Below are positions 1-62,604 of a DNA stretch of 62,604 nt, one piece after another (the first letter of the stretch is position 1; the number at the start of each line of letters is the position of its first letter). The DNA is from Gammaproteobacteria bacterium (lineage in GTDB: Bacteria > Pseudomonadota > Gammaproteobacteria > GCA-001735895), in assembly GCA_030066085.1 (NCBI GenBank), contig JASJCI010000007.1, forward strand, positions 92,363-154,966. Reading direction: 5' to 3'. The position numbers and the translations under genes are program-made. The notes under the pieces were generated by a model. That model saw nothing but the letters and a program-made list of their open reading frames with translations, searched no databases and was not told the DNA's origin.

Positions 1-2
1 TG

Positions 3-308
3 TGCGAAAGCTGCGGCGGTGACCCGGAAAAATTCGCCGAGGGTGACTACGCCTTTCACATGGCGCTGGCGCACTGCTCGCGCAACAAGCTGATGTACTG
101 GCTGTACGAGCGCATCAGCGAGGTTCGTCACCATTCGCAGTGGCGTCACATGAAGTCCAAGCTGCTGACGCCCGCCCGGATCGACGCCTACAATCGTCAG
201 CACCGTGCACTGTACGAGGCAATTGTCAGCCGCGATACCGCCAGCGCGGTCAAGCTGATCAAGGATCACCTGTTCGGCGTGCACGACGACGTGCTCGAAA
301 CCGACTGA
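3..308 (+). CDS. GntR/FadR-family regulator, C-terminal part (truncated by window start)
   Basis: The reading frame is open from the window edge, so only the last 101 residues are seen and the start lies outside. The visible part looks like the ligand-binding FCD domain of FadR-subfamily GntR regulators. It has an acidic stretch followed by 'YAFHMALAHCSRN' (the usual D..FH..L...S.N pattern that supplies a metal-binding His) and a later 'QHRALYEAIVSRD' helix with a further His. The HTH is missing. The next gene begins 10 bp downstream on the same strand, so this regulator probably controls or is co-transcribed with the DUF1989-GcvT enzyme. The ligand cannot be told from the fragment; small organic acids or amino acids are typical for the family. 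Confidence 0.8.
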   Translation, partial: CESCGGDPEKFAEGDYAFHMALAHCSRNKLMYWLYERISEVRHHSQWRHMKSKLLTPARIDAYNRQHRALYEAIVSRDTASAVKLIKDHLFGVHDDVLETD

Positions 309-318
309 CGTCGCGCCC

Positions 319-2685
319 ATGACTACCCCCCTGTTCGTTTCGCCGGTCCGCTTGCGCGAACCGGGTTTGAACGCGCTGCCGCCCGGTATCGAGCGCTACG
401 TCGTGCGCGGCGGCGGCAGCCTCGCGCTCGAACTGTTTGCCGGCGACCAGCTCGAGCTGGTCAACCCGGAAGGCCTGCAGGTCGCCGAGGTCTGCGCCTA
501 CGGCGCCGACGGTCGCAGCGACCCGGCACTGCTCGGCGCAACCACGGCAAACCGGGGCGAGGGCCTGCGCCTGCTGCTCGCGCGCAACGCCAGCGGCGCC
601 GAGGCCCTGCGCAATGCGCTCGAGCGGCGCAACCTGTCGCTCGACGATGCGCGCGCGAGCCGGGTCTTCGGCAAGGAGTCACCCGCCGGAGACTCCGTGC
701 GCTACACCGCCGAGGCCAACCTGACCTGTATCGTCGCCGCACCGGGCGACGACATGTCCGCGCACGCGCAGGACACGCTCACCGACCTGGTCGTTTTCGT
801 CCATCGCCAGGCGAAGGATGGCGCCGAAAAGCTGACCCGGCTGCCCGACCCGCTGGCCGACCCGCTCGAGGATACCCGTATCGAGGCACGCACGGCCTAC
901 GCCTACGAGGTGAGGGCCGGCGACTATATCCAGATCATCGACGTCGAGGGCCGCGAGTGCTCCGACTTCCAGTGTTTCGACTCGGCGCGCCTGCAACAGG
1001 GCGTCGAGCGCTGCCTCGACGTTACCAGCACCCGTCACGTGGTCGGCACGGCCTACCCGGCGCCGGGTCTCTATTCGAAGTTCTACGACCAGGATTTCGA
1101 AGCCATGGTCGAGGTCATCCAGGACACCTGCGGCCGCCACGACGCTTTCGGCGTAGCCTGTACCGCGAAGTATTACGACGATATGGGGTATCCCGGCCAC
1201 GTCAACTGTTCGGACAATTTCAACCAGGCGCTGGATCCGTTCGGCGTGCCGGCGCGCAAGGGCTGGATGGCGATCAACCTGTTCTTCAATACCGGGGTCG
1301 ACGACGCCAACCAGATGTATTTCGACGAACCCTGGTCGCGCCCGGGCGACTACGTGCTGATGCGTGCGCTGAAGGACATGGTTTGCGTGTCGTCGGCCTG
1401 TCCCTGCGATATCGACGCCGCCAACGGCTGGAATCCGACCGATATTCACCTGCGCATCTACCCCGGCAAACACACATTCAACAAGGCGACGGCAATCAGA
1501 ATGACAGCAGACGCAGACAAGCAGATGACCCGCGAGACGGGCTTCCACGGCCGCACGTCCCGGCTCACGCGTAACTTCACCGAGTACGCCGGTTACTGGC
1601 TGGCCAACAGCTACACGCAGTACGGCGCCCTCGACGAGTACTGGGCCTGTCGCGAACGCGCCGCCGTGATCGACCTGTCACCCCTGCGCAAGTACGAAGT
1701 GACCGGCCCCGACGCGGAGCTGCTGATGCAATCCTGCGTGACCCGCGATGTGCGCCGCCTCGGCGCGGGCCAGGTGGTCTACACCGCGATGTGCTACGAA
1801 AACGGCGGCATGATCGACGACGGCACGGTATTTCGGCTCGGCCAGGACAACTTCCGCTGGATCGGCGGCAGCGACGACAGCGGCCTGTGGCTGCGCGAGC
1901 AGGCGAAAGCGCTCGGCCTGCAGGCCTGGGTGCGCAATTCGACCGACCAGCTGCACAACCTGCAGGTCCAGGGCCCGAACAGCCGCGACATCCTGCGCAA
2001 GATCATCTGGACCCGCCCGGACCAGGCCAACGTGGACGAGCTCGGCTGGTTCCGTTTTTCGATCGCGCGTATCGGCGACGAGCACGGTATCCCGCTGGTG
2101 GTATCGCGTACCGGTTATACCGGCGAACTCGGCTTCGAGGTCTTTTGCCATCCCAAACACGCGCCGGAAGTCTGGGACGCGATCTGGGAAGCCGGTCGCG
2201 AATTCGAGCTGGCGCCGCTGGGGCTCGAGGCGCTCGACATGCTGCGCATCGAGGCCGGCCTGATATTCGCCGGCTACGAGTTCAGCGACCAGACCGACCC
2301 GTTCGAGGCCGGTATTCCGTTTACCGTGCCGCTCAAGACCAAGCAAGACGATTTCATCGGCAAGGCCGCGCTGACCAGCCGCAAGGAGAATCCGCAGCGA
2401 GTGCTGGTCGGACTGGAACTCGCCGGCGACGAACTCGCCGCCAACGGCGATTGTGTCGACATCGGCCGCAACCAGGTCGGTGAAATAACCAGCGCGGTGC
2501 GCTCGCCGATCCTGCGTAAAAACCTCGCCCTGTGCCGCATCCAGGTAGAGCACAGCGAGGTCGGTACCGAGGTCGAGGTCGGCAAGCTCGACGGCAAGCA
2601 GAAACGCCTGCCAGCGAAGGTCGTGGCCTTCCCGTTCTACGACCCGACCAAGTCGCGCGTGCGCGACGTCCCGCCCCCGGAATAG
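319..2685 (+). CDS. DUF1989 / GcvT (aminomethyltransferase-like) fusion protein
   Basis: A 788-residue protein. The first ~400 residues belong to the DUF1989 (urea carboxylase-associated) type, with a glycine-rich start resembling 'GDQLELVNPEG' and Cys-rich segments 'EGRECSDFQCF' and 'CVSSACPCDIDAANGWN'. From about residue 410 the protein becomes a GcvT-type domain: a 'YWACRERAAVIDLSPLRKYEVTG' region, 'SRTGYTGELGFEVF' (the conserved folate-domain signature), then a C-terminal barrel. GcvT-like domains move one-carbon units from N-methyl or aminomethyl donors to tetrahydrofolate. The substrate here is unknown. Neighbouring demethylase-type flavoproteins and amino-acid enzymes suggest an N-methylated compound or a product of amidine/urea metabolism. 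The start ATG lies 10 bp after the regulator's stop. Confidence 0.85.
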   Translation: MTTPLFVSPVRLREPGLNALPPGIERYVVRGGGSLALELFAGDQLELVNPEGLQVAEVCAYGADGRSDPALLGATTANRGEGLRLLLARNASGAEALRNALERRNLSLDDARASRVFGKESPAGDSVRYTAEANLTCIVAAPGDDMSAHAQDTLTDLVVFVHRQAKDGAEKLTRLPDPLADPLEDTRIEARTAYAYEVRAGDYIQIIDVEGRECSDFQCFDSARLQQGVERCLDVTSTRHVVGTAYPAPGLYSKFYDQDFEAMVEVIQDTCGRHDAFGVACTAKYYDDMGYPGHVNCSDNFNQALDPFGVPARKGWMAINLFFNTGVDDANQMYFDEPWSRPGDYVLMRALKDMVCVSSACPCDIDAANGWNPTDIHLRIYPGKHTFNKATAIRMTADADKQMTRETGFHGRTSRLTRNFTEYAGYWLANSYTQYGALDEYWACRERAAVIDLSPLRKYEVTGPDAELLMQSCVTRDVRRLGAGQVVYTAMCYENGGMIDDGTVFRLGQDNFRWIGGSDDSGLWLREQAKALGLQAWVRNSTDQLHNLQVQGPNSRDILRKIIWTRPDQANVDELGWFRFSIARIGDEHGIPLVVSRTGYTGELGFEVFCHPKHAPEVWDAIWEAGREFELAPLGLEALDMLRIEAGLIFAGYEFSDQTDPFEAGIPFTVPLKTKQDDFIGKAALTSRKENPQRVLVGLELAGDELAANGDCVDIGRNQVGEITSAVRSPILRKNLALCRIQVEHSEVGTEVEVGKLDGKQKRLPAKVVAFPFYDPTKSRVRDVPPPE

Positions 2686-2859
2686 CTCCCAGCCCCGGTA
2701 CTCCTGTGGCTGGTTTCCCGCAGTGCTCGCGGTGAACGCGGGGTCGGGCCGGTTATTTTAGTGAATTAACCGATCTCATTACTCGTTTCTCCGCGGGCCC
2801 CGCGGGAAAAGCATCACGCAAGGAATCGGGTCACGCCTGCGCGACGGCTTTGTGAAATA

Positions 2860-2894
2860 TTGTTCAGCCGGCGGTCAGGTAAATTGCCTATAAT
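2860..2894 (+). promoter_or_regulatory. Putative sigma70-type promoter of the OmpA lipoprotein gene
   Basis: A perfect TATAAT hexamer at 2889-2894 lies about 50 bp before the OmpA lipoprotein start, in the 259-bp non-coding stretch after the GcvT gene. No good TTGACA box sits at 17 bp. TTGTTC at 2860-2865 is too far away, so the -35 is weak or activator-dependent. The TATAAT is seen directly; promoter activity is inferred. Confidence 0.5.
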
Positions 2895-2944
2895 TCCCTC
2901 GCTTTTCGACCTGTCCTGGACGACGATTTACTACGGAACCCGTC

Positions 2945-3619
2945 ATGAAAAAACTGGCAATACTGTTGACAGCGGCTTGCCTGTCGCTCGCTGGCTGCGA
3001 AACCTTCGACCCCTACACCGGCGAATCGAAGACCTCCAATACCGCCAAGGGCGCGGGGATCGGCGCCGGCATCGCCGCGGTACTCGCCTACATGAAAAAC
3101 AAGGACGAGAGTAGCAAGACGAGGCAGCGCAAGGTGCTGCAGGCGGCGGGTATCGGCGCACTGGCCGGTGGCGGCATCGGCTACTACATGGATCGCCAGG
3201 AAGCCGAGCTGCGCAAGCAATTGCGCGCAACCGGCGTCCGCGTCGAGCGCGACGGCGACAACATCAACCTGATCATGCCGGGCAACATCACCTTCGTCAC
3301 CGCCGGTCACGATCTCAACGCCGACTTTTACCGCGTGCTGAACTCGGTGGTACTGGTGCTGCAGGAATTCAACCAGACGCTGATCGTGGTCGCCGGCCAT
3401 ACCGACAGCCGCGGTTCGGATGACTACAACCAGGCACTGTCGGAGCGGCGCGCGCACTCCGTTGCGCAGTACCTGCGTGAGCAGGGCGTAGTCGAAGCTC
3501 GCATCGACGAGGTCGGCTTCGGCGAGAAGGCGCCGATCGCGGATAACGCCACGGATACCGGCCGCGCGCAAAACCGCCGCGTCGAGCTTTCGCTGCTGCC
3601 GTTCACCGCCGAATCCTGA
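2945..3619 (+). CDS. OmpA-family outer-membrane lipoprotein (YiaD-like)
   Basis: A 224-residue lipoprotein with a signal peptide ending in the lipobox LAGC (Cys at residue 19). Two glycine-zipper segments follow ('GAGIGAGIAAV' and 'GIGALAGGGIGYYMD'). The C-terminal ~110 residues are an OmpA-like peptidoglycan-binding domain with 'VAGHTDSRGSDDYNQALSERRAHSV' type residues (the TD..G....N..LS..RA signature) and 'GRAQNRRVEL' near the end. The architecture matches YiaD/Pal-type lipoproteins that link the outer membrane to peptidoglycan. It has its own TATAAT promoter, and it is convergent with the universal stress gene, so it is probably monocistronic. Confidence 0.9.
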   Translation: MKKLAILLTAACLSLAGCETFDPYTGESKTSNTAKGAGIGAGIAAVLAYMKNKDESSKTRQRKVLQAAGIGALAGGGIGYYMDRQEAELRKQLRATGVRVERDGDNINLIMPGNITFVTAGHDLNADFYRVLNSVVLVLQEFNQTLIVVAGHTDSRGSDDYNQALSERRAHSVAQYLREQGVVEARIDEVGFGEKAPIADNATDTGRAQNRRVELSLLPFTAES

Positions 3620-3649
3620 CAGTTTCCCTTTGCCTCGCCGTCTAGCAAC

Positions 3650-4093
3650 CTAGCGGATGACGAGGCAGTTGACGTCGGTCAGATCGAGCAGTTTGCGCGA
3701 CACGCTGCCCATCCAGGAGGCCTTGACCTTGCTCAGGCCGCGGGTTCCGACCACGATCAGGTCGACCTTGCGCCGCTTGGCGAAGCCCGCAATGCTGGTA
3801 GCCGGATCGCCGCTACCGATCGCGGTCTGAACCCGGGGAGCACCGTCTTTGCGAGCCAGGTCCCTGGCCTCCCCGAGGATACGATCCGCCGCCGCGCGCA
3901 TAATTTGATCGCGCGCGTCGTAAAACGACTCGAAATCCGGCGCTTCCTTCAGTTCGGCGGGTAATTGCATATCGCGAATAACGTGCAGGACCAGCAGTTC
4001 GCAATCGTGCACGGCGGACAATCGGGCGGCATAACTGACCGCGCGTCCCGAAGCAGTGGACGCATCGGTCGCCACCAGGATCTTGTTGATCAT
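3650..4093 (-). CDS. Universal stress protein, UspA family
   Basis: A single-domain UspA protein of 147 residues starting 'MINKILVATDAS'. The C-terminal ATP-binding signature G-x2-G-x9-G-S is intact ('GTRGLSKVKASWMGSVS'), so an ATP-binding Usp rather than the non-binding UspA type is expected. It lies convergent to the OmpA lipoprotein, 30 bp from it. The 234 bp upstream (4094-4327) hold no gene and presumably its promoter. Members of the family are cytoplasmic and induced by starvation or oxidative stress; the specific signal cannot be read from sequence. Confidence 0.92.
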   Translation of the reverse strand: MINKILVATDASTASGRAVSYAARLSAVHDCELLVLHVIRDMQLPAELKEAPDFESFYDARDQIMRAAADRILGEARDLARKDGAPRVQTAIGSGDPATSIAGFAKRRKVDLIVVGTRGLSKVKASWMGSVSRKLLDLTDVNCLVIR

Positions 4094-4327
4094 GAATGAA
4101 ATACAGCAGCATTCCGGGCGGACGGGCGTATTAAGCCTACAACCGATTTAATCTGCAAGCATTTGTAACAAGGCTTTAATCAACGGTTTCATCCCGCCCC
4201 GGGGATGTTCGCCGATGACCCGGAGCGGATAATCCCGTCCAACCCTGAAATGTTGGCTTATCAGCGAAGACTGTCCGGACCCGGATGGCAAAAGCCTTTT
4301 CCGGATCCACCATGGCGAGGCCCGGCG

Positions 4328-5206
4328 CTACCTGGCGCGGCCGTCGTAGGTCGCGAGTGCAGCGTAAAGGTCCGGCCGGCGATCGCGGTAAACGCCCCAG
4401 GTCTCGCGATGCGCGCGCACTTCGTCGAGGTCGAATTCGTGCGTAAGCACGGCCTGGGTTTCACGGTCGGCCACTTCGACGCGATTGCCGCAGTGGTCGG
4501 CGATGAAGGATGAGCCGTAGAAGGTCATCTGCGTATCGCTGGTCGTTGCCTGCTCGGTGCCGATACGATTGGACGCAACGAGCGGCATGATATTGGCCGC
4601 CGCGTGCCCACACATGGTGTTTTGCCAGTGCATCATCGAGTCGACGCTCGGGTCGCCGGGCTCGTCGCCGATCGCGGTCGGGTACAGCAGCACCTCGGCA
4701 CCCATCAGCGCCATGCAGCGCGCCGCTTCCGGAAACCACTGGTCCCAGCAAATGCCGAGGCCGACTTTTGCATAGCGCGTATCCCACACGCGAAAGCCGG
4801 TATCGCCGGGACTGAAGTACTGCTTTTCCTGGTAACCGATCGCGTTCGGAATATGCGACTTGCGATACACGCCAAGCACGCTGCCGTCGGCATCGACGAT
4901 CGCCGCCGAGTTGAAAAAAGCGTTGCCGGCGCGCTCGAAAAAACTCACCGGCAGAACCACTTCGAGTTCGGCCGCCAGTTTCGCCATGCGCTCGATCAGC
5001 GGACTGTCGTCGGCGGGGCGCGCGAGGTCGAGATGTTTGAATTCCTGCTCGATACAAAAATACGGCGTTTCGAACAGCTCCTGGATCAGCACGATCTGTG
5101 CACCGCGCCCGGCCGCTTCGCGCACCATGGCCTCGGCACGCGCGACATTGTCCTCGGTCTCCCAGCTACACGCCATCTGCGTGGCGGCGACAGTCAGCTT
5201 GCTCAT
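4328..5206 (-). CDS. aguB: N-carbamoylputrescine amidase
   Basis: A nitrilase-superfamily (C-N hydrolase) enzyme of 292 residues that hydrolyses N-carbamoylputrescine to putrescine, ammonia and CO2. The Glu-Lys-Cys triad is visible: E in 'IQELFETPYF', K in 'YRKSHIPN', C in 'GLGICWDQWFPEAAR'. The reading frame is open further upstream, but the start at 5206 is chosen because 'MSKLTVAATQM' is the normal N-terminus and GGAGAA sits just upstream. It lies 22 bp after the agmatine deiminase stop, in the same operon. The two enzymes together convert agmatine to putrescine. Confidence 0.93.
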   Translation of the reverse strand: MSKLTVAATQMACSWETEDNVARAEAMVREAAGRGAQIVLIQELFETPYFCIEQEFKHLDLARPADDSPLIERMAKLAAELEVVLPVSFFERAGNAFFNSAAIVDADGSVLGVYRKSHIPNAIGYQEKQYFSPGDTGFRVWDTRYAKVGLGICWDQWFPEAARCMALMGAEVLLYPTAIGDEPGDPSVDSMMHWQNTMCGHAAANIMPLVASNRIGTEQATTSDTQMTFYGSSFIADHCGNRVEVADRETQAVLTHEFDLDEVRAHRETWGVYRDRRPDLYAALATYDGRAR

Positions 5207-5228
5207 ATTCGATTCTCCGCGGACCCGG

Positions 5229-6275
5229 TCAGGCCGGTTGTTGTTGGGTGATGCAGTGGATACCGCCACCGCCCGGTGCGATCGCATTGAGATCAACCAT
5301 GACGACTTCGCGCTCCGGGTAGATCGCCTGCAACGCATCGCGCACGCTGGCATCACCCGGCACACCGTAGGCCGGCATGATCACGGCACCATTGGCCAGA
5401 TAATAATTGATATAGCTGCGGCAGAACATGTCGAGGTCGCCGCCGAGGCCCTCGTGTTCGCTGACGAGGTCGACGATTTCCAGTTTGCGTCCGCGGGCAT
5501 CGGTGGCCAGCTCGAGCGCACGCCGGTTTTCCCGCTCGAGCGCGGCGATGTCCGGCGGCGCGGTGCGGTCGAGTTCGAACAGCGCAACCCCGGGTTCGAT
5601 GAAACAGGCGATACCGTCGACGTGACCATCGGTCATGTCGCCGGTGATGCCATCCGGGTCACCGGGCAGCCAGACGACTTTTTGTGCGCCGGTGGCGCGG
5701 CAAAGCTCGATTTCTGCCTGTTGCTTGTCGATGCCCCAGTTGCGATTCGGGTTCAACACCACCGACTCGGTCGTAATCAGCGTGCCATCGCCGTCGACGT
5801 GAAACGCACCGCCCTCGAGGGTCAGGCTCGAGTGATACGCCGCCATGCCGAGATGGTCGAGCACCCGGATCGCGGTTTGTGCGTCCTGCTGATACTTCGG
5901 CGTGAAACCGCCCCAGCAATTGAAGCGCCAGTCGATGCCGGCGACCGCGCCGCTGCCGGCATGGCGCACGAAACTCGGCCCGGTGTCACGCGCCCAGGAA
6001 TCGTCGAGCGGCATTTCCATCACTTCGACCCCCGCAGCACAGAGTCGGCGTGCGGATTCGGCCGCGGGGGGATCGGCCAGCATGACCACCGGCTCGAAGC
6101 GCGCGATCGCATTGGCCACGTCGGCGTAACCCTGCTCTACCGCCGGCAAATCTTCCCACTGCACGTGTGCGCTCGGCCAGGCCATCCAGCAGGCGCGATG
6201 CGGCGCCCACTCGGCAGGCATGACATAACCCAGTTCCGCCGGGCAAGACTGGGCAAAGTTGGTTTTCTGGTTCAT
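5229..6275 (-). CDS. aguA: Agmatine deiminase
   Basis: A 348-residue guanidino-modifying (peptidyl-arginine deiminase fold) enzyme converting agmatine to N-carbamoylputrescine plus ammonia. Diagnostic segments: 'MPAEWAPHRACWMAWP' near the N-terminus, 'DDSWARDTGPSFV', 'NCWGG', 'LEGGAFHVDGDGTLITTE', 'DGHVDGIACF', and the catalytic-Cys tail 'APGGGGIHCITQQQP'. It is the first gene of the aguA-aguB operon and divergent from a LysR regulator across 103 bp that contain repeated AT-rich boxes. That arrangement predicts agmatine- or putrescine-responsive control. Both key residues and length are normal, so activity is expected. Confidence 0.95.
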   Translation of the reverse strand: MNQKTNFAQSCPAELGYVMPAEWAPHRACWMAWPSAHVQWEDLPAVEQGYADVANAIARFEPVVMLADPPAAESARRLCAAGVEVMEMPLDDSWARDTGPSFVRHAGSGAVAGIDWRFNCWGGFTPKYQQDAQTAIRVLDHLGMAAYHSSLTLEGGAFHVDGDGTLITTESVVLNPNRNWGIDKQQAEIELCRATGAQKVVWLPGDPDGITGDMTDGHVDGIACFIEPGVALFELDRTAPPDIAALERENRRALELATDARGRKLEIVDLVSEHEGLGGDLDMFCRSYINYYLANGAVIMPAYGVPGDASVRDALQAIYPEREVVMVDLNAIAPGGGGIHCITQQQPA

Positions 6276-6329
6276 AACAACGGCTATCTCACGGGCCTTT
6301 TCAATTGGCTAATACTCTATCCTATGAAA

Positions 6330-6370
6330 TAATTCGATTTCAAACGGGTAATTTTGCTTAATTCGATTAA
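6330..6370. promoter_or_regulatory. Probable LysR operator between aguA and the LysR gene
   Basis: The 103-bp divergent intergenic region is much more AT-rich than its surroundings. It contains an exact direct repeat TAATTCGATT at 6330-6339 and 6359-6368 (29 bp apart, about three helical turns). The second copy lies inside the inverted repeat TTAAT-TCG-ATTAA at 6358-6370. Paired half-sites of this kind fit tetrameric LysR binding (T-N11-A type). The repeats are seen; regulator identity is inferred from position. Confidence 0.55.
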
Positions 6371-6378
6371 ATTTTCTC

Positions 6379-7278
6379 ATGTATAGCGATTCCCGCTGGC
6401 CACCGCTCAATTGCCTGCGCGGCTTCGTCACCGCGGCCCGCTGCAACAGTTTCTCGACCGCCGCGGAGACCCTGCACCTGACCCAGTCCGCGGTCAGCCA
6501 CCAGATCAAGACGCTGGAGTCCTGGCTCGGTCAACCGCTGTTCATCCGTCACAAGCGCCGCGTACAGCTTACCGACGCCGGTAGCGACCTGCTGCACACC
6601 GCCGAGACCTGCCTGGCCGGGCTCGACAAGGGCCTGCGGCGACTCGAACAGTACAAGAAACCGAACCAGTTGATCGTCTGCACCAGCGCGGACTTTGCCG
6701 CCGGCTGGCTGGTCAGCCGACTGGCCGATTTTCGCCACCGGCATCCGCAGGTAGACGTCTGGCTCTACACCGGCGACGGTACCCCGGAACTCGATATCGC
6801 CGAGGTACACTGCGCAATCCTCGCCGGTAACGGAGACTGGCCCGATCTCGAAACGCTGCGCTTGCTCGACGATGAATGGCTGCCGCTGTGCGCACCGGGC
6901 CACCCGTTGCTCGCACTGCCCGAAGCAGGTCCGCGCGATCTGCTCGATCACGACTTGCTGCACGACGAAAGCGATGTCACCTGGGGTGACTGGTTCCGCG
7001 CCGCCGGGCTGACCGCTGCCAACCCGGTGGAGGGGCCCAATTTTTCCAGCCAGAGCCTGGCGCTGCAGGCCGCCGAGCTGGGCCAGGGCATTGCGCTCGG
7101 CAGTCGCGTGATCGCAGCCGACCGCATTGCTGCCGCACACCTGGTGCCGGCCTTGCCGCTGACGTTATCATCAAGTCACGGATACTACCTGCTGCGCCAT
7201 GCGGACGGCCTCAAAAGCGACTACCTCGATTGCTTCGAGACCTGGCTGCGCGAGACCTGCGACGGGTTCGGAGACTAG
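6379..7278 (+). CDS. LysR-family transcriptional regulator (GcvA-like), likely of agmatine catabolism
   Basis: A 299-residue LysR protein. The N-terminal winged HTH spans about residues 9-67 ('LRGFVTAARCNSFSTAAETLHLTQSAVSHQIKTLE'-type sequence, seen over 6418-6520). The effector-binding domain follows, with 'ICTSADFAAGWLVSRL' and 'DLLHDESDVTWGDWF', which resemble GcvA/AmpR-subgroup regulators. It is transcribed divergently from aguA, the classical LysR arrangement, so the likely target is the aguA-aguB operon and its own gene. The effector is not known; agmatine, putrescine or N-carbamoylputrescine are plausible. Confidence 0.88.
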   Translation: MYSDSRWPPLNCLRGFVTAARCNSFSTAAETLHLTQSAVSHQIKTLESWLGQPLFIRHKRRVQLTDAGSDLLHTAETCLAGLDKGLRRLEQYKKPNQLIVCTSADFAAGWLVSRLADFRHRHPQVDVWLYTGDGTPELDIAEVHCAILAGNGDWPDLETLRLLDDEWLPLCAPGHPLLALPEAGPRDLLDHDLLHDESDVTWGDWFRAAGLTAANPVEGPNFSSQSLALQAAELGQGIALGSRVIAADRIAAAHLVPALPLTLSSSHGYYLLRHADGLKSDYLDCFETWLRETCDGFGD

Positions 7279-7288
7279 GTTCCGGCGG

Positions 7289-7765
7289 TCAAAGCCGGGA
7301 TTCGATCGGCAACTCGGTGGTGTACTTGATCCGGGTCACCGCGACATTGGAGCTGATATCGCCGACCTCGGGGATCTGCAGCAACTGGCGGCGCAGGAAC
7401 CGATCGTAATGCTTGATATCACGGGTGACGATCTTGAGGAAATAATCGGCCGACCCGGTCACGGTATAACACTCCACGACCTCGGGGAAACGCCGCACCC
7501 GGTCCTCGAAGCTGACCAGTGCCTCCTCGTCGTTACGCGCCAGGCTGACGCGTGAAAACACCACCAGGTCCAGCCCGAGTTTTTCGCCATCCAGTAACGC
7601 AACGCGACGCTCGATGTAACCGCCCTGCTCCAGCCGGTTGATGCGCCGCCAGCAGGGCGAGGGGGACAGGTTGACCCGCTCGGCGATTTCGGCGGCGGTC
7701 AGCGAGGCATCTCGCTGTAGCAGGCCCAGAATCTGCAAATCGGTCGCGGACAGCTCGTTAGTCAT
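7289..7765 (-). CDS. Lrp/AsnC-family transcriptional regulator
   Basis: 158 residues from the chosen ATG at 7765. The open frame runs 25 codons further, but 'MTNELSATDLQILGLLQRDA' is the standard Lrp N-terminus. HTH: 'LTAAEIAERVNLSPSPCWRRINRLEQGGYI'-type sequence at residues ~22-50. The RAM ligand/oligomer domain follows, with 'VVECYTVTGSADYFLKIVTRD'. It is divergent from the indolepyruvate oxidoreductase gene and separated by an AT-rich region with repeated palindromic boxes. It is probably an amino-acid-responsive controller of that gene and of itself. Its 3' end lies 10 bp from the convergent LysR gene. Confidence 0.92.
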   Translation of the reverse strand: MTNELSATDLQILGLLQRDASLTAAEIAERVNLSPSPCWRRINRLEQGGYIERRVALLDGEKLGLDLVVFSRVSLARNDEEALVSFEDRVRRFPEVVECYTVTGSADYFLKIVTRDIKHYDRFLRRQLLQIPEVGDISSNVAVTRIKYTTELPIESRL

Positions 7766-7848
7766 GCAAATATTTCCCAAATAAATAATAATTCTTAGAA
7801 AATATTTGCGTATTATCGACCAAAATACGATAACTAGCAAAATATTGC
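7766..7848. promoter_or_regulatory. Lrp-type operator array upstream of the indolepyruvate oxidoreductase
   Basis: Three related boxes stand out in an AT-rich stretch. GCAAATATTT (7766-7775) directly abuts the Lrp start codon. Its exact inverse AAATATTTGC lies at 7800-7809. GCAAAATATTGC (7837-7848) is a near-palindrome. Centre spacings are about 34 and 38 bp, close to whole helical turns, as expected for an octameric Lrp protein wrapping DNA. Overlap of the first box with the regulator's own start suggests autorepression. Confidence 0.6.
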
Positions 7849-7901
7849 CGCCGATTCGGGACTAAAATTACCAGCTACTTCCCGCCCTCCCGGACGCCAG
7901 C

Positions 7902-10900
7902 ATGTCAGTCTCCCTCGACGATAAGTACTCACTCCACCAGGGCAAAGCCTTCATGACCGGCATCGAGGCTCTTGTCCGCCTGCCCATCCTGCAACACCAG
8001 CGTGACCTGGAGCGTGGCCTCGACACGGCCTGCTTCATTTCCGGCTACCGCGGTTCACCGATCGGCGGGCTCGACCAGGCGTTGTGGAAGGCTCGCGCCT
8101 GGACCGAACCGCATAACATTCACTTCCTGCCGGGGATCAACGAGGACCTCGCGATGACGGCGGTCTGGGGCAGCCAGCAGGTCGGGCTGTTCGAGGGTGC
8201 AAAATACGACGGGGTGTTCGGTATGTGGTACGGCAAGGGGCCGGGGCTCGACCGCAGTATCGACGTCCTCAAGCACGCCAACGCTTTCGGCACCGCGAAA
8301 TACGGCGGCGTCCTCGCGGTCGTCGGCGACGACCACGCCTGCAAGTCGTCGACCCTGCCGCACCAGAGCGATCACATGTTTATCGGCGCAACCTGCCCGG
8401 TGCTGAATCCGGCCAACGTGCAGGAAGTCCTCGACCTCGGCATCTTCGGCTGGGAGCTGTCACGCTACAGTGGCTGCTGGGTCGGGCTCAAGGCGATCAC
8501 CGAAAACATGGATGCGGCCATTTCGGCCGAGATCGATCCGGGACGGGTGCAGGTCAAAATCCCGGACGACTACGAACTGCCCGAAGATGGCGTGCACATC
8601 CGCTGGCCGGACACGCCGCTGGCACAGGAAGAACGCCTGCAGCGGCACAAGATTTACGCGGCCCGCGCATTTGCGCGGGCCAACAATCTCAATCGGATCG
8701 TGCTCGACAGCGATCACGCGAGGCTGGGTATCCTGACCACCGGCAAGTCTTACCTCGATACGCTGCAGGCGCTGGAGTATCTCGGCATCGACGAGCAGCT
8801 GGCCGGTATCATCGGCATTCGCCTGTACAAGGTCGGCATGAGCTGGCCGCTGGAGCCGGTCGCGACCCACGAGTTCGCCGAGGGGCTCGAGGAAATCCTC
8901 GTGATCGAGGAAAAGCGCAGCGTGATCGAGGACCAGTTGACCGGCCAGCTGTATAACTGGCCGGTGGAGCGGCGACCGCGCGTGGTCGGCGAATACGACG
9001 AGGATCGCAACCTGCTGGTCACCAACCTCGGCGAACTGACGCCGGCGATGATCGCGCGCGTAATCGCCGCGCGCATCGCCCGTTTTTACGACAGCTCGCG
9101 TATACGCGAACGGCTCGCCTTTCTCGAAGCCAAGGAGGCCGCGCTGGCGCGTCCACGACAGCGCGCCGAGCGTAAACCTTGGTTTTGCTCGGGTTGCCCG
9201 CACAATACCTCGACGCGCGTTCCCGACGGCAGCCGCGCCTACGGCGGTATCGGCTGTCATTACATGGCGACCTGGATGGATCGCGGCACCGAGACCTTCA
9301 CCCAGATGGGCGGCGAAGGCGCGACCTGGCTCGGCCAGGCGCCGTTTACCGAGTCGAAACACGTGTTTCAGAACCTCGGCGACGGCACCTATTTCCATTC
9401 TGGCCTGCTGGCGATCCGCGCGGCGGTGGCGGCCGGGGTCAACATTACCTACAAGATCCTGTACAACGACGCGGTCGCGATGACCGGCGGCCAGGCGGTC
9501 GACGGTTCACTGTCGGTGGCACAGATCGTCGCGCAATTGCGCGCCGAAGGCGTACAGCGCATCGCGATCGTGTCGGACCTGCCCGAGGAGTACCGCCACG
9601 CCGACTTCGCCGGTCAGACCGGCGTCACTATCGACCACCGCAGGCGGCTGGATGCGATCCAGCGCGAACTGCGGGAAACGCCGGGCTGTAGCGCGCTGAT
9701 CTACGCCCAGACCTGCGCTGCCGAGAAGCGACGCCGGCGCAAGCAAGGCATCATGCCGGACCCGGCGAAACGGGTGTTGATCAACCCCGAAGTCTGCGAG
9801 GGCTGCGGCGACTGCGGCGTGCAGTCCAACTGCCTGTCCATCCTGCCGCTGGAGACCCCGCTCGGGCGCAAACGCGCCATCGACCAGAGCGCCTGCAACA
9901 AGGACTTTTCCTGTATCCGGGGCTTCTGCCCCAGTTTCGTCACGGTCCACGGCGGCCGCCTGCGCAAGCGCCGGCCCGTCGACGGCGAAAGCGCTTTTGC
10001 GGCGCCGCCGGAGCCGGAGCGCATCGAGCTCGATGATCCGTTCAACATCCTGATCACCGGCATCGGCGGCACCGGCATCCTGACCGTCGCCGCGGTCCTC
10101 GGCATGGCCGCGCACGTCGAGGGTAAGGGCGTATCGGTACTCAACCAGACCGGGCTGGCGCAAAAGTTCGGCGCCGTGACCGGCCACGTGCGCATCGCCG
10201 CCACGCAGGCGCAAATCCACGCGATGCGCATTCCGGCCGGGGAAGCCCACCTGTTGCTGGGCGCCGACCTCGCGGTGTCGGCGTCCGACGACGCGCTGGC
10301 CAAGCTCAACCGGGAAAGCTCCCACGCGGTGGTCAACAGTCACCTGTCACCGACCGCGGAATTCACCAGCAATGCCGACGCGCTGTTTCCGCAGCACGAT
10401 ATGATGCAGGCGATTCGCGAAACCCTGGTCGAAGGTCGCGATCGGTTCGTCGATGCAACCGGGCTTGCAACCCGCCTGCTCGGCGATGCCATCTTCGCCA
10501 ACTTTTTCCTGCTCGGGGTTGCTTTCCAGCGAGGCCTGGTGCCGCTCGAGGCAGCGTCTATCGAGCGCGCGATCGACATGAACGGTGTTGCGGTCGCGCA
10601 AAACCAGCGCGCCTTTGACTGGGGCCGGCGTTTTGCCATCGAGCCCGGCGCGGTCCGCCGCGCGGCCGGTGCCGACACCGAAGTGCAGGTCGGCGAAGCG
10701 AATGTCGACACCCTGATCGACGACCGATGCGCGCGCCTGGTGGATTACCAGGACCGGAACTACGCCGAGCGCTATCGCGCGCTGATAGAACGGGTGCGTA
10801 ATCGTGAAAGTACACTCAGCTGCGAGTGCGGGGACCTGTCGCTGACCGAGGCAGTGGCACGCGGCTATTACAAGCTGCTGGCCTACAAGGACGAGTACGA

Positions 10901-11369
10901 GGTGGCCCGCCTGCACACCGACGACCGCTTCAGGCGCCAGCTGGAGGACCAGTTCGAAGGCGACTATCGCCTGCGCTTTCACCTCGCGCCACCGCTGCTG
11001 GCGCGACGCGACCCGCACAGCGGGCGTCCGCAAAAACGCGAGTTCGGCGCCTGGATTCTACCGTTGATGCGCCTGCTCGCGCGCGGCAAGGGGCTGCGTG
11101 GCAGTGCCTTCGATCCGTTCGGTTTTACCGCCGAACGCCGCCGCGAGCGCGCCGCGATAACGGCCTACGAAAAAGACATCGACACGCTGCTCGCAGGACT
11201 CGACGCAACCCGGCTCGAGACCGCGGTAGCCATCGCGTCGCTGCCGCTCAAGGTGCGCGGCTTCGGCCCGGTCAAGCAGGCCGCCGAAGAACAGGTCCGG
11301 CAGACCCGCGAGACATTGTGGCAACGCTGGTCCAGCGGCGAGGCGGCCCTCGGCATTCACAAACCTTGA
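7902..11369 (+). CDS. Indolepyruvate ferredoxin oxidoreductase, fused alpha+beta+gamma form
   Basis: A 1155-residue single-chain 2-oxoacid:ferredoxin oxidoreductase that oxidatively decarboxylates aryl- or branched-chain 2-oxoacids from amino-acid transamination to acyl-CoA, reducing ferredoxin. Visible blocks: an N-terminal pyruvate-binding domain with 'GYRGSPIGGLDQ'; a thiamine-pyrophosphate domain with 'WFCSGCPHNTSTRVPDGS' (~residue 428) and 'MTGGQAVDG'; an iron-sulfur segment 'CEGCGDCGVQSNCLSI' (~632) followed by more Cys; and a gamma domain with 'ITGIGGTGILTVAAVLG' (~716). The DUF6537-type C-terminal tail is also present. This large form is common in aerobic proteobacteria. Divergent Lrp control supports an amino-acid catabolic role. 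Confidence 0.93.
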   Translation: MSVSLDDKYSLHQGKAFMTGIEALVRLPILQHQRDLERGLDTACFISGYRGSPIGGLDQALWKARAWTEPHNIHFLPGINEDLAMTAVWGSQQVGLFEGAKYDGVFGMWYGKGPGLDRSIDVLKHANAFGTAKYGGVLAVVGDDHACKSSTLPHQSDHMFIGATCPVLNPANVQEVLDLGIFGWELSRYSGCWVGLKAITENMDAAISAEIDPGRVQVKIPDDYELPEDGVHIRWPDTPLAQEERLQRHKIYAARAFARANNLNRIVLDSDHARLGILTTGKSYLDTLQALEYLGIDEQLAGIIGIRLYKVGMSWPLEPVATHEFAEGLEEILVIEEKRSVIEDQLTGQLYNWPVERRPRVVGEYDEDRNLLVTNLGELTPAMIARVIAARIARFYDSSRIRERLAFLEAKEAALARPRQRAERKPWFCSGCPHNTSTRVPDGSRAYGGIGCHYMATWMDRGTETFTQMGGEGATWLGQAPFTESKHVFQNLGDGTYFHSGLLAIRAAVAAGVNITYKILYNDAVAMTGGQAVDGSLSVAQIVAQLRAEGVQRIAIVSDLPEEYRHADFAGQTGVTIDHRRRLDAIQRELRETPGCSALIYAQTCAAEKRRRRKQGIMPDPAKRVLINPEVCEGCGDCGVQSNCLSILPLETPLGRKRAIDQSACNKDFSCIRGFCPSFVTVHGGRLRKRRPVDGESAFAAPPEPERIELDDPFNILITGIGGTGILTVAAVLGMAAHVEGKGVSVLNQTGLAQKFGAVTGHVRIAATQAQIHAMRIPAGEAHLLLGADLAVSASDDALAKLNRESSHAVVNSHLSPTAEFTSNADALFPQHDMMQAIRETLVEGRDRFVDATGLATRLLGDAIFANFFLLGVAFQRGLVPLEAASIERAIDMNGVAVAQNQRAFDWGRRFAIEPGAVRRAAGADTEVQVGEANVDTLIDDRCARLVDYQDRNYAERYRALIERVRNRESTLSCECGDLSLTEAVARGYYKLLAYKDEYEVARLHTDDRFRRQLEDQFEGDYRLRFHLAPPLLARRDPHSGRPQKREFGAWILPLMRLLARGKGLRGSAFDPFGFTAERRRERAAITAYEKDIDTLLAGLDATRLETAVAIASLPLKVRGFGPVKQAAEEQVRQTRETLWQRWSSGEAALGIHKP

Positions 11370-11433
11370 CCCGCGGGAGCCCAGGGCTCACAGTGTAAGC
11401 TTCGAGTCCACCAGTGGAGAGTCGCCACGCGCG

Positions 11434-13203
11434 ATGGCGGTCCGATATCGCATTCCCATAACCGGCGTCACCGTGTTTGCGACCAGCGGCCTGCTGGTTT
11501 TAACCGTAGGCGTGGTGTTGATTCTCGGTTTCGGCCAGGCCGCCAAGACCACGCGCGATCTCTGGACAGAGCAGTCCGAGGGCCTGATCGACAGCATGCA
11601 GCGCGGGCTGCGCGATCAACTGCAGCCGGTGCGCGAACAGGCGCTGTGGGTGGCCGAGGATATCCACGACCTGTCGTCGATGGAGGAACTCGATGCCTAC
11701 ATGCTCGGAGCCCTGGCCGCGACGCCCCAGGTGGCCGGCATTGCCGTCATCGCGGAGGATGGCAGGTCGCGCCGCTGGGGTCGGCAAGCCCGCGAAGCCA
11801 TCAGCGAGAACTGGAGCGACCGGAACTGGTTCGACGACTACATCGAACTGGTCGAAAGCGCGGGCCGGGCCGGTTGGCGCGAACCGATTTTCACCGATAC
11901 GTTCGAGACTTCAACCCTGCTGCACGACACCCCGCTATACGACGCCAGCGGCAGCTTTATCGGTATCTTTGCGCAAATCGTGCCGCTGCAGGAGCTGTCG
12001 AACTTCATTGCGACACGCTACACCGATACCGGTATCACACCCTTCGTGCTCTACGACCGCGATTTTGTACTGGCGCATCCGTTGATCACGGAAGGCAGCC
12101 AACAGAAGCCGTTGTCGAGTATCGTCGAGCTGGGTGACGTCATCCTCGAACGTATCTGGACCCCGGACGAGGAGCCCGGTTTCATCCGCGAGTCGACCAC
12201 CGACATCCAGGGCCGGGGAGTGATACTGGACGACACCTACTACCTGTTCCTCTACCGCAACGTGGAAACCTACGGACCCTCCGACTGGACCGTCGGCGCC
12301 TACCTGAATACCGACCTGCTTCCGGACGAGCAGACCGCCGGTATCATCCGCGCGGCCTGGGCGGGCCTGGTGGTACTGGTACTGGCGGTGTTCGCGTCGG
12401 TTTACGTCGGCCGACGGGTCAGTATCCCGATCCAGACTTTCGTGGCCTCGGCGGGTCGCGTCGAGACCGGCGACCTCGATTCGATCGAGCCGCTCGGCAC
12501 CAGCCATATCCGCGAGCTCGACGACGCCAGCGACGCGTTCAACCACATGGTCAGCGGCTTGCGCGAACGCCGCCTGGTACTCGATACGCTCGGCCGTTTC
12601 GTGCCGGAAAAGATTGCCGGCTCACTGCTCGCCAGCGGCGGCGAACTCGAAGTTCAGCAAACCGAGGCCACCATCCTGTTTTGCGACATCGAGGCCTTCA
12701 CCCGCATGACCGAGAGCCTCGGCCCGGTCAAGATAGTGGCGGTGCTGAACGCCTACTTCTCCGCCATGGTCGATATACTCGAACGCCACGACGGCGTGGT
12801 CACCCAGTTCCAGGGCGACGCGATCCTGGCGACATTCAACGTGCCGATTCCCGACCCGGATCACGCGCGCCAGGCGATCGAGGCCGCGCGCGAAATGCTG
12901 GCCTGCGTCGCCAGCCGCAAATTCGAGGGTGAGGAAGTCAGGATCCGGATCGGCATCAACACCGGCCCGGTGGTTGCCGGCGCGATCGGCGCCGAGGGAC
13001 GCCTGAACTACACGGTACACGGCGACGCGGTCAACCTCGCCGCGCGTCTCGAATCCAGCAACAAGGATTACGGTACGCGCTTGCTGGTATCCGCGCAAAC
13101 GGCCGCGCTGGTGCCGGACTGCGGACTGCGGCCGATCGGCGAGACCCGCGTGCGCGGACAGAGTTCGACGATCGAGCTTTTCACCCTGAGCGGTGACAAC
13201 TAG
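11434..13203 (+). CDS. Membrane-bound class III adenylate/guanylate cyclase (Cache-HAMP-cyclase)
   Basis: 589 residues: transmembrane helix (~10-32), extracytoplasmic Cache-like sensor (~35-290), second transmembrane helix (~300-322), HAMP linker (~325-378), cyclase domain (~405-585). The catalytic domain keeps both metal-binding Asp residues ('LFCDIEAFTRM' and 'QFQGDAILATFN'), the 'RIGINTGPVVAGAIG' strand, and the transition-state Asn and Arg in 'AVNLAARLES'. It should therefore be active, making cAMP (or cGMP) in response to an external small molecule. It is followed after 12 bp by a ureohydrolase gene on the same strand, a possible two-gene unit. The ligand is unknown. Confidence 0.9.
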   Translation: MAVRYRIPITGVTVFATSGLLVLTVGVVLILGFGQAAKTTRDLWTEQSEGLIDSMQRGLRDQLQPVREQALWVAEDIHDLSSMEELDAYMLGALAATPQVAGIAVIAEDGRSRRWGRQAREAISENWSDRNWFDDYIELVESAGRAGWREPIFTDTFETSTLLHDTPLYDASGSFIGIFAQIVPLQELSNFIATRYTDTGITPFVLYDRDFVLAHPLITEGSQQKPLSSIVELGDVILERIWTPDEEPGFIRESTTDIQGRGVILDDTYYLFLYRNVETYGPSDWTVGAYLNTDLLPDEQTAGIIRAAWAGLVVLVLAVFASVYVGRRVSIPIQTFVASAGRVETGDLDSIEPLGTSHIRELDDASDAFNHMVSGLRERRLVLDTLGRFVPEKIAGSLLASGGELEVQQTEATILFCDIEAFTRMTESLGPVKIVAVLNAYFSAMVDILERHDGVVTQFQGDAILATFNVPIPDPDHARQAIEAAREMLACVASRKFEGEEVRIRIGINTGPVVAGAIGAEGRLNYTVHGDAVNLAARLESSNKDYGTRLLVSAQTAALVPDCGLRPIGETRVRGQSSTIELFTLSGDN

Positions 13204-13215
13204 AGGCCGGGGACG

Positions 13216-14166
13216 ATGAACGACGAAGCACCACGAATGAAAGCCATGTTCGGCGGGCAGACACAGGGCGGTTTTTTCGACCTGCCCGTCCAGGACCCGT
13301 CTTGCACCGATACCGCCGACGCGGTGCTGATCGGCGCGCCGGCGGCCACCCCCTATACCAGCGTCGGTAACTACTGTGCCGCGGCGCCGGCCGCGATCCG
13401 GCAGGCCTTCGGCTGGCCCGGTGTACTCGACCATTACGACTTCGATCTCGGCGGCAGGCTGCTGCCCGACGGCGCGTCCGCCTGCGACTGGGGCGACCTC
13501 GAGTACAGCGAATCCGATTTCGCGGCCAACCGCGCCGCGATCACGGCCCGTGTCGAGCAGGCGCTCGCGATCGGCGCGGTGCCGCTCGTGCTCGGCGGCG
13601 ACGATTCCGTGCCGATCCCGGTGCTGCAGGCCTACCGTGACCGGGGACCGCTCACGATCCTGCAGTTCGACGCCCACATCGACTGGCGCGACGAGGTCGG
13701 TGGTGAACGGCTCGGCCTGTCGAGCAACATGCGCCGCGCAGCGGAAATGGCCTGGGTGAAAAACATCGTGCAGGTTGGTGCGCGGGGACACGGCAGCGCG
13801 CGTCCGTCCGATCGCGACGCGGCGCTCGACTGGGGTGTCAGCCTGCTGCCGATGCGCGAGTATCGCCGGCGCGGCATCGATGCCGTGATCGACGCTATTC
13901 CGGCGGACGCCAACCTGTATATCGCGCTCGACATCGACGTGATGGACCCGACGGTGGTGCCGGCCGTGATCGGCCCGGCCCCGGGCGGCTTCGATTACTG
14001 GCAGCTGGTCGAAATCCTGCAGGCGGTGGCCGGCCATGCACGGATTGTCGGCGCCAACCTGGTCGAACTGATGCCGGCGGCCGACGTCGGCGGTCGCGGT
14101 GCGCTGGCGGCGGCCCGCATCGTTGCCACGCTGCTCGGACTTATCCTGCGCCAGCAAACCCGGTAA
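13216..14166 (+). CDS. Ureohydrolase (agmatinase/arginase-type) family protein
   Basis: 316 residues with the arginase fold. Two of the three metal-ligand motifs are canonical: 'FDAHIDWRD' (DAHxD, residues ~152-156) and 'ALDIDVMDPTVVPA' (DxDxxDP). The first, usually GGDHS, is GGDDS here (Asp130 in place of the metal-ligating His), a variation within the family whose effect on metal preference is uncertain. Family members release urea from guanidino compounds such as agmatine, guanidinobutyrate or guanidine derivatives. The aguA/aguB route for agmatine lies about 7 kb away, so this enzyme may act on a different guanidino compound. It is convergent with the histidine phosphatase gene, with only 3 bp between stops. 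Confidence 0.85.
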   Translation: MNDEAPRMKAMFGGQTQGGFFDLPVQDPSCTDTADAVLIGAPAATPYTSVGNYCAAAPAAIRQAFGWPGVLDHYDFDLGGRLLPDGASACDWGDLEYSESDFAANRAAITARVEQALAIGAVPLVLGGDDSVPIPVLQAYRDRGPLTILQFDAHIDWRDEVGGERLGLSSNMRRAAEMAWVKNIVQVGARGHGSARPSDRDAALDWGVSLLPMREYRRRGIDAVIDAIPADANLYIALDIDVMDPTVVPAVIGPAPGGFDYWQLVEILQAVAGHARIVGANLVELMPAADVGGRGALAAARIVATLLGLILRQQTR

Positions 14167-14169
14167 AGC

Positions 14170-14856
14170 CTAATCCGTGGAGGGTTGCAGCTGCGCCCAC
14201 TCCCCTGGTAGCACACGTCCGATCAGTTCGAAGCCTTCCGCGCCGAGAGGTCGAAACACGACCCCTTCCCCCTCGCCCGGATAAACCGGCGTCGATTCTC
14301 GCGCGACGTTGCCGTGCGCGACGATAACGCGGTTGCCGCTGCCGGGCGGCGTCGATGCCAGCAGCAAACGAGCACGATTGACGATCGCGGGACGTCCGCC
14401 GTAATAGTCGGCGGCGAGCAGGTTCATGACCGCCTCGGCAGCATGCACCTCCCCAAGCCCCATCAGCCGCGCGGTTTCCATGGTGCGGCAATATGGGCTG
14501 GCCAGGACTTCGCTGACCGGCAGCTGCAGCGTGCGCATGGCCTCGCCGATGCGGCGTGAATCCTCTCGCCCGGCGGCGGAAAGCTGGCGCATCACCGTCG
14601 GATCGCAACTGAAGCGATCGTCGTTTGCAGTCCTGCGATCGGACAGCGACCAGTCGGTGGCGGCATGGCGAAAGTAGATATTCAACCCGCCGTCACGCAA
14701 GGCCTGCAGCAGGGCCGGGCCGGTCAGTAGCTGCCCGGGGGCCGCGGCATCCGACAGGCGCAGGCCGAATCCCAGGACAACGCACAACAGCAGGGCAGCG
14801 GCAGCGCGGATTAATCCATCGGTCAACGCGGTTTTGGCGGATCGCCCGGGTTTCAA
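14170..14856 (-). CDS. Histidine phosphatase family protein, exported or membrane-anchored
   Basis: 228 residues. An N-terminal hydrophobic helix (residues ~15-32) reads as a signal peptide or anchor, so the enzyme probably faces the periplasm. The catalytic core has 'IYFRHAATDWS' (RHA instead of RHG; the nucleophilic His is kept), a second active-site segment 'VIVAHGNVARES', and 'ASPYCRTMETARLMG' (the conserved S-P-x-x-R-x-x-x-T-A). The start overlaps the aminotransferase stop by 4 bp (ATGA), so translation is probably coupled. It is last in a HAD-aminotransferase-phosphatase operon. The substrate is unknown. Confidence 0.85.
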   Translation of the reverse strand: MKPGRSAKTALTDGLIRAAAALLLCVVLGFGLRLSDAAAPGQLLTGPALLQALRDGGLNIYFRHAATDWSLSDRRTANDDRFSCDPTVMRQLSAAGREDSRRIGEAMRTLQLPVSEVLASPYCRTMETARLMGLGEVHAAEAVMNLLAADYYGGRPAIVNRARLLLASTPPGSGNRVIVAHGNVARESTPVYPGEGEGVVFRPLGAEGFELIGRVLPGEWAQLQPSTD

Positions 14857-15746
14857 TAGTCGATTCCGTTCGAATACGCAGGATCGCGGTGCAGGTCCCA
14901 GTAGGCGCCGCGCAGCTGCATGGTCGCATCACCAGGCAGACCGTTGCCCACGGGCCTGCCATCGAGGCGGGTCACCGGCATGATGCCGCCGGCGGTGCTG
15001 GTGATAAAGATCTCGTCGGCATCGCGTGCCTGTTCGATCGGTATATCGCGTTCCACCACGACATAGTGAACCCGCTCGGCCAGCTCGATCGCGGTGCGGC
15101 GCGTGACGCCCTCGAGCATGCCGCGCGCCGGCGTCGAGATAGTCCCGTCGCGCAGCGCAAACACATTGAAACCTGGTCCCTCGACCAGGTTGCCGCGCGC
15201 ATCGACCAGGATGACATTGTCGGCGCCTTCTTCATAGGCGTCATATTGCGCCATGACCATATCGAGCCAGTGGTAGTTCTTGATCCGGGGATCCAGCGCC
15301 TCCGGCGGGATCCGCTGGCGCTCACTGATAGCCAGGTGTAAACCGACGTTTTGCTGCTCGAGGTCGGCAATCCAGATGAACGGAATCGCGAAGGCGAAAA
15401 AACGATTACGACAGGTCCGTGGATCGCGGGAGCCGGGTGCCGGCAGCCCGCGGGTACAGATCATTTCGACGTAGGCATCGCGCAGGCCGCTCTTGCGCAC
15501 GCATTCGGTCAGAATCGTTTCGATCGCGGCGCGATCCTGCTCGATCGACATTCGCAGGCCGGCCATGCTGGCCTCGAAGCGCGCGATGTGATCGGCCAGC
15601 CGGAAAAATCGCCCCTGCCAGACGTGGGCGACGTCATAAGTGGCGTCCGAGTGCAGGAATCCCCAATCGAAAAGCGAAATCTTCGCCTCGCCAACCGGAA
15701 TGTACTCGCCCTCGGCCCAGGCACAGCCCTGTTCGAAATTCGCCAT
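14853..15746 (-). CDS. Class IV PLP-dependent aminotransferase (BCAT / D-amino-acid aminotransferase type)
   Basis: 297 residues of the fold-type IV family. 'EAKISLFDWGFLHSDATYDV' marks the N-terminus. The Schiff-base Lys is in 'DPRIKNYHWLDMVMAQ', followed by 'GADNVILVDARGNLVEGPGFNVF', where the Glu and the phosphate-binding loop sit, and 'IFITSTAGGIMPVTRLDG'. Substrate class cannot be fixed: the family includes branched-chain aminotransferases, D-alanine aminotransferase, 4-amino-4-deoxychorismate lyase and (R)-selective amine transaminases. The middle position in an operon with a HAD hydrolase and a phosphatase suggests a peripheral catabolic role rather than core valine/leucine synthesis. 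Confidence 0.88.
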   Translation of the reverse strand: MANFEQGCAWAEGEYIPVGEAKISLFDWGFLHSDATYDVAHVWQGRFFRLADHIARFEASMAGLRMSIEQDRAAIETILTECVRKSGLRDAYVEMICTRGLPAPGSRDPRTCRNRFFAFAIPFIWIADLEQQNVGLHLAISERQRIPPEALDPRIKNYHWLDMVMAQYDAYEEGADNVILVDARGNLVEGPGFNVFALRDGTISTPARGMLEGVTRRTAIELAERVHYVVVERDIPIEQARDADEIFITSTAGGIMPVTRLDGRPVGNGLPGDATMQLRGAYWDLHRDPAYSNGIDY

Positions 15747-15767
15747 CGCAACTCCTGGTGGAGCGCT

Positions 15768-16490
15768 CTATCCTACCTCGTCGCGATGGGCGCTGACAAA
15801 ATCCGCCATGCTGTTGAATTCCCATTCGATACTGTATTCGCCCTGCGGCGGCGCGGTGGCGCCGAGACCTTCCTGCGCATGGCGCCGGTTGATCCAGACC
15901 TTGGGCAGGCCCGCGCGCGTCGCCGGCACCATGTCATGGGTCAGCGACTGCGCGACATGCAGGATCTCGTGCGGCAGGATACCGAAGTCGCGCCGCACCC
16001 ATTCGTAGAGGCAATCGAAGTTGCGCGCGGCGGGCTTGTAACTGCCGACATCCTGCGCGGTATAAATGGCATCCCATTCGATTTCGAGACGGGCATTGCT
16101 GCCCATGTAACTGATACGGTCGCAGTTGGTCAGCGTCGCCATCCGGTAGTGCCGGCGCAGGTACTGCAGGGTCGCGGGCGAGTCGTCGAATGCCGGCCAG
16201 TGCTTGACCGATCGGCCAAAGGTTTCGGCTTCCTCGTCGCTCAGCTTGATCTGCCACTTGTGCGCCATGGCGCGCGCTACATCGGCCAGCACGTCCCGGT
16301 AGAGCTGGCGCGGATTTTCGGTCTGCTGGCGCATTTCGAACTCGCCGAACAGCTCCAGCACCTCGTCGCGTTCGAGCCGGATCGGCAGCTTGTCGAGCAG
16401 CGGTTGCAGCGCGTCGTGAATACCGCTTTCCCAGTCGATCAGCGTACCGTAGGTATCGAAGGTCAGAATCTTGTAGTCGCTCAGTTTCAC
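15768..16490 (-). CDS. HAD-superfamily hydrolase, haloacid dehalogenase type II
   Basis: 240 residues from the GTG at 16490. This start is chosen because GGAGAG lies 4 nt upstream and 'KLSDYKILTFDTYGTLIDWE' is the normal HAD-II beginning; an ATG at 16514 would add 8 residues. Motif I is 'TFDTYGTLIDWE' (nucleophile Asp). Motif II is 'ATLTNCDRISY' (N in place of S/T-N). Motif III Lys is in 'DVGSYKPAARNFD', and motif IV follows in 'HVAQSLTHDMVPATRAG'. Members hydrolyse 2-haloacids or small phosphate esters. A transposable element begins 26 bp upstream, so the ancestral promoter has probably been replaced. It is first in an operon with the aminotransferase 21 bp downstream. Confidence 0.88.
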   Translation of the reverse strand: MKLSDYKILTFDTYGTLIDWESGIHDALQPLLDKLPIRLERDEVLELFGEFEMRQQTENPRQLYRDVLADVARAMAHKWQIKLSDEEAETFGRSVKHWPAFDDSPATLQYLRRHYRMATLTNCDRISYMGSNARLEIEWDAIYTAQDVGSYKPAARNFDCLYEWVRRDFGILPHEILHVAQSLTHDMVPATRAGLPKVWINRRHAQEGLGATAPPQGEYSIEWEFNSMADFVSAHRDEVG

Positions 16491-16515
16491 TAGTCTCTCC
16501 ACCCACCAGTTCATA

Positions 16516-16551
16516 TTTCGGGGACAGTTTACTTAATTATTTCGGGGACAG
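16516..16551 (+). repeat. Left 36-bp terminal repeat of the RAYT element
   Basis: Each end consists of a 12-mer TTTCGGGGACAG, a 12-bp AT-rich spacer (TTTACTTAATTA), and a second copy of the same 12-mer. The sequence matches the reverse complement of 17287-17322 at all 36 positions. Outside these limits the two flanks differ at once. Confidence 0.85.
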
Positions 16552-16556
16552 CTTGG

Positions 16557-17219
16557 CTATCCATCCGGGGATGGCTTCGGACCCCTTCGAGCCGGTCGCG
16601 GATCTCGGCCAGTTATCTCTTCGACCCGAGCCATCAATGCCTCGTCTCCGCAAGGTCTTCCGGTTTTTGTCGACGCACGTATCGTAGCCTCTCTCTCCTC
16701 GTCGAGGGTATCGAGATAGCCCATCCAATCGGGAACCAGCAATCGCATAGGACTTACCGACACAATATCGTCATCGCTCCCTCGAATATGGGCATGTACG
16801 CTGGACCATTGCCATTCCTCTGCTTTTCTACACAGGTTGGCCCTTACCGGATTGAGTTCCACATAGCGAACAGCTGCCAGCAAATGTTTCTCGTCAAGCA
16901 CCGACGAATGAAAACGCTCCTGCCAAAGATGTCCACGCCATTCAAAGCGCTGATTTATGGCTCGAGAATAACGCCGGTGAGCTTCGCTGAAAAAATTTAC
17001 AAGGCTTCTTTCGTTGTGCGGCACCACCACGAAATGGACGTGATTCGGCATCAAACAGTAAGCCCAGATATCGATGTCAGCCCTGTCACGAGCCTCATGG
17101 ACAAGCCTGAGATAAAACCTGAAATCCTGGTCTGAGAAAAAGACCCTGTGGCGACGATTGCCGCGTTGCGTCACGTGATGAGGGAATCCGGGAGCCACCA
17201 GACGCGCCATCCTCGCCAT
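16557..17219 (-). CDS. REP-associated tyrosine transposase (RAYT, IS200/Y1-HUH family)
   Basis: 220 residues from the ATG at 17219, chosen because GGAGGAAGG lies directly upstream; the open frame continues but with non-transposase sequence. Hallmarks: 'GFPHHVTQRGNRRHRVFF' at the N-terminus, the HUH metal site in 'LMPNHVHFVVVPH', the 'WQERFHSSVLD' segment, and the catalytic-Tyr helix 'AAVRYVELNPVRANL'. RAYT proteins are single-copy relatives of IS200 TnpA that recognise and process palindromic repeats. The C-terminal ~40 residues ('REATIRASTKTGRPCGDEAL...RRGPKP') are the basic DNA-binding tail typical of the larger RAYT group. No frameshift is seen, so it may be functional. Confidence 0.92.
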   Translation of the reverse strand: MARMARLVAPGFPHHVTQRGNRRHRVFFSDQDFRFYLRLVHEARDRADIDIWAYCLMPNHVHFVVVPHNERSLVNFFSEAHRRYSRAINQRFEWRGHLWQERFHSSVLDEKHLLAAVRYVELNPVRANLCRKAEEWQWSSVHAHIRGSDDDIVSVSPMRLLVPDWMGYLDTLDEEREATIRASTKTGRPCGDEALMARVEEITGRDPRPARRGPKPSPDG

Positions 17220-17286
17220 ATCCTTCCTCCATGAAGTCGTGTTGGCTTCGATCGCAAAGTTAATCACGAGGACTGGAACGTGTAAA

Positions 17287-17322
17287 CTGTCCCCGAAATA
17301 ATTAAGTAAACTGTCCCCGAAA
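17287..17322 (-). repeat. Right 36-bp terminal repeat of the RAYT element
   Basis: Exact reverse complement of 16516-16551, with the same 12-mer / 12-bp spacer / 12-mer organisation. On this side the upstream 5 bp (GTAAA at 17282-17286) extend the inner copy, giving a 24-bp period; the left end lacks that extension. Confidence 0.85.
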
Positions 17323-17349
17323 CAGGGGTTGAAACATACTTCGCTAGCC

Positions 17350-17367
17350 GCCGGCCTGAAGGCCGGC
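17350..17367. terminator. Hairpin after hspQ
   Basis: GCCGGCC-TGAA-GGCCGGC forms a 7-bp GC stem with a 4-nt loop 4 bp beyond the hspQ stop, flanked by CTAG on both sides. No U-run follows, so it may act as an mRNA-stabilising hairpin or an inefficient terminator rather than a classical intrinsic terminator. Confidence 0.5.
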
Positions 17368-17371
17368 TTAG

Positions 17372-17701
17372 CTAGTTGCGGTAGGTATTGGGGATTTCGT
17401 AGCTGTCGCCGTGGAACTCGCCGAACACCTCGGCGACTTCGGGGTGATTGACCGGTTCGCCCGAATCGTCGAGCAGCAGGTTTTGCTCGGACACGTAGGC
17501 GTGGTAGGTGGTCGTCTCGTTTTCGGCCAGCAAATGATAGAAAGGCTGATCCTTGCGTGGCCGCACCGCCTCCGGAATTGCTTCCCACCACTCCTCGGTG
17601 TTGCTGAATTCCGGGTCCACGTCAACGATAACGCCGCGGAAAGGGTAGACGCGGTGACGCACTACCTGGCCGATCGAAAACTGGGTACTTGTAATATCCA
17701 T
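17372..17701 (-). CDS. hspQ: Heat shock protein HspQ (hemimethylated-DNA-binding YccV domain)
   Basis: 109 residues matching HspQ over its whole length: 'FSIGQVVRHRVYPFRGVIVDVDPEF', 'RPRKDQPFYHLLAEN', 'TYHAYVSEQNLL' and 'GEPVNHPEV'. In enterobacteria HspQ is a small heat-shock protein that binds hemimethylated DNA (affecting DnaA) and acts as a Lon specificity enhancer. Its presence supports a proteobacterial, probably gammaproteobacterial, host. It is divergent from the YbaK-type gene across 123 bp and lies next to the RAYT element. Confidence 0.93.
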   Translation of the reverse strand: MDITSTQFSIGQVVRHRVYPFRGVIVDVDPEFSNTEEWWEAIPEAVRPRKDQPFYHLLAENETTTYHAYVSEQNLLLDDSGEPVNHPEVAEVFGEFHGDSYEIPNTYRN

Positions 17702-17824
17702 AACCCTCTATATACGCCTTCACCCCGATATTTCAATACGAAATTAGCATTGCCGGTACGCTTCCGCCGACCATCGGACTGTGATAAACAGTGCGGTAAA
17801 GGCGTTTCCGGAGACAAAAAGCGC

Positions 17825-18316
17825 ATGAGCGATACCCTGCCGCATATCCGTTCCTTCCTCGAGCAATGCGGCGAAGATTTCGAAATCTGGCCCTGCGACC
17901 CCGAACTCGCCGACACCGCGGTCTACTGCGAACACTACGGCGTTGCGCTGGAAAACTCGGCCAACGCGATCCTCGTGCGGGCCAGGACCGGCGCACCCAA
18001 GTATGCGCTGTGCGTGCTGCGCGCGGTCGATCGGCTCGACGGCAATCACACCGTGCGCAAGAAACTCGGCGCGCGCAAGGTGTCGTTTGCCTCGGCCGAG
18101 GAAACCCGCGAAATGACCGGTATGGAAATCGGCGGCGTCACGCCGCTGGCGCTGCCCGAGGGCCTGCCGATCTGGATCGACGCGGCCGTGATGGATTGTA
18201 GCTATGTCGTGCTCGGTGGCGGCAACCGGCACAGCAAGATCAGGGTAAGCCCGCGAGTACTCGCCGCCCAGCCCGGTGCCGAGGTGGTCGCCGGGCTTGC
18301 GCGTAACGCGACATGA
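17825..18316 (+). CDS. YbaK/EbsC-type aminoacyl-tRNA deacylase (editing domain)
   Basis: 163 residues starting 'MSDTLPHIRSFLEQ' at the ATG 17825; the frame is open upstream but that part is non-coding in character. Domain hallmarks: 'ILVRARTGAPKYALCVLRAVDRLD', the conserved Lys in 'VRKKLGARKVSFASAEE', 'GMEIGGVTPLALPEGLPIWIDAAVMD' and 'VVLGGGNRHSKIRVSP'. The family removes mischarged amino acids from tRNA (Cys/Ala-tRNA-Pro, and similar). The stop overlaps the YchJ gene start by 4 bp, so the two are translationally coupled. Confidence 0.9.
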   Translation: MSDTLPHIRSFLEQCGEDFEIWPCDPELADTAVYCEHYGVALENSANAILVRARTGAPKYALCVLRAVDRLDGNHTVRKKLGARKVSFASAEETREMTGMEIGGVTPLALPEGLPIWIDAAVMDCSYVVLGGGNRHSKIRVSPRVLAAQPGAEVVAGLARNAT

Positions 18317-18771
18317 AATGCCCCTGCGGCAGCAAGCTGGATCTTGCCGACTGTTGCCAACCTTTCCTCGAAGGCAGCGCTTTACCGGCCAGCGCGGAGC
18401 AGCTGATGCGTTCGCGCTACACCGCCTTTACCCTGCAGCGCATGGACTACGTCGACGCGACCTGGCACGCCGACTTTCGCCCCGCCGACCCGGGCAAGGG
18501 CGACTCGCCGCGCTGGCTGGAACTGGCGGTCATCGACAGCAAACCGGGTACGCGCAGCGCGCAGGTGGAATTCGAAGCGCGCTACCTTGCCGGCGGCAGG
18601 GTAAACGCGGTGCACGAACGCAGCAGTTTCTGCTTCGAACAGGATCGCTGGTGGTACACGCAAGGCGAACAGCTGCCGCCGACCTTCGTGCCCTGGAAGC
18701 CGGCGCGCAACGAAGCCTGCCCCTGCGGCAGCGGCGCCAAGTTCAAACGTTGCTGCGGACGCGGATCCTGA
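18313..18771 (+). CDS. ychJ: YchJ-family protein with two SEC-C zinc motifs
   Basis: 152 residues. It opens with 'MKCPCGSKLDLADCCQPFL' and ends with 'CPCGSGAKFKRCCG', two Cys-rich SEC-C motifs (CxCx~8CC) that bind zinc. Between them is the YchJ middle domain ('LMRSRYTAFTLQRMDYVDATWH', an NTF2-like fold). The function of YchJ is not established. Translation is probably coupled to the YbaK-like gene by the ATGA overlap. Length and both zinc sites are normal for the family. Confidence 0.9.
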   Translation: MKCPCGSKLDLADCCQPFLEGSALPASAEQLMRSRYTAFTLQRMDYVDATWHADFRPADPGKGDSPRWLELAVIDSKPGTRSAQVEFEARYLAGGRVNAVHERSSFCFEQDRWWYTQGEQLPPTFVPWKPARNEACPCGSGAKFKRCCGRGS

Positions 18772-18848
18772 TTTCCGCCGTTTCGACAGCAGCCGATCGG
18801 TTGTATGCTCAGCCTGTCCGTCAACTGTCGCCAACCCGGGAGTAAGCC

Positions 18849-19163
18849 CTGGATATCCTGCCCTGGCTCCTGCTACCCGCCGCGGTGTTGCTCTACCTGT
18901 GGCACAGCGATCCGTTCAGAACCCGCGCACGCGAGCTGGCCACCCGCCACTGTCGCGAGCTCGACCTGCAGTTACTCGACCAGAGCGTCGTAATTCGCGG
19001 CATCTGGCCCGTGCGCGCGCAAGATGGCCGCTGGCAAATGCGGCGTACCTATCATTTCGAGTTCGCATCGGTCGGCGACCGGCGTTACCAGGGTGTCATC
19101 GTGCTGCTCGGGCTGCGCGCGCTCTCGATCGAGCTCGAAGCCTACCGCCTGCCCGACGACTGA
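18849..19163 (+). CDS. DUF3301 membrane-anchored protein
   Basis: About 104 residues: a single N-terminal transmembrane segment ('LPWLLLPAAVLLYLW') followed by 'CRELDLQLLDQSVVIRGI' and 'WQMRRTYHFEFASVGDRRYQGVIVLLG', which match DUF3301 proteins of gammaproteobacteria. No ATG precedes the hydrophobic segment. The CTG at 18849 is proposed as start because GGGAG lies 6 nt upstream and it keeps the whole membrane helix; a GTG at 18885 would cut the helix in half. Function unknown; probably inner-membrane with a cytoplasmic domain. Confidence 0.75.
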   Translation: MDILPWLLLPAAVLLYLWHSDPFRTRARELATRHCRELDLQLLDQSVVIRGIWPVRAQDGRWQMRRTYHFEFASVGDRRYQGVIVLLGLRALSIELEAYRLPDD

Positions 19164-19233
19164 TGATGCCGCGGATGAATTGTCGTCCCGCTCACGCTAC
19201 ACTGGCAGCCCGCTTGCGAACGGGCTCCGGGAG

Positions 19234-20133
19234 ATGAACTACCGCCGTTTCACAACGCAGGACCGCGAGCCTGTCTACCAGCTGTTTCGTGAATCCCTGT
19301 GGGATTTCATGACCGCCGGCGGCCTGGTCGAAGCCGACGATGTCAACGAGGTCGATGCAAGCTTCGAACGCCAGCGAGATTTCTACCAGCACCTCGAGCA
19401 GACCGCGTACGAGGACTGGATAGCGGAGGATGACCGGGGCGTCATCGTCGGCTGGGCGCGCTCGGTCGAACGTGCCGGCCACCTGCAGCTCACCCATTTT
19501 TTCGTCGCTCCCTCGACCCAGGGCCAGGGTGTCGGGCGCGCCCTGCTCGACCGGGCATTTGCACCCGGCGGGGACGGCCAGCGTTCGGTGCTCGCGACCA
19601 CCAATCCGTCGGCACTGTCGCTGTACCTGCGCTACGGCGTCTCGTTTCGAAGCCTGGGGTTCTGCATGTACGGCGCTCCACGCAACACGAGCGCCGACCT
19701 GTATCCGGGTATCGAGCGCGCCGAGGCCGGCCGCAAAACCCTCGAGGAAATATCGCGTATCGAAGCCCGGGTGCTCGGCTACGAACGCCCGGTCGACCTC
19801 GAATTCCTGCTGCAGCGGCAGCCGGTTTATCTCTTGCGGCGGCAGGGCCGGGTAACCGGCTATGCCTTCGGCAGCAACGACCACGACTGCGGGCCGGCCG
19901 CGGCGCTGGACCCGGCCGACCTGCCGCTGCTGTTACAGGCGATCGAGGCGAGCGCGCTCGCGGCCGGGCGCGATGAACTGACGCTGACCGTGCCGGCGGT
20001 AGCGCATCACGCGGTCGACTGGTTACTCGCCGGCGGTTACCGCATCGATCCGTTTTACGAAGTCCTGCTCGCGCGCCAACCGACGCTGCAGCTCGATCGT
20101 TACCTGCTGACCGAGTGTTCCTTCATCTGGTAG
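19234..20133 (+). CDS. GNAT-family N-acetyltransferase (two GNAT-like halves)
   Basis: 299 residues from the ATG at 19234, preceded by GGGAG; the frame is open upstream through a neighbour's frame but without coding character. The first half has an intact acetyl-CoA loop 'LTHFFVAPSTQGQGVGRALLDRAF' (Q/RxxGxG/A). The second half ('PVYLLRRQGRVTGYAFG...LTLTVPAVAHHAVDWLLAGGYRI') resembles a degenerate GNAT fold. Double-GNAT proteins often use only one site. The acceptor substrate is unknown. It is convergent with the FAD oxidase gene. Confidence 0.85.
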   Translation: MNYRRFTTQDREPVYQLFRESLWDFMTAGGLVEADDVNEVDASFERQRDFYQHLEQTAYEDWIAEDDRGVIVGWARSVERAGHLQLTHFFVAPSTQGQGVGRALLDRAFAPGGDGQRSVLATTNPSALSLYLRYGVSFRSLGFCMYGAPRNTSADLYPGIERAEAGRKTLEEISRIEARVLGYERPVDLEFLLQRQPVYLLRRQGRVTGYAFGSNDHDCGPAAALDPADLPLLLQAIEASALAAGRDELTLTVPAVAHHAVDWLLAGGYRIDPFYEVLLARQPTLQLDRYLLTECSFIW

Positions 20134-20151
20134 CAACGGGATAACCCCGGG

Positions 20152-21510
20152 CTAGAGATCGAACAGTTTGCCCGGGTTGAGCAGGTTATCGGGATCGAAC
20201 ATGCGCTTGACCCGGCGCATCAGCTCGATCTCGGCGGTGTTACGGGTACAGTGCAGCCAGGCTTTTTTCTCGATGCCGATGCCGTGCTCGGCGGAAACCG
20301 AACCCGATACCGCTGCGAGCGGGCGATACACCAGTGCATCCACTTCGTCGCGCGACAGGCTACCCGGGTAGATCGAGTAATGCAGGTTACCGTCACCGAT
20401 ATGGCCGTATGCAAAAACCTCGGCACCGGCATCGCGCTTGCGCAGCTCGCGGCCGAGCGTCTCGACGACTTCTTCCATGCGCTGTATCGGCAGGCTGATA
20501 TCGTAGCCGAAGACCCGCTCGAAGCAGCGCTGCTCGGGTTCGAAATCCTCGCGGATGCGCCACAACGCCTGGCGTTCGGCCTCGGACAACGCCAGCACGC
20601 CGTCGACGACATCGCCGCGCTCGAAACAGGCCGCCAACCGATCCTCGAACTCATCGCGATCCGCGGCGAATACGTCGATCAGCAGGTAGTAGGGTGCGGC
20701 CGTCGTCAACGGCGGCTCGATGTCGGAAAAGTCGCCGGTATTCAGCTCGTAATCGTTGCGCCACATGACTTCGCAGGCAGCCAGCCCGCCCGTGTCGAAG
20801 TAACGCAGCAGCGACATGACGCGGGACCATTCCGGTACCGCCAGCAGCGCGGTCTGCACCGGCGGCGGCGCCTCGTGCAGTCGCAGCACCGCGCGCGTGA
20901 CGACCCCCAGGGTACCCTCGGAACCGACGAAAAACTGGCGCAGGTCGTAGCCGGTATTGTTTTTCAGCAGGTTGAACATCGACGACAGTACGCTGCCGTC
21001 GGCGAGTACCACCTCGACACCGAGCAACTGCTCGCGCATCATGCCGTAGCGCAGGACGCGTACACCCCCGGCATTGGTCGCGATGTTACCGCCGATCGTA
21101 CAGGAGGCACGCGCACCCAGGTCGAGCGCGAAGTACAGCCCGGCATCGGCGGCGGCGTCCTGTACCTGCTGCAGGATGGCGCCGGCTTCCACGGTCATGC
21201 TGCGGCCGTCGACGTCGATCGACTCGATACGCTGCATGCGTTCGGTCGACAACACGACATCGTCCGGGCCGGACTCGTGCGCGCCGGCGAGGCCGGTCAT
21301 GCCGCCGACCGGGATCACGCTCTGCCCCGCTGCATGACACAGCCGCATGACCGCGGCCACCTCGGCCGTGCTGCAAGGCCGTACCAGCGCCTTTGCACGC
21401 AGCGCTTCGCCCGACCAGATACCCGCGCTGCGACCTGCGAGCGCACTGCCGGTCAACAGGCCGGCAGCGCCGACCACGGCAGCTATTTCATCGAGTAGAG
21501 AATCGGACAT
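20152..21510 (-). CDS. FAD-linked oxidase, D-lactate/glycolate dehydrogenase (GlcD) type
   Basis: 452 residues. PCMH-type FAD-binding domain (~40-215) with 'VIPVGGMTGLAGAHES', 'GARASCTIGGNIATNAGGVRVLRYG', and 'FVGSEGTLGVVTRAVLRLH'. FAD-linked oxidase C-terminal domain with 'YGHIGDGNLHYSIYPG' and the final 'SAEHGIGIEKKAWL...MFDPDNLLNPGKLFDL'. Enzymes of this group oxidise 2-hydroxyacids (D-lactate, D-2-hydroxyglutarate, glycolate) and pass electrons to a quinone or an electron-transfer protein. Substrate is not predictable from sequence. It is upstream on the same strand as nothing else; the fused hydantoinase gene ends 42 bp away and is transcribed toward it. Confidence 0.9.
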   Translation of the reverse strand: MSDSLLDEIAAVVGAAGLLTGSALAGRSAGIWSGEALRAKALVRPCSTAEVAAVMRLCHAAGQSVIPVGGMTGLAGAHESGPDDVVLSTERMQRIESIDVDGRSMTVEAGAILQQVQDAAADAGLYFALDLGARASCTIGGNIATNAGGVRVLRYGMMREQLLGVEVVLADGSVLSSMFNLLKNNTGYDLRQFFVGSEGTLGVVTRAVLRLHEAPPPVQTALLAVPEWSRVMSLLRYFDTGGLAACEVMWRNDYELNTGDFSDIEPPLTTAAPYYLLIDVFAADRDEFEDRLAACFERGDVVDGVLALSEAERQALWRIREDFEPEQRCFERVFGYDISLPIQRMEEVVETLGRELRKRDAGAEVFAYGHIGDGNLHYSIYPGSLSRDEVDALVYRPLAAVSGSVSAEHGIGIEKKAWLHCTRNTAEIELMRRVKRMFDPDNLLNPGKLFDL

Positions 21511-21552
21511 GGCCCCGGAATTGTGAACGGCAGGGCCGGCACTGACAAGGCT

Positions 21553-24500
21553 TTACGCGTTGCTGACTTCGCCCAGGCGCTCGTTATCGGCCCGCGCGCG
21601 CCGCGCCGCCGTCGCGTCGCGGTCGACCTCGCCGGCGGCATCGAGCACGACGCCGTAGGCCGCGGCCGCCTGCGCGCGCGATACCAGGCCCAGGCGCACG
21701 TCGTCCGCCACCCGCGCGGGATCGCGCGTGAACGGGTCGCCGTAACCACCGCCGCCCGGTGTCTCGAACCGCAGCAGATCACCGGCCGGGATCACCTGCA
21801 GGCCCTTGCCGGCGAAACGCGGCCCTGACCGCAGGTTGATCCGGCCGAGCCGCCCCTCGCCGCCGCCGGCGCGGCCACGCGCGGGATACTTCGTGCGCTC
21901 GACGCCGGCGAACAGCAGGATCGGTGCCTCTTCGCTGCTTTCGAGTTCGATCAGCTGTCCCAGTCCGCCGCGGTACTGGCCGCTGCCACCGCTGTCGCGG
22001 ATCAGTTCGCGGCGGCGAATACGCACCGGCACGCTGGATTCGGCGATTTCGACCTGGGTCCCGTAGACCCCGCTCGGATACGCGGTCGCCGACAGGCCGT
22101 CCTGCGCCGGGCGGGCGCCGGTACCGCCGGAGTGGGTGAACTCGGTCGCGAACCCGGTTTTGCCGTCGCGCGCCGCCGACGGCGCGCTGCGAATCGGCAG
22201 GTCCCACAGGCACGAAGCTCCCTCCGCCGGTGCACGCGCATCAACCGCCTGGTGCAGGCAGCCGAGCACCAGGTCGGAGACCATGTGGCCAACGATGTGG
22301 CGCGAGGCCACCGGCGCGGGCGGTTGCGCGTTGAGTATGCAGTCGTCCGGGGCGACGAACTCGAACGGCGCCAGCGAGCCCGCGTTGTTCGGGATATCGG
22401 CACCGATCAGGCAGCGCAGCGCGAACACCGCGTAGGCCGCGGTGTAGTTGATCGGCACGTTGATGCCGCGTTCCGAGTGCGACGAGCTGCCGCTGAAATC
22501 GGTCAAGATTCGCCCTTGCCCAATGCGCAGCCTGGCCTGCAGGCGAATCTCGAAGTCGTAGCCGTCGATCATCATGTCGTGACCGAATTCACCGCGCGGC
22601 AGTTCGGCGATGGCCGCCTCGGTCGCGCGCCGCGAGGTGTCGAGGATATGCGCGCCGAGCGCCTCGATATCGGCCAGACCAAATTCACGCAGCATCTCCG
22701 CCAGCCGCGTCGCGGCGGTATCGCAGCAGGCGATAAGCGCGTAGAAATCACCCTCGTTCGAGATCGGCGAACGCGAGTTGGCCTTCATGATATCCATTAC
22801 CAGCGTGTTGACATGGCCGGCCTCGACCAGCCGCAGTGGCGGAATGAACAGGCCCTCGTCGTGAACATCGCCGCCGTCGGGACCCATACCGAGCCCGCCG
22901 AGATCGTACACGTGCGAAGTGCAGGCGGTCAGCGCCACCAGGCGATCCTGGTGAAAAATCGGCGCGACCAGCAGCACGTCGTTCAGGTGTCCCGAGCCGA
23001 TCCACGGATCATTGGTCAGGTAAACGTCACCGGGCGACATGTCGGCCAGCGCAAAATGCTGCAGCATCAGCGCCACCGAAGCCGCCATGGTGTTGATGTG
23101 TCCCGGTGTACCGCTCACCGCCTGCGCCAGCATGCGCCCCTGCAGGTCGAAGATGCCAGCGGATATGTCGCCACATTCGCGCACGATCGGGCTGAACGCG
23201 GTACGCATCAGCACCTGCCCCTGCTCCTCGACGATCGCGAGCAGGCGGTCCCACATGACCTGCAGCCCGAGGCGCGACAGGTCGGCGCCGACCTGCTGCG
23301 TAACCGCTGTGCTTGCACGGCGCGTCAGCAGGATGTTGCCCGCGGCGTCGATTTCGGCAGCGAAAGCCGGCGACACCCAGGTCGTGGTTTGCGGCTCGAC
23401 CACCAGCGCCGGTCCGTCGAAGGTATCGCCAGGCGACAGCTGCTCGCGCCGGTACACGGCAGCGGCCACGCGCTGCTCCTGCTGGCCGAGCACCAGCAAC
23501 CGTTGCCCGCTGGCCCGCGCCTGCTGTTTTTGCTGCAGATCGACGATCCGCCGCGTTGCCGGCGGTTCGCTCGCGACCACGACCGACCAGTTCATGATCT
23601 CGATCTGCATGTCCGGCACGATCCGCCCGAACAGCCGGATGTACTCGGCTTCGAACGCCGCCACCAGCGCCGCGAAAGAATCCGGCGACAGTTCGCCCGG
23701 CGCGATATCGATTTCGATCTCGTGCCCCTGGCCGGCGTAGCGCATGAACGCGGTGCGCCGTACCTGCAGCGCAAGCCCCGGCGCGCCCGGCTCGACGATC
23801 GCCCGCGCCTCGCGCTCGATCTGCCCGAGCAGGGCGTTGATATCGGCGAACGGCATGTGCTGCGCGAGCGCGTAAAAGCTGCGCACGATCTCGTAGGTCA
23901 CCGGCGCCGACAGGAACCCCACCGCCGAGCCGACGCTCGGGTTCACCGGCACGACGATGCGCTCGATACCGACCTTTTCCGCAACCCGGGTCGCGTGCAG
24001 CGGGCCATTGCCGCCGAACGCCACCATGGTGCAGTCACCGAGGTGCTTGCCCTGCTCCACCGCGTGCATGCGCGCGGCGTTGGCCATGGCCTCGTCGACC
24101 GTTTGCGAGATACCGTCGGCGGCAGCCTGGACCGTGTCACCCAGCGGACCGGCCACGCAGCTTTCGATCGCGTGCATGGCCAGCTCCGGATCCAGCGCCA
24201 CCCGTCCCTCGGCGAAGGCCGACGGATCGATATAGCCGATGGCGACATCGGCATCGGTCACGGTCGGCGCGGTGCCGCCGCGCGCGTAGCAGGCGGGACC
24301 CGGTTCCGAGGACGCGCTCCTGGGCCCGACGCGCAGGCGCCCGAGCTCGTCGACGCCGGCGATGGAGCCGCCACCGGCGCCGATTTCGATCATTTCGATG
24401 ACCGGGATACGTACCGGTAATCCGCTGCCCTTGATGAAACGTTCGGCCCGGCCGATCTCGAAGCTGCGCGAACTGCGCGGCGTCTGCCCCTCGATCAGGC

Positions 24501-25392
24501 AGATCTTGGCCGTGGTGCCGCCCATGTCGAACGACACGACGTCGTCAAGGTCGCGCTGGCGCGCGATCCCGGCGGCAAGCACCGCGCCGCCGCTGGGACC
24601 GGATTCGACCAGCCGGACCGGGAATCGCATCGCCGTATCGAGCGTGGTCATGCCGCCACCCGACGTAATCAGGTACAGCGGGCAGGCAAAACCGTCGCTG
24701 CGCAGCGCGGCCTCGAGCCGACGCAGGTAACCGGCCATCAGCGGTTTGATGTAGGCGTTGGCGACGGTAGTACACATGCGGTCGAACTCGCGTACCTCGG
24801 GCGATACCTCGGACGACAGCGACACCGGCATACCCGGTGCACGCGCCCGGATCAAGGCCTCGATCCGCCGTTCATGCGCCGGGTTCTTGTAGGCATGCAG
24901 CAGGCAGACCGCGACGCTGTCGACCTGCTGCGCCAGCAACGCGTCGATCGCGCCTTCGACCGAGTCCTCGTCGAGCACGTCGAGCTCGTTACCGTCGACG
25001 TCGATGCGCTCGCGCACGCCGTGTACCCGATCGCGCGGCACCAGCATGTCCTGTTTTTCCAGGTACATGTCGTACTGGTCGTAACGGCGCTCGTAACCGA
25101 TTTCGAGAATGTCGCGAAAGCCTTCGGTGGTAATCGCGCCGACACGCGCCCCGCGGCGTTCGATCAACGCGTTGGTGGCCAGCGTGGTGCCGTGGATCAC
25201 GGCGCCGAAATCGGCCGCCGCGAGACCGGAGCGTGTCGTCGCAAACTCGATGCCGCGCAGGACACCCCGCACCGGGTCCTCGTGCGTGGTCAGGGTCTTG
25301 GCGGTAAGCAGTTCGTCACCGCGTTCGATGGCAACGTCGGTAAAGGTGCCGCCGATATCGACGGCGAGCCGTGGTCTTGAGGGTGCTGACAT
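21553..25392 (-). CDS. Fused hydantoinase/5-oxoprolinase (HyuA-HyuB) protein
   Basis: 1279 residues, the length of a complete 5-oxoprolinase. HyuA half (1 to ~690): 'AVDIGGTFTDVAIE' at the N-terminus, 'VIHGTTLATNALIERRGA', 'VSFDMGGTTAKICLIEG' and 'VAFGGNGPLHATRVAE'. HyuB half (~700-1279): 'RTAFSPIVRECGDISAGIFD', 'GTPGHINTMAASV' and 'DVYLTNDPWIGSGHLNDV'. These proteins use ATP to open cyclic amides such as 5-oxoproline, hydantoins or N-methylhydantoin. Given the N-methyl and guanidino enzymes nearby, an N-methylhydantoin or 5-oxoproline substrate is plausible. It is followed by the GlcD-type oxidase on the same strand, a likely two-gene operon. Confidence 0.92.
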   Translation of the reverse strand: MSAPSRPRLAVDIGGTFTDVAIERGDELLTAKTLTTHEDPVRGVLRGIEFATTRSGLAAADFGAVIHGTTLATNALIERRGARVGAITTEGFRDILEIGYERRYDQYDMYLEKQDMLVPRDRVHGVRERIDVDGNELDVLDEDSVEGAIDALLAQQVDSVAVCLLHAYKNPAHERRIEALIRARAPGMPVSLSSEVSPEVREFDRMCTTVANAYIKPLMAGYLRRLEAALRSDGFACPLYLITSGGGMTTLDTAMRFPVRLVESGPSGGAVLAAGIARQRDLDDVVSFDMGGTTAKICLIEGQTPRSSRSFEIGRAERFIKGSGLPVRIPVIEMIEIGAGGGSIAGVDELGRLRVGPRSASSEPGPACYARGGTAPTVTDADVAIGYIDPSAFAEGRVALDPELAMHAIESCVAGPLGDTVQAAADGISQTVDEAMANAARMHAVEQGKHLGDCTMVAFGGNGPLHATRVAEKVGIERIVVPVNPSVGSAVGFLSAPVTYEIVRSFYALAQHMPFADINALLGQIEREARAIVEPGAPGLALQVRRTAFMRYAGQGHEIEIDIAPGELSPDSFAALVAAFEAEYIRLFGRIVPDMQIEIMNWSVVVASEPPATRRIVDLQQKQQARASGQRLLVLGQQEQRVAAAVYRREQLSPGDTFDGPALVVEPQTTTWVSPAFAAEIDAAGNILLTRRASTAVTQQVGADLSRLGLQVMWDRLLAIVEEQGQVLMRTAFSPIVRECGDISAGIFDLQGRMLAQAVSGTPGHINTMAASVALMLQHFALADMSPGDVYLTNDPWIGSGHLNDVLLVAPIFHQDRLVALTACTSHVYDLGGLGMGPDGGDVHDEGLFIPPLRLVEAGHVNTLVMDIMKANSRSPISNEGDFYALIACCDTAATRLAEMLREFGLADIEALGAHILDTSRRATEAAIAELPRGEFGHDMMIDGYDFEIRLQARLRIGQGRILTDFSGSSSHSERGINVPINYTAAYAVFALRCLIGADIPNNAGSLAPFEFVAPDDCILNAQPPAPVASRHIVGHMVSDLVLGCLHQAVDARAPAEGASCLWDLPIRSAPSAARDGKTGFATEFTHSGGTGARPAQDGLSATAYPSGVYGTQVEIAESSVPVRIRRRELIRDSGGSGQYRGGLGQLIELESSEEAPILLFAGVERTKYPARGRAGGGEGRLGRINLRSGPRFAGKGLQVIPAGDLLRFETPGGGGYGDPFTRDPARVADDVRLGLVSRAQAAAAYGVVLDAAGEVDRDATAARRARADNERLGEVSNA

Positions 25393-25724
25393 GGAAGTCT
25401 CGAGGTGAATGCGCGGCGCCTTGCGCCGCCGGTTCTAGCGCACCGGGAGCCTGTCATGCCGGTTTTTGCGGATCACGCAGGTCCCGGCCCCGGTCCGATT
25501 GGACCCAGCCTGCAACTCGCGAGTCAGGTGACCAGGTTGGACTTGTCGTGGCGGCGGCCGCGCCGCAGAAAATGCACCATGTTCCGGCGTTCTCGAAAGC
25601 GGGAATGGGCAGAAACTAGCATCGCGCCCGACGCGCGTCAATCGTCCCGCAGCGTCTCGAATGGCTGTCCGGCGGACGAATTTGAGGCACAATCGGGAAC
25701 CGATCGAACGGACCCGGGCAAATC
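25393..25724. other. Non-coding divergent spacer (332 bp)
   Basis: No supported gene lies here; overlapping open frames have no recognisable protein content. The stretch separates the divergent hydantoinase and GMC oxidoreductase genes and should carry promoters for both. I see no convincing hexamer pair, hairpin terminator or RNA gene. Confidence 0.5.
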
Positions 25725-27323
25725 TTGGAAACCTACGACTATATCGTGATCGGCGCCGGTTCGAGCGGCGGCCTGCTGGCCATGCGGCTGACGGAAGATC
25801 CACGCACGCGGGTGCTGCTGATCGAGGCCGGTACCGGCCGCGAACACTGGTCGATCCGCATGCCGGCGGCGTCGCGCAACAATTACACCGGCGGGCCGCG
25901 CAACTGGTGCTTCGAAACCGAACCGGAACCCTTCATGGACAACCGCCGCCTGTTCCAGCCGCGCGGCAAGGTTGTCGGCGGCTCGTCGTCGCTGAACGGC
26001 ATGGTATTCGTGCGCGGCCATGCCAGCGACTACGATGCCTGGGCCGAGGCGGGCGCCACCGGCTGGTCTTACGCCGACCTGCTGCCGTGGTTCAGGAAAA
26101 TGGAAACCTGGCGCTCCGGGCGCAGCGAATTTCGCGGTGATCGCGGACCGATCGTGGTCGAACGTCTCGGCGACCTGCACCCGATCGAGCAGGCGTTTCT
26201 CGCCGCGGCGGAACAGAGAGGCTTCGCGCGCACGCAGGACTACAACGGCGAGCGGCAGGAAGGCGTCACCGCGTTCGACGCCAACATCGACGCCGGCGAA
26301 CGCTCGGGCAGCGCCGCGGCCTGCATTCGCCCGGCCCGCGCGCGGCCCAACTTCACCCTGCGTGCCGATGCACAGGTGACGCGGCTCGAATTCGACGGCA
26401 CCCGGGCAGTCGGGGTCGAGTACCTGCGTCACGGTCGCGTCGAGCGCGTGCGCGCGGCGCGCGAAATCGTCGTCAGCGCGGGCGCCTTCCAGTCACCGCA
26501 AATCCTGATGCTGTCGGGTATCGGCCCCGCCGATCACCTGCGCGAGCACGGTATCGAACCAGTCCTCGACCTGCCCGGCGTCGGTCAGAACCTGCATGAT
26601 CACCTCGAGGTGCACGTCAACTACCGTTGCGCGAGGGGCCTGTCGAAAAACGGCCTGCTGCGGCGGGATCGACTGCTGCGCGCCGGCATCGAATGGTTCC
26701 TGTTTCGCCGCGGCGCCGCGGCCACCACCCACAGCCGGGTCGGCGCTTTCCTGCGCAGCGACGACAAGGCCGGCTACCCGAACCTGCAGTATCACTTCTG
26801 GCCCTACTTTCTCGAGGGCTGGTCACCGCCACCGCACAAGGATGGCTACTGTTTCGATGTCGGCCCGGTGCGCAGCGAAAGCCGCGGCTGGGTCAAGCTG
26901 CGCTCGGCGAATCCGCTCGATCCGCCACGCCTGTTGCTGAACGGCCTGTCGACCGAGCGCGATCGCGAAGAGTTTCGCCAGGGTATTCGCCTGGCGCGGG
27001 AAATCGCCGCGCAGCCGGCGTTCGATTTTTGTCGCGGCGAGGAAGTCTCGCCGGGAGCCGAGGTACGCTCCGACGTCGAGCTCGATGCCTACGTACGCGC
27101 CAACGCCAACAGCGCCTACCATCCCTGCGGCAGCTGCCGCATCGGTAACGATAACCTGGCGGTGGTCGATCCCGAGCTGCGCGTGCACGGCATCGACGGA
27201 CTGCGCGTCGCCGATGCGTCGGTGATGCCCTCGATTACCAACGGCAACATCAACGCCCCCTGTTTCATGATCGGCGAACGCGCCGCGGACCTGCTGCGCG
27301 GTAACCCTGCACCAGCGGACTGA
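25725..27323 (+). CDS. GMC-family FAD oxidoreductase (choline/alcohol dehydrogenase-like)
   Basis: 532 residues. N-terminal FAD-binding 'YDYIVIGAGSSGGLLAMRL' and 'VLLIEAGTGREHW', signature 1 'GKVVGGSSSLNGMVFVRGH', signature 2 'GAFQSPQILMLSGIGP', and C-terminal active site 'YHPCGSCRIGNDN' with 'NGNINAPCFMIGERAADLL' (His and Asn of the GMC catalytic pair). It oxidises an alcohol to an aldehyde; family members include choline dehydrogenase, alkane-alcohol and polyethylene-glycol dehydrogenases. The start codon is TTG at 25725, with 'METYDYIV' as natural N-terminus. Electron acceptor is likely a quinone or a cytochrome, possibly one of the c-type cytochromes encoded 2-5 kb downstream. Confidence 0.9.
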   Translation: METYDYIVIGAGSSGGLLAMRLTEDPRTRVLLIEAGTGREHWSIRMPAASRNNYTGGPRNWCFETEPEPFMDNRRLFQPRGKVVGGSSSLNGMVFVRGHASDYDAWAEAGATGWSYADLLPWFRKMETWRSGRSEFRGDRGPIVVERLGDLHPIEQAFLAAAEQRGFARTQDYNGERQEGVTAFDANIDAGERSGSAAACIRPARARPNFTLRADAQVTRLEFDGTRAVGVEYLRHGRVERVRAAREIVVSAGAFQSPQILMLSGIGPADHLREHGIEPVLDLPGVGQNLHDHLEVHVNYRCARGLSKNGLLRRDRLLRAGIEWFLFRRGAAATTHSRVGAFLRSDDKAGYPNLQYHFWPYFLEGWSPPPHKDGYCFDVGPVRSESRGWVKLRSANPLDPPRLLLNGLSTERDREEFRQGIRLAREIAAQPAFDFCRGEEVSPGAEVRSDVELDAYVRANANSAYHPCGSCRIGNDNLAVVDPELRVHGIDGLRVADASVMPSITNGNINAPCFMIGERAADLLRGNPAPAD

Positions 27324-27338
27324 AACCGCGCACCGGCC

Positions 27339-27980
27339 TCAGTTGCCGACCGGTCGCGATACGAAGGCCAGGTCGGCGCGGCCGAACAGCGTGCTCGACG
27401 CGTCGAATATCAGCTCCTCGACCCGATCGAGATCGATGTCGAGCTCGCGCACCCCGGTTTCCCGCCACTCGCCGGGCAGGTCGATTTGCGCATTATCGCT
27501 GACGAAGACGAGCAGCAATTCGTCGCCGAAGGGCGGTACGATCACGTAACTCATCGGTTCCTCGAGCGACGGAAACGGCATATCGCTGCCTGCCGGGAAC
27601 CAGTGATTCGACATCTCCGCGTTGGGTAACATCTGCAGCAGGTTGCCCTCGGTATCGAGATAAAACAGGTAGACGTATCCCTCGCGCTCCAGCGACAGCG
27701 AGAAGAATATGAACTCGCCGTCGTAAACCTCGCGCCGATCGTCGGGTGCGATGGCAAGACTCAGATCCACGCGTTCCGGCTCGGCCAGCGCCGCCAGCAG
27801 CATATTGCCGGCATCGTCGTCCGCCAGCCAGCCGGCTGATGCTGTGCGCACACCCCGATCGCTTGCACGCTCGATGTCGCCGGCCTGTACCACGCCGATG
27901 GCGGCCAGCAGGCAGATCAAAACGGTCAGTACGGACAGACCGTTGCGGTTGGCGTCGAATCGGCAGGGAGAGAAAAACAT
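27339..27980 (-). CDS. DUF4384 domain periplasmic/exported protein
   Basis: 213 residues. An N-terminal hydrophobic segment ('VLTVLICLLAAIGVVQAGD') reads as a signal peptide with cleavage near AQA/GD. The core has the DUF4384 pattern 'EFIFFSLSLEREGYVYLFYLDTEGNLLQMLPN...' and 'PMSYVIVPPFGDELLLVFVS'. The domain is common in secreted or outer-membrane proteins and is often found beside FlgO- or TolB-like modules; its function is unknown. The gene precedes the cytochrome c-DsbC fusion in reverse order on the same strand (62 bp gap), so co-transcription is possible. Confidence 0.8.
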   Translation of the reverse strand: MFFSPCRFDANRNGLSVLTVLICLLAAIGVVQAGDIERASDRGVRTASAGWLADDDAGNMLLAALAEPERVDLSLAIAPDDRREVYDGEFIFFSLSLEREGYVYLFYLDTEGNLLQMLPNAEMSNHWFPAGSDMPFPSLEEPMSYVIVPPFGDELLLVFVSDNAQIDLPGEWRETGVRELDIDLDRVEELIFDASSTLFGRADLAFVSRPVGN

Positions 27981-28042
27981 GGCTGTCCGTTGCAGGGGAT
28001 AACTATTGTAACCTTCGCCGCGGCCGCCGTTAAGCTCCCGGG

Positions 28043-29143
28043 CTAGCGCTGCAGTAGCTGGATCAATTCGGTCGCGGGCCGATAGCCTTCGATCTTCTCG
28101 CCGCTTTCCAGGAACAGCGCCGGGGTACCGGCAATGCCGAGCCGGCTACCGGCCCGGTATCCCGCGTCCACCTGCGCCGCAGCCGCGCAGTCACCCGGCG
28201 GCAGGCTGTCGTAGCGCTCGTTCTTGGCATCGGTCAGCGCCTGCCGACGGTCATCGGCGCACCAGACCGAGCGCAGGGTGGCATAACCGGGCCCGGACTC
28301 GCCCCCGCGCGGGAACGGCAGGTAACGCACCGCGATGCCGGCCTGCTGCAGTTGCGGCACCTCGGCATGCAGCTGCTGGCAAAACGGGCAGGACGTATCG
28401 GTAAACACGGTCAGCGTCGCCCGGCGCTCGCCGGCCGGCGCGTATTCGACCACCTCGGCGTCGTCGAATTGCGCCAGCGTATCGATCACGGTTACGCGCC
28501 GCGACAGCTCGGTCAGGTTGCGCCCGCCCTCGAGGTCGATCAGGTCGCCGCGCAGCGCATACCTGCCGCCACCGAGCAGGTAGATGAACTGGTTGCCAAG
28601 CTGCACCTGCCAGACGTCGTCCAGCGGCATTTCGCTGACGTCGTCGAACGGCACGTCGCCGATGCGGTTGCGCAGGTGACGCGTCAGGTGACGCTCGTTG
28701 GCGACCACCACGTCGGTCAGCGACGGCAGCGTGGTGACCTCGAAATTTTTAGCCCAGCGAGCGTAAATCTCGTCCGGCCACTGCGACTGGAAAAACGCGA
28801 TGATGCTGTCGATCTGCGCGCCGTTCAGCCGACCCTCGAAGCCCGGCATCACGCCGCCGAGCTGTTGTCCCCCCTCGCGGATCGTGCGCCGCAAGACGTC
28901 CATGTCGTGGTGCCAGGTATGCGCGCTGCCGTTCAGCGGCGGCGGCGGGTAGTTACCGTTGGCGTCACGGGTTTTCCAGTCCGGCGTGGCTTCGCCGTTG
29001 ACGCCGTGACAAACCGCGCAGTTCCGCTGGTACAGCGGCTCACCGGCACGCACCTGCTGGTCGCTGTACCAGCGCTCGCTGGCTACGGCAGGCGCCAGGG
29101 TCAGGCACAGTAAACAGGTGCCAACTAACCTTGCTAGTTTCAT
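28043..29143 (-). CDS. Cytochrome c - DsbC-like disulfide isomerase fusion protein
   Basis: 366 residues from the ATG at 29143, chosen because a Sec signal peptide ('LVGTCLLCLTLAPAVASE') starts there. Residues ~30-125 are a monohaem cytochrome c: CAVCH at 42-46 and the distal Met in 'GGVMPGFEG' (Met99). Residues ~130-215 resemble the DsbC linker/dimerisation region ('VPFDDVSEMPLDDVWQVQLG'). Residues ~240-366 are a DsbC/thioredoxin-fold domain with CPFC (252-255) in 'FTDTSCPFCQQLH', a second Cys pair (295 and 319) matching DsbC's structural disulfide, and the cis-Pro in 'GIAGTPALFLESG'. The combination suggests a periplasmic thiol-redox enzyme able to exchange electrons with a cytochrome chain. 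It lies in a cytochrome cluster. Confidence 0.88.
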   Translation of the reverse strand: MKLARLVGTCLLCLTLAPAVASERWYSDQQVRAGEPLYQRNCAVCHGVNGEATPDWKTRDANGNYPPPPLNGSAHTWHHDMDVLRRTIREGGQQLGGVMPGFEGRLNGAQIDSIIAFFQSQWPDEIYARWAKNFEVTTLPSLTDVVVANERHLTRHLRNRIGDVPFDDVSEMPLDDVWQVQLGNQFIYLLGGGRYALRGDLIDLEGGRNLTELSRRVTVIDTLAQFDDAEVVEYAPAGERRATLTVFTDTSCPFCQQLHAEVPQLQQAGIAVRYLPFPRGGESGPGYATLRSVWCADDRRQALTDAKNERYDSLPPGDCAAAAQVDAGYRAGSRLGIAGTPALFLESGEKIEGYRPATELIQLLQR

Positions 29144-29154
29144 TTCGCGGTCCT

Positions 29155-29538
29155 TCAATAAAGATCTTTCTGCTGCTGGTAGTAGCGGATAAAAGCTATC
29201 ACCCGTTCCGTTTTGCCGGGTGTCATGGCAGGGACCGGCGGCATGTCGCCAAAGTTCCAGTGATGCTGGCGCACGCCTTCGAGAACCGCGCGATAAAACG
29301 TACCGTCGTCGTGGTGCGAAGGCTTGTAATAGTGATGCACCAGCGGCGGGCCCTGGTCGCTGCCGTCCAGCCCGCTGCCATGACAGCCGCTGCAATACTT
29401 CTCGTACAGCAGCTGCCCACGCGACAGCTCGAGGGGAATCTCGACCGATTCGGCAGCGCTGGCCATCGGGCTGCCATAAAGGCAGGCGGCGAGCGCCGGC
29501 AGCCGCAGGCAGCGGATTAGCGAGCGCAATTCGAACAT
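29155..29538 (-). CDS. Small monohaem cytochrome c
   Basis: 127 residues from the ATG at 29538; an upstream start at 29574 would add 12 residues. A signal peptide ('LPALAACLYGSPMASAAE') is followed by 'GQLLYEKYCSGCHGSGLDGSDQGPPLV' (haem-binding CSGCH at 49-53). A probable distal Met lies in 'NFGDMPPVPAMT', then a C-terminal helix. It is immediately upstream (12 bp) of the cytochrome-DsbC fusion on the same strand, so both are probably made together. It should be a soluble periplasmic electron carrier; the donor and acceptor are unknown. Confidence 0.88.
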   Translation of the reverse strand: MFELRSLIRCLRLPALAACLYGSPMASAAESVEIPLELSRGQLLYEKYCSGCHGSGLDGSDQGPPLVHHYYKPSHHDDGTFYRAVLEGVRQHHWNFGDMPPVPAMTPGKTERVIAFIRYYQQQKDLY

Positions 29539-29710
29539 AGAATTATTGTAGGTTACGTATCCCGCGGGTTCCAACGCGACCGGTGACCATGACGCGTAAT
29601 CGAGCCGCGCGCAGCGCCGGTTTGCCGGAGCGCGGGAGGCGCAGCGTCATGCACCGCATCGCGCCCGGGCGAGGAAACGCGGCCATCGTTGCAGCCACCG
29701 GAGTCGAAAA

Positions 29711-30199
29711 ATGTCAGCCAGAACAATCCTGTCGTTCCCCCGCGGTCGCGCTTTACTGCTCGTAACAGCCCTCGCCGCGACCTGCCCGGCGGGCCAGGCT
29801 GTTTACGCCCACGAGGAAGCTACCGGCGTGGTCAAGGAACGCATGGACACGATGAAACAGCTGGGTAAACGCATGAAAACCCTGAAGTCGCTGGTGCGCA
29901 GTTCGAGCGCGTACGATGCGACGCGGGTCGCCAGCCTCGCGGGCGAGATCCGCGGGATATCGGACCAGGTCGAGTCCGGCTTCCCCGCGGGCAGCATCGA
30001 GCATCCATCCGAGGCCCTGCCGGCCATCTGGGAAAACTGGGAGCGCTTCGTGGAACTGATCGACGCCATGAAAACCGAATCGGAGAAGCTCGGTGAAGCT
30101 GCCCGCGACAGCGACCAGCGCGCTGCGCTGAAACAATTCGCGGCGCTGGGCAAGACCTGCCGCGGCTGTCATACCGACTTCCGCCAGAAAAAAGACTGA
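29711..30199 (+). CDS. Cytochrome c' / class II cytochrome c
   Basis: 162 residues with a signal peptide ending near 'AGQAVYAHEE'. The mature part is a four-helix-bundle class II cytochrome: long amphipathic helices, and the haem-binding CRGCH (150-154) close to the C-terminus ('GKTCRGCHTDFRQKKD'), as in cytochrome c' and c556. These bind NO or act as electron carriers. Divergent from the minus-strand cytochromes and 11 bp upstream of the dihaem cytochrome, with which it likely forms an operon. Confidence 0.88.
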   Translation: MSARTILSFPRGRALLLVTALAATCPAGQAVYAHEEATGVVKERMDTMKQLGKRMKTLKSLVRSSSAYDATRVASLAGEIRGISDQVESGFPAGSIEHPSEALPAIWENWERFVELIDAMKTESEKLGEAARDSDQRAALKQFAALGKTCRGCHTDFRQKKD

Positions 30200-30210
30200 C
30201 GCAGCAGGCA

Positions 30211-31098
30211 ATGCGGATCGTTGCGCTGCTGCTCCTGTGCCCGCTGTGGGCACAGCCGGCGCTGGCAGGAGCCGGGGATACCGCGCTGCAGCGGGGCGAA
30301 TACCTGATGCATCTCGGCGGCTGCGTGTCCTGTCACACCGAGGACGGGGGCGAACCGCTTGCCGGCGGCAGAAAAATGGCGACCGAATTCGGCGATTTTT
30401 ATCCGCCCAACATCACCCCGGATGCCGCGACCGGCATCGGTGGCTGGAGCGACGCCGAGTTCATCGCCGCGATGACCCGGGGCATTGCACCGGACGGCAG
30501 CCACTACTATCCCAGCTTTCCCTACACCTCCTACTCCGGCATGACACGCGAGGATCTGCTCGACCTGAAGCGCTATCTCGACAGCCGGCCCGCCATACAG
30601 CGCCTCAACCGGGAACACGACCTGGAATTTCCCTACGGTTTGCGCGCGCTGCTGTCGTTGTGGAAGTGGCTTTTTTTCGACCCCCGGGTGATCGAGGAGC
30701 GACCGCGGAGCAGCCCGCTGTGGAATCGCGGCAACTACATCGTCAACGGTCCCGGGCACTGCGTCGAGTGCCATACGCCGAGAAACCTGTTCGGCGCGCT
30801 GGATGCTGATCGGCACCTGCAGGGTAATCCGCGGGGCCCCGGGGGCGAAGCGGTGCCGCCGCTGAGCCGCGACCAGGACAGTGAATTTGCCGGCTGGAGT
30901 CTGGACGATATCCTGTTTTCGCTGCAGACCGGCATGTTACCCGACGGCGATTTTGTCGGCGGCTCGATGGGACTGGTGGTCGACAACACGACCAGCCGCC
31001 TCAGCGAGTACGACCTGCGCGCGATCGCAACCTACCTGGCCGGGGACAAGCCAACCTCCAGCCTGCGGACGGGCTACAGCGTCACCGCCAGGCGGTAG
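30211..31098 (+). CDS. Dihaem cytochrome c (alcohol-dehydrogenase-subunit type)
   Basis: 295 residues, signal peptide 'ALLLLCPLWAQPALAG', two class I cytochrome domains. The first haem site is CVSCH (38-42), with 'GDFYPPNITPDAATGIGGW' following; the second is CVECH at about 184-188, followed by 'PRNLFGAL'. The arrangement resembles cytochrome subunits of membrane dehydrogenases (gluconate/alcohol dehydrogenase type) that shuttle electrons to the respiratory chain. With the class II cytochrome 11 bp upstream it forms a small operon. Its last 25 bp overlap the end of the convergent flavin oxidoreductase gene. Confidence 0.88.
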   Translation: MRIVALLLLCPLWAQPALAGAGDTALQRGEYLMHLGGCVSCHTEDGGEPLAGGRKMATEFGDFYPPNITPDAATGIGGWSDAEFIAAMTRGIAPDGSHYYPSFPYTSYSGMTREDLLDLKRYLDSRPAIQRLNREHDLEFPYGLRALLSLWKWLFFDPRVIEERPRSSPLWNRGNYIVNGPGHCVECHTPRNLFGALDADRHLQGNPRGPGGEAVPPLSRDQDSEFAGWSLDDILFSLQTGMLPDGDFVGGSMGLVVDNTTSRLSEYDLRAIATYLAGDKPTSSLRTGYSVTARR

Positions 31099-33113
31099 GC
31101 ATCGAACAGGGCCGCGTGCAGCGAGCGGCTGCTGACCGCGTCGCCGACCCGGTAGAGCGCAAATCCCTCGCCATCGGCATCCGCCTGCGGGCTGCAGTTC
31201 ACAACCGCGTCGAGATCGGTGACGCCGTGGTTGCGCGACTCGGCGCGCAAGGCGTGGTAAACCTCGTCCAGCGCAAAAGTGCCGCGTTCGACCACGACCT
31301 GGTCGGCCAGCAGTTCGACGTTCGCGTCGGTCAGGTCGTTGCGAAACTGCGCGCGCAGGCGATCGCCGTCGCCTGCGACCGCCAGCAGCATCAGGTCGTG
31401 ATGCAGCGGTACACCGAGCCGGTATAGCTGCTTGCGATGCACCGGCTTTTCGGCATAGCCCAGCTCCGCGCCCACCTGCTCGTCGAGCGTTACCAGCGTT
31501 ACCCGGGCGCCCTGCTCCGCCAGTTGCTCGGCACAGGACGGCGCTTCGTGGCGGCCGGTGCCGTCGTACACGAGCACGTCACCGGCCGGCGCGACGTCGC
31601 CAGCAAGCAGATCCCAGGTGCTGTGGCACAGGTCTTCGCCGGGGAGATCGCCGAAGTTCGGCAAGCCGCCGGTGGCGACGATCACCGCGTCCGGGGTTTC
31701 CGCGAGCACGTCGCCGGCCTCGGCGTAGGTGTTGTAGCGGATGCTCACGCCGAGCTGCTCGAGTTCACCACGGCGCCAGTCGACCACCGCGACCAGGTCG
31801 CGCCGCCAGCTCGCGCGCATCGCCAGCAACAGCTGGCCGCCGAGCTGCGGCGTTGCCTCGAACAGCACGACTTCATGACCGCGCTCGGCAGCCACGCGCG
31901 CGGCCTCCATGCCGGCCGGACCGCCGCCGACCACGACGACCTTCTTCGTTCGCCCGGTCGTTTTTTCGATCACCTGCGGAAATATCGTCTCGCGTCCCGC
32001 CGCCGGGTTATGCACGCAGTGCGGCCGGTGATGCATGCAGTGGGAATATCCGAAACAGGGCCTGATGCGGTGCTCCTCGCCGCGCTGGATCTTGTTGACG
32101 ATCTGCGGGTCGGCGATGTGCGCGCGCGTCATCGCCACCATGTCGAGCACGCCGTCGCGAATCGCGTGGCGCGCGGTCGCCACATCGGTGATCCGCGCGG
32201 CGTGAAACACCGGCAGCGACACGGCCTGCTTCATGCGCTTGACCTGCGGCATGAACGGCGCCAGCGGCTGCGTCATGCCCGGCATGTTCTTTTCGGCCAG
32301 GTAGAGCTCGGTATCCATGCGGCCGACGACGCAGTTGAGAAAATCGACCGCGCCCTCGCGTTCGAGCAGCTGCGCGATCGCGATTGCATCCTCGGCCGAC
32401 AGGCCGCCGCGATCCTCGTCGATCGACAGGCGCATGCCGACGAGAAAATCGTCACCGACGTTGTTGCGGATCGCTTCGTGCACCATCAGCGCGAAGCGCG
32501 CGCGGTTCTCGATACTGCCGCCGTACCGGTCCGTACGACGATTCACGTCGGGCGCGAAAAACTGGCCAATCAGGTGGGCTCCCGCATGTGTCTCCAGCCC
32601 GTCGAGTCCCCCTTCGTAACAGCGTCGCGCGGTGTCGCCGAAGGCCTTGACGATACGTCGAATATCGTCCTCGTCGATTTCGCGCGGCACGCTGCGATGC
32701 AGGGTTTCACGCACGACGGTCGGCGCCACGGTTGGCAGCCAGGTATCCGCTGCCGGGTCGGCGCGGCGCCCGAGATGACTGATCTGGCACATCAGCGCGG
32801 TACCGTGCGCGTGGATACGGTCGGAGAACTCACGCAGGTATTCGATGACCCCGTCGTCGTACAGCCGCAGCTGGCCGTCGACCCACAGCGAATCGGGCGC
32901 GACGCTCGACGAACCGCCGAACATGGTCAGCGCCAGGCCGCCCTTTGCCTTCTCTTCGTGATAACGCTGGTAACGCTCGGCCGGCAGCCCGCCGTCGTCC
33001 ATGCCGGACGCATGGCTGGTGCTCATGATGCGATTCTTCAGCGTCAGGTGCTTGATCGTGAGTGGCTGGAACAGCGGGTCACGATCAAGGTTCGGCCTGG
33101 GATTGTCGGTCAT
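31074..33113 (-). CDS. NADH:flavin oxidoreductase / TMADH-DgcA-type flavoprotein with altered Fe-S site
   Basis: 679 residues, two halves. The N-terminal half (1-~345) is an FMN-binding old-yellow-enzyme barrel ('LKNRIMSTSHASGMDD', 'DGLETHAGAHLIGQFFAPDVNRRTDRYGG'). The C-terminal half (~385-679) is an FAD/NAD(P) domain ('KKVVVVGGGPAGMEAARVAAERGHEVVLFE'). Between them the iron-sulfur motif reads 'CFGYSHCMHHRPHCVHNP' with Cys at 353, 359 and 366 and Tyr at 356, whereas 2,4-dienoyl-CoA reductase and trimethylamine dehydrogenase have Cys-x2-Cys-x2-3-Cys-x~12-Cys. Dimethylglycine demethylase (DgcA) and N-methylproline demethylase relatives have similar substitutions. An oxidative N-demethylase role is likely but not proven. 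Confidence 0.87.
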   Translation of the reverse strand: MTDNPRPNLDRDPLFQPLTIKHLTLKNRIMSTSHASGMDDGGLPAERYQRYHEEKAKGGLALTMFGGSSSVAPDSLWVDGQLRLYDDGVIEYLREFSDRIHAHGTALMCQISHLGRRADPAADTWLPTVAPTVVRETLHRSVPREIDEDDIRRIVKAFGDTARRCYEGGLDGLETHAGAHLIGQFFAPDVNRRTDRYGGSIENRARFALMVHEAIRNNVGDDFLVGMRLSIDEDRGGLSAEDAIAIAQLLEREGAVDFLNCVVGRMDTELYLAEKNMPGMTQPLAPFMPQVKRMKQAVSLPVFHAARITDVATARHAIRDGVLDMVAMTRAHIADPQIVNKIQRGEEHRIRPCFGYSHCMHHRPHCVHNPAAGRETIFPQVIEKTTGRTKKVVVVGGGPAGMEAARVAAERGHEVVLFEATPQLGGQLLLAMRASWRRDLVAVVDWRRGELEQLGVSIRYNTYAEAGDVLAETPDAVIVATGGLPNFGDLPGEDLCHSTWDLLAGDVAPAGDVLVYDGTGRHEAPSCAEQLAEQGARVTLVTLDEQVGAELGYAEKPVHRKQLYRLGVPLHHDLMLLAVAGDGDRLRAQFRNDLTDANVELLADQVVVERGTFALDEVYHALRAESRNHGVTDLDAVVNCSPQADADGEGFALYRVGDAVSSRSLHAALFDAYRLAVTL

Positions 33114-33344
33114 ATCGTCACTGCTCGGTTTCCCGCGGGTACCGTTATGTCAGGCAGGTAATATGGGCTGCGGGCTAACAGAGCGTACACCGGTGGGTGG
33201 AGAAAATGAAGCTGCCGTGAATAGCCATCGACACGCCCCAACCATGGCGTCTAAACCAGGTCACCCTTCCTCGTCGAGTTCATCCTCGGTTACGCCCGAT
33301 TCTTCCCGCGCATCGACGCACCGGGCTCGCGGCATACCTCCCGA

Positions 33345-34751
33345 TCAGGCGAAGCCCATCTTGCCCGGTAGCCACAACACGATCCCGGGCATCGCTACCA
33401 GCGCCGCGATGGTCAGGGCATCGGCGATAAAAAACGGGATCACGCCGCGGAAAACATCCTGCACCGAGCATTCCGGGCGCACCCCGGCGACAACGAAACA
33501 GTTGAGGCCGATCGGTGGCGTGATCAGACAGAACTCGGCCATCTTGACCACGATGATGCCGAACCAGATCGCGCAACCGACCGCGGACACCCCGAATGCG
33601 GAGTCAGCCGCCGTCACGGCTTCACCGCCATTGAGTGCGATCACCGCGGGAAAAACCACGGGCAGGGTCAATAACAGCATGCCGATCGCATCCATGAACA
33701 TACCGAGCACCGCGTAGGCCAGCAGGATCAGCACCAGGGTCAACATCGGGCTTTGCTCGAGACCGGTGATCCAGTCGGAAAAGGCGCTCGGCAGGTCGGC
33801 AAAACCGAGAAAACGCACGTACAGCAACACACCCCAGATGATCGTGAAGATCATTACCGTCAGCTTGGCGGTCTCTATCAGGGCGCCCTTCAGCTCCTGC
33901 AGTTTCATACCCTTGTACAGGGCCATGCACAGGATCACGAAAGCCCCCAGCGAACCGGCCTCGGTCGGGGTACCCACTCCGCCGTAAATACAGACCACGA
34001 TGATACCGACGACGAGGAAGATCGGCAGCGAGCCCGGCAGGGATTCGAACCGCTGTTTCCAGCTGTAGCCCCTGACCGCGGGTCCGAAATTCTTGCGCGT
34101 CTTGGCCATCACGATGACCAGGCCGCCGTAAACCAGGGCGGAAAACACCCCGGGGATGAAACCCGCCATCAACAGCGCGCCGACATCCTGCTCTACGATA
34201 ATCGCGTAGATGACGAGGATTGCCGACGGTGGGATCAACGAGGCCAGCGTGCCGCTCGCGGCGACCACCCCGGCGGCAAAACGCTTGTCGTAACCGAGGT
34301 TCAGCATCTCCGGCACCGCGATCCGCGCGAAAACTGCCGAGGTCGCGACCGATGCCCCCGACACCGCGGCAAAACCGGCCGCGGAGAATACCGTGGCAAC
34401 CCCCATGCCGCCGGGCAGCCAGCCCACCCAGCGCTTGGCCGCCTCGAACAACGAACGGGTCAGCCCGGCATGAAAGGCGAGAAAACCGATCAGGATAAAC
34501 GTCGGAATCAACGATAGCGCCAGGGTCGAAACCTTCGAGTGCGGGATGGTGCCGGCCATCTTCATCGCCACGACGACGCCTCTTTCGAAGCCCATACGCG
34601 CAGAAAATATCCACACCAAACCCACGAAACCGGCAATCGCGGCGGCGAAAGCGACACGCATGCCGATCAAGACCATCAGCAACATGAAGCCGGTCACCCA
34701 CAGGCCGATGCTGATGCTGTCCATCTGCGCCATGCTGTCAAGGATGCTCAT
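33345..34751 (-). CDS. dctM: TRAP transporter, large permease subunit (DctM)
   Basis: 468 residues, mostly hydrophobic, with about 12 transmembrane segments. DctM signatures: 'LALSLIPTFILIGFLAFHAGLTRSLFEAAKRWVGWLPGG' near the N-terminus, 'AAGFAAVSGASVATSA', and 'GTPTEAGSLGAFV' in the middle. It is the main translocation subunit of a Na+-dependent TRAP system. It overlaps the DctQ gene by 4 bp on the same strand, so the two are coupled. Substrate is set by the binding protein; organic acids or amino acid derivatives are typical. Confidence 0.95.
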   Translation of the reverse strand: MSILDSMAQMDSISIGLWVTGFMLLMVLIGMRVAFAAAIAGFVGLVWIFSARMGFERGVVVAMKMAGTIPHSKVSTLALSLIPTFILIGFLAFHAGLTRSLFEAAKRWVGWLPGGMGVATVFSAAGFAAVSGASVATSAVFARIAVPEMLNLGYDKRFAAGVVAASGTLASLIPPSAILVIYAIIVEQDVGALLMAGFIPGVFSALVYGGLVIVMAKTRKNFGPAVRGYSWKQRFESLPGSLPIFLVVGIIVVCIYGGVGTPTEAGSLGAFVILCMALYKGMKLQELKGALIETAKLTVMIFTIIWGVLLYVRFLGFADLPSAFSDWITGLEQSPMLTLVLILLAYAVLGMFMDAIGMLLLTLPVVFPAVIALNGGEAVTAADSAFGVSAVGCAIWFGIIVVKMAEFCLITPPIGLNCFVVAGVRPECSVQDVFRGVIPFFIADALTIAALVAMPGIVLWLPGKMGFA

Positions 34752-35386
34752 GGCCGATCCCGCTCGTCATCGACCGCACCCTCACCCATGACCGATTCAG
34801 CCTCGGCCGCGGCAACACTGGCCGCATCCTCGATCAACGGTACCGCAACCGGACGCTCACCACCCTGCCACAGCGCGCGGGAGTAGGCCCAGATATGCAG
34901 CAGCAGGCGCAGCGCCAGTACCGTCAGTGCAAACGGCACTACCAGCTTGGCCGGCCAGGTCGGCAGGTTGATATCCAGCGAAGAATCGCCGATCTGGTAG
35001 GCGCGCAGGAAATGCACATAGGAGCCGTAGATCAGCACCAGGGTTACCGCGAACATCAACACCACCGACAGCAGCTCGGTAAACCACAGCCAGCGGCCAT
35101 GCAGGTGGCCGATCAAGATATCCATGCGGATATGGCCACCCTCGCGCTGCGTGTAGGCAATACCGAGGAAGGCAAAGAACGCCATCGCCTGCTCGACCCA
35201 GTCGATGTAGCCGGATATCGGCAGAGTGAAAATCCAGCGCCCGAGCACATTGGTGGTGGCGAGCAGGACCAGCAGGAAGATAACCACGCCACCGACGAGG
35301 TTGAGGATCGATTCGAAACGTAAAAACAGCCGATCAGCACGGCTTAGGCGGCTGTCGTCCTGTAAAACGGCGTGGGAACCGGACAC
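34748..35386 (-). CDS. dctQ: TRAP transporter, small permease subunit (DctQ)
   Basis: 212 residues, four predicted transmembrane helices ('LNLVGGVVIFLLVLLATTNVLGR', 'YIDWVEQAMAFFAFLGIAYTQREGGHIRMDI', 'WFTELLSVVLMFAVTLVLIYG', 'LVVPFALTVLALRLLLHIWAY'). The G-G-H-I-R-M-D motif is the DctQ hallmark. The C-terminal ~40 residues are an acidic cytoplasmic extension. Its start lies 59 bp downstream of the DctP stop, across an intrinsic terminator, and its end overlaps dctM by 4 bp. Confidence 0.93.
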   Translation of the reverse strand: MSGSHAVLQDDSRLSRADRLFLRFESILNLVGGVVIFLLVLLATTNVLGRWIFTLPISGYIDWVEQAMAFFAFLGIAYTQREGGHIRMDILIGHLHGRWLWFTELLSVVLMFAVTLVLIYGSYVHFLRAYQIGDSSLDINLPTWPAKLVVPFALTVLALRLLLHIWAYSRALWQGGERPVAVPLIEDAASVAAAEAESVMGEGAVDDERDRP

Positions 35387-35403
35387 GCTACTGGCCAGGT
35401 CAG

Positions 35404-35440
35404 AAAACCCCCGCAGTCATTCGCGACCGCGGGGTTTTTT
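35404..35440 (-). terminator. Intrinsic terminator/attenuator between dctP and dctQM
   Basis: The 59-bp spacer between the binding-protein and permease genes contains an almost perfect inverted repeat: AAAACCCC...GC.GTC on one arm and GAC.GCGGGGTTTT on the other, with one mismatch and a 6-nt loop. On the minus strand the hairpin is followed by a run of T. This fits a partial terminator that makes the binding protein more abundant than the permease, a known theme in ABC/TRAP operons. Confidence 0.75.
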
Positions 35441-35445
35441 CCTGA

Positions 35446-36450
35446 TTACTCAGCGAATAACGCCGCAGTGAAATCAAACAGGGTCTGTGAGTCGAACTGG
35501 TCCGCATACTTCTTGATCCAGTCCTGGCGCACGGATTGAGCCAGTTCGTTCAGCTCGGCGGTTTGCTGCGGGGTAAAGGTGACCCGGGTAAGCCCGGCGT
35601 CGGTAACCGCCTGTTCGTACTTGCCGGTGGTGTTGTTGTTGTAGTTGTCGACATAGAAGTCCATCGCTTCGTCGACCGAACCGAGCAGCGCCTCACGGTG
35701 TTTCGGACTCAGCGCGTTGAGCGCATCGGTATTTACCACCACCGGGCAATTGGCCGAGCCGAGGTTCAGGTTGGTCGTCGCCCATTGACCCACCTTGTAG
35801 GTACCGGTGGCCAGGTGTGCATGCGGGGCAAAAGAAGCGGCATCGATGACACCTGAATCCATCGACTGGCGCACCTCGGCGAAAGGCACGCCGGTTTTGA
35901 CCGCGCCCAGTTTACCCAGCACGCCCATGATCCCGCCCGGACCGCGAACCCGCATACCCTTGAAATCGGCGAGGTTCTCGAGCGCATCGGTTTTGCTGAC
36001 GATGTTGTACTGCGGCAGGGGAGTCGGCATCAACAGGGTTGCGTTCCAGCGCGCGAGGTCCTTGACCACGATCGGATGCTCATGCACCTGTCGATAAATT
36101 TCACTGATCCGGGCCAGTGAAACATCCTTGGTGAAAGGCAGTTCGGTCACGGTGATCGTAGGATTCTTGTCACTGTGGTAGAACGAGCAGAACTGGGCCA
36201 TTTCAAACGCACCGAACGATATGCCATCCAGGTTTTCCCTCGACTTGGACAGCCCGCCATAGGAAATTTTCAGTTTGAAATCGCCGTTGGTTTTCTGTTC
36301 CACCAGCTCGGCAAGTTTCTCGACGTTTTCGGTAAACGCACGACGCTTGCCCCAGAGTGAGACGTTCCACTCGGTTGCCGCGTGCAGCTCGGTCGCAAGC
36401 AAACTGCCGCAAAACAAGGCCAGGATGGCCACTTTACTCGGTTGTAGCAT
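35446..36450 (-). CDS. dctP: TRAP transporter substrate-binding protein (DctP)
   Basis: 334 residues with a signal peptide (~22 residues, 'ILALFCGSLLATELHA|A'). DctP-family features: 'EWNVSLWGKRRAFTENVEKLAELVEQKTNGDFKLKISYG'-type start, 'ADFKGMRVRGPGGIMGVLGKLGAV', where the conserved Arg usually binds a substrate carboxylate, and 'MDSGVIDAASFAPHA'. It is first in the operon dctP-dctQ-dctM. The substrate cannot be read from sequence. The nearest catabolic gene downstream on the same strand is the DgcA-like flavoprotein, so an N-methylated amino acid or betaine-like compound is one possibility. Confidence 0.93.
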   Translation of the reverse strand: MLQPSKVAILALFCGSLLATELHAATEWNVSLWGKRRAFTENVEKLAELVEQKTNGDFKLKISYGGLSKSRENLDGISFGAFEMAQFCSFYHSDKNPTITVTELPFTKDVSLARISEIYRQVHEHPIVVKDLARWNATLLMPTPLPQYNIVSKTDALENLADFKGMRVRGPGGIMGVLGKLGAVKTGVPFAEVRQSMDSGVIDAASFAPHAHLATGTYKVGQWATTNLNLGSANCPVVVNTDALNALSPKHREALLGSVDEAMDFYVDNYNNNTTGKYEQAVTDAGLTRVTFTPQQTAELNELAQSVRQDWIKKYADQFDSQTLFDFTAALFAE

Positions 36451-36744
36451 GAGACTCCTCTCAAATGACGGTTTTGGTTTTATGTGGTTACAGGCTTGTC
36501 GACGGGTCTGGCGTGACAGCCTCGGTCCTGTAACAGCGCAACATCATTAAACAGTTACCATGAATTTACAAGTGCGCACCGGACACGAGACAAGCGGCTA
36601 CAAGCAGTGGTTTTTACCGTTGGCATTGGTAACGAGTTCTGTGACGTGCTGAAATCCGGGCTCCCACGGGTGGTGTAGTCCCGACTGGTTTTTGCCCGTA
36701 ATGCCCATACTATATCGCCATTGAACATCGGGACTTACGCCGCC

Positions 36745-38205
36745 ATGCCGCTCCAATTCGACAATTCCTACGCGCAACTGCCCGATCGTTTTTACACCCG
36801 GCTGTCGCCGGTACCGGTCAGCAGCCCCGGACCGATTCGGGTCAATCGAGAACTGGCGCAGCTGCTCGGCATCGATGCCGACTGGCTGGCTTCGGCTACG
36901 GGCACACGCGTGGTCGCAGGCAACGAGCTGCCGGAAGGCGCGGAGCCGATCGCAACGGTTTACGCCGGGCACCAGTTCGGCAGCTGGAACCCGCGCCTCG
37001 GCGACGGCCGCGCAATCCTGCTCGGCGAAGTCATTGCCGGCGACGGCGAGCGCTACGATATCCAGCTCAAGGGCTCGGGCATCACGCCCTATTCCCGCAA
37101 CGGCGACGGCCGCGCACCGCTGGGCCCGGTACTGCGCGAGTATATCGTCAGCGAGGCCATGGCCGCGCTCGGCATCCCGACCAGCCGTTCGCTCGCCGCG
37201 GTAACCACCGGCGAGCAGGTCTACCGCGAGCAACCGCTCGCCGGCGCTATCCTCGCGCGTGTCGCCAAAAGCCATATCCGGGTGGGCACCCTGCAGTACT
37301 TCGCGTCGGTCGGCGACGTCGACGGCATCCGCCTGCTGGTCGACCACGTGATCGAGCGTCACTACCCCGAGGCCGCCGATGCCGACACCCCCGTGCTGGC
37401 TATGTACGAAAACATCATCCGCAGCCAGGCGGAGCTGATCGCGCACTGGCAGTCCATCGGTTTCATTCACGGCGTCATGAATACCGACAACATGTTGCTG
37501 TCAGGCGAAACCATCGACTACGGACCCTGCGCCTTCATGGACCGCTATGACTCGGCCATGGTCTTCAGCTCGATCGACCACGGCGGGCGTTATGCCTACC
37601 GCAACCAGCCCGCGATCGCGCACTGGAACCTGGCCGCGCTCGGCAACTCGCTGCTGCCGCTGCTCGATCCGGACCAGGAGAAGGCGACCGAGATAGCGCA
37701 AAACGCGCTGAACCAGTTCCCCGACCTGTTTTTCGAAGCCTTTTTTACCCGCATGCGCGCAAAGCTGGGCTTGATCACGGCCGAGGAAAGTGACACCGAA
37801 CTGGTGCAGGAATGGCTCGACCTGCTCGAGCGCAACGGCGCCGATTTCACCCTCGCTTTTCGCCGGCTGGCCGAACTGCCGGCAGCAAGGAAAGACATCG
37901 CGGTGCTGTTCGATTTCGACGATGGCTACACCGACTGGCTGGACAAGTGGCGCGCGCGCTGCGCGCGCGAATCGCCGTCCGACGCCGAGCGCGGTGCGCG
38001 GATGCTGGCAACCAACCCGGCGTTGATCCCGCGAAATCACCTCGTCGAGGCCGCGATCGAGGCCGGTTACGCGGGCGATTTCGAACCCTTTCACCGGCTC
38101 GCCGATCGCCTCGCCCACCCGTTTGACTTCGGCGCGGGCGATATCGATTTTGCCCGCCCGCCACGAGCGGAAGAAGTCGTGCAGCAGACCTTCTGCGGCA
38201 CCTGA
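36745..38205 (+). CDS. selO: Protein adenylyltransferase SelO (YdiU family)
   Basis: 486 residues from the ATG at 36745 ('MPLQFDNSYAQLPDRFYTRL'); a TTG at 36721 would add 8 residues. Pseudokinase-like motifs: 'YAGHQFGSWNPRLGDGRAILLGEV', 'IQLKGSGITPYSRNGDGRA', 'HGVMNTDNMLLSGETIDYGPCAFMD' (catalytic and metal-binding Asp/Asn). The C-terminus ends 'TFCGT', keeping the conserved Cys that is selenocysteine in animals. SelO transfers AMP to Ser/Thr/Tyr of target proteins and is linked to redox stress. The final 8 bp of the gene belong to a 78-bp repeat found again 156 bp downstream. Confidence 0.95.
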   Translation: MPLQFDNSYAQLPDRFYTRLSPVPVSSPGPIRVNRELAQLLGIDADWLASATGTRVVAGNELPEGAEPIATVYAGHQFGSWNPRLGDGRAILLGEVIAGDGERYDIQLKGSGITPYSRNGDGRAPLGPVLREYIVSEAMAALGIPTSRSLAAVTTGEQVYREQPLAGAILARVAKSHIRVGTLQYFASVGDVDGIRLLVDHVIERHYPEAADADTPVLAMYENIIRSQAELIAHWQSIGFIHGVMNTDNMLLSGETIDYGPCAFMDRYDSAMVFSSIDHGGRYAYRNQPAIAHWNLAALGNSLLPLLDPDQEKATEIAQNALNQFPDLFFEAFFTRMRAKLGLITAEESDTELVQEWLDLLERNGADFTLAFRRLAELPAARKDIAVLFDFDDGYTDWLDKWRARCARESPSDAERGARMLATNPALIPRNHLVEAAIEAGYAGDFEPFHRLADRLAHPFDFGAGDIDFARPPRAEEVVQQTFCGT

Positions 38206-38275
38206 CCTAGGTCGTCGTTCCCGCGTAAGCGGGAACCTCGACGGCTGGATCCCGCGGTCAAGCCGCGGGATGACG
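38198..38275 (+). repeat. 78-bp palindromic repeat, copy 1 (REP/BIME-like)
   Basis: A unit with two hairpins: GTTCCCGC-GTAA-GCGGGAAC and CCCGCGG-TCAAG-CCGCGGG, starting C-G-T-C-G-T-T-C-C and ending GGGATGACG. It includes the selO stop codon. It matches 38354-38431 at 77 of 78 positions; the difference is A/G at the ninth to twelfth bases (CTAGG versus CTGGG). Confidence 0.85.
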
Positions 38276-38353
38276 AATTCCGGCGATTTCCAACCCGTCC
38301 GGCCGGCGCACGCGGCGGCGGAACCTGTCGAATTCCCCGGATACCCTTTTTCC

Positions 38354-38431
38354 GCACCTGACCTGGGTCGTCGTTCCCGCGTAAGCGGGAACCTCGACGG
38401 CTGGATCCCGCGGTCAAGCCGCGGGATGACG
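38354..38431 (+). repeat. 78-bp palindromic repeat, copy 2 (REP/BIME-like)
   Basis: Second copy of the two-hairpin unit, 156 bp from the first. Partial similarity continues beyond both copies (GGCGATTT.CAAC.CG), so the whole arrangement looks like a diverged tandem duplication of about 110-156 bp. The rest of 38206-38503 holds no gene. Confidence 0.85.
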
Positions 38432-38503
38432 GGTGCTGGCGATTTTCAACTCGACAGGCCGGTGGAGGGGATGACGCCAGGACTGTTGCGACGATACTTG
38501 CGC

Positions 38504-39814
38504 TCAGCGATCGAGGCCGACGCCGCGGAAGCGCTTGCGTACCGTGAGCGCGGCCGCAAGGTCGAGCAGCGGCCGCGGCGGCAGCCAGCTCGCCGGTGCC
38601 GAGGCCAGGCAGTCGCTGACCAGTTGCGAGGTTGCACCGCTGGCGTAATCGGCGATCGCCGTGCCGAAGGCGGTGCCGCGACTGACGCCGGAACCGTTGT
38701 ACCCGCCGGCGAGATAGATAGCGTCGCGCTGGCGACCGAAAAAATTGGTGCCGTTGCGGCTGATGCCTTCGACCCCGGACCAGCCGAACTCGAATTCGAC
38801 CCGGGCCAGTCGTGGAAAGCGCTTGTCGAAGGCGGCGCGATGGATAGCCTGGCGCCGGGCCAGCTCGGCATCGGTCAGCAGCGCCGAACCGTGGTACTCG
38901 GCGGTATTGCGGATGCTGATGCGCCGGTCGCGCGTCAGGCGCAGGGTGGCACCGCCGCCATGCAAAGAAATCGCGCCCCACTCGCGCAGGCTGCCGAGGC
39001 TGTCGAGCTCCTCGTCGACCAGGGGCCGGGTAAAGCTGCCGGCCAGCGTGCTGCCGACGATGCGGGCGCGCAGGAATCCCAGCCGCGTCGCTTCGTAATT
39101 GGCCGCAATCACGACCTTGTCGGCCAGGACTTCGGCCTCCTCCAGCAGCAGGCGCACCGGGCGGCCGGACTCGATGAAATCCACCGCACAGTTTTCGTGC
39201 AGGTCGACGTTGGCCGGCAGGGTATCCGCAAGACCGCGCACCAGCGCCGCCGGCTGCACCAGCCCGCCATCGCCGATGCGAATCCCGGCCCGGTAGTGGC
39301 GCGTACCGAGCAGGCCGGCCAGCTCTTCCGCTGCCAGCAAGCTGTGCTCGACCTCCAGCCGCTGCAGGTAATCGACGAAATGGCCGTGTTCGCGCAGGGC
39401 GGCGGTATCGGTCGCGGTATGGATAAAGCCCTCGCGTTGCCACAGGCAATCGATTGCGTTGGCCGCGACCTGCGCATCGAGCAGCTCCAGCCCGGCCAGG
39501 TTGATGCGGTTGACGCGGCGGTAGTTCGCCAGGTGCTCCTCGACCACGCCGCCCGGAAAATGGCTGGTGGCGACGACAAAGCCGGAATTACGGCCCGATG
39601 CGGCCTGCCCGACCTCGCGCGCGTCGAGCAACAGGATGCGATCGTTCGGGTGCAGCTCGGCCAGTCGTCGCGCGCAGGCCAGCCCAGTGAGTCCCGCACC
39701 GACGATCACCCACGGCAAGCGGTGGCTACCCCGCAGCGGTGCGCGCGGTGCGCGCGGCGGCAACAGCTCCGCCCAGCCATGGTGGTCGGTCGGATGGCTG
39801 CTCGAGAGCCTCAT
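38504..39814 (-). CDS. FAD-dependent amino acid/amine oxidase (DAO family)
   Basis: 436 residues from the ATG at 39814, preceded by GGAG; the open frame continues upstream through another gene. Dinucleotide-binding 'WVIVGAGLTGLACARRLAEL' and 'RILLLDAREVGQAASGRNSGFVV' place it with DadA/glycine-oxidase/gamma-glutamylputrescine-oxidase relatives. 'HYRAGIRIGDGGLVQPAALVRGLA' and a C-terminal 'IYLAGGYNGSGVSRGTAFGTAIADYASG' complete the fold. The latter resembles PuuB-type oxidases, so it could act on a polyamine derivative or an N-methyl amino acid. The ATGA overlap with the preceding small membrane protein suggests co-translation. Confidence 0.88.
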   Translation of the reverse strand: MRLSSSHPTDHHGWAELLPPRAPRAPLRGSHRLPWVIVGAGLTGLACARRLAELHPNDRILLLDAREVGQAASGRNSGFVVATSHFPGGVVEEHLANYRRVNRINLAGLELLDAQVAANAIDCLWQREGFIHTATDTAALREHGHFVDYLQRLEVEHSLLAAEELAGLLGTRHYRAGIRIGDGGLVQPAALVRGLADTLPANVDLHENCAVDFIESGRPVRLLLEEAEVLADKVVIAANYEATRLGFLRARIVGSTLAGSFTRPLVDEELDSLGSLREWGAISLHGGGATLRLTRDRRISIRNTAEYHGSALLTDAELARRQAIHRAAFDKRFPRLARVEFEFGWSGVEGISRNGTNFFGRQRDAIYLAGGYNGSGVSRGTAFGTAIADYASGATSQLVSDCLASAPASWLPPRPLLDLAAALTVRKRFRGVGLDR

Positions 39815-40059
39815 GTCTCCGGCTCGCCCCCGGCCGGCGTACCGCCGCCGAATGCGAACACCGCCTTCAGGATCAGCAACAGCCACGGGGTTGCGTGCAT
39901 CAGCAGGTCGAAGATATCGATGGGCTCGACCAGCTGGCCGGCGAACAGCATGCGCAGTTTTTCCCACAGGTGAGGCTCGGGGAAGAACGGCGCGAGGCCC
40001 AGCGTCAGACACAAAACGATGAGCAGCACCCAGTGTATGCGGTCGAGCAGTTTGCGCAT
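39811..40059 (-). CDS. Small two-helix membrane protein (unknown function)
   Basis: 82 residues: hydrophobic segment 1 'WVLLIVLCLTLGLAPFF', a polar middle 'PEPHLWEKLRMLFAGQLVEPIDIFDLLMH', hydrophobic segment 2 'TPWLLLILKAVFAF', and a short tail. It matches the small proteins often labelled RND-transporter-like in gammaproteobacteria, although its length is far below a transporter, so no function is assigned. It overlaps the DAO-family gene by 4 bp and is probably its operon leader. Confidence 0.7.
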   Translation of the reverse strand: MRKLLDRIHWVLLIVLCLTLGLAPFFPEPHLWEKLRMLFAGQLVEPIDIFDLLMHATPWLLLILKAVFAFGGGTPAGGEPET

Positions 40060-40193
40060 GGATCGAATAGCCGAAAAGCCGCCAGTGTAACCGAATTTGG
40101 CGCCAGGATTTGGCCGCCCTCATCGCAAATCTCGAAGGCGTCGATCGCCTCATTGCGTTTTCGGGGTCAATCGTTGTGGTATATGATCGCGCG

Positions 40194-41099
40194 GTGAATC
40201 CTGTCGCTCCCCTGCCCGCCACCGAATCACTCGGCCGCGGCATAGTCATCATCTGTATCGGCCTGTCGCTGGCCGCGTTTTCCGGCGCGCTGATGAAACT
40301 GCTCGGCAACCAGATCTCGGTGGTGCAGGTCGCCTGGTTCCGATTTGCCGGCATGAGCCTGTTGCTGCTGCCGTTCCTGCTGTGGCGCTATCGCCTCGCG
40401 GCGCTGCAGCCGGCGCGGCCGCTGGTACAGATCGTGCGCGGCCTGACGCTGGCGGCGGCAACGACGCTGTTCGTCAAGGGCTCGCAGACGGTCGACTACG
40501 CCGACGCAATTGCCATCCTCTACGCCTACCCGTTCCTGCTGGTCATAGTCGCCTCCGTGTTACTCGAGGAATCGGCCGGCTGGTCGGTCTGGATCGGCGT
40601 TATCGGCGGCTTCGCTGGCGTACTGCTGGTCATGCGCCCCGAGTTCGGCGAGATCAATACCGGCAGCCTGCTGATTTTTGCCTGTGCCGCCGTGATCGCG
40701 ATCCAGCTCGCGCTCAACCGCAAGCTGGGCCAGGTTGCGCCGCCACTGATCACGGCTTTCGCCGGCGCGGTCTGCGCCACGGTCGTGCTGTCGCTGATGC
40801 TGCCCGGCCAGTGGCAGGCGGTGCCGGCTTCGGCCTGGGGGTGGATCGCGCTGCTGGTGCTGTCGGGCACGATCAACCAGACCCTGCTGGTGCTCGCATT
40901 CGTCTACGCCGACGCGTCGACGCTGGCGCCGTTCACCTATGTCGAAATCATCGCCGCGGTCATCCTCGGCTTCCTGTTCTTCGGCACCCTGCCCTCGCTG
41001 CTGTCCTGGGCCGGCATTCTGCTGATCAGCGCCAGCGGTATCTACGTCGCGCGCGCGCTGCACCTGCGCAACGTCTCGCGCCGCGTACCGCGAATCTAG
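40194..41099 (+). CDS. EamA/DMT-superfamily transporter
   Basis: 301 residues from the GTG at 40194 ('MNPVAPLPATESLGRGIVII'); the frame is open further upstream but without a membrane segment. Ten hydrophobic segments and two EamA repeats are visible ('ISVVQVAWFRFAGMSLLLLPFLLWRYR' and 'ASTLAPFTYVEIIAAVILGFLFFG'). 'YADAIAILYAYPFLLVIVASVLLEE' is a typical EamA repeat end. Such permeases export or import small metabolites; substrate unknown. It is followed 4 bp later by a DUF3592 gene, a likely operon. Confidence 0.85.
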   Translation: MNPVAPLPATESLGRGIVIICIGLSLAAFSGALMKLLGNQISVVQVAWFRFAGMSLLLLPFLLWRYRLAALQPARPLVQIVRGLTLAAATTLFVKGSQTVDYADAIAILYAYPFLLVIVASVLLEESAGWSVWIGVIGGFAGVLLVMRPEFGEINTGSLLIFACAAVIAIQLALNRKLGQVAPPLITAFAGAVCATVVLSLMLPGQWQAVPASAWGWIALLVLSGTINQTLLVLAFVYADASTLAPFTYVEIIAAVILGFLFFGTLPSLLSWAGILLISASGIYVARALHLRNVSRRVPRI

Positions 41100-41103
41100 G
41101 CGC

Positions 41104-41604
41104 ATGGACCCGCTGAATTACCTCGCAACCATGTTCGATCTCGCCCTCGACGGTGAAAAACGCGGCATCTGGTTCTGGGCGGCGATCTACACCTGCGCAA
41201 TTTGCCTGTATTCCGCGATTTACCAGGTCCGGGTCCGCTCGTGGCCACAGGTCCGGGGCGATTTGCTGGACGCGGGGCTGGTAAAATTCGGCGGCACCGA
41301 GTGGGCCCTCGCGAACCAGGAGTACGTCATCCGGGCCGGTTACCGCTACCGCGTCGCCGGTGTCGAGTACACCGGCAAACGCGTCTCGCCGTGGCTAATC
41401 GTCGCGAGCCACAACCTGCGGGCCATGCTGAGGTGGCAAATCGGCGCCATTCAGCGGCTGCCCGACGGCGGCATCCGTGTCTTCTACAATCCGCGCAACC
41501 CGCGCAAGAGTTTCCTGGTCCTTCCCGGCCGAACGGGTATCGGGATCACGCTCGCAATCGCGCTGCTGCCGCTGGTCGCCTACTGGTCCACCTACCACGG
41601 CTAG
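41104..41604 (+). CDS. DUF3592-domain membrane protein
   Basis: 166 residues. N-terminal transmembrane segment 'IWFWAAIYTCAICLYSAIYQV', then an extracytoplasmic-type beta-rich DUF3592 domain ('WALANQEYVIRAGYRYRVAGVEYTGKRVSP', 'IRVFYNPRNPRKSFLVLPG'), and a C-terminal helix 'IGITLAIALLPLVAYWS'. The 'V.YNP.NP..S.L' motif is the DUF3592 hallmark. The function is unknown. It begins 4 bp after the EamA stop. Confidence 0.8.
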   Translation: MDPLNYLATMFDLALDGEKRGIWFWAAIYTCAICLYSAIYQVRVRSWPQVRGDLLDAGLVKFGGTEWALANQEYVIRAGYRYRVAGVEYTGKRVSPWLIVASHNLRAMLRWQIGAIQRLPDGGIRVFYNPRNPRKSFLVLPGRTGIGITLAIALLPLVAYWSTYHG

Positions 41605-41835
41605 CGGTATCGGCCGGATCGGTGAAATCGCGAAGCTGAAGAACCCGACCTGGCCCCGGATCCTCCTGTCCACGCCACCCGGACAATGCCGGTGGTATAT
41701 GCCGCGCGCATTTTTAACCCGCCGCTGATGACGACCTGGCAAAACCTGTCGAAGTTTTAGCGCCAAGGCGATGAAGAGTGCCCGTTTGATACAGGTCAAA
41801 ACTCGTATAGCGCTGCCCGATTAGGTTTACAGGCG

Positions 41836-42906
41836 ATGGCAGATACCCGCATCAACCCAACCGGCCCGAAATCCGGCGACACGGCAAACGCCCGGAACGA
41901 TCTCGCTATGCCCGGAATAGTGCCCACCAGTGACGAGGAACTACGCGATTTCTATGCCGGCAACACGGAATACCGGTCTAGATTCAAAGACAGGCAGCTG
42001 CTGACCAATGCCTTCCTCGAGGGTTATCACGAATCGCTTTTTTACTACAAAAGCTTTTACGATGATCTGGAGCAGTTTGGCAATCCCGAAACCTGCACGG
42101 AGGTTTTTTACTTCATCCCCGGTTTCAACGGCACGCCGGGCCAGGTCAGGTTTGGCCTGCCCAGCCTGACCAAAAGGTACGGCAAGGACATATTCCTGAA
42201 AAGCCTTTACCTCGAGGAATTCTCCAGCAAGCGTCCGACATGGATGAAGTACAGCGGGCGACACCTGCAGATGCGGCGACAGAAAATCATCCAGGACCTC
42301 GAGCAAATGTCCGCCAGGTTTCCACGCATCAGGATTATCGCCTCGAGTACCGGTTTCTATGATTTCCTCGCGGTCCATGCGCAGGTAAAACGTTCCGGCT
42401 GCGAGCACATCCTGTACTGGATTTCCTGCGCACCCGATCAGATTTCTCCTCCGTTTACGGAGAAAATGTTCTACGCCCTCAATGGCTTTACCTATGAAGG
42501 CAACAAGTGGTACGCCTACCCGAATCAACAAATCCTGAAGTTATTCAACCCGGAATGCAGCACGCACAAGCAATGGCGGTACCAGTCCCAGCGCAAGATT
42601 TTTTTCAAGAACGACCTGGAATCGAGGTTTTCCTGTTTTGGCCTGCTGTGGGATTACACGTCCTGGGACTGCATTAGCAAAATGCTGCAGGACAATCTCG
42701 ATACCTATCGACAGGACGGCCAGCCGATAGAGCTCGAAACTCATGTAATGGCAGCGACGAAAGACGGCTTCTGGGACGATTCGAGTCCCGAGAACATCCA
42801 GCAGACACTCGATAAATATATCGTGAACAAGCGAGTGATCTACAGGGAAATGAGCCACCTGTGGGTGGTAACGCCAGAGAATGTTACCGACCTGATTACG
42901 GGCTGA
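41836..42906 (+). CDS. Unrecognised protein with an alpha/beta-hydrolase-like layout
   Basis: 356 residues, no family recognised, no signal peptide or membrane helix. The order of features suggests a degenerate alpha/beta hydrolase: an oxyanion-type loop 'FYFIPGFNGTPGQ' (residues ~92-102), a nucleophile-elbow-like 'RIIASSTGFYDFL' (Ser170/171), an acidic residue region 'HVMAATKDGFWDDSSPEN' (Asp310/314/315) and a late His in 'MSHLWVVTP' (His341). These match Ser-Asp-His positions but a Gly-x-Ser-x-Gly is not intact. Composition is less GC-rich and Lys/Tyr/Phe-rich compared with neighbours, so recent acquisition is possible. It stands alone with 231 bp upstream. Confidence 0.65.
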   Translation: MADTRINPTGPKSGDTANARNDLAMPGIVPTSDEELRDFYAGNTEYRSRFKDRQLLTNAFLEGYHESLFYYKSFYDDLEQFGNPETCTEVFYFIPGFNGTPGQVRFGLPSLTKRYGKDIFLKSLYLEEFSSKRPTWMKYSGRHLQMRRQKIIQDLEQMSARFPRIRIIASSTGFYDFLAVHAQVKRSGCEHILYWISCAPDQISPPFTEKMFYALNGFTYEGNKWYAYPNQQILKLFNPECSTHKQWRYQSQRKIFFKNDLESRFSCFGLLWDYTSWDCISKMLQDNLDTYRQDGQPIELETHVMAATKDGFWDDSSPENIQQTLDKYIVNKRVIYREMSHLWVVTPENVTDLITG

Positions 42907-43495
42907 CAGGGGCAGCATGGATCGAAGTAACTGCATAATCTCGATACATGAGTAGCGATCGCAAAGGCTAACGGCCAAAGGTTAGTGCTGTCATACAAGC
43001 ATGCCCGCCTGCAGCAACACCTGCGCCAGTGGCAAATGAAGCGCTCACACTTATATCTTCTCCGTCGGTAGTCATACCGGCACCGGACCAGTTTACGATT
43101 CGGCTCGATACCCCGGTCAATGCGCATATGCAATTGAAATATTTTGTATTTTCCGCCAAAAACGACCGAAATCGTATCGGTTTAGTGTCCTATAATCAGA
43201 AGCACCAGGAGACCTGCAGGACTGGCGCCGACCGGCTGGTACCAGGCGGTTTGAGATCGGCGCTGTAAACCCGAGACGAGGATATATGGACCGTCGAGCC
43301 AGGCGGGTTGTTATCGACCCGATCGATTTTAGTGCGAGCCTGATTCCGGCGCAAAAGCCCGGGCGGCCGGTCGATGCCTGCATCACTGAAAATAATCAGC
43401 CGGCGACAGAGCCCTTCGTTTCATCGAATTCGGGCAAGCGGGAGCGATTCGCATGTTGCGGCCGGTAAGGCAAAAAAATAGATCGTGTTAACCTG
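42907..43495. other. 589-bp intergenic region with a possible small leader ORF
   Basis: No confident gene. A TATAAT hexamer is present at 43191-43196 (no clear -35). A 60-codon ORF at 43286-43468 has a plausible GAGGA ribosome site and ends 27 bp before the EAL gene; its protein has no recognisable family. The 43286 ORF might be translated upstream of the EAL gene, but it could equally be chance. Confidence 0.35.
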
Positions 43496-45103
43496 ATGTC
43501 GCGACGGGAGCAATATCTCATCGGATTTTCGCTGGCCGCCTTCGTCGGCGCGGTCCTGCTGTTTGCACTCGTGATCTGGCTACTGTGGCTGCAATCGGTA
43601 AAAACCGAGGAAGCGCGGGTTGCGAACCTGGCCGAAACCCTGGGGCAAAAGACCGAGCAAATAATCGTTGACGCACGCGACATGCTCGATCGATTGAATC
43701 GCTTGCCCGCGTCCGCGTGCTCGGCCGAGCATGTCCGGGTGATGCAGGAGGCGGCCGTAGCGAGACCTTATATCAGGGCAATTGGATACTGGCGTGCGGA
43801 CAGTCGGATCTGCGGCGTTGGATTCATCCAGGCCATAGAACTCAAGCCGCCAAGGGCCGATCGGATCTATGATTCCGGCGTCATCGCCTGGTGGCCCAGC
43901 CCCCAGACCGAGGTCAGCGGAGTCAGACTGTTCTTGATGCGCCTCGGTAAACACGATATCGCCATCGATCCACGGTTGCTTTTGCAAACCGAGCTGGTAC
44001 AGGACCGGCAGGCAGGTCTGTGGGTCGAAAATCTGCCACTGGCAACCGCACCCTGGGGGGTCGAAATGCCCGCGCTGGATAGTTTCCCGGTCGGCCTGTT
44101 CGTCGATCGTGAAAACGACCGGGTGGTGTCCCGCTTTTCACTGGGGGCGGTTCTGCCCATCGACGTCGTGGCGATCGAGCCACTGCATCACTTCTGGGAC
44201 AGGTACGCGTCGATGATCACGGTTGCTATATCGTTCGGGCTGGCGCTTTTTGCCGTCTGGATTTATATCGTTCTGCGCTTTTCGCGTCACCAGTTGAGCC
44301 TGGCAACCGAATTGAAAGAAGCCCTGGCCAGGGGGCACGTAGAAGTTTACTACCAGCCAATACTGGACCTGGCGTCCGGAAGATGCGTCGGCGCCGAGGC
44401 CCTGGCGAGATGGGTGCGCGAGGATGGTCGGGTTGTCGATCCGGAGGTGTTTCTTCCGGTTGCCGAGGAAGCGGGGCTGGTACCGAAAATTACGCTGGCC
44501 GTCTTGTCCGCGACGATCCGGGACCTGGGAAACCTGCTGCGGGAAAACGCCGATATATCGATCAATATAAATCTTACGCCGGAGGATCTTGCCAGCGACG
44601 AGTTTTCCTACACGCTCGCCGAGCAAACCGAGTTTGCCGGGATTGCGCCGGAGAAAATCAAGCTTGAAATAACGGAACGGGCCATCATCGATAGCGATCG
44701 GTCGCGCGGCATGATTCGCAATTTCAGATCGCGGGGGCACAAGGTAGCCATCGACGATTTTGGCACCGGTTATTCGAGCCTTTCCTATCTCGAGACTTTC
44801 GAAATCGATACCCTGAAAATCGACAAGTCGTTCGTCGACGCAATTGACAAGGATGCCGTCACCAGTCACGTGATCGGCCACGTGATAGAACTGTCAAAGT
44901 CTCTTGACCTGGAGACCGTTGCGGAAGGAATAGAAACGCCGCAACAAGTGGAGTGGCTGCTGGAGCAAGGGGTGTTGCTGGGCCAGGGATACCTGTTCGG
45001 CAAACCTTTGCCTGCCAGGGGTTTCCGACGATACTTTCGCCGACAGAAGGATTCCAGGGTCTATCCAATCCGGCAAAAACTAAGGCGGTGGCAAGCCTCG
45101 TGA
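43496..45103 (+). CDS. CSS-motif EAL-domain c-di-GMP phosphodiesterase
   Basis: 535 residues. Transmembrane helix (~9-33), a periplasmic CSS-type domain with Cys75 and Cys106 (motif Cys-Ser-Ala), a second helix (~240-262), then a cytoplasmic EAL domain. All catalytic segments are intact: 'EALARW' (~300), 'NINLTPEDLAS', 'KLEITERAIID', 'AIDDFGTGYSSLSYLE', 'TLKIDKSFVD', 'ETVAEGIETPQQ' and 'GQGYLFGKPLP'. Family members hydrolyse c-di-GMP to pGpG and are switched by disulfide formation in the periplasmic part. It is followed 61 bp later by an OmpA lipoprotein gene, forming a probable operon. Confidence 0.93.
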   Translation: MSRREQYLIGFSLAAFVGAVLLFALVIWLLWLQSVKTEEARVANLAETLGQKTEQIIVDARDMLDRLNRLPASACSAEHVRVMQEAAVARPYIRAIGYWRADSRICGVGFIQAIELKPPRADRIYDSGVIAWWPSPQTEVSGVRLFLMRLGKHDIAIDPRLLLQTELVQDRQAGLWVENLPLATAPWGVEMPALDSFPVGLFVDRENDRVVSRFSLGAVLPIDVVAIEPLHHFWDRYASMITVAISFGLALFAVWIYIVLRFSRHQLSLATELKEALARGHVEVYYQPILDLASGRCVGAEALARWVREDGRVVDPEVFLPVAEEAGLVPKITLAVLSATIRDLGNLLRENADISININLTPEDLASDEFSYTLAEQTEFAGIAPEKIKLEITERAIIDSDRSRGMIRNFRSRGHKVAIDDFGTGYSSLSYLETFEIDTLKIDKSFVDAIDKDAVTSHVIGHVIELSKSLDLETVAEGIETPQQVEWLLEQGVLLGQGYLFGKPLPARGFRRYFRRQKDSRVYPIRQKLRRWQAS

Positions 45104-45164
45104 CGAACGAGTACCAGCAGATTCCGTCAGTACCTCAAAGCTGTCCGCAGGGGGTACCTGTGTT

Positions 45165-45872
45165 ATGAAAACGGGTATTGCCCTGTTTTTCGCGCTGGTG
45201 CTGCTTGGTGGCTGCGAATCGATGGGCCCGGATTCCCGGTCGGGTTCGTCTTCCCCGCAAGCTAGCGAACCGGCGACGGCCTCGATCGAATCCGAGCCGC
45301 AGCCCACCGCAGAACCTGCTCCGGCGGCCGGTCCGCGCATCGCGGTGCTGGACTGGAGCGACTACGAAAACGAGCGGGCGGAGCACAGGCAGGCGTTGCT
45401 TGCGTCCAGTCGGCAATTTCTGTCGGCCGAAGAAGTCGGCTATTACATGGATGTACAAAAAGCACAATTGCGTGAAATTCTGCACGATACCGATATCGGC
45501 CTCAGGCACGAATCCGGTCTGATTGTCCTGAGCGTGGCGGGCGGGGACGGCTTTGCCAGTAACAGCAGTCGTTTCAGTCCCGCCATCGAGGCACAGCTGT
45601 CGCTGATTGCGCCGATTCTCAAGGAATTCGATAAAACACACATCACCGTGCACGGTCATACGGATGATGCCGGCGAGGCAACCTACAACCAGGAACTATC
45701 GGTGCGGCGCGCAATGTCGGTAGCGCGTTTTTTCGCCGATGCGGGCATTGCATTCGAGCGTATCGCAGTCGTTGGTTACGGTGAGTCCTCGCCGACGAGT
45801 TCGAACAAGACTCCCGCTGGCCGCGCGAAAAACCGCCGGATCGAAATACACATCCAGGCCGTTGTCGGCTAG
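45165..45872 (+). CDS. OmpA-family lipoprotein downstream of the EAL gene
   Basis: 235 residues, signal peptide 'MKTGIALFFALVLLGGC' (lipobox LGGC, Cys at 17). A Pro/Glu/Ala-rich linker follows (~25-60). A middle segment has 'SAEEVGYYMDVQKAQL', like the YiaD-type lipoprotein at 2945. An OmpA C-terminal domain ends the protein ('VHGHTDDAGEATYNQELSVRRAMSV', 'GRAKNRRIEIHI'). The pair EAL + OmpA lipoprotein resembles genetic pairings seen in c-di-GMP-linked envelope functions (YfiB-like). It may therefore report envelope state to the phosphodiesterase, or vice versa. This is an inference. Confidence 0.9.
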   Translation: MKTGIALFFALVLLGGCESMGPDSRSGSSSPQASEPATASIESEPQPTAEPAPAAGPRIAVLDWSDYENERAEHRQALLASSRQFLSAEEVGYYMDVQKAQLREILHDTDIGLRHESGLIVLSVAGGDGFASNSSRFSPAIEAQLSLIAPILKEFDKTHITVHGHTDDAGEATYNQELSVRRAMSVARFFADAGIAFERIAVVGYGESSPTSSNKTPAGRAKNRRIEIHIQAVVG

Positions 45873-46377
45873 GAAACACGCCCGCCGCTCATCCGGGTAG
45901 CAATACTCGTATTATCGAAACAACCCGGATGGCCCCTGGGCGAATATTCGGGTAATGCCTCCTGTACCCCTTGAGCTATAAGTGACAATTATCGGGAGTG
46001 CTGACGCATAAATCGATTCGATGGGCGGCGAGGATCGACCCGAATACGTCTCTCGCGCTACCTATAAAGCGTCATTCCGCTTCGGCGGACCGCCGCGCAG
46101 GCGGGAATCTTGAAACGCGCCGCCATTGCAAGATCCCCGCGTGCGCGGGGATGACGGCGTTGGGCGGCGGGAAGTGGCCGAAAATTGCATCTGACACCGT
46201 TACCTTCAGCGTCTGCTAACGAGAAAACAACTCGTCTCGGGCCAGCCGTACCTGTTTTCAGGTCGCTTATTTTTCACTCGGGCCGATATACACTCGCAGT
46301 AGTTTCCGCAATTGCTTTGTCGAGTTGATACTGGAATTGGATATGGGGGAGTTAGATTATTACCCCTCCATCCTCTT
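45873..46377. other. 505-bp intergenic region with hairpins
   Basis: No protein-coding gene supported. It contains the inverted repeat CATCCGGGT (45890-45898) / ACCCGGATG (45923-45931) with a 24-nt loop just after the OmpA stop, and a BIME-like element (46070-46156). The rest is non-coding and more AT-rich toward 46200-46377. Confidence 0.55.
46070..46156. repeat. REP/BIME-like palindromic repeat (third family member)
   Basis: Starts CGTCATTCC and ends GGGGATGACG, with internal hairpins around the GCGGGAA and CCCCGCGTGCGCGGGG segments. The same outer ends (CGTCrTTCC ... GGGATGACG) frame the 38198 and 38354 repeats. Sequence between is different, so the copies are related but diverged. Confidence 0.75.
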
Positions 46378-46776
46378 TTAAAGATTTAGTAGCAAGAGGA
46401 TCAAAATAACCAGTAGAGATGAGATGCTGAATATCTTTGTTGCAAGAGACATTGCCGGTCTCGGTGGGTGATCCAGAGTTTCGATTCCCAGAGCCTTCAT
46501 ATCATCGCTTGTCAGTATTTGATGATTAGAATATTTCTTTATTATGGAAAGCGCGGCCGGCCAAGTGTCCCCTGTTTTTCTCAGGGTGTAACCATAGAGT
46601 CCTGCCTGGACCGTGCTATCCACCGCATACAAATACCCGCAATTATCAATAAATAGATGTAAACCGCCCGTGACATCGAGTAATTCAACAGAATCTGCAA
46701 TCTCCTCAACCGACTGATAAATATCCAACTCACCACTACCCCAGACATGATAGAGAAAATAATCATCTTCTCGCAT
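46378..46776 (-). CDS. Orphan small protein with C-terminal membrane anchor
   Basis: 132 residues, no family recognised. The N-terminal ~105 residues are polar and look like a small globular domain ('YFLYHVWGSGELDIYQSVEEIADSVELL', 'GLHLFIDNCGYLYAVDST'). The C-terminus is one hydrophobic helix ('IFSISSLLVILILLLLNL'), the layout of a tail-anchored protein. No signal peptide. Its GC content is clearly below that of its neighbours, and the flanking intergenic DNA is also AT-rich, which suggests horizontal acquisition. Start at 46776 is the first available ATG. Confidence 0.6.
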   Translation of the reverse strand: MREDDYFLYHVWGSGELDIYQSVEEIADSVELLDVTGGLHLFIDNCGYLYAVDSTVQAGLYGYTLRKTGDTWPAALSIIKKYSNHQILTSDDMKALGIETLDHPPRPAMSLATKIFSISSLLVILILLLLNL

Positions 46777-47037
46777 AGCCGTAACCGAGCAAATTGTGAA
46801 AGCCTATCAACCAGATTATAAGGCTATTGCCTCGACGACAAATTATCGTGTCATTTGCGAGTGTCTCTTACTGGCCGTAGCTTGTCCTATGCCTTGGTTT
46901 CGCGAGTGTCTCGTCTGCAAATCGCCGGTGATCTGACTCGATCGATCGGTGGCATGTTGAACATAGCACAACAATCTAGCTCTCCGACCAGAGTTTAAAA
47001 AAGGTATACTCTGCCCCGACTACTGGCTGGGCATCGG

Positions 47038-47604
47038 GTGAACAAAAAGATACAGCGTTACGGTTTATTGCCTGTTCTGTTTTTCATCGGCTCTGTGCTC
47101 GCGCACGGCGCCGCTGCGGTAACGGACGAGTCGATCTTTATCGAGGACGTGACCAGTAGCCAGGGTGTTCACGGACTTCGCGCGACCTTTAACCTGCAGG
47201 CTTCGCGCGACGAAATTTGGACGCTATTGACTGATTACGATCGTTTCCAGGAAACCTTCAAGGGATTACGCCGGCTCGAGATCCTCGATGAGGATGAACA
47301 GGGTGCGCGGGTGCATTATACAATCAAGGCCTGGATACTCACCTTCGAGTATACGCTGCAAAGGGATTACGTAAGACCATACGAGCTGATTACCTGGCGA
47401 CGCACCGGCGGGGATTTTCGCGTTATTTCGGGTGCATGGATGATCTTGCCGGGTCCTCGCGAGGACTTGCATGAGATCGTCTACGAGTCTTACGTCGACG
47501 TTGGCTTCCTCGTGCCAACAAAACTGGTGCGTGATCGCGCGGCGCAGGAACTCAGGAAAACGGTCGCGCGCATTCGCGAGCGGCTGGCGGCCGACCGATC
47601 CTGA
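47038..47604 (+). CDS. SRPBCC/START-like (polyketide cyclase/Coq10-type) exported protein
   Basis: 188 residues beginning at a GTG. The N-terminus has a signal peptide ('YGLLPVLFFIGSVLAHGAAA'). The mature part is a START-fold lipid/small-ligand binding domain ('GLRATFNLQASRDEIWTLLTDYDRFQETFKGLRRLEILDEDEQG', 'WILTFEYTLQRDYVRPYELITWRR', 'YESYVDVGFLVPTKLVRDRAAQELRKTVARIRERLA'). Ligand unknown. A TATACT hexamer at 47005-47010 lies about 30 bp upstream. It stands alone, flanked by long intergenic stretches. Confidence 0.8.
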   Translation: MNKKIQRYGLLPVLFFIGSVLAHGAAAVTDESIFIEDVTSSQGVHGLRATFNLQASRDEIWTLLTDYDRFQETFKGLRRLEILDEDEQGARVHYTIKAWILTFEYTLQRDYVRPYELITWRRTGGDFRVISGAWMILPGPREDLHEIVYESYVDVGFLVPTKLVRDRAAQELRKTVARIRERLAADRS

Positions 47605-47756
47605 ATCAAGACTCGCGACGGATTCCGGCTTGCGCCGGCATACCAGACAATCGCGCCCCGTCGCCTTATCCGGTTGTTACAATCCGCTTACCAGCAAAGC
47701 GAAGGAAAAGATATTCTTCCTACCTGGCCGCTCGTCAATCGACTGATTCCCGCCTT

Positions 47757-48266
47757 CTAGGCAACCCTGTCACGTTTGGGTAGCACCCAGTCAGGCCGCG
47801 GAAAGTGACAGGTATAGCCGTTGGGAATGCGTTCCAGGTAATCCTGGTGTTCAGGTTCAGCTTCCCAAAAGTCTCCAGCCGGCGCTACCTCGGTGACAAC
47901 CTTGCCGGGCCACAGTCCGCTGGCATCGACATCGGCAATGGTGTCGAGCGCAACCTTTTGTTGCTCGTCGTCCAGGTAATAGATCGCCGAGCGGTAAGAC
48001 GGTCCCAGGTCATTACCCTGGCGATTGAGTGTCGATGGATCATGGATCTGGAAAAAGAATTCCAGAAGTTCACGATAGGAAATCACCTCGGAATCGAAGT
48101 GGATCTCTATGCCTTCCGCATGGGTTCCGTGATTCCGGTAGGTGGCATTTTCGACGTCACCACCCGTGTAACCCACGCGAGTGGCAACAATCCCCGGGAG
48201 CTTGCGGATTAAATCCTGCATACCCCAGAAGCAACCACCAGCAAGTACCGCGCGTTCTTGTGCCAT
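47757..48266 (-). CDS. msrA: Peptide methionine (S)-S-oxide reductase
   Basis: 169 residues with the catalytic motif '[11 protein letters not shown]' (Cys at 13), '[30 protein letters not shown]', and '[12 protein letters not shown]' near the C-terminus. The only other Cys is in that last segment, so recycling is probably by a thioredoxin route different from multi-Cys MsrA forms. It reduces Met-S-sulfoxide. It is directly downstream of msrB on the same strand with no gap, a typical msrB-msrA repair operon. Confidence 0.95.
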
Positions 48267-48713
48267 TTATATATCCTCCACCTGGTCAATATAATCGCCG
48301 TAACCTTCCGCTTCCATTTCGTCGCGATGTACAAAACGCAGGGAAGCCGAATTGATACAGTATCGCAATCCCCCACGATCCCGGGGCCCGTCGGGAAACA
48401 CGTGACCCAGGTGACTGTCGCCATGGGTACTGCGCACCTCGGTACGGATCATACCGTGGCTGCTATCCCTCAGTTCATTCACGTTGGCCGCCTCAACGGG
48501 TTTTGTAAAGCTCGGCCAGCCGCAACCGGATTCGAACTTATCCGATGACACGAATAGCGGCTCGCCAGATACGATATCGACATAAATACCAGGTTCGTGG
48601 TTGTAAAGATAATTCCCGGTACCCGGCAGCTCGGTGCCGTTTTCCTGCGTCACACGGTATTGTTCGGCGTCGAGACTGGCGATGGCATCAGCTGATTTTT
48701 GATAGTTCTTCAT
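48267..48713 (-). CDS. msrB: Peptide methionine (R)-S-oxide reductase, zinc-free type
   Basis: 148 residues from the ATG at 48713, preceded by GAGAGG; a TTG at 48737 is a poorer option. Catalytic Cys in '[13 protein letters not shown]', conserved '[13 protein letters not shown]' and '[10 protein letters not shown]'. The two CxxC zinc motifs of most MsrB proteins are absent ('[13 protein letters not shown]' and '[15 protein letters not shown]' lack them), which defines the zinc-free subgroup. The extra N-terminal Cys pair used by some MsrB forms is not seen. Start of the msrB-msrA operon. Confidence 0.93.
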
Positions 48714-48945
48714 TTCAGGTTCCTCTCCCAAGCTCAAAAGATAATGGCCATCCCGGTGTTTTCAATGGCCCCGGCGGTTTTCAACCACCGTGACCGCTGG
48801 GTTAGCCAGACAAATCCAGCACGATCCCCAACTACCAGTCGACTATTTCGCGTACCTGCCATATGCGCACCATTCATAGGTTTTCCTGGTAAACCTGTTG
48901 CGCATCACAGCGTTTATTCAGGTCCGAATTTCGCTCAAATCTGCC

Positions 48946-48951
48946 TATAAT
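48946..48951 (+). promoter_or_regulatory. -10 hexamer of the PilZ gene promoter
   Basis: A perfect TATAAT directly upstream of the PilZ start region, within the sequence TGCCTATAATTGATA. An alternative TTG start at 48951 would overlap this hexamer, which supports the ATG at 48984 as the real start. The -35 is not obvious. Confidence 0.5.
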
Positions 48952-48983
48952 TGATATCTCAAGAGCGTGATTTCGAAATTTCC

Positions 48984-49697
48984 ATGAAACGCGAACTAGA
49001 CATAATCAAGATCTCGATTGAATTAGCAGGAGGCCATATCATCGAGGGACGTCTCGATAACGTGGCGCCTTCGAGTCATTTGATTTCCGTCGCTGTACTC
49101 GCTGCCAGTCCAGAGTTCCCGACTCCGGGCACCAATTTAGACCTGTACTTTGAAATTCCTGGAGAAGATCCCCGGGTCCAGGTACTTGCAGTGGCAAAAA
49201 ATGTGCGCCAGGAAAACGGGAAATTTTTCCTCGCTCTCGAGGTGATAGACTGGCATGAGTTTCACCGCCACTTGCCCTCGAATATATCCACCAGCTTTAA
49301 TCGACGCAGCCACTTTCGGGTCAGCATGCCGCGACAAAATGAAACCGAAGTCTCGGTGGTCTCGATGCAGAGCGGAAGTTCGGTAAGCGCCACGATGCTG
49401 GATATTTCTTTAAAGGGCAGCAAATTGTGCTTTGCTTCGGAGGGGGCACCGGGTGTTGGCGAAACTCTTCGCATCAAGTTCTGTTTACCCAATTCCGATT
49501 ACCAGCTCGATTTGCTGGCAAACGTAACCGGAGTGTGGAAGACCAGGAACGCCTGGAATTGCGGCGCTGAATTCAAGGATGACTCACCGGACGATGACAA
49601 ACCTTTCCTCGCCCAGCAAAAACAGATATCTCAATACATCATGGAACGTCAGCGGGAACTGGCGCGAATGGGTATCAACGCCGGCACCGAAGCGTAG
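48984..49697 (+). CDS. PilZ-domain c-di-GMP-binding protein
   Basis: 237 residues. The first ~110 residues resemble a YcgR-like N-terminal domain ('HIIEGRLDNVAPSSHLISVAVLA', 'LDLYFEIPGEDPRVQVLAVAKNV'). The second half is PilZ: the RxxxR motif in 'FNRRSHFRVSMP' and the D/N-x-S-x-x-G motif in 'MLDISLKGSKLCF', followed by beta strands and a Lys/Gln-rich C-terminal helix. It should bind c-di-GMP and may alter motility or polysaccharide secretion. The CSS-EAL phosphodiesterase 4 kb upstream and the MotB/MotA pair 4 kb downstream give a plausible functional context. Confidence 0.9.
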   Translation: MKRELDIIKISIELAGGHIIEGRLDNVAPSSHLISVAVLAASPEFPTPGTNLDLYFEIPGEDPRVQVLAVAKNVRQENGKFFLALEVIDWHEFHRHLPSNISTSFNRRSHFRVSMPRQNETEVSVVSMQSGSSVSATMLDISLKGSKLCFASEGAPGVGETLRIKFCLPNSDYQLDLLANVTGVWKTRNAWNCGAEFKDDSPDDDKPFLAQQKQISQYIMERQRELARMGINAGTEA

Positions 49698-49939
49698 ATC
49701 CAACTCCGAATTTGTTGGGTGGTCAACTCGACCTGGATTTACGGTCGTTTTTTCGATCTCCGGGACCAGCACCATTAGCCGATTGCCATGGTCGATCCGG
49801 CCTGATGGCCGAGCCGCTTTTCCATTTTCTTTTTCAGAGTTGCCAGTAGCCTGATCAGGAATTCTTTGCGCTGATTCTAGCGCCTGTTTTTAAGAAATCG
49901 TCAGCGCAACTAGAGTTTTGGTATGGCAGTATGCGCCAG

Positions 49940-50272
49940 TTATGTGGCGTGGTTGAGCGCATAAACACAGGCTTCAATTTTTTCACCACTTTCGACCTTG
50001 ACCAGTACAGGCACTCGCCGGTAACCCGTACCCTCGTATTCGTCGAGCATTGGCCAGTGGTTCCGCAAGTGATCCGAAGAGAAAACGTAACCCTCGACTT
50101 CCTCTCCATCCTCGGATGGCACGATCCCAGGGCAACCAAATTCGGAGCCCCACCCTTCATCCAGTAAATTTCCTTTTAGTGTTGCCTTCTCCCAATAACC
50201 CGGTATCTGTTCCAGGACAACATGGTTTGGCCTTCCCGGTGCGAGGGTTCCGTAAACAAACAGCCTTTCCAT
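49940..50272 (-). CDS. Gamma-glutamylcyclotransferase-like (AIG2/GGCT) protein
   Basis: 110 residues from the ATG at 50272; the frame extends 11 codons upstream. 'MERLFVYGTLAPGRPNHVVL' contains the YGTLxxG substrate loop, and 'MLDEYEGTGYRRVPVLVKVESG' the catalytic Glu. This short single-domain form is close to GGACT/YtfP-type proteins, which act on gamma-glutamyl or N-linked gamma-glutamylamine substrates. Located between the PilZ gene and the TPR cyclase, it has no clear operon partner. Confidence 0.85.
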   Translation of the reverse strand: MERLFVYGTLAPGRPNHVVLEQIPGYWEKATLKGNLLDEGWGSEFGCPGIVPSEDGEEVEGYVFSSDHLRNHWPMLDEYEGTGYRRVPVLVKVESGEKIEACVYALNHAT

Positions 50273-50409
50273 TTTTCGTGTCTCTTCGATTGGTGGCACC
50301 GCCAAACTGCCTGCGCAGAACGTTTTACCCTGACGACATACTGTCGAACCATTGCCGGGCGCCCGTTGCCGGAAGAATTATGATGGCAGTTGACTGAATC
50401 TCGAAAAAG

Positions 50410-52197
50410 CTAACCGTCACCATGACACCCGAGTCCCGCCATGTGTAAGCCTTCGAGTAAATGTTGCCAGTCCGCCTCGGTTCGAAAATTGTCTCTGTAG
50501 TTACCCAGTAGATCGGCAGTGGCATCAGCCACACCCCCCGATTCAAGTTCCTTTTGTCGTTGTGCGATGAATTTGTTCAAAGCATCACGGGCATGTTCGA
50601 GTTGGCCCACCCGCGCAAGGGAAGCCGCCAGAACTCCATAACCCCATCCATCCATGCGGACGACGCGCAAGGTATCTATTGCTTCCTGATACCGTCCGGC
50701 ACGGTAGTAGGCCTGCCCGAGCCACCTTTGGTAGGTATCGGGAAACAGCGGATTGAGACGAATCGCCTCTTCCAGCAGGGCAATCCCGACATCAAGGCGA
50801 CCGACTGCTTTGAAACCGTTTCCCGCTTCGGCCAAAATGTCCGCCTCGCCCGGCTTCATCGTCAATACCCGGTCAAGCTCCTTTTCAGCTTCCTCCCAGC
50901 GACCTTTACCGATCAGCGCCCATGCCAGGATTATTCGCGCCAACGCGTCATGATTGTCGAACTCCAGGGCTTTCTGAGAGTATTCAAGAGCATTGTGCAA
51001 AGGTTTCTCGGTACGCAACCAGCCCAGGAAATAGTCCGTGGTATAGGTGTTAGCAAGTCCTGCATAGGCTCTCGAAAACTGCGGATCGCGTTCAATTGCC
51101 TTCCGGTATAACCGTGCCGCGGCGATATTGTCATCTGGATTGAAGCGATAATACTGACGGTTGGCCTGCAGGAGGTACTCGTACGATTTGATACTGTTGG
51201 TGGGTTTCCTTGCCGCTTTCTCCGAAACAGTCTTTCCCAACTGCGCGGCAATGGTGGCGACAATGGCCCGCGTTACCTCGTCCTGAACCGCGAAGATATC
51301 GTCCAGTTCCCTGTCATAGCGCTCACCCCAGATTTGTTTTCCGCTTTCAGCGTCGACCAGCTGCGCGGTAATCCTGGCCTGGTTCCCGGCCCGGCGAACA
51401 CTGCCTTCAACAAGGTATTGCACACCGAGTTTTGCAGCAACTTCCTTTATATCCACATCCTTGCCTTTGAACGCAAACGACGAATGTCGCGCAATGACAT
51501 TCAACATGGAAAAGCGGGAAAGCTCGGTGATGATGTCCTCGGTAATTCCGTCGCTGAAAAACTCCTGCTCCGGATCACCACTCATGTTGCCGAGGGGTAA
51601 CAGGGCAATAGAGGGTTTATCCGCGTAGCCCGCAGTCGTTACTTTCGGTCGAGCCTGGGCGTGAGCCTGGGATTGCTGTTCAACCGCATAAACCCGAACC
51701 GGCTCGTCGAAACCTTTTAGTTCCCTTTCCCCCAGGTTTTCAAACTCAAATGGCAATCGCCTGGGTACTGTCTCGTATACGGCTCCCTGGAGACGGATTC
51801 CCCCTGGCTCAGCCAACTGCTCCAGACGCTGTGCCAGCACTATACCTTCTCCTGTCACGGTATTGTCGGCAACGATCACTTCGCCCATGGCAATGCCGAT
51901 TCGAAGCACGGGATGTATCTGATCGGGTAATTCTTGCAGGTAAACCTCATTTGCACCCTGGAACTCGATTGCCGCGGCGACCGCATCCGAAGCCCTCGAA
52001 AACTCGGCAATCAGGGCATCGCCCCTAATCTCGCGAGCTACGCCATCATGAGCCTTTATCGTTTCTGCAAAGCGCTGGAATGCATCCCGGATTCGCTGGT
52101 GCGCGATAGTCTCGTCATGGCGCACGAGCTTAGTCGAAGCTACCACATCGGCATGAAGGATAACCGCCAGCTTGCGCGATAGTTGATCCTTGTCCAT
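50410..52197 (-). CDS. Class III cyclase with TolB-like and TPR modules
   Basis: 595 residues, no signal peptide. N-terminal class III nucleotide cyclase domain (~1-170): 'AVILHADVVAST' (metal-binding Asp), 'EIRGDALIAEF' (second Asp), 'LRIGIAMGEVIVADNTVTGEGIVLAQRLEQLAE' (the family's Asn-Arg segment is altered). Middle region ('SIALLPLGNMSGDPEQEFFSDGITEDIITELSRF', 'LVEGSVRRAGNQARITAQLVDAESGKQIWGERYDREL') is a TolB/FlgO-like module. C-terminal TPR repeats (~350-560). This architecture is widespread in proteobacterial cytoplasmic adenylate cyclases. Ligand or partner unknown. Single gene, with 187 bp between it and the PhyH gene. Confidence 0.88.
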   Translation of the reverse strand: MDKDQLSRKLAVILHADVVASTKLVRHDETIAHQRIRDAFQRFAETIKAHDGVAREIRGDALIAEFSRASDAVAAAIEFQGANEVYLQELPDQIHPVLRIGIAMGEVIVADNTVTGEGIVLAQRLEQLAEPGGIRLQGAVYETVPRRLPFEFENLGERELKGFDEPVRVYAVEQQSQAHAQARPKVTTAGYADKPSIALLPLGNMSGDPEQEFFSDGITEDIITELSRFSMLNVIARHSSFAFKGKDVDIKEVAAKLGVQYLVEGSVRRAGNQARITAQLVDAESGKQIWGERYDRELDDIFAVQDEVTRAIVATIAAQLGKTVSEKAARKPTNSIKSYEYLLQANRQYYRFNPDDNIAAARLYRKAIERDPQFSRAYAGLANTYTTDYFLGWLRTEKPLHNALEYSQKALEFDNHDALARIILAWALIGKGRWEEAEKELDRVLTMKPGEADILAEAGNGFKAVGRLDVGIALLEEAIRLNPLFPDTYQRWLGQAYYRAGRYQEAIDTLRVVRMDGWGYGVLAASLARVGQLEHARDALNKFIAQRQKELESGGVADATADLLGNYRDNFRTEADWQHLLEGLHMAGLGCHGDG

Positions 52198-52384
52198 GGA
52201 GAGCCTGGTCAGGGGTTAAGCGCCAAATCGTATCACAATGGCTCCTGAATCACCGCGCGCCGAGGTTACAGTGAGCGTTCGGCACTGGCTGTTCTGTAAA
52301 GCTCGGCACAGTCGCGTCAGCGTCTGGTATCAAGTACACAACGGTAAATCTGGTTGTATTTTTGTCCGATGGCGATCGGCAAAT

Positions 52385-53245
52385 CTAGGCTCGCGACCAT
52401 ACCCGCGGGTACAGGTCCGTACCAGGGCGATCACCCGGCATGAGTCCATTCTCGGTCATAATGGCACTATGATCGGGGTCCATTCCGCATTCACGAAACT
52501 TGATGCGGACGTCATCACCCAGCCATTTGGTGGTAAATACCCGAAGCCCACGTTCCCCGTCCAGCTTACCTGATCCGCCATGAATGATTCGACTGTTGAA
52601 GACCACGCAGTCTCCCGGTTGCATATCCCAGCTCACGACTCCAAAGTGTTCTGGATCGGCATCAATGTCGGGAAGCGCTTGTTCCGCAATACCTGAGAAG
52701 TCAACCTGATCGACACCTGTTTTACCGTCCGGATTCAACTCCCCGAAATTGTATTGATCAAAAACCGGGGCGTGCCGATGCGAGCCCGGCACATAAGCCA
52801 GTGCGCTTTCTCTTTTAACCGGATCCAGTGGCATCCAGATAGTGCAGGTATCGTATCCTTCCACCGACCAGTAGGGTTCGTCCTGATGCCAGGGTGTGGC
52901 GAACTGAGTACCGGCAGAACGCACAAAAACTGCATCGAAGAAAAAGTTTACGTGATTCGAGCCCATCAAATCAGCCGCAATTTGCGCGGCAGGTGATTCG
53001 AAGATATATCGCCTGTACTGCTCGATGGCCCGCCACGCTTGACTATCCCAAAACATAGTGCGTCCTTCGGCATCTCTATCCCAGACCCTTGAACGATAGG
53101 TTGGATTTCGGCAGTTTTGGGCAAGGCCATTTGCCAGTAACTCAATCCAGTCTGCGTCGAACAGTTCTTGTAGCAGCACCACACCTTCAGTCTGATACGT
53201 TGCAATTTCGACAGAAGTGATTGCTCGGGGCAAGTCGCTATTCAT
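52385..53245 (-). CDS. Phytanoyl-CoA dioxygenase (PhyH) family protein
   Basis: 286 residues. Fe(II)/2-oxoglutarate dioxygenase motifs: H-x-D in 'TPWHQDEPYWSVEG' and the distal His in 'VFNSRIIHGGSGKLDGERGLRVF', with the Arg that binds 2-oxoglutarate. Length and C-terminus ('DGDRPGTDLYPRVWS'-type) fit PhyH relatives that hydroxylate acyl-CoA or small hydrophobic/quaternary amine substrates (ectoine hydroxylase belongs to the same superfamily). Substrate not predictable. It is transcribed alone between two long non-coding segments. Confidence 0.9.
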   Translation of the reverse strand: MNSDLPRAITSVEIATYQTEGVVLLQELFDADWIELLANGLAQNCRNPTYRSRVWDRDAEGRTMFWDSQAWRAIEQYRRYIFESPAAQIAADLMGSNHVNFFFDAVFVRSAGTQFATPWHQDEPYWSVEGYDTCTIWMPLDPVKRESALAYVPGSHRHAPVFDQYNFGELNPDGKTGVDQVDFSGIAEQALPDIDADPEHFGVVSWDMQPGDCVVFNSRIIHGGSGKLDGERGLRVFTTKWLGDDVRIKFRECGMDPDHSAIMTENGLMPGDRPGTDLYPRVWSRA

Positions 53246-53782
53246 CTTGAAGTATCTCGGCTTTGAATCGGCTCGACGCGTTAAGGTAGCCGTAAAGAGT
53301 CAGACTTGTAACCTGAATTTGCAGATCTGTGAAACGGCATGGCAAAAAGAATAACTGCGATTTACCCTGTTTGTCGATAACTCCTGCCAATGTCAGCTAT
53401 TAGCGAGAGCCGTCTCCGCGTCCCGATTCATGCGCGCCTGTTATCAAAAGTACTGCCTCGTATCCGTATAGGCTCCACGGTAATAATCGGCTCACGAGCA
53501 ATCGCAAAACAGGCGATGCTGTCTCACGATCTCACGTTATGTAGCGAGGGTTCTGTCGCCGCCGCGCCCTGCGGATAAATTCTTTCCGGACGCGCGATCA
53601 ACTTCCTGGTTGTAAATCATCACCCGCTCTCTTTAAGGTCTGTTTGTTTGAACCCCCCGTGATTTCGCCCGAGAGACCGACCAGGTTGCTTTCCCGCGAT
53701 ACATCGATGCGTTTGCGAAGAAATCGATAAATGTTTTTCGTTAGCGGACGATAAAGGAGTTACCAGTAACGAGTGATCGCGC
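53246..53782. other. 537-bp intergenic region
   Basis: I see no supported gene, tRNA, terminator or repeat. A purine-rich AAAGGAG stands 30 bp before the MotB-like gene start but its spacing to that ATG is too long. The stretch is more AT-rich than the genome average. Confidence 0.5.
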
Positions 53783-54712
53783 ATGAACGTTACTTCCGCG
53801 GCAACCGCCCGCTGCAAAAGCACCGGGCAAGGGAAGTATGAAAGTCCGCGTTTACAGCAGATGAACCGAGAACCGGAAACAGAACAGGACAGCCCCGAGT
53901 CGGAGTCGGAATCGCCGGATACCGCGCAGGTTATCTATCTTTCACCGGTGCGGGCCGGTTATGGCGGGGCAACCCCCTTCATGGGCGACGACAAGCTGTT
54001 CGGCGATGCCTGGCCCGCGGGCGACCAGGGTGGCGATCACTGGTCGGTCCCCTGGTCGGACCTGATGATGGTGATGTTCGTCCTGTTCGCCGCATTGCTG
54101 ACCGCGCAGGCGCTGGAGCGCCGGGTTCCCGAACCGGTGCCGTCGCCAGTCGTGGTGCCGTCGCCAGTCGTAAAGATCGAGCCCGAGCCGGTTCCCGAAC
54201 CTGTCGAAAGCGAGCAGCTAACCTTCGAACCACTGATGCGAATCAACGTGTTCGAGCGCAGCCAGCAGGCAGTCAGGGAGACCGAGATCGAGAACGTGGA
54301 AATTGCGATACTCGAGGACCAGTCGGTGAAGGTCAGCGTCCAGGGGCCGATGTTCTTCGAGTTGGGCAAGGCCGATCTGCGCCGTGACATGCGCGAGTTC
54401 CTGTCGAAACTCGCCAGGATTATCATGCAGACGCCCTACCACGTGAACGTGGTCGGGCATACCGACGACTACCCGATCAATACCGATGAATTTCCGAGCA
54501 ACTGGGAACTGTCGGTTACCCGCGCGGCCCGCGTGGCGCGCTACCTGGTCGAGCAGGAAGGCGTCGACCCGACCCGGTTTACCGTTATGGGCCGCTCCGA
54601 GTTCGATCCCCTGCTGCCCAACACCGATGACAGCGCGCGGGCACAGAACCGGCGCGTGGAAATCATAATCACGCGGGAAATCAGCACCGCTGCTGCTGGA
54701 GACAACCCATGA
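53783..54712 (+). CDS. MotB-like stator protein (OmpA/MotB family)
   Basis: 309 residues; an internal ATG at 53861 is an alternative start (26 residues shorter). A long acidic N-terminal tail is followed by one transmembrane helix carrying the conserved channel Asp93 in 'PWSDLMMVMFVLFAALLT', a Pro/Glu/Val-rich linker, and an OmpA-like peptidoglycan-binding domain ('VVGHTDDYPINTDEFPSNWELSVTRAARVA', 'RAQNRRVEIIITRE'). The MotB FPSNWELS-type motif is present. The gene overlaps the MotA-like gene by 4 bp, so the two proteins are made in step. No flagellar genes are near, so a separate stator (swimming, gliding or TolR/ExbD-type) is possible. Confidence 0.9.
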   Translation: MNVTSAATARCKSTGQGKYESPRLQQMNREPETEQDSPESESESPDTAQVIYLSPVRAGYGGATPFMGDDKLFGDAWPAGDQGGDHWSVPWSDLMMVMFVLFAALLTAQALERRVPEPVPSPVVVPSPVVKIEPEPVPEPVESEQLTFEPLMRINVFERSQQAVRETEIENVEIAILEDQSVKVSVQGPMFFELGKADLRRDMREFLSKLARIIMQTPYHVNVVGHTDDYPINTDEFPSNWELSVTRAARVARYLVEQEGVDPTRFTVMGRSEFDPLLPNTDDSARAQNRRVEIIITREISTAAAGDNP

Positions 54713-55536
54713 TCAAGAGTAACCTGCTCGCCGTCGTTTTGTTCGCATTGATTTTCGTCGGCAGTTTCAGCCTCGGCGAAAACTCGGCCCTTTTCTTCAA
54801 TCTGCTCGGCATGGTAATCGTTCTCTCGGGCCTGCTCGGCGCCATGTTCCTGAGCTACCCGGCCAGGAATATCGGCGTTGCCTGCGGCGTGGCGTGGAAT
54901 GCCTACCGTATCGATCTGCCAACGCACGAGAAGGTCATCGAGGCGCTGATGGAGCTGTCCGTGCGTTCACGCAGCAAGGGCATGATCGCCCTCGAGGATA
55001 CCGAGGCGACGACCACGATCAGTTATCTCAAGCGCACGCTGTCCCTGCTGGTCGATAACTACGGCATCGAGGAGATGCGCGAAATCCTCGAAACCGAAAT
55101 GTATTACTTCAAGCAGCGCCGCATACAGCACGAGCGGCTGATACGTCACGCGGCCAGGCTGGCGCCCGCATTCGGCGTGGCAGGCAGCGTGATCGGCTTG
55201 ATCGCGATGTTATCGGGCATCGGCGATCCCGACGTAATCGTGAAGTCGATTCCCATCGCGCTGACTTCGACCCTGTACGGTATCGTGTTGAGCAACTTCT
55301 TTTTGACGCCGATGGCGGAGAACCTGCATTCGAAGACCCAGAACGAATTGCTGATTCAGAAGCTGATCACGGATGGCGTCATTGCCATTCGCTACGAGCA
55401 AAATCCCTATCGCCTGGTGAAACGGCTGGAATCCTTCCTGACCCCGGCGGCCCGGCACGAAAACCAGTACAGCTTCGAGGAAATCCGGGACAAGATCCAG
55501 GACATGAAGCACGAGGTGGCCGAGGAAGTCGCCTGA
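54709..55536 (+). CDS. MotA/ExbB-like stator protein
   Basis: 275 residues, four predicted membrane helices: 'LLAVVLFALIFVGSFSL', 'FFNLLGMVIVLSGLLGAMFLS', then 'LAPAFGVAGSVIGLIAMLSGIG' and 'IPIALTSTLYGIVLSNFFLTPMA' after a large cytoplasmic loop. The MotA proton-channel segment pattern (A-P-A-F-G-x-x-G-x-x-x-G-L-I) is present. Flagellar MotA normally precedes MotB; here the order is MotB then MotA. The ATGA overlap shows translational coupling, so they are expected to form one complex. Confidence 0.9.
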   Translation: MIKSNLLAVVLFALIFVGSFSLGENSALFFNLLGMVIVLSGLLGAMFLSYPARNIGVACGVAWNAYRIDLPTHEKVIEALMELSVRSRSKGMIALEDTEATTTISYLKRTLSLLVDNYGIEEMREILETEMYYFKQRRIQHERLIRHAARLAPAFGVAGSVIGLIAMLSGIGDPDVIVKSIPIALTSTLYGIVLSNFFLTPMAENLHSKTQNELLIQKLITDGVIAIRYEQNPYRLVKRLESFLTPAARHENQYSFEEIRDKIQDMKHEVAEEVA

Positions 55537-55606
55537 GCCGGTCACGGATTAGCGCGGGCAAGAACCCGCTAAACCGTCGGCATGAGCCAGGGGCAATACC
55601 GGTTAC

Positions 55607-56260
55607 CTAGTCCAGGCCGAGCCTGTATTCACTCCAGCGGGATGCGCCCGCGGTAAAACCGAGCAATCGATCGGAGGTATGCACGAGCACCTTGCTCGCG
55701 GTTACATTGACCTCTTGCACGGTTTCGCCGGGCCGCATGCGCACCTCCGTAAAAGACGTTGCACCGACCGCGAGGCCGAAGGCCCGGCTTTGCGTGATCA
55801 CCGCGGCGACGTAATCCCCCGATTTAACCGCCAGCAGTTCGTCTCTCACCGGCAGCCTGGTTTCGATAAACCTGTTGGAGAGGGCACTGTAGCCGACAGC
55901 ACGGTTGTCGGTTACCAGCAGGGCCAGGGAGGGAGACAGCAGCGCGGTGGTTACCTTGTCGGGTTCATCCGTTTGCAAACGCAATATGTGCCAGGAGCGG
56001 GAGGACGTGGATATTACGAGGAACCGGGAACCGGTCAGAAAGGCAGCCAGTTTGCCGCTGGTATCACGCCATAACACCTCTTCCCTCGGCTGCAGGCTTA
56101 CGGGTTTGGCCTTTGTACCCCGGACAACGGCGATAACTTCGCGGTTCCCTTCAACGATATCGATCAGTGGTTCGGTATCATCGAAGGCCCTGGCGGAACC
56201 CGCGGAAAGACAAAGGCACAGGAAAACCAGGAGGGCCGGGACTATCCGATGTTTCGACAT
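55607..56260 (-). CDS. Unrecognised secreted protein, beta-rich
   Basis: 217 residues from the ATG at 56260 (GAGG upstream; open frame continues 25 codons). It has a clear signal peptide ('ALLVFLCLCLSAGSARA|F'). The mature part shows repeated beta-strand segments with similar spacing ('REVIAVVRGTKAKPVSLQPREEVLWRDTS', 'FLVISTSSRSWHILRLQ', 'LALLVTDNRAVGYSALSNRFIETRL', 'VAAVITQSRAFGLAVGATSFTEVRM'), suggestive of a beta-propeller-like fold. I recognise no family. It is divergent from the small lipoprotein gene with 258 bp between them. Confidence 0.7.
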   Translation of the reverse strand: MSKHRIVPALLVFLCLCLSAGSARAFDDTEPLIDIVEGNREVIAVVRGTKAKPVSLQPREEVLWRDTSGKLAAFLTGSRFLVISTSSRSWHILRLQTDEPDKVTTALLSPSLALLVTDNRAVGYSALSNRFIETRLPVRDELLAVKSGDYVAAVITQSRAFGLAVGATSFTEVRMRPGETVQEVNVTASKVLVHTSDRLLGFTAGASRWSEYRLGLD

Positions 56261-56518
56261 GGTGCCTCTGCGGGAAAGGTGCTTTTGTTCGAGCAACTGT
56301 TGCATAGTATTGCACGGCTGCGAATCCAAAAGCATCCTGCTGCAGCAAAAGCAAGCGCCCTGCCCGGTCGAGGTTCGAGCACTCCGGGGGCGATAGCGGG
56401 CAGCTCGCGCAGAAACCTGTCGCGAACTGTTTATGTACTGCCCACAAAAAAGCCATGGACATATAATGCGTGTTGTGTTGATCAGGATCGTTTAGCTTAC
56501 GGACACAAGGAGAAATCA

Positions 56519-56977
56519 ATGTTGTCAACCAGCGCCAGGCTCATACTGTTTATTGCCGCCGTATCCGGCCTGGCAGCCTGCGGCTCACAACTGGAAAAAC
56601 AGTTCCTCGGTCCCGACCCGCAGGATTTGATAAACGGCGGCGCCACGCGCATTGGCGGAGAACAAACGCGAGCCCATGTTTCCGGCAACACCGAGATCTG
56701 GGAAGAAGGCAACGTGTACTACAAGCCCGACGGAGAACTCGAGCTGCGATGGCGCAAGGCCAGGTTCAAGGGATCCTGGGAAGTTGCCGCCAACGGGGTC
56801 GTGTGCTGGACAATCCCGGCCTGGCAGAAACTCGATATCCCGGATGGCAACAGCCTGCAAACCGCGAGGTCGGCACGCAATTGCCATTACTATCTCGATG
56901 ACAACGGCAGGATTACCACGGTCCAGGGCAAGCGCGTCGTCGGCGTAAATCAAATCAGGAAAGGCAGAAATCTCTGA
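56519..56977 (+). CDS. Small secreted lipoprotein (DUF995-like)
   Basis: 152 residues from the ATG at 56519, preceded by AAGGAGA; the frame is open upstream without coding character. Signal peptide ends in a lipobox, 'ILFIAAVSGLAACG' (LAAC; Cys at 21). The mature domain has Trp/Gly-rich strands ('ISGNTEIWEEGNVYYKPDG' and 'ARFKGSWEVAANGVVCWTIPAW') plus a late Cys that could pair. The shape resembles DUF995 proteins, but the match is weak, so the family is given with caution. It should sit in the outer or inner membrane as a lipoprotein. Confidence 0.7.
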   Translation: MLSTSARLILFIAAVSGLAACGSQLEKQFLGPDPQDLINGGATRIGGEQTRAHVSGNTEIWEEGNVYYKPDGELELRWRKARFKGSWEVAANGVVCWTIPAWQKLDIPDGNSLQTARSARNCHYYLDDNGRITTVQGKRVVGVNQIRKGRNL

Positions 56978-57144
56978 TCCGAACCGCGAGGCGAGCGATT
57001 TGCGGCGGCCCCGCTCGCTTCGCCCGCAAAGCACGTTCCGGCGCACTACACCGATGCGATTTCGATGCCGGGAGTCTGTCGTCCTTCGACCTGCACCGGC
57101 TTCTGCGCCTGGCCAGTTTGCCGGCAGCTAGCTAACCCTACCCG

Positions 57145-59010
57145 TTACCTTCGAGACTCACTGCCGTGATGACCGGAATCAAAAACCAGCACTCGATCCT
57201 GGCCGGTGCGCTTTATCAACCCGATGCCCGGATCGGAATGATCGAACTCCTCGCCGTTCAACAGCAGCTTGAAAAGCCGCGCGGCCTCGGGAGTCGAGGG
57301 TGAATTGAAATGTCGATGCACAGAATTGCTGAAGCGGGTCAAGTCAAGGTATCGAGCATTGCCGGCGAGATCATCGGCGTGAAAATCGGCGCCGACGCCC
57401 GTCCCCAGCCGGGGGCCCGGCTTTTCACCGACCTTTCTGAAAAACATGTTGGAAACTCCCAGCACCAGGTCTCCACGGTGCTGCAGGATATAGACCTTGT
57501 CCGCGAAGTCGACTTTTTCGACCCACTCCCGGTGCGCATCCCAGGGCACGTCCGCGCTATGCAGGACTACCGAGTCAAACAGGCTGTTCGAAAGCTGGCC
57601 CGGCTCGTAGAACTCCTGGAGGAATATTTTTATCGGTATATTCCCCATGCTGTGCGCCATCAGCGTGATATTTCTGTCTTTACCCGGGCCGGGATTGCGG
57701 GACAGGTATGCATCGAGATCACGCAGTAGCCGTGACACCCCATCCGCCGAGTTGATCGCGTGCTGGTAGGGGCGAACGCTGGAGTCGCCCCAGGATAGCC
57801 AGCGGACCATCACGAAGACGGTGTCGCTGTAGGATTCTACGGACGGAATCATCCCCGGCGCAAAATTCGACTCGAAATTCTGCCCCCTGCCGTGAATGTA
57901 AAAAACGATACTGCGGTTATCCCGCGTCTGGAAAAGCATATCGAACAATTCATCGCTTCGGTCCAGGCTAAACGGCCGTTCCAGCCCGGTTTCGATGGTA
58001 AAGAGCTCGATTTTCTCGTTGCCAACCCTCCTGATGTTCCATTCCCCCCCGGCATTATGTCCGGCGGCCCACCAGCTCCCCTCGAGGCGTTCACCGTTCC
58101 CGACCATCCACTCACCGTATACCTTGTTTCCGAATGGGTAAGTCACCGACCCGTCACCAAACACCTCGAACCTGACCTTTTCGCCATCGACGGTTCCGGT
58201 AAAACGGAACATACCCGCGCTATCAGTCGCGCTGATCCGGTCGCCACGCTGCTCCACTTTCAGGATCAGGTTCCGGTAGCGCCGGGTAAAGTACCAGTGG
58301 TGATTGTTGGTTATTTCCGAAATGTAAGTTCCGGACAGATCGACCTTGCCCGACTCGCTAGCGGGTTCTGCTGAATCTACGGCCGGTTTCGCCGGACTGG
58401 ATGATCGATTACCGGTGGCCACCCCCTCGCCGGCATATCTTTGCGCGCGGTGTTGCCCGGTTCGCAGCAGGTTCCACTTGCCCGATGCACCACCGCCGCC
58501 GTTGGTATGCCATTTGCCCTCGAGCCTGCCGGCATCGGCGCCGATTTCCCAGGTTCCGTTGATTTCGTTGCCGCGGATGATGTAGAACCTGACGACACTC
58601 CCCTCGCGCCTGCCATTGATCCTGATATTCCCCGAACTATCCGTACCCGTGATCGTGCTGCCGTCCTGTTGCAGGGTGATTTGCATGCTCCGCTGCCTGG
58701 TCGTAAAAACGGTTCTGCCGCCGCTCTCGGTTATTTCGGAAACGTAGGTGCCCGACAGATCGAATGCAGCAACCGTATGCGCCGGGCCGGTACTCGATCC
58801 TGCCGCTAGCGCATGCCCTGTCGGGCTCTCCGGTACTCGAGTGCGGGATTTAGCCGGGAATGAGGGCGCATAGGATAACGCGGAAAATGCAACAAGACCG
58901 CCCAAACCGCCAGGCGGTGCCGTGAGCGCGCATCCCTGCACGAGTGCCGCCATCGATACCAGCGCGAGCAACCTGTATACCGACCGGATACATGGAGCCT
59001 GGGATTCCAT
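57145..59010 (-). CDS. Lipoprotein with duplicated beta domain and a DUF900-type alpha/beta hydrolase
   Basis: 621 residues from the ATG at 59010 (GTG at 59016 is possible). Lipobox ALVQGC (Cys27). Two copies of a ~105-residue domain begin 'FDLSGTYVSEITE' (~83) and 'VDLSGTYISEITN' (~223), both ending near a 'GxWNxxR' motif. The C-terminal ~290 residues are a DUF900-like hydrolase: 'IVFYIHGRGQNFESNF' (oxyanion loop), nucleophile Ser454 in 'MAHSMGNIPI', Asp in 'VLHSADVPWDAHREW' and His near 'SVHRHFN'. Suggests an envelope lipase/esterase with a carbohydrate- or lipid-sensing front part. Confidence 0.85.
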   Translation of the reverse strand: MESQAPCIRSVYRLLALVSMAALVQGCALTAPPGGLGGLVAFSALSYAPSFPAKSRTRVPESPTGHALAAGSSTGPAHTVAAFDLSGTYVSEITESGGRTVFTTRQRSMQITLQQDGSTITGTDSSGNIRINGRREGSVVRFYIIRGNEINGTWEIGADAGRLEGKWHTNGGGGASGKWNLLRTGQHRAQRYAGEGVATGNRSSSPAKPAVDSAEPASESGKVDLSGTYISEITNNHHWYFTRRYRNLILKVEQRGDRISATDSAGMFRFTGTVDGEKVRFEVFGDGSVTYPFGNKVYGEWMVGNGERLEGSWWAAGHNAGGEWNIRRVGNEKIELFTIETGLERPFSLDRSDELFDMLFQTRDNRSIVFYIHGRGQNFESNFAPGMIPSVESYSDTVFVMVRWLSWGDSSVRPYQHAINSADGVSRLLRDLDAYLSRNPGPGKDRNITLMAHSMGNIPIKIFLQEFYEPGQLSNSLFDSVVLHSADVPWDAHREWVEKVDFADKVYILQHRGDLVLGVSNMFFRKVGEKPGPRLGTGVGADFHADDLAGNARYLDLTRFSNSVHRHFNSPSTPEAARLFKLLLNGEEFDHSDPGIGLIKRTGQDRVLVFDSGHHGSESRR

Positions 59011-59016
59011 GACCAC

Positions 59017-59322
59017 ATGATAAAGACGAATCTTTAACGCTTCAAACCTGGCTGAAACCCCGGTTCGGGCTGATCTCGGCCAGCAGGTGAATCAGCCGGA
59101 CGCCTCTTGCTGCCGTTTTGCCGGTTCCATAGAGCCGGCTTCCTCGCCCGGTTTTCGCGGCAATGGTGCCGCAACCGGGCGACCCGTGCCCGCCAACAAA
59201 CGTCGGACAAGTCCGCGGTACACCGCTGAGCCCATTGTCAATTTACCCAAAATGGGGGATGTGCCGGCGGCTTGCCGCTGTTAGTTTCCATCCGTAGGCA
59301 TGAACACTCAGGATCATGAAAT
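59017..59322. other. 306-bp intergenic region
   Basis: No gene, terminator or RNA identified. The region separates the divergent hydrolase lipoprotein gene and the small ORF at 59323 and should contain their promoters. Confidence 0.4.
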
Positions 59323-59550
59323 ATGAGTGGAGATAATACCGGCCTGTCCTGGGACGGGCTTGACGTCACCGATGACAGCGAGCGTCGCTACACGACGGAT
59401 GTATCGGTAACGCTGTCTAACCTGTCCACCAGGAAACGGGCTCAACGCCGGCGCCGGGAACTGCGTGCACAGCTCGTGCGCGAGCACATGGAAAGCACCA
59501 GGCGAACCCCCACGCTGCTGCAGTCGCTGCTGGCCAGGTTTGCGCGGTAA
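59323..59550 (+). CDS. Small basic protein, unknown
   Basis: 75 residues, no family recognised. The first half is acidic and polar ('MSGDNTGLSWDGLDVTDDSERRY'), the second is strongly basic ('STRKRAQRRRRELRAQLVREHMESTRR'), with a possible amphipathic helix. An AGGATC site lies upstream. It could bind nucleic acid or be a spurious ORF; the balanced composition and start make a real gene slightly more likely. Confidence 0.5.
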   Translation: MSGDNTGLSWDGLDVTDDSERRYTTDVSVTLSNLSTRKRAQRRRRELRAQLVREHMESTRRTPTLLQSLLARFAR

Positions 59551-59606
59551 TCTCGCCGTAACAACGCGGGCAGCCTGTTCCCGCCCGCGCCCCGACATCA
59601 TCGCCT

Positions 59607-59888
59607 TCAGCTATCCCGCGATGTAATCTCGACCAGGTGATAACCGAACTGGGTTTTCACCGGGCCGTGAACTTCACCGACGGCTTCGTTGAAAACCACG
59701 GTATCGAACTCGGGCACCATCTGTCCCGGCGAAAAAGAACCCAGGTCACCGCCCCGCTGTCCCGAGGGACACTGGGAATGTGCTGCCGCCATTTCAGCAA
59801 AATCGGCACCGTCGACGATTTGCTGTTTCAGGTCATTACATTCTTCTTCGGAAGCCACCAGGATGTGGCGTGCGCTGGCTGTAGCCAT
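59607..59888 (-). CDS. Parvulin-type peptidyl-prolyl isomerase (PpiC-like)
   Basis: 93 residues, one complete parvulin domain: 'SARHILVASEEECNDLKQQI', 'AAAHSQCPSGQRGGDLGSFSPGQMVPEFDTVVF', 'VGEVHGPVKTQFGYHLVEI'. Catalytic His and the GGDLGxF/M loop are present. No signal peptide, so it is cytoplasmic, like E. coli PpiC. It accelerates proline isomerisation during folding. It lies 69 bp downstream of a small conserved-looking protein on the same strand. Confidence 0.93.
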   Translation of the reverse strand: MATASARHILVASEEECNDLKQQIVDGADFAEMAAAHSQCPSGQRGGDLGSFSPGQMVPEFDTVVFNEAVGEVHGPVKTQFGYHLVEITSRDS

Positions 59889-59957
59889 GTCGTGTTTCCT
59901 CTTTGTTGGGGATCAAGCGCGAACAACGGGTCGCGTGCGGGCTTCGATTCGCATGGC

Positions 59958-60278
59958 CTAACCCATGCCGGGTTTCCAGATACCGACCTCGGCCCGTGGC
60001 GGCGGCGCGTGTACCTGTTGCGCAATGTCCTGGGCCACGTGGCGGGTAAACGCAAACAGTTGCTCCAGGATTTCCTCTTTTTGCGTATCCGGCATGTCCT
60101 GCTCTCCCAGCAGGCAGCCCACCACCGCGCACATGTATTGAGAGGCCACACCGGGATCCTGCGCATTCGTGTCGTGCTGGATCAGGAACTGGTGCATCTG
60201 GCTGACCAGCTGGACCGACAGTTTGAGTTGGCTCATATCAAGGGGCTCGGAAATCGAAAACAGCGGCGCATTGTACAT
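59958..60278 (-). CDS. Small cytoplasmic protein of unknown function
   Basis: 106 residues ('MYNAPLFSISEPLDMSQLKLSVQLVSQMHQFLIQ'); an internal start at 60236 would give 92 residues and cannot be excluded. Helical, mildly acidic, no signal peptide or membrane helix, two Cys in 'YMCAVVGCLLGEQD'. Family not recognised. It is upstream of the parvulin gene and the tRNA lies 92 bp away. Confidence 0.6.
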   Translation of the reverse strand: MYNAPLFSISEPLDMSQLKLSVQLVSQMHQFLIQHDTNAQDPGVASQYMCAVVGCLLGEQDMPDTQKEEILEQLFAFTRHVAQDIAQQVHAPPPRAEVGIWKPGMG

Positions 60279-60370
60279 GAAGGCGCCTGTTCGCGGTAAA
60301 TCGAAAGGACGATCGATCGCTTACAGGCGGGAACAACGCAACGCGGACCGGTTGCGCCGCAGCCCAAAAG

Positions 60371-60446
60371 TGGTGCCGGAAAGAGGACTCGAACCTCCGA
60401 CCCACGCATTACGAATGCGTTGCTCTACCACCTGAGCTATTCCGGC
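60371..60446 (-). tRNA. tRNA-Thr (anticodon CGT)
   Basis: The minus strand folds as a standard 76-nt tRNA: 7-bp acceptor stem GCCGGAA/TTCCGGC, D-arm with TAGCTCAGG.GGTAGAGC, anticodon stem ACGCA/TGCGT with loop TTCGTAA, and T-arm loop GGTTCGAGTCC. The anticodon CGT reads ACG codons. The 3' CCA is encoded (60371-60373 read as TGG on the given strand). It stands alone, not in a tRNA cluster, and is divergent from nothing close; a candidate integration site for mobile elements, though none is seen adjacent. Confidence 0.95.
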
Positions 60447-60546
60447 GCTTTTGGATAGTGAAACTATACCAGCGAATCGCGAGGATTTCCGCGCCGATTT
60501 ATGCGCCGGGTCAACCTGGCCGGGGCGAGTCAAATCCCGCAGGCGC

Positions 60547-61644
60547 TCAATCCGCGGGCGGAATCAGCACCAGCTTGCCGGTGAACTGCTTGGACAGGAA
60601 CGCTTCCTGCGCGGCAACGATTTCGGCCAGCGGGAAAGTCTTCGCGACCACGGGGCGAATTTCGCCGCGCTCGATATAACTCACCAGGTTGGCGAACACC
60701 TCGTCTTCCTGGAAGGTGCAGCCGAACAGCGTCAGGTCCTTGAGGTAGAGCGTGCGCACGTCGAATTCGACCAGCGGCCCCGCGATTGCGCCGGCGGTCA
60801 CGTAGCGTCCGCCGCGGCGCAGCACATCGAGCAACGGCGGCCAGCCCTCGCCGGCGACCAGGTCGACGACCACGTCGACGCTGTCCCGATCCAGCTCGGC
60901 GACCAGGTCGGCGTTGCGATCGAGCACGCGGTCGGCACCGAGCGCGGCGACCTCGTCGGCCTTGGCCGCGCTGGCGAGCGCCAGCACCTCGGCACCGCGT
61001 CGTTTGGCAAGCTGCACCGCGGCCGAACCCACGCCGCCCGAAGCGCCGGTGACCAGCACACGCTCGGCGGCGACGCCCGCACGGTGCAGCATGCCTTCGG
61101 CGGTCGAGTAGGCACAGGGAATCGATGCCAGTTCCGCGTCGCTCCAGTCACAGTCGACGCGATGGGTCTCGCGCGCCGGCGCTTTCGCGTACTGCGCGAA
61201 CGCGCCGTCACACTCCGAGCCAAAGGTCCAGCACTCGTAAGGGCGATAATCGACGTAGCTGCGCAGCATGTTGCGCACCAGCACGCGCTCGCCGATGCGC
61301 GCGCCATCGACCCCCTCGCCTGCCGCCACGATACTGCCGCAGCAATCGGCACCCTGGATGCGCGGGAACCGCAGCGCTTCGCCCGACCAGGACGCATCGT
61401 CGTCGTCGATACTGTCGAAGCCGCCGGCGCCGCCGGTATTGGTCGCGTCGGTGACCTTTTTCGAGTACCAGCCGATACGGGTGTTGATGTCGGTGTTGTT
61501 GATACCGGCCGCGGCAACGCGGATCAGGACCTCGCCCGCACCCGGTACCGGCACCGGTACATCCTCGCGGTAGTCGAGCATTTCGGTACCGCCATGACCG
61601 GTCAGGTAAACAGCCGCCATCGTGGCGGGAACGGGCTTGTTCAT
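60547..61644 (-). CDS. Zinc-free medium-chain alcohol dehydrogenase / quinone oxidoreductase-like protein
   Basis: 365 residues from the ATG at 61644. MDR-superfamily layout: N-terminal GroES-like domain ('PAAGINNTDINTRIGWY'), then a Rossmann domain with 'VLVTGASGGVGSAAVQLAKRRGAEVLALAS' and 'GADRVLD'. The usual catalytic-zinc ligands of classical ADHs are not evident (no GHE...), so it belongs to the zinc-independent quinone oxidoreductase/enoyl-reductase group. It reduces a quinone or alpha,beta-unsaturated carbonyl with NADPH. It is divergent from a TauD-type dioxygenase across about 100 bp. Confidence 0.88.
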   Translation of the reverse strand: MNKPVPATMAAVYLTGHGGTEMLDYREDVPVPVPGAGEVLIRVAAAGINNTDINTRIGWYSKKVTDATNTGGAGGFDSIDDDDASWSGEALRFPRIQGADCCGSIVAAGEGVDGARIGERVLVRNMLRSYVDYRPYECWTFGSECDGAFAQYAKAPARETHRVDCDWSDAELASIPCAYSTAEGMLHRAGVAAERVLVTGASGGVGSAAVQLAKRRGAEVLALASAAKADEVAALGADRVLDRNADLVAELDRDSVDVVVDLVAGEGWPPLLDVLRRGGRYVTAGAIAGPLVEFDVRTLYLKDLTLFGCTFQEDEVFANLVSYIERGEIRPVVAKTFPLAEIVAAQEAFLSKQFTGKLVLIPPAD

Positions 61645-61742
61645 GTTCGGGGCTCTCTCTTCGCCGCAGCGGCGCTTGACTCGGCGCAGTATATCGCATG
61701 CAATCGGGTAACAAGACGGTCGCAACCGACCCGGAATCCGCC

Positions 61743-62604
61743 ATGGGCGACACAGCCAGCGCAATCGAAATCCTGCCGCAAACGGTGCACATCGGCGCCG
61801 AAATCCGCGGCGTGGATTTGACCCGGCCGCTCAACACCGCGCAGATCGACGTCATCCGCCAGGCCTTGCTGGAGTGGAAAGTCGTGTTCTTTCGCGACCA
61901 GCACCTCGACCATGCCCGGCACATCGAGTTTGCCCGCTGCTTCGGCGAGCCGACGCCGGCGCACGCCGTGTTCGGCGGCGATCCGGACTATCCCGAAATC
62001 TACCCGGTCAGCAAGCAGCGCACGGCATTCGCGGCCCGGCCGGAGGCAACCCGTGCCTGGACCGACTGGCACACCGACGTCACCGCCGCGATCAATCCGC
62101 CGTTCGCGTCGATCCTGCGCGCGGTGGTGGTGCCGCCCTACGGCGGCGATACCCACTGGTGCGACACCACCGCGGCCTACGCGGCCCTGTCGGCGCCGAT
62201 GCGCGCACTGGTCGACGGGCTGCGAGCAACCCATCGATTCAAGACCGCGACCGACGACGCGGACGCCGATGCCTACAACCGGCGCGTGGCCCGCAACCCG
62301 CTGATGGCGGAACACCCGCTGGTTACCGTGCACCCGGAAACGGGCAAACGCGCGCTCTACACGAGCCAGGAGTTTACCCGCGATATCGTCGGCATGACGC
62401 CGCACGAAAGCACGGCGCTGCTCGAGTTCCTGTGGGAACACTGCATCCGCGCCGAGTTTTGCGTGCGTTTCAAGTGGGAGCCCGGCAGCATCGCGTTCTG
62501 GGATAACCGCGCGACCCAGCACCAGGCCATCCGCGACGTCTACGAGACCGACTTCGAACGCGAGTTCTATCGCGTGACGCTGAACGGCGACGTTCCGGTC
62601 GGGG
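61743..62604 (+). CDS. TauD/TfdA-type 2-oxoglutarate dioxygenase (truncated by window end)
   Basis: At least 287 residues, open at the right window edge, so the C-terminus is missing by only a few residues if typical. The start at 61743 ('MGDTASAIEILPQTVHIGAEIRGVDL') matches family length; an in-frame ATG at 61698 is an alternative. Iron ligands: 'TDWHTDVTA' (HxD) and the distal His in 'FWDNRATQHQAIRD', with Arg in 'REFYRVTL' for 2-oxoglutarate. Taurine, alkylsulfonates or 2,4-D are typical substrates. Substrate here is unknown. Confidence 0.9.
   Translation, partial: MGDTASAIEILPQTVHIGAEIRGVDLTRPLNTAQIDVIRQALLEWKVVFFRDQHLDHARHIEFARCFGEPTPAHAVFGGDPDYPEIYPVSKQRTAFAARPEATRAWTDWHTDVTAAINPPFASILRAVVVPPYGGDTHWCDTTAAYAALSAPMRALVDGLRATHRFKTATDDADADAYNRRVARNPLMAEHPLVTVHPETGKRALYTSQEFTRDIVGMTPHESTALLEFLWEHCIRAEFCVRFKWEPGSIAFWDNRATQHQAIRDVYETDFEREFYRVTLNGDVPVG

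Follow-up and report, generated by a model that had tools for sequence, protein, structure and literature searches.

A recurrent fusion of cytochrome c and DsbC-type domains, with copper-type genes near part of its relatives

Why should one polypeptide carry both a haem attachment site and the active site of a disulfide isomerase? The question is raised by a gene on the minus strand of a stretch of 62,604 nucleotides from a gammaproteobacterium (the whole stretch is called the window below). A sequence-only reading of this DNA had described a signal peptide, a CxxCH haem site, a distal Met, a DsbC-like linker, a CPFC site and a second Cys pair in a single open reading frame, and had proposed that haem and disulfide are directly coupled in a one-protein redox relay. 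The coordinates and motifs are present as described and the Pfam domains agree with them. The features of the gene and its surroundings are:

28043..29143, minus strand: cytochrome c-DsbC fusion gene, 366 aa (open reading frame and motifs read; Pfam domains; 43 further distinct three-domain relatives)
29078..29143, minus strand: signal peptide, residues ~1-22 (read from the sequence; pLDDT <50 at residues 1-6 and 8-21)
28751..29074, minus strand: class I cytochrome c domain, residues 24-131 (Pfam PF13442 and PF00034)
29006..29020, minus strand: haem attachment motif CAVCH, residues 42-46 (C42, C45 and H46 in 44/44 three-domain fusions)
28847..28849, minus strand: Met99, presumed distal haem ligand (kept in 44/44 three-domain fusions)
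28691..28750, minus strand: tether between haem domain and DsbC_N, residues ~132-151 (variable length; pLDDT <50 at 137-149)
28508..28702, minus strand: DsbC_N dimerisation domain, residues 148-212 (Pfam PF10411, E 3e-11)
28052..28456, minus strand: DsbC-type thioredoxin domain, residues 230-364 (Pfam PF13098; superposition on Salmonella DsbC 4ilf_A)
28379..28390, minus strand: active-site CPFC, residues 252-255 (both Cys in 44/44 three-domain fusions)
28187..28261, minus strand: stretch with the second Cys pair, Cys295 and Cys319 (42/42 and 41/41, respectively, of the relatives reaching these columns)
29155..29538, minus strand: small cytochrome c directly upstream with a gap of 11 nt, presumed operon (Pfam Cytochrom_C, E 7e-9)
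29711..30199, plus strand: divergent cytochrome c' gene (Pfam PF01322, E 8e-29; recurs at a few relative loci)
27339..27980, minus strand: DUF4384 gene, downstream on the strand of the fusion (Pfam)

The N-terminal half is assigned to the class I cytochromes c because PF13442 and PF00034 both score above their cut-offs; the Cytochrome_CBB3 match covers residues 30-117 (E 4e-12, above the curated Pfam cut-off). The middle part is matched by DsbC_N with 43.4 bits against a cut-off of 25, and the C-terminal part by Thioredoxin_2 at residues 237-364 (E 1e-16, also above the curated cut-off), and this thioredoxin domain has the CxxC, the presumed cis-Pro (residue 341) and the second Cys pair. The score against the NCBIfam DsbC equivalog, 114.2 bits, is below the cut-off of 215, and the protein is therefore regarded as a fusion with a DsbC-type module and not as a plain DsbC. 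The ATG of the gene is preceded by AAGGA, which resembles a ribosome binding site.

The best sequence relatives of the fusion among solved structures are DsbC proteins (E 3e-30), while the haem part alone finds CcoP (E 7e-7) and the cytochrome domains of nitrite reductases. An AlphaFold2 model based on 35 aligned sequences has a mean pLDDT of 83.5 and a pTM of 0.55; the structural matches obtained with this full-length model span mainly residues 170-366, and the thioredoxin half superimposes on Salmonella DsbC (4ilf_A) with Z 22.2 and an rmsd of 1.6 over 149 residues. The orientation of the domains in the model is uncertain at this pTM. Residues 137-149 of the tether have a pLDDT below 50, and the tether segment between two reference columns varies from 19 to 34 aa across the 44 fusions; there is thus no sign of a fixed geometry between the haem and CPFC.

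The sequence-only reading had suggested a survey of homologues for joint conservation of the two redox sites. A collection of relatives, for which one scan kept the best 80 of 559 stretches, gives at least 55 distinct fused proteins including that of the window once identical or contained sequences are merged: 44 with the order cytochrome, DsbC_N and thioredoxin domain, eight with cytochrome and DsbC_N, and three in which DsbC_N is doubled. It should be noted that contig ends cut a few of the 44 (for example L036, L037, L113 and L118), that L036 and L037, both from the same genome, could be fragments of a single gene, and that one of the eight (L040) is also cut by a contig end. C42, C45, H46, M99, C252 and C255 are found in 43/43 three-domain relatives as well as in the window protein, so haem motif, Met and CxxC are kept together in all 44 three-domain fusions and the survey bears out the joint conservation. 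With 44 distinct three-domain fusions (55 fused proteins) we can rule out that the fusion is due to chance, a chimeric contig or a frameshift artefact.

Seven relatives have the haem domain and DsbC_N without a thioredoxin domain. These complete genes are found at L043:7682-8371, L044:8080-8790, L047:7172-7846, L048:7586-8356, L049:7798-8490, L039:4117-5067 and L041:2722-3447. No remnant of a thioredoxin domain was found beside the seven genes, the weak tblastn matches (best E 0.25) lying elsewhere or being at chance level, and sequencing error was rejected as the cause of the missing domain since no remnant adjoins in any of the seven loci. The proteins are perhaps dimeric cytochromes. In L043, L044 and L047 the gene is followed, after 108-182 bp, by two DUF1538 genes and then by PII-like and CBS genes. 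Two DsbC_N domains in tandem are found at L045:7845-9248, L046:5270-6727 and L042:1-1233. In the last of these, which is cut by a contig end, SSVSS replaces the active site and both active-site cysteines are lost. Since relatives without a working thioredoxin site exist, the haem half can be kept in the absence of such a site.

Another type of fusion was met at L035:5660-6475, where the N-terminal part of the protein resembles the F510_1955 glycosylhydrolase family (below cut-off) and the C-terminal end is another small cytochrome c. A similar protein is encoded at L088:9239-10162, inside a row of copper-type genes. The F510_1955-like proteins ending in a cytochrome c are a second kind of cytochrome fusion.

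How common is the architecture, and did it arise once? Some part of the query fusion is matched in 119/143 related genomes. In a profile search of the class, sorted by score, near full-profile matches were found in 5/369 genomes (G000, G010 with two, G097, G233 and G328) and matches to some part of the profile in 264/369, mostly standalone DsbC, both counts being among the matches listed; the fusion is rare in the class. In the phylum the cytochrome domain is found at E up to 1e-18 in 36/398 genomes, and among the 39 phylum loci none apart from the window's own has a DsbC domain in frame with the cytochrome. The named relatives among the best 80 of 559 stretches are uncultured Gammaproteobacteria or Proteobacteria, the Olavius algarvensis Gamma 3 endosymbiont and a Chromatiales bacterium. 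No relative of the fusion was found on viral contigs. Among plasmids 2826 records matched, one place reaching a query coverage of 80% with 24% identity, and no three-domain match is evident among the 20 matches listed.

A tree of the DsbC part was made from 71 rows, 44 fused and 27 unfused, after 12 of 83 rows had been dropped (L076 for a contig end, L050, L159 and L179 for long branches, and eight similar Pseudomonas sequences). The clade of the window holds 18 rows with support 100/95 and the neighbouring clade eight with support 96/83. Fused and unfused forms interleave on this tree and alternate within one bacterial family, and the fused state takes five changes. A single origin of the fusion was rejected: holding all fusions together on the 71-row tree lowers lnL by 257 (p-AU 2e-33). 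As far as can be read from the sequences on the DsbC-domain tree, the fusion has been gained or lost repeatedly, gain and loss being indistinguishable. The tree of the cytochrome domain, with 108 columns for 113 rows, has little resolution.

Fused and unfused forms also have a chromosomal place in common, with the genes for a TrxB-like reductase, ftsK, lolA, rarA, DUF938, dsbC or the fusion, and sdhCDA. At seven loci of six genomes the fusion replaces DsbC at this native place (FtsK, RarA, SdhA), and in one genome, G016 (96% complete), the fusion at the native place is the sole match to the query. In the genome of the window the native place is occupied by an unfused DsbC (L086), 48% identical to the fused copy, and the fusion is an extra gene elsewhere. 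The same genome has DsbB and, on contig C35 (the window is on contig C38), an open frame of 849 aa with its sole DsbD_TM match. With DsbB and a DsbD-type gene both present we rejected the idea that the haem is needed to replace one of them; given these genes and the unfused DsbC, the haem need not replace Dsb partners.

The gene next to the fusion had been described as another small cytochrome c, and this was confirmed by the Cytochrom_C match; it ends 11 nt before the ATG of the fusion. A relative of the small cytochrome c lies upstream of the fusion in 18/18 loci of the window's clade, the window included. At 14/18 clade loci the small cytochrome c has upstream of it a gene for a small Cys-rich exported protein with YRPPI at its end (L053:5404-5739, minus strand, and equivalents), and the members tried gave no family match better than chance. 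The divergent cytochrome c' gene recurs near the cytochrome loci of the relatives L039, L052, L065 and L066 and may therefore belong to the system of the fusion. The DUF4384 gene has no counterpart beside the other fusions scanned and is for this reason left outside the proposed system.

The copper-type context of related fusions had no part in the sequence-only reading. As copper-type markers we counted multicopper oxidase, CopB, a CopI-like protein, DUF411, a metal ATPase or CcdA within 12 kb of the fusion. Such markers are found near 22/47 loci of fusions with a thioredoxin domain, in an uncontrolled tally in which several loci are short, three have only an ATPase and one has only CcdA. In the clade of the window a hand tally gave a copper-type gene within 12 kb at 11/18 loci, or 10/18 without the locus having only an ATPase, and five loci of the neighbouring clade of eight have copper-type genes. 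Directly downstream of the fusion, six loci of the window's clade have a CopI-like cupredoxin and three a multicopper oxidase; the cupredoxin member tested against NCBIfam CopI gave E 2e-31 and 109 bits, which does not reach the cut-off of 200. DUF411 stands directly beside the fusions of L046, L127 and L176, and a CcdA-type gene adjoins the fusion in L035, L068 and L077 of the neighbouring clade. The row in L068 reads CopA, CopB, Met-rich protein, SHOCT, small protein, VTT, CcdA-type DsbD_TM, fusion and metal ATPase. Met-rich small proteins occur in such rows (e.g. L068:6310-6825) and could possibly bind copper. At the window locus itself no copper marker was found within 12 kb; the genome has a DUF411 gene on another contig and no match to CopB. 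The fusions at the native dsbC place have a copper marker at 0/7 loci.

The unfused relatives of the cytochrome domain were compared with controls, which were cytochrome c loci of the same genomes, hand-chosen, one per genome, from the matches listed. A multicopper oxidase, CopB or DUF411 gene is found within 6 kb of 22/39 unfused cytochrome-relative loci and of 2/34 controls (Fisher p 3e-6), the P-type ATPase having been dropped as a marker after the controls had been seen (16/34); with the ATPase the counts are 29/39 and 16/34. The ATPase is probably common among the controls because many of these cytochromes are CcoP-like and lie by CcoI-like pumps. A less favourable picture is given by a further 11 loci with unfused cytochromes, which come from the family of the window and from other families of its class: a multicopper oxidase, CopB or DUF411 gene is present at 2/11, and the count is 3/11 if the ATPase is taken as a marker too. 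The cytochrome domain was also found in 279 plasmid records, of which three loci were examined. The annotation of two Roseobacteraceae plasmids places the unfused cytochrome in a row with multicopper oxidase, DUF411, DsbE, TlpA, SCO and CcdA; on an Arcobacter plasmid genes for CopB, multicopper oxidase, DUF411 and a metal ATPase are found no more than 6 kb from it.

What could the protein do? We tentatively propose, giving the proposal slightly less than an even chance, a periplasmic DsbC-type disulfide isomerase with a tethered cytochrome c, belonging to a family many members of which would act in copper or thiol stress. We infer the periplasmic location, the haem attachment, the dimer, the direction of electron flow and the copper role. 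The protein would probably be a homodimer with one tethered mono-haem cytochrome c per subunit. Its DsbC half would repair wrong disulfides of the kind that arise when copper oxidises periplasmic thiols, and would be recharged by DsbD or a CcdA-type reductase. The cytochrome half would take up single electrons, most likely from Cu(I) or from a copper protein encoded in the same operon, with the dithiol as a possible further source, and from the haem they would most likely go to the small cytochrome c of the neighbouring gene and further to the respiratory chain. According to PMC9040851, which cites Hiniker 2005, loss of DsbC makes E. coli sensitive to copper in air, and PMC5524982 and PMC8900818 state that ScsC isomerases act in copper resistance. 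The DsbC half would thus have a ready role in copper stress. Disulfide repair and one-electron transfer may serve one and the same stress, since both halves are conserved, changes between fused and unfused states are repeated and copper-type neighbours are found in part of the relatives. The frequent neighbourhood of copper-resistance genes suggests that the joint haem carrier and disulfide repair enzyme of some uncultured marine bacteria is a combined tool against copper damage.

The relay put forward in the sequence-only reading goes further. With its direction corrected to run from thiol to haem, the tethered haem would oxidise the DsbC dithiol by single electrons, and protein thiols would drain to the respiratory chain without DsbB and quinone. 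Typical potentials are near -0.13 V for DsbC and well above 0 V for a His/Met cytochrome c, and flow from haem to disulfide is therefore unlikely, whereas flow from thiol to haem would be downhill and is possible. The part of the relay that stands is the joint retention of both redox sites in 44/44 three-domain fusions, and it is in favour of a coupling that five changes of the fused state are required by the tree of the DsbC part and that the adjacent small cytochrome c offers a possible exit in 18/18 clade loci. The coupling itself fares less well: the tether is variable in length and modelled with low confidence, seven relatives retain the haem although they have no thioredoxin domain, another retains it despite the loss of both active-site cysteines, and the genome has DsbB besides its DsbD-type gene and DsbC. 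Furthermore, an isomerase must stay reduced, which a drain to haem opposes, and a two-electron chemistry would have to be matched with a one-electron carrier. We regard the relay as unlikely. The two halves could instead be tied together for shared dose and place without any exchange of electrons. This would agree with the separability of the parts in relatives (cytochrome with DsbC_N and no thioredoxin domain, cytochrome alone, DsbC alone), with the interleaving of fused and unfused states on the tree and with plasmids on which cytochrome and thiol-disulfide genes are adjacent yet unfused; it leaves the presence of DsbC_N on cytochromes without thioredoxin domain unexplained, unless DsbC_N is a dimeriser, and we consider it rather doubtful.

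The cytochrome c in the next gene allows one further explanation, in which the DsbC half is a maturation factor that reduces the CxxCH disulfide of apocytochromes, its own and that of the neighbour. In three relatives the fusion adjoins a CcdA-type gene, and members of this family also take part in the maturation of cytochromes. Reduction of the apocytochrome CxxCH is a task known for CcmG-type proteins and not for dimers of the DsbC_N type, no other maturation gene was found among the representative neighbours run through Pfam, and a haem domain inside the factor itself would be unexplained; we find this highly improbable. The isomerase with a tethered cytochrome, acting in copper or thiol stress, is the reading that we prefer.

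If the relay were true, the respiratory chain would directly set the thiol chemistry of the periplasm without DsbB and quinone. Because fused and unfused forms alternate and natural variants without the thioredoxin domain or the cysteines exist, nature offers in this group the proteins with which a coupling of haem and disulfide chemistry could be tested. The same group could show for what reason a cytochrome c is maintained next to thiol-disulfide proteins in copper operons. In the titles and abstract starts listed for open-licence papers no description of a fusion between a DsbC-type isomerase and cytochrome c was found, and no paper was found in that literature that combines DsbC with a "cytochrome c domain". 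Both kinds of protein are known; the fusion is a variant of them that recurs and for which those titles and abstract starts gave no earlier description.

The closest known system is DsbC itself (1eej, 4ilf, 4npb), which gives the best sequence and structure matches and has the DsbC_N domain, thioredoxin fold, CxxC, cis-Pro and second Cys pair of the fusion, but has no N-terminal cytochrome c. ScsC has the architecture of a thioredoxin domain without DsbC_N; this is not matched by the window protein, in which DsbC_N is present. Like the fusion, ScsC is a thioredoxin-fold isomerase and, as stated in PMC5524982 and PMC8900818, serves copper resistance with a DsbD-like partner. It differs in having no haem and another N-terminal region, and no DsbD-like partner of the scsB type was found at the window locus, CcdA-type neighbours being found only in three relatives. 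In the SCO-cytochrome c fusion proteins, reportedly described by Banci and colleagues in 2011, a cytochrome c is joined to a copper protein with a thioredoxin fold. SCO has no DsbC_N, has CxxxC and a His instead of CxxC, and is a copper chaperone and not an isomerase; SCO1/SenC has no Pfam match in the window protein up to E 0.1. The copper nitrite reductases with a tethered cytochrome c (2zoo, 3ziy) have, like the fusion, a related cytochrome c domain on a redox enzyme; in them, however, it is a copper enzyme that carries the cytochrome, and carries it C-terminally. The unfused cytochromes c of copper operons, for example on Sulfitobacter and Leisingera plasmids, are separate genes with thiol-disulfide partners of the TlpA/DsbE type and not DsbC, but their domains are 41-45% identical to that of the fusion and they are annotated beside DUF411, DsbE, TlpA, SCO and CcdA.
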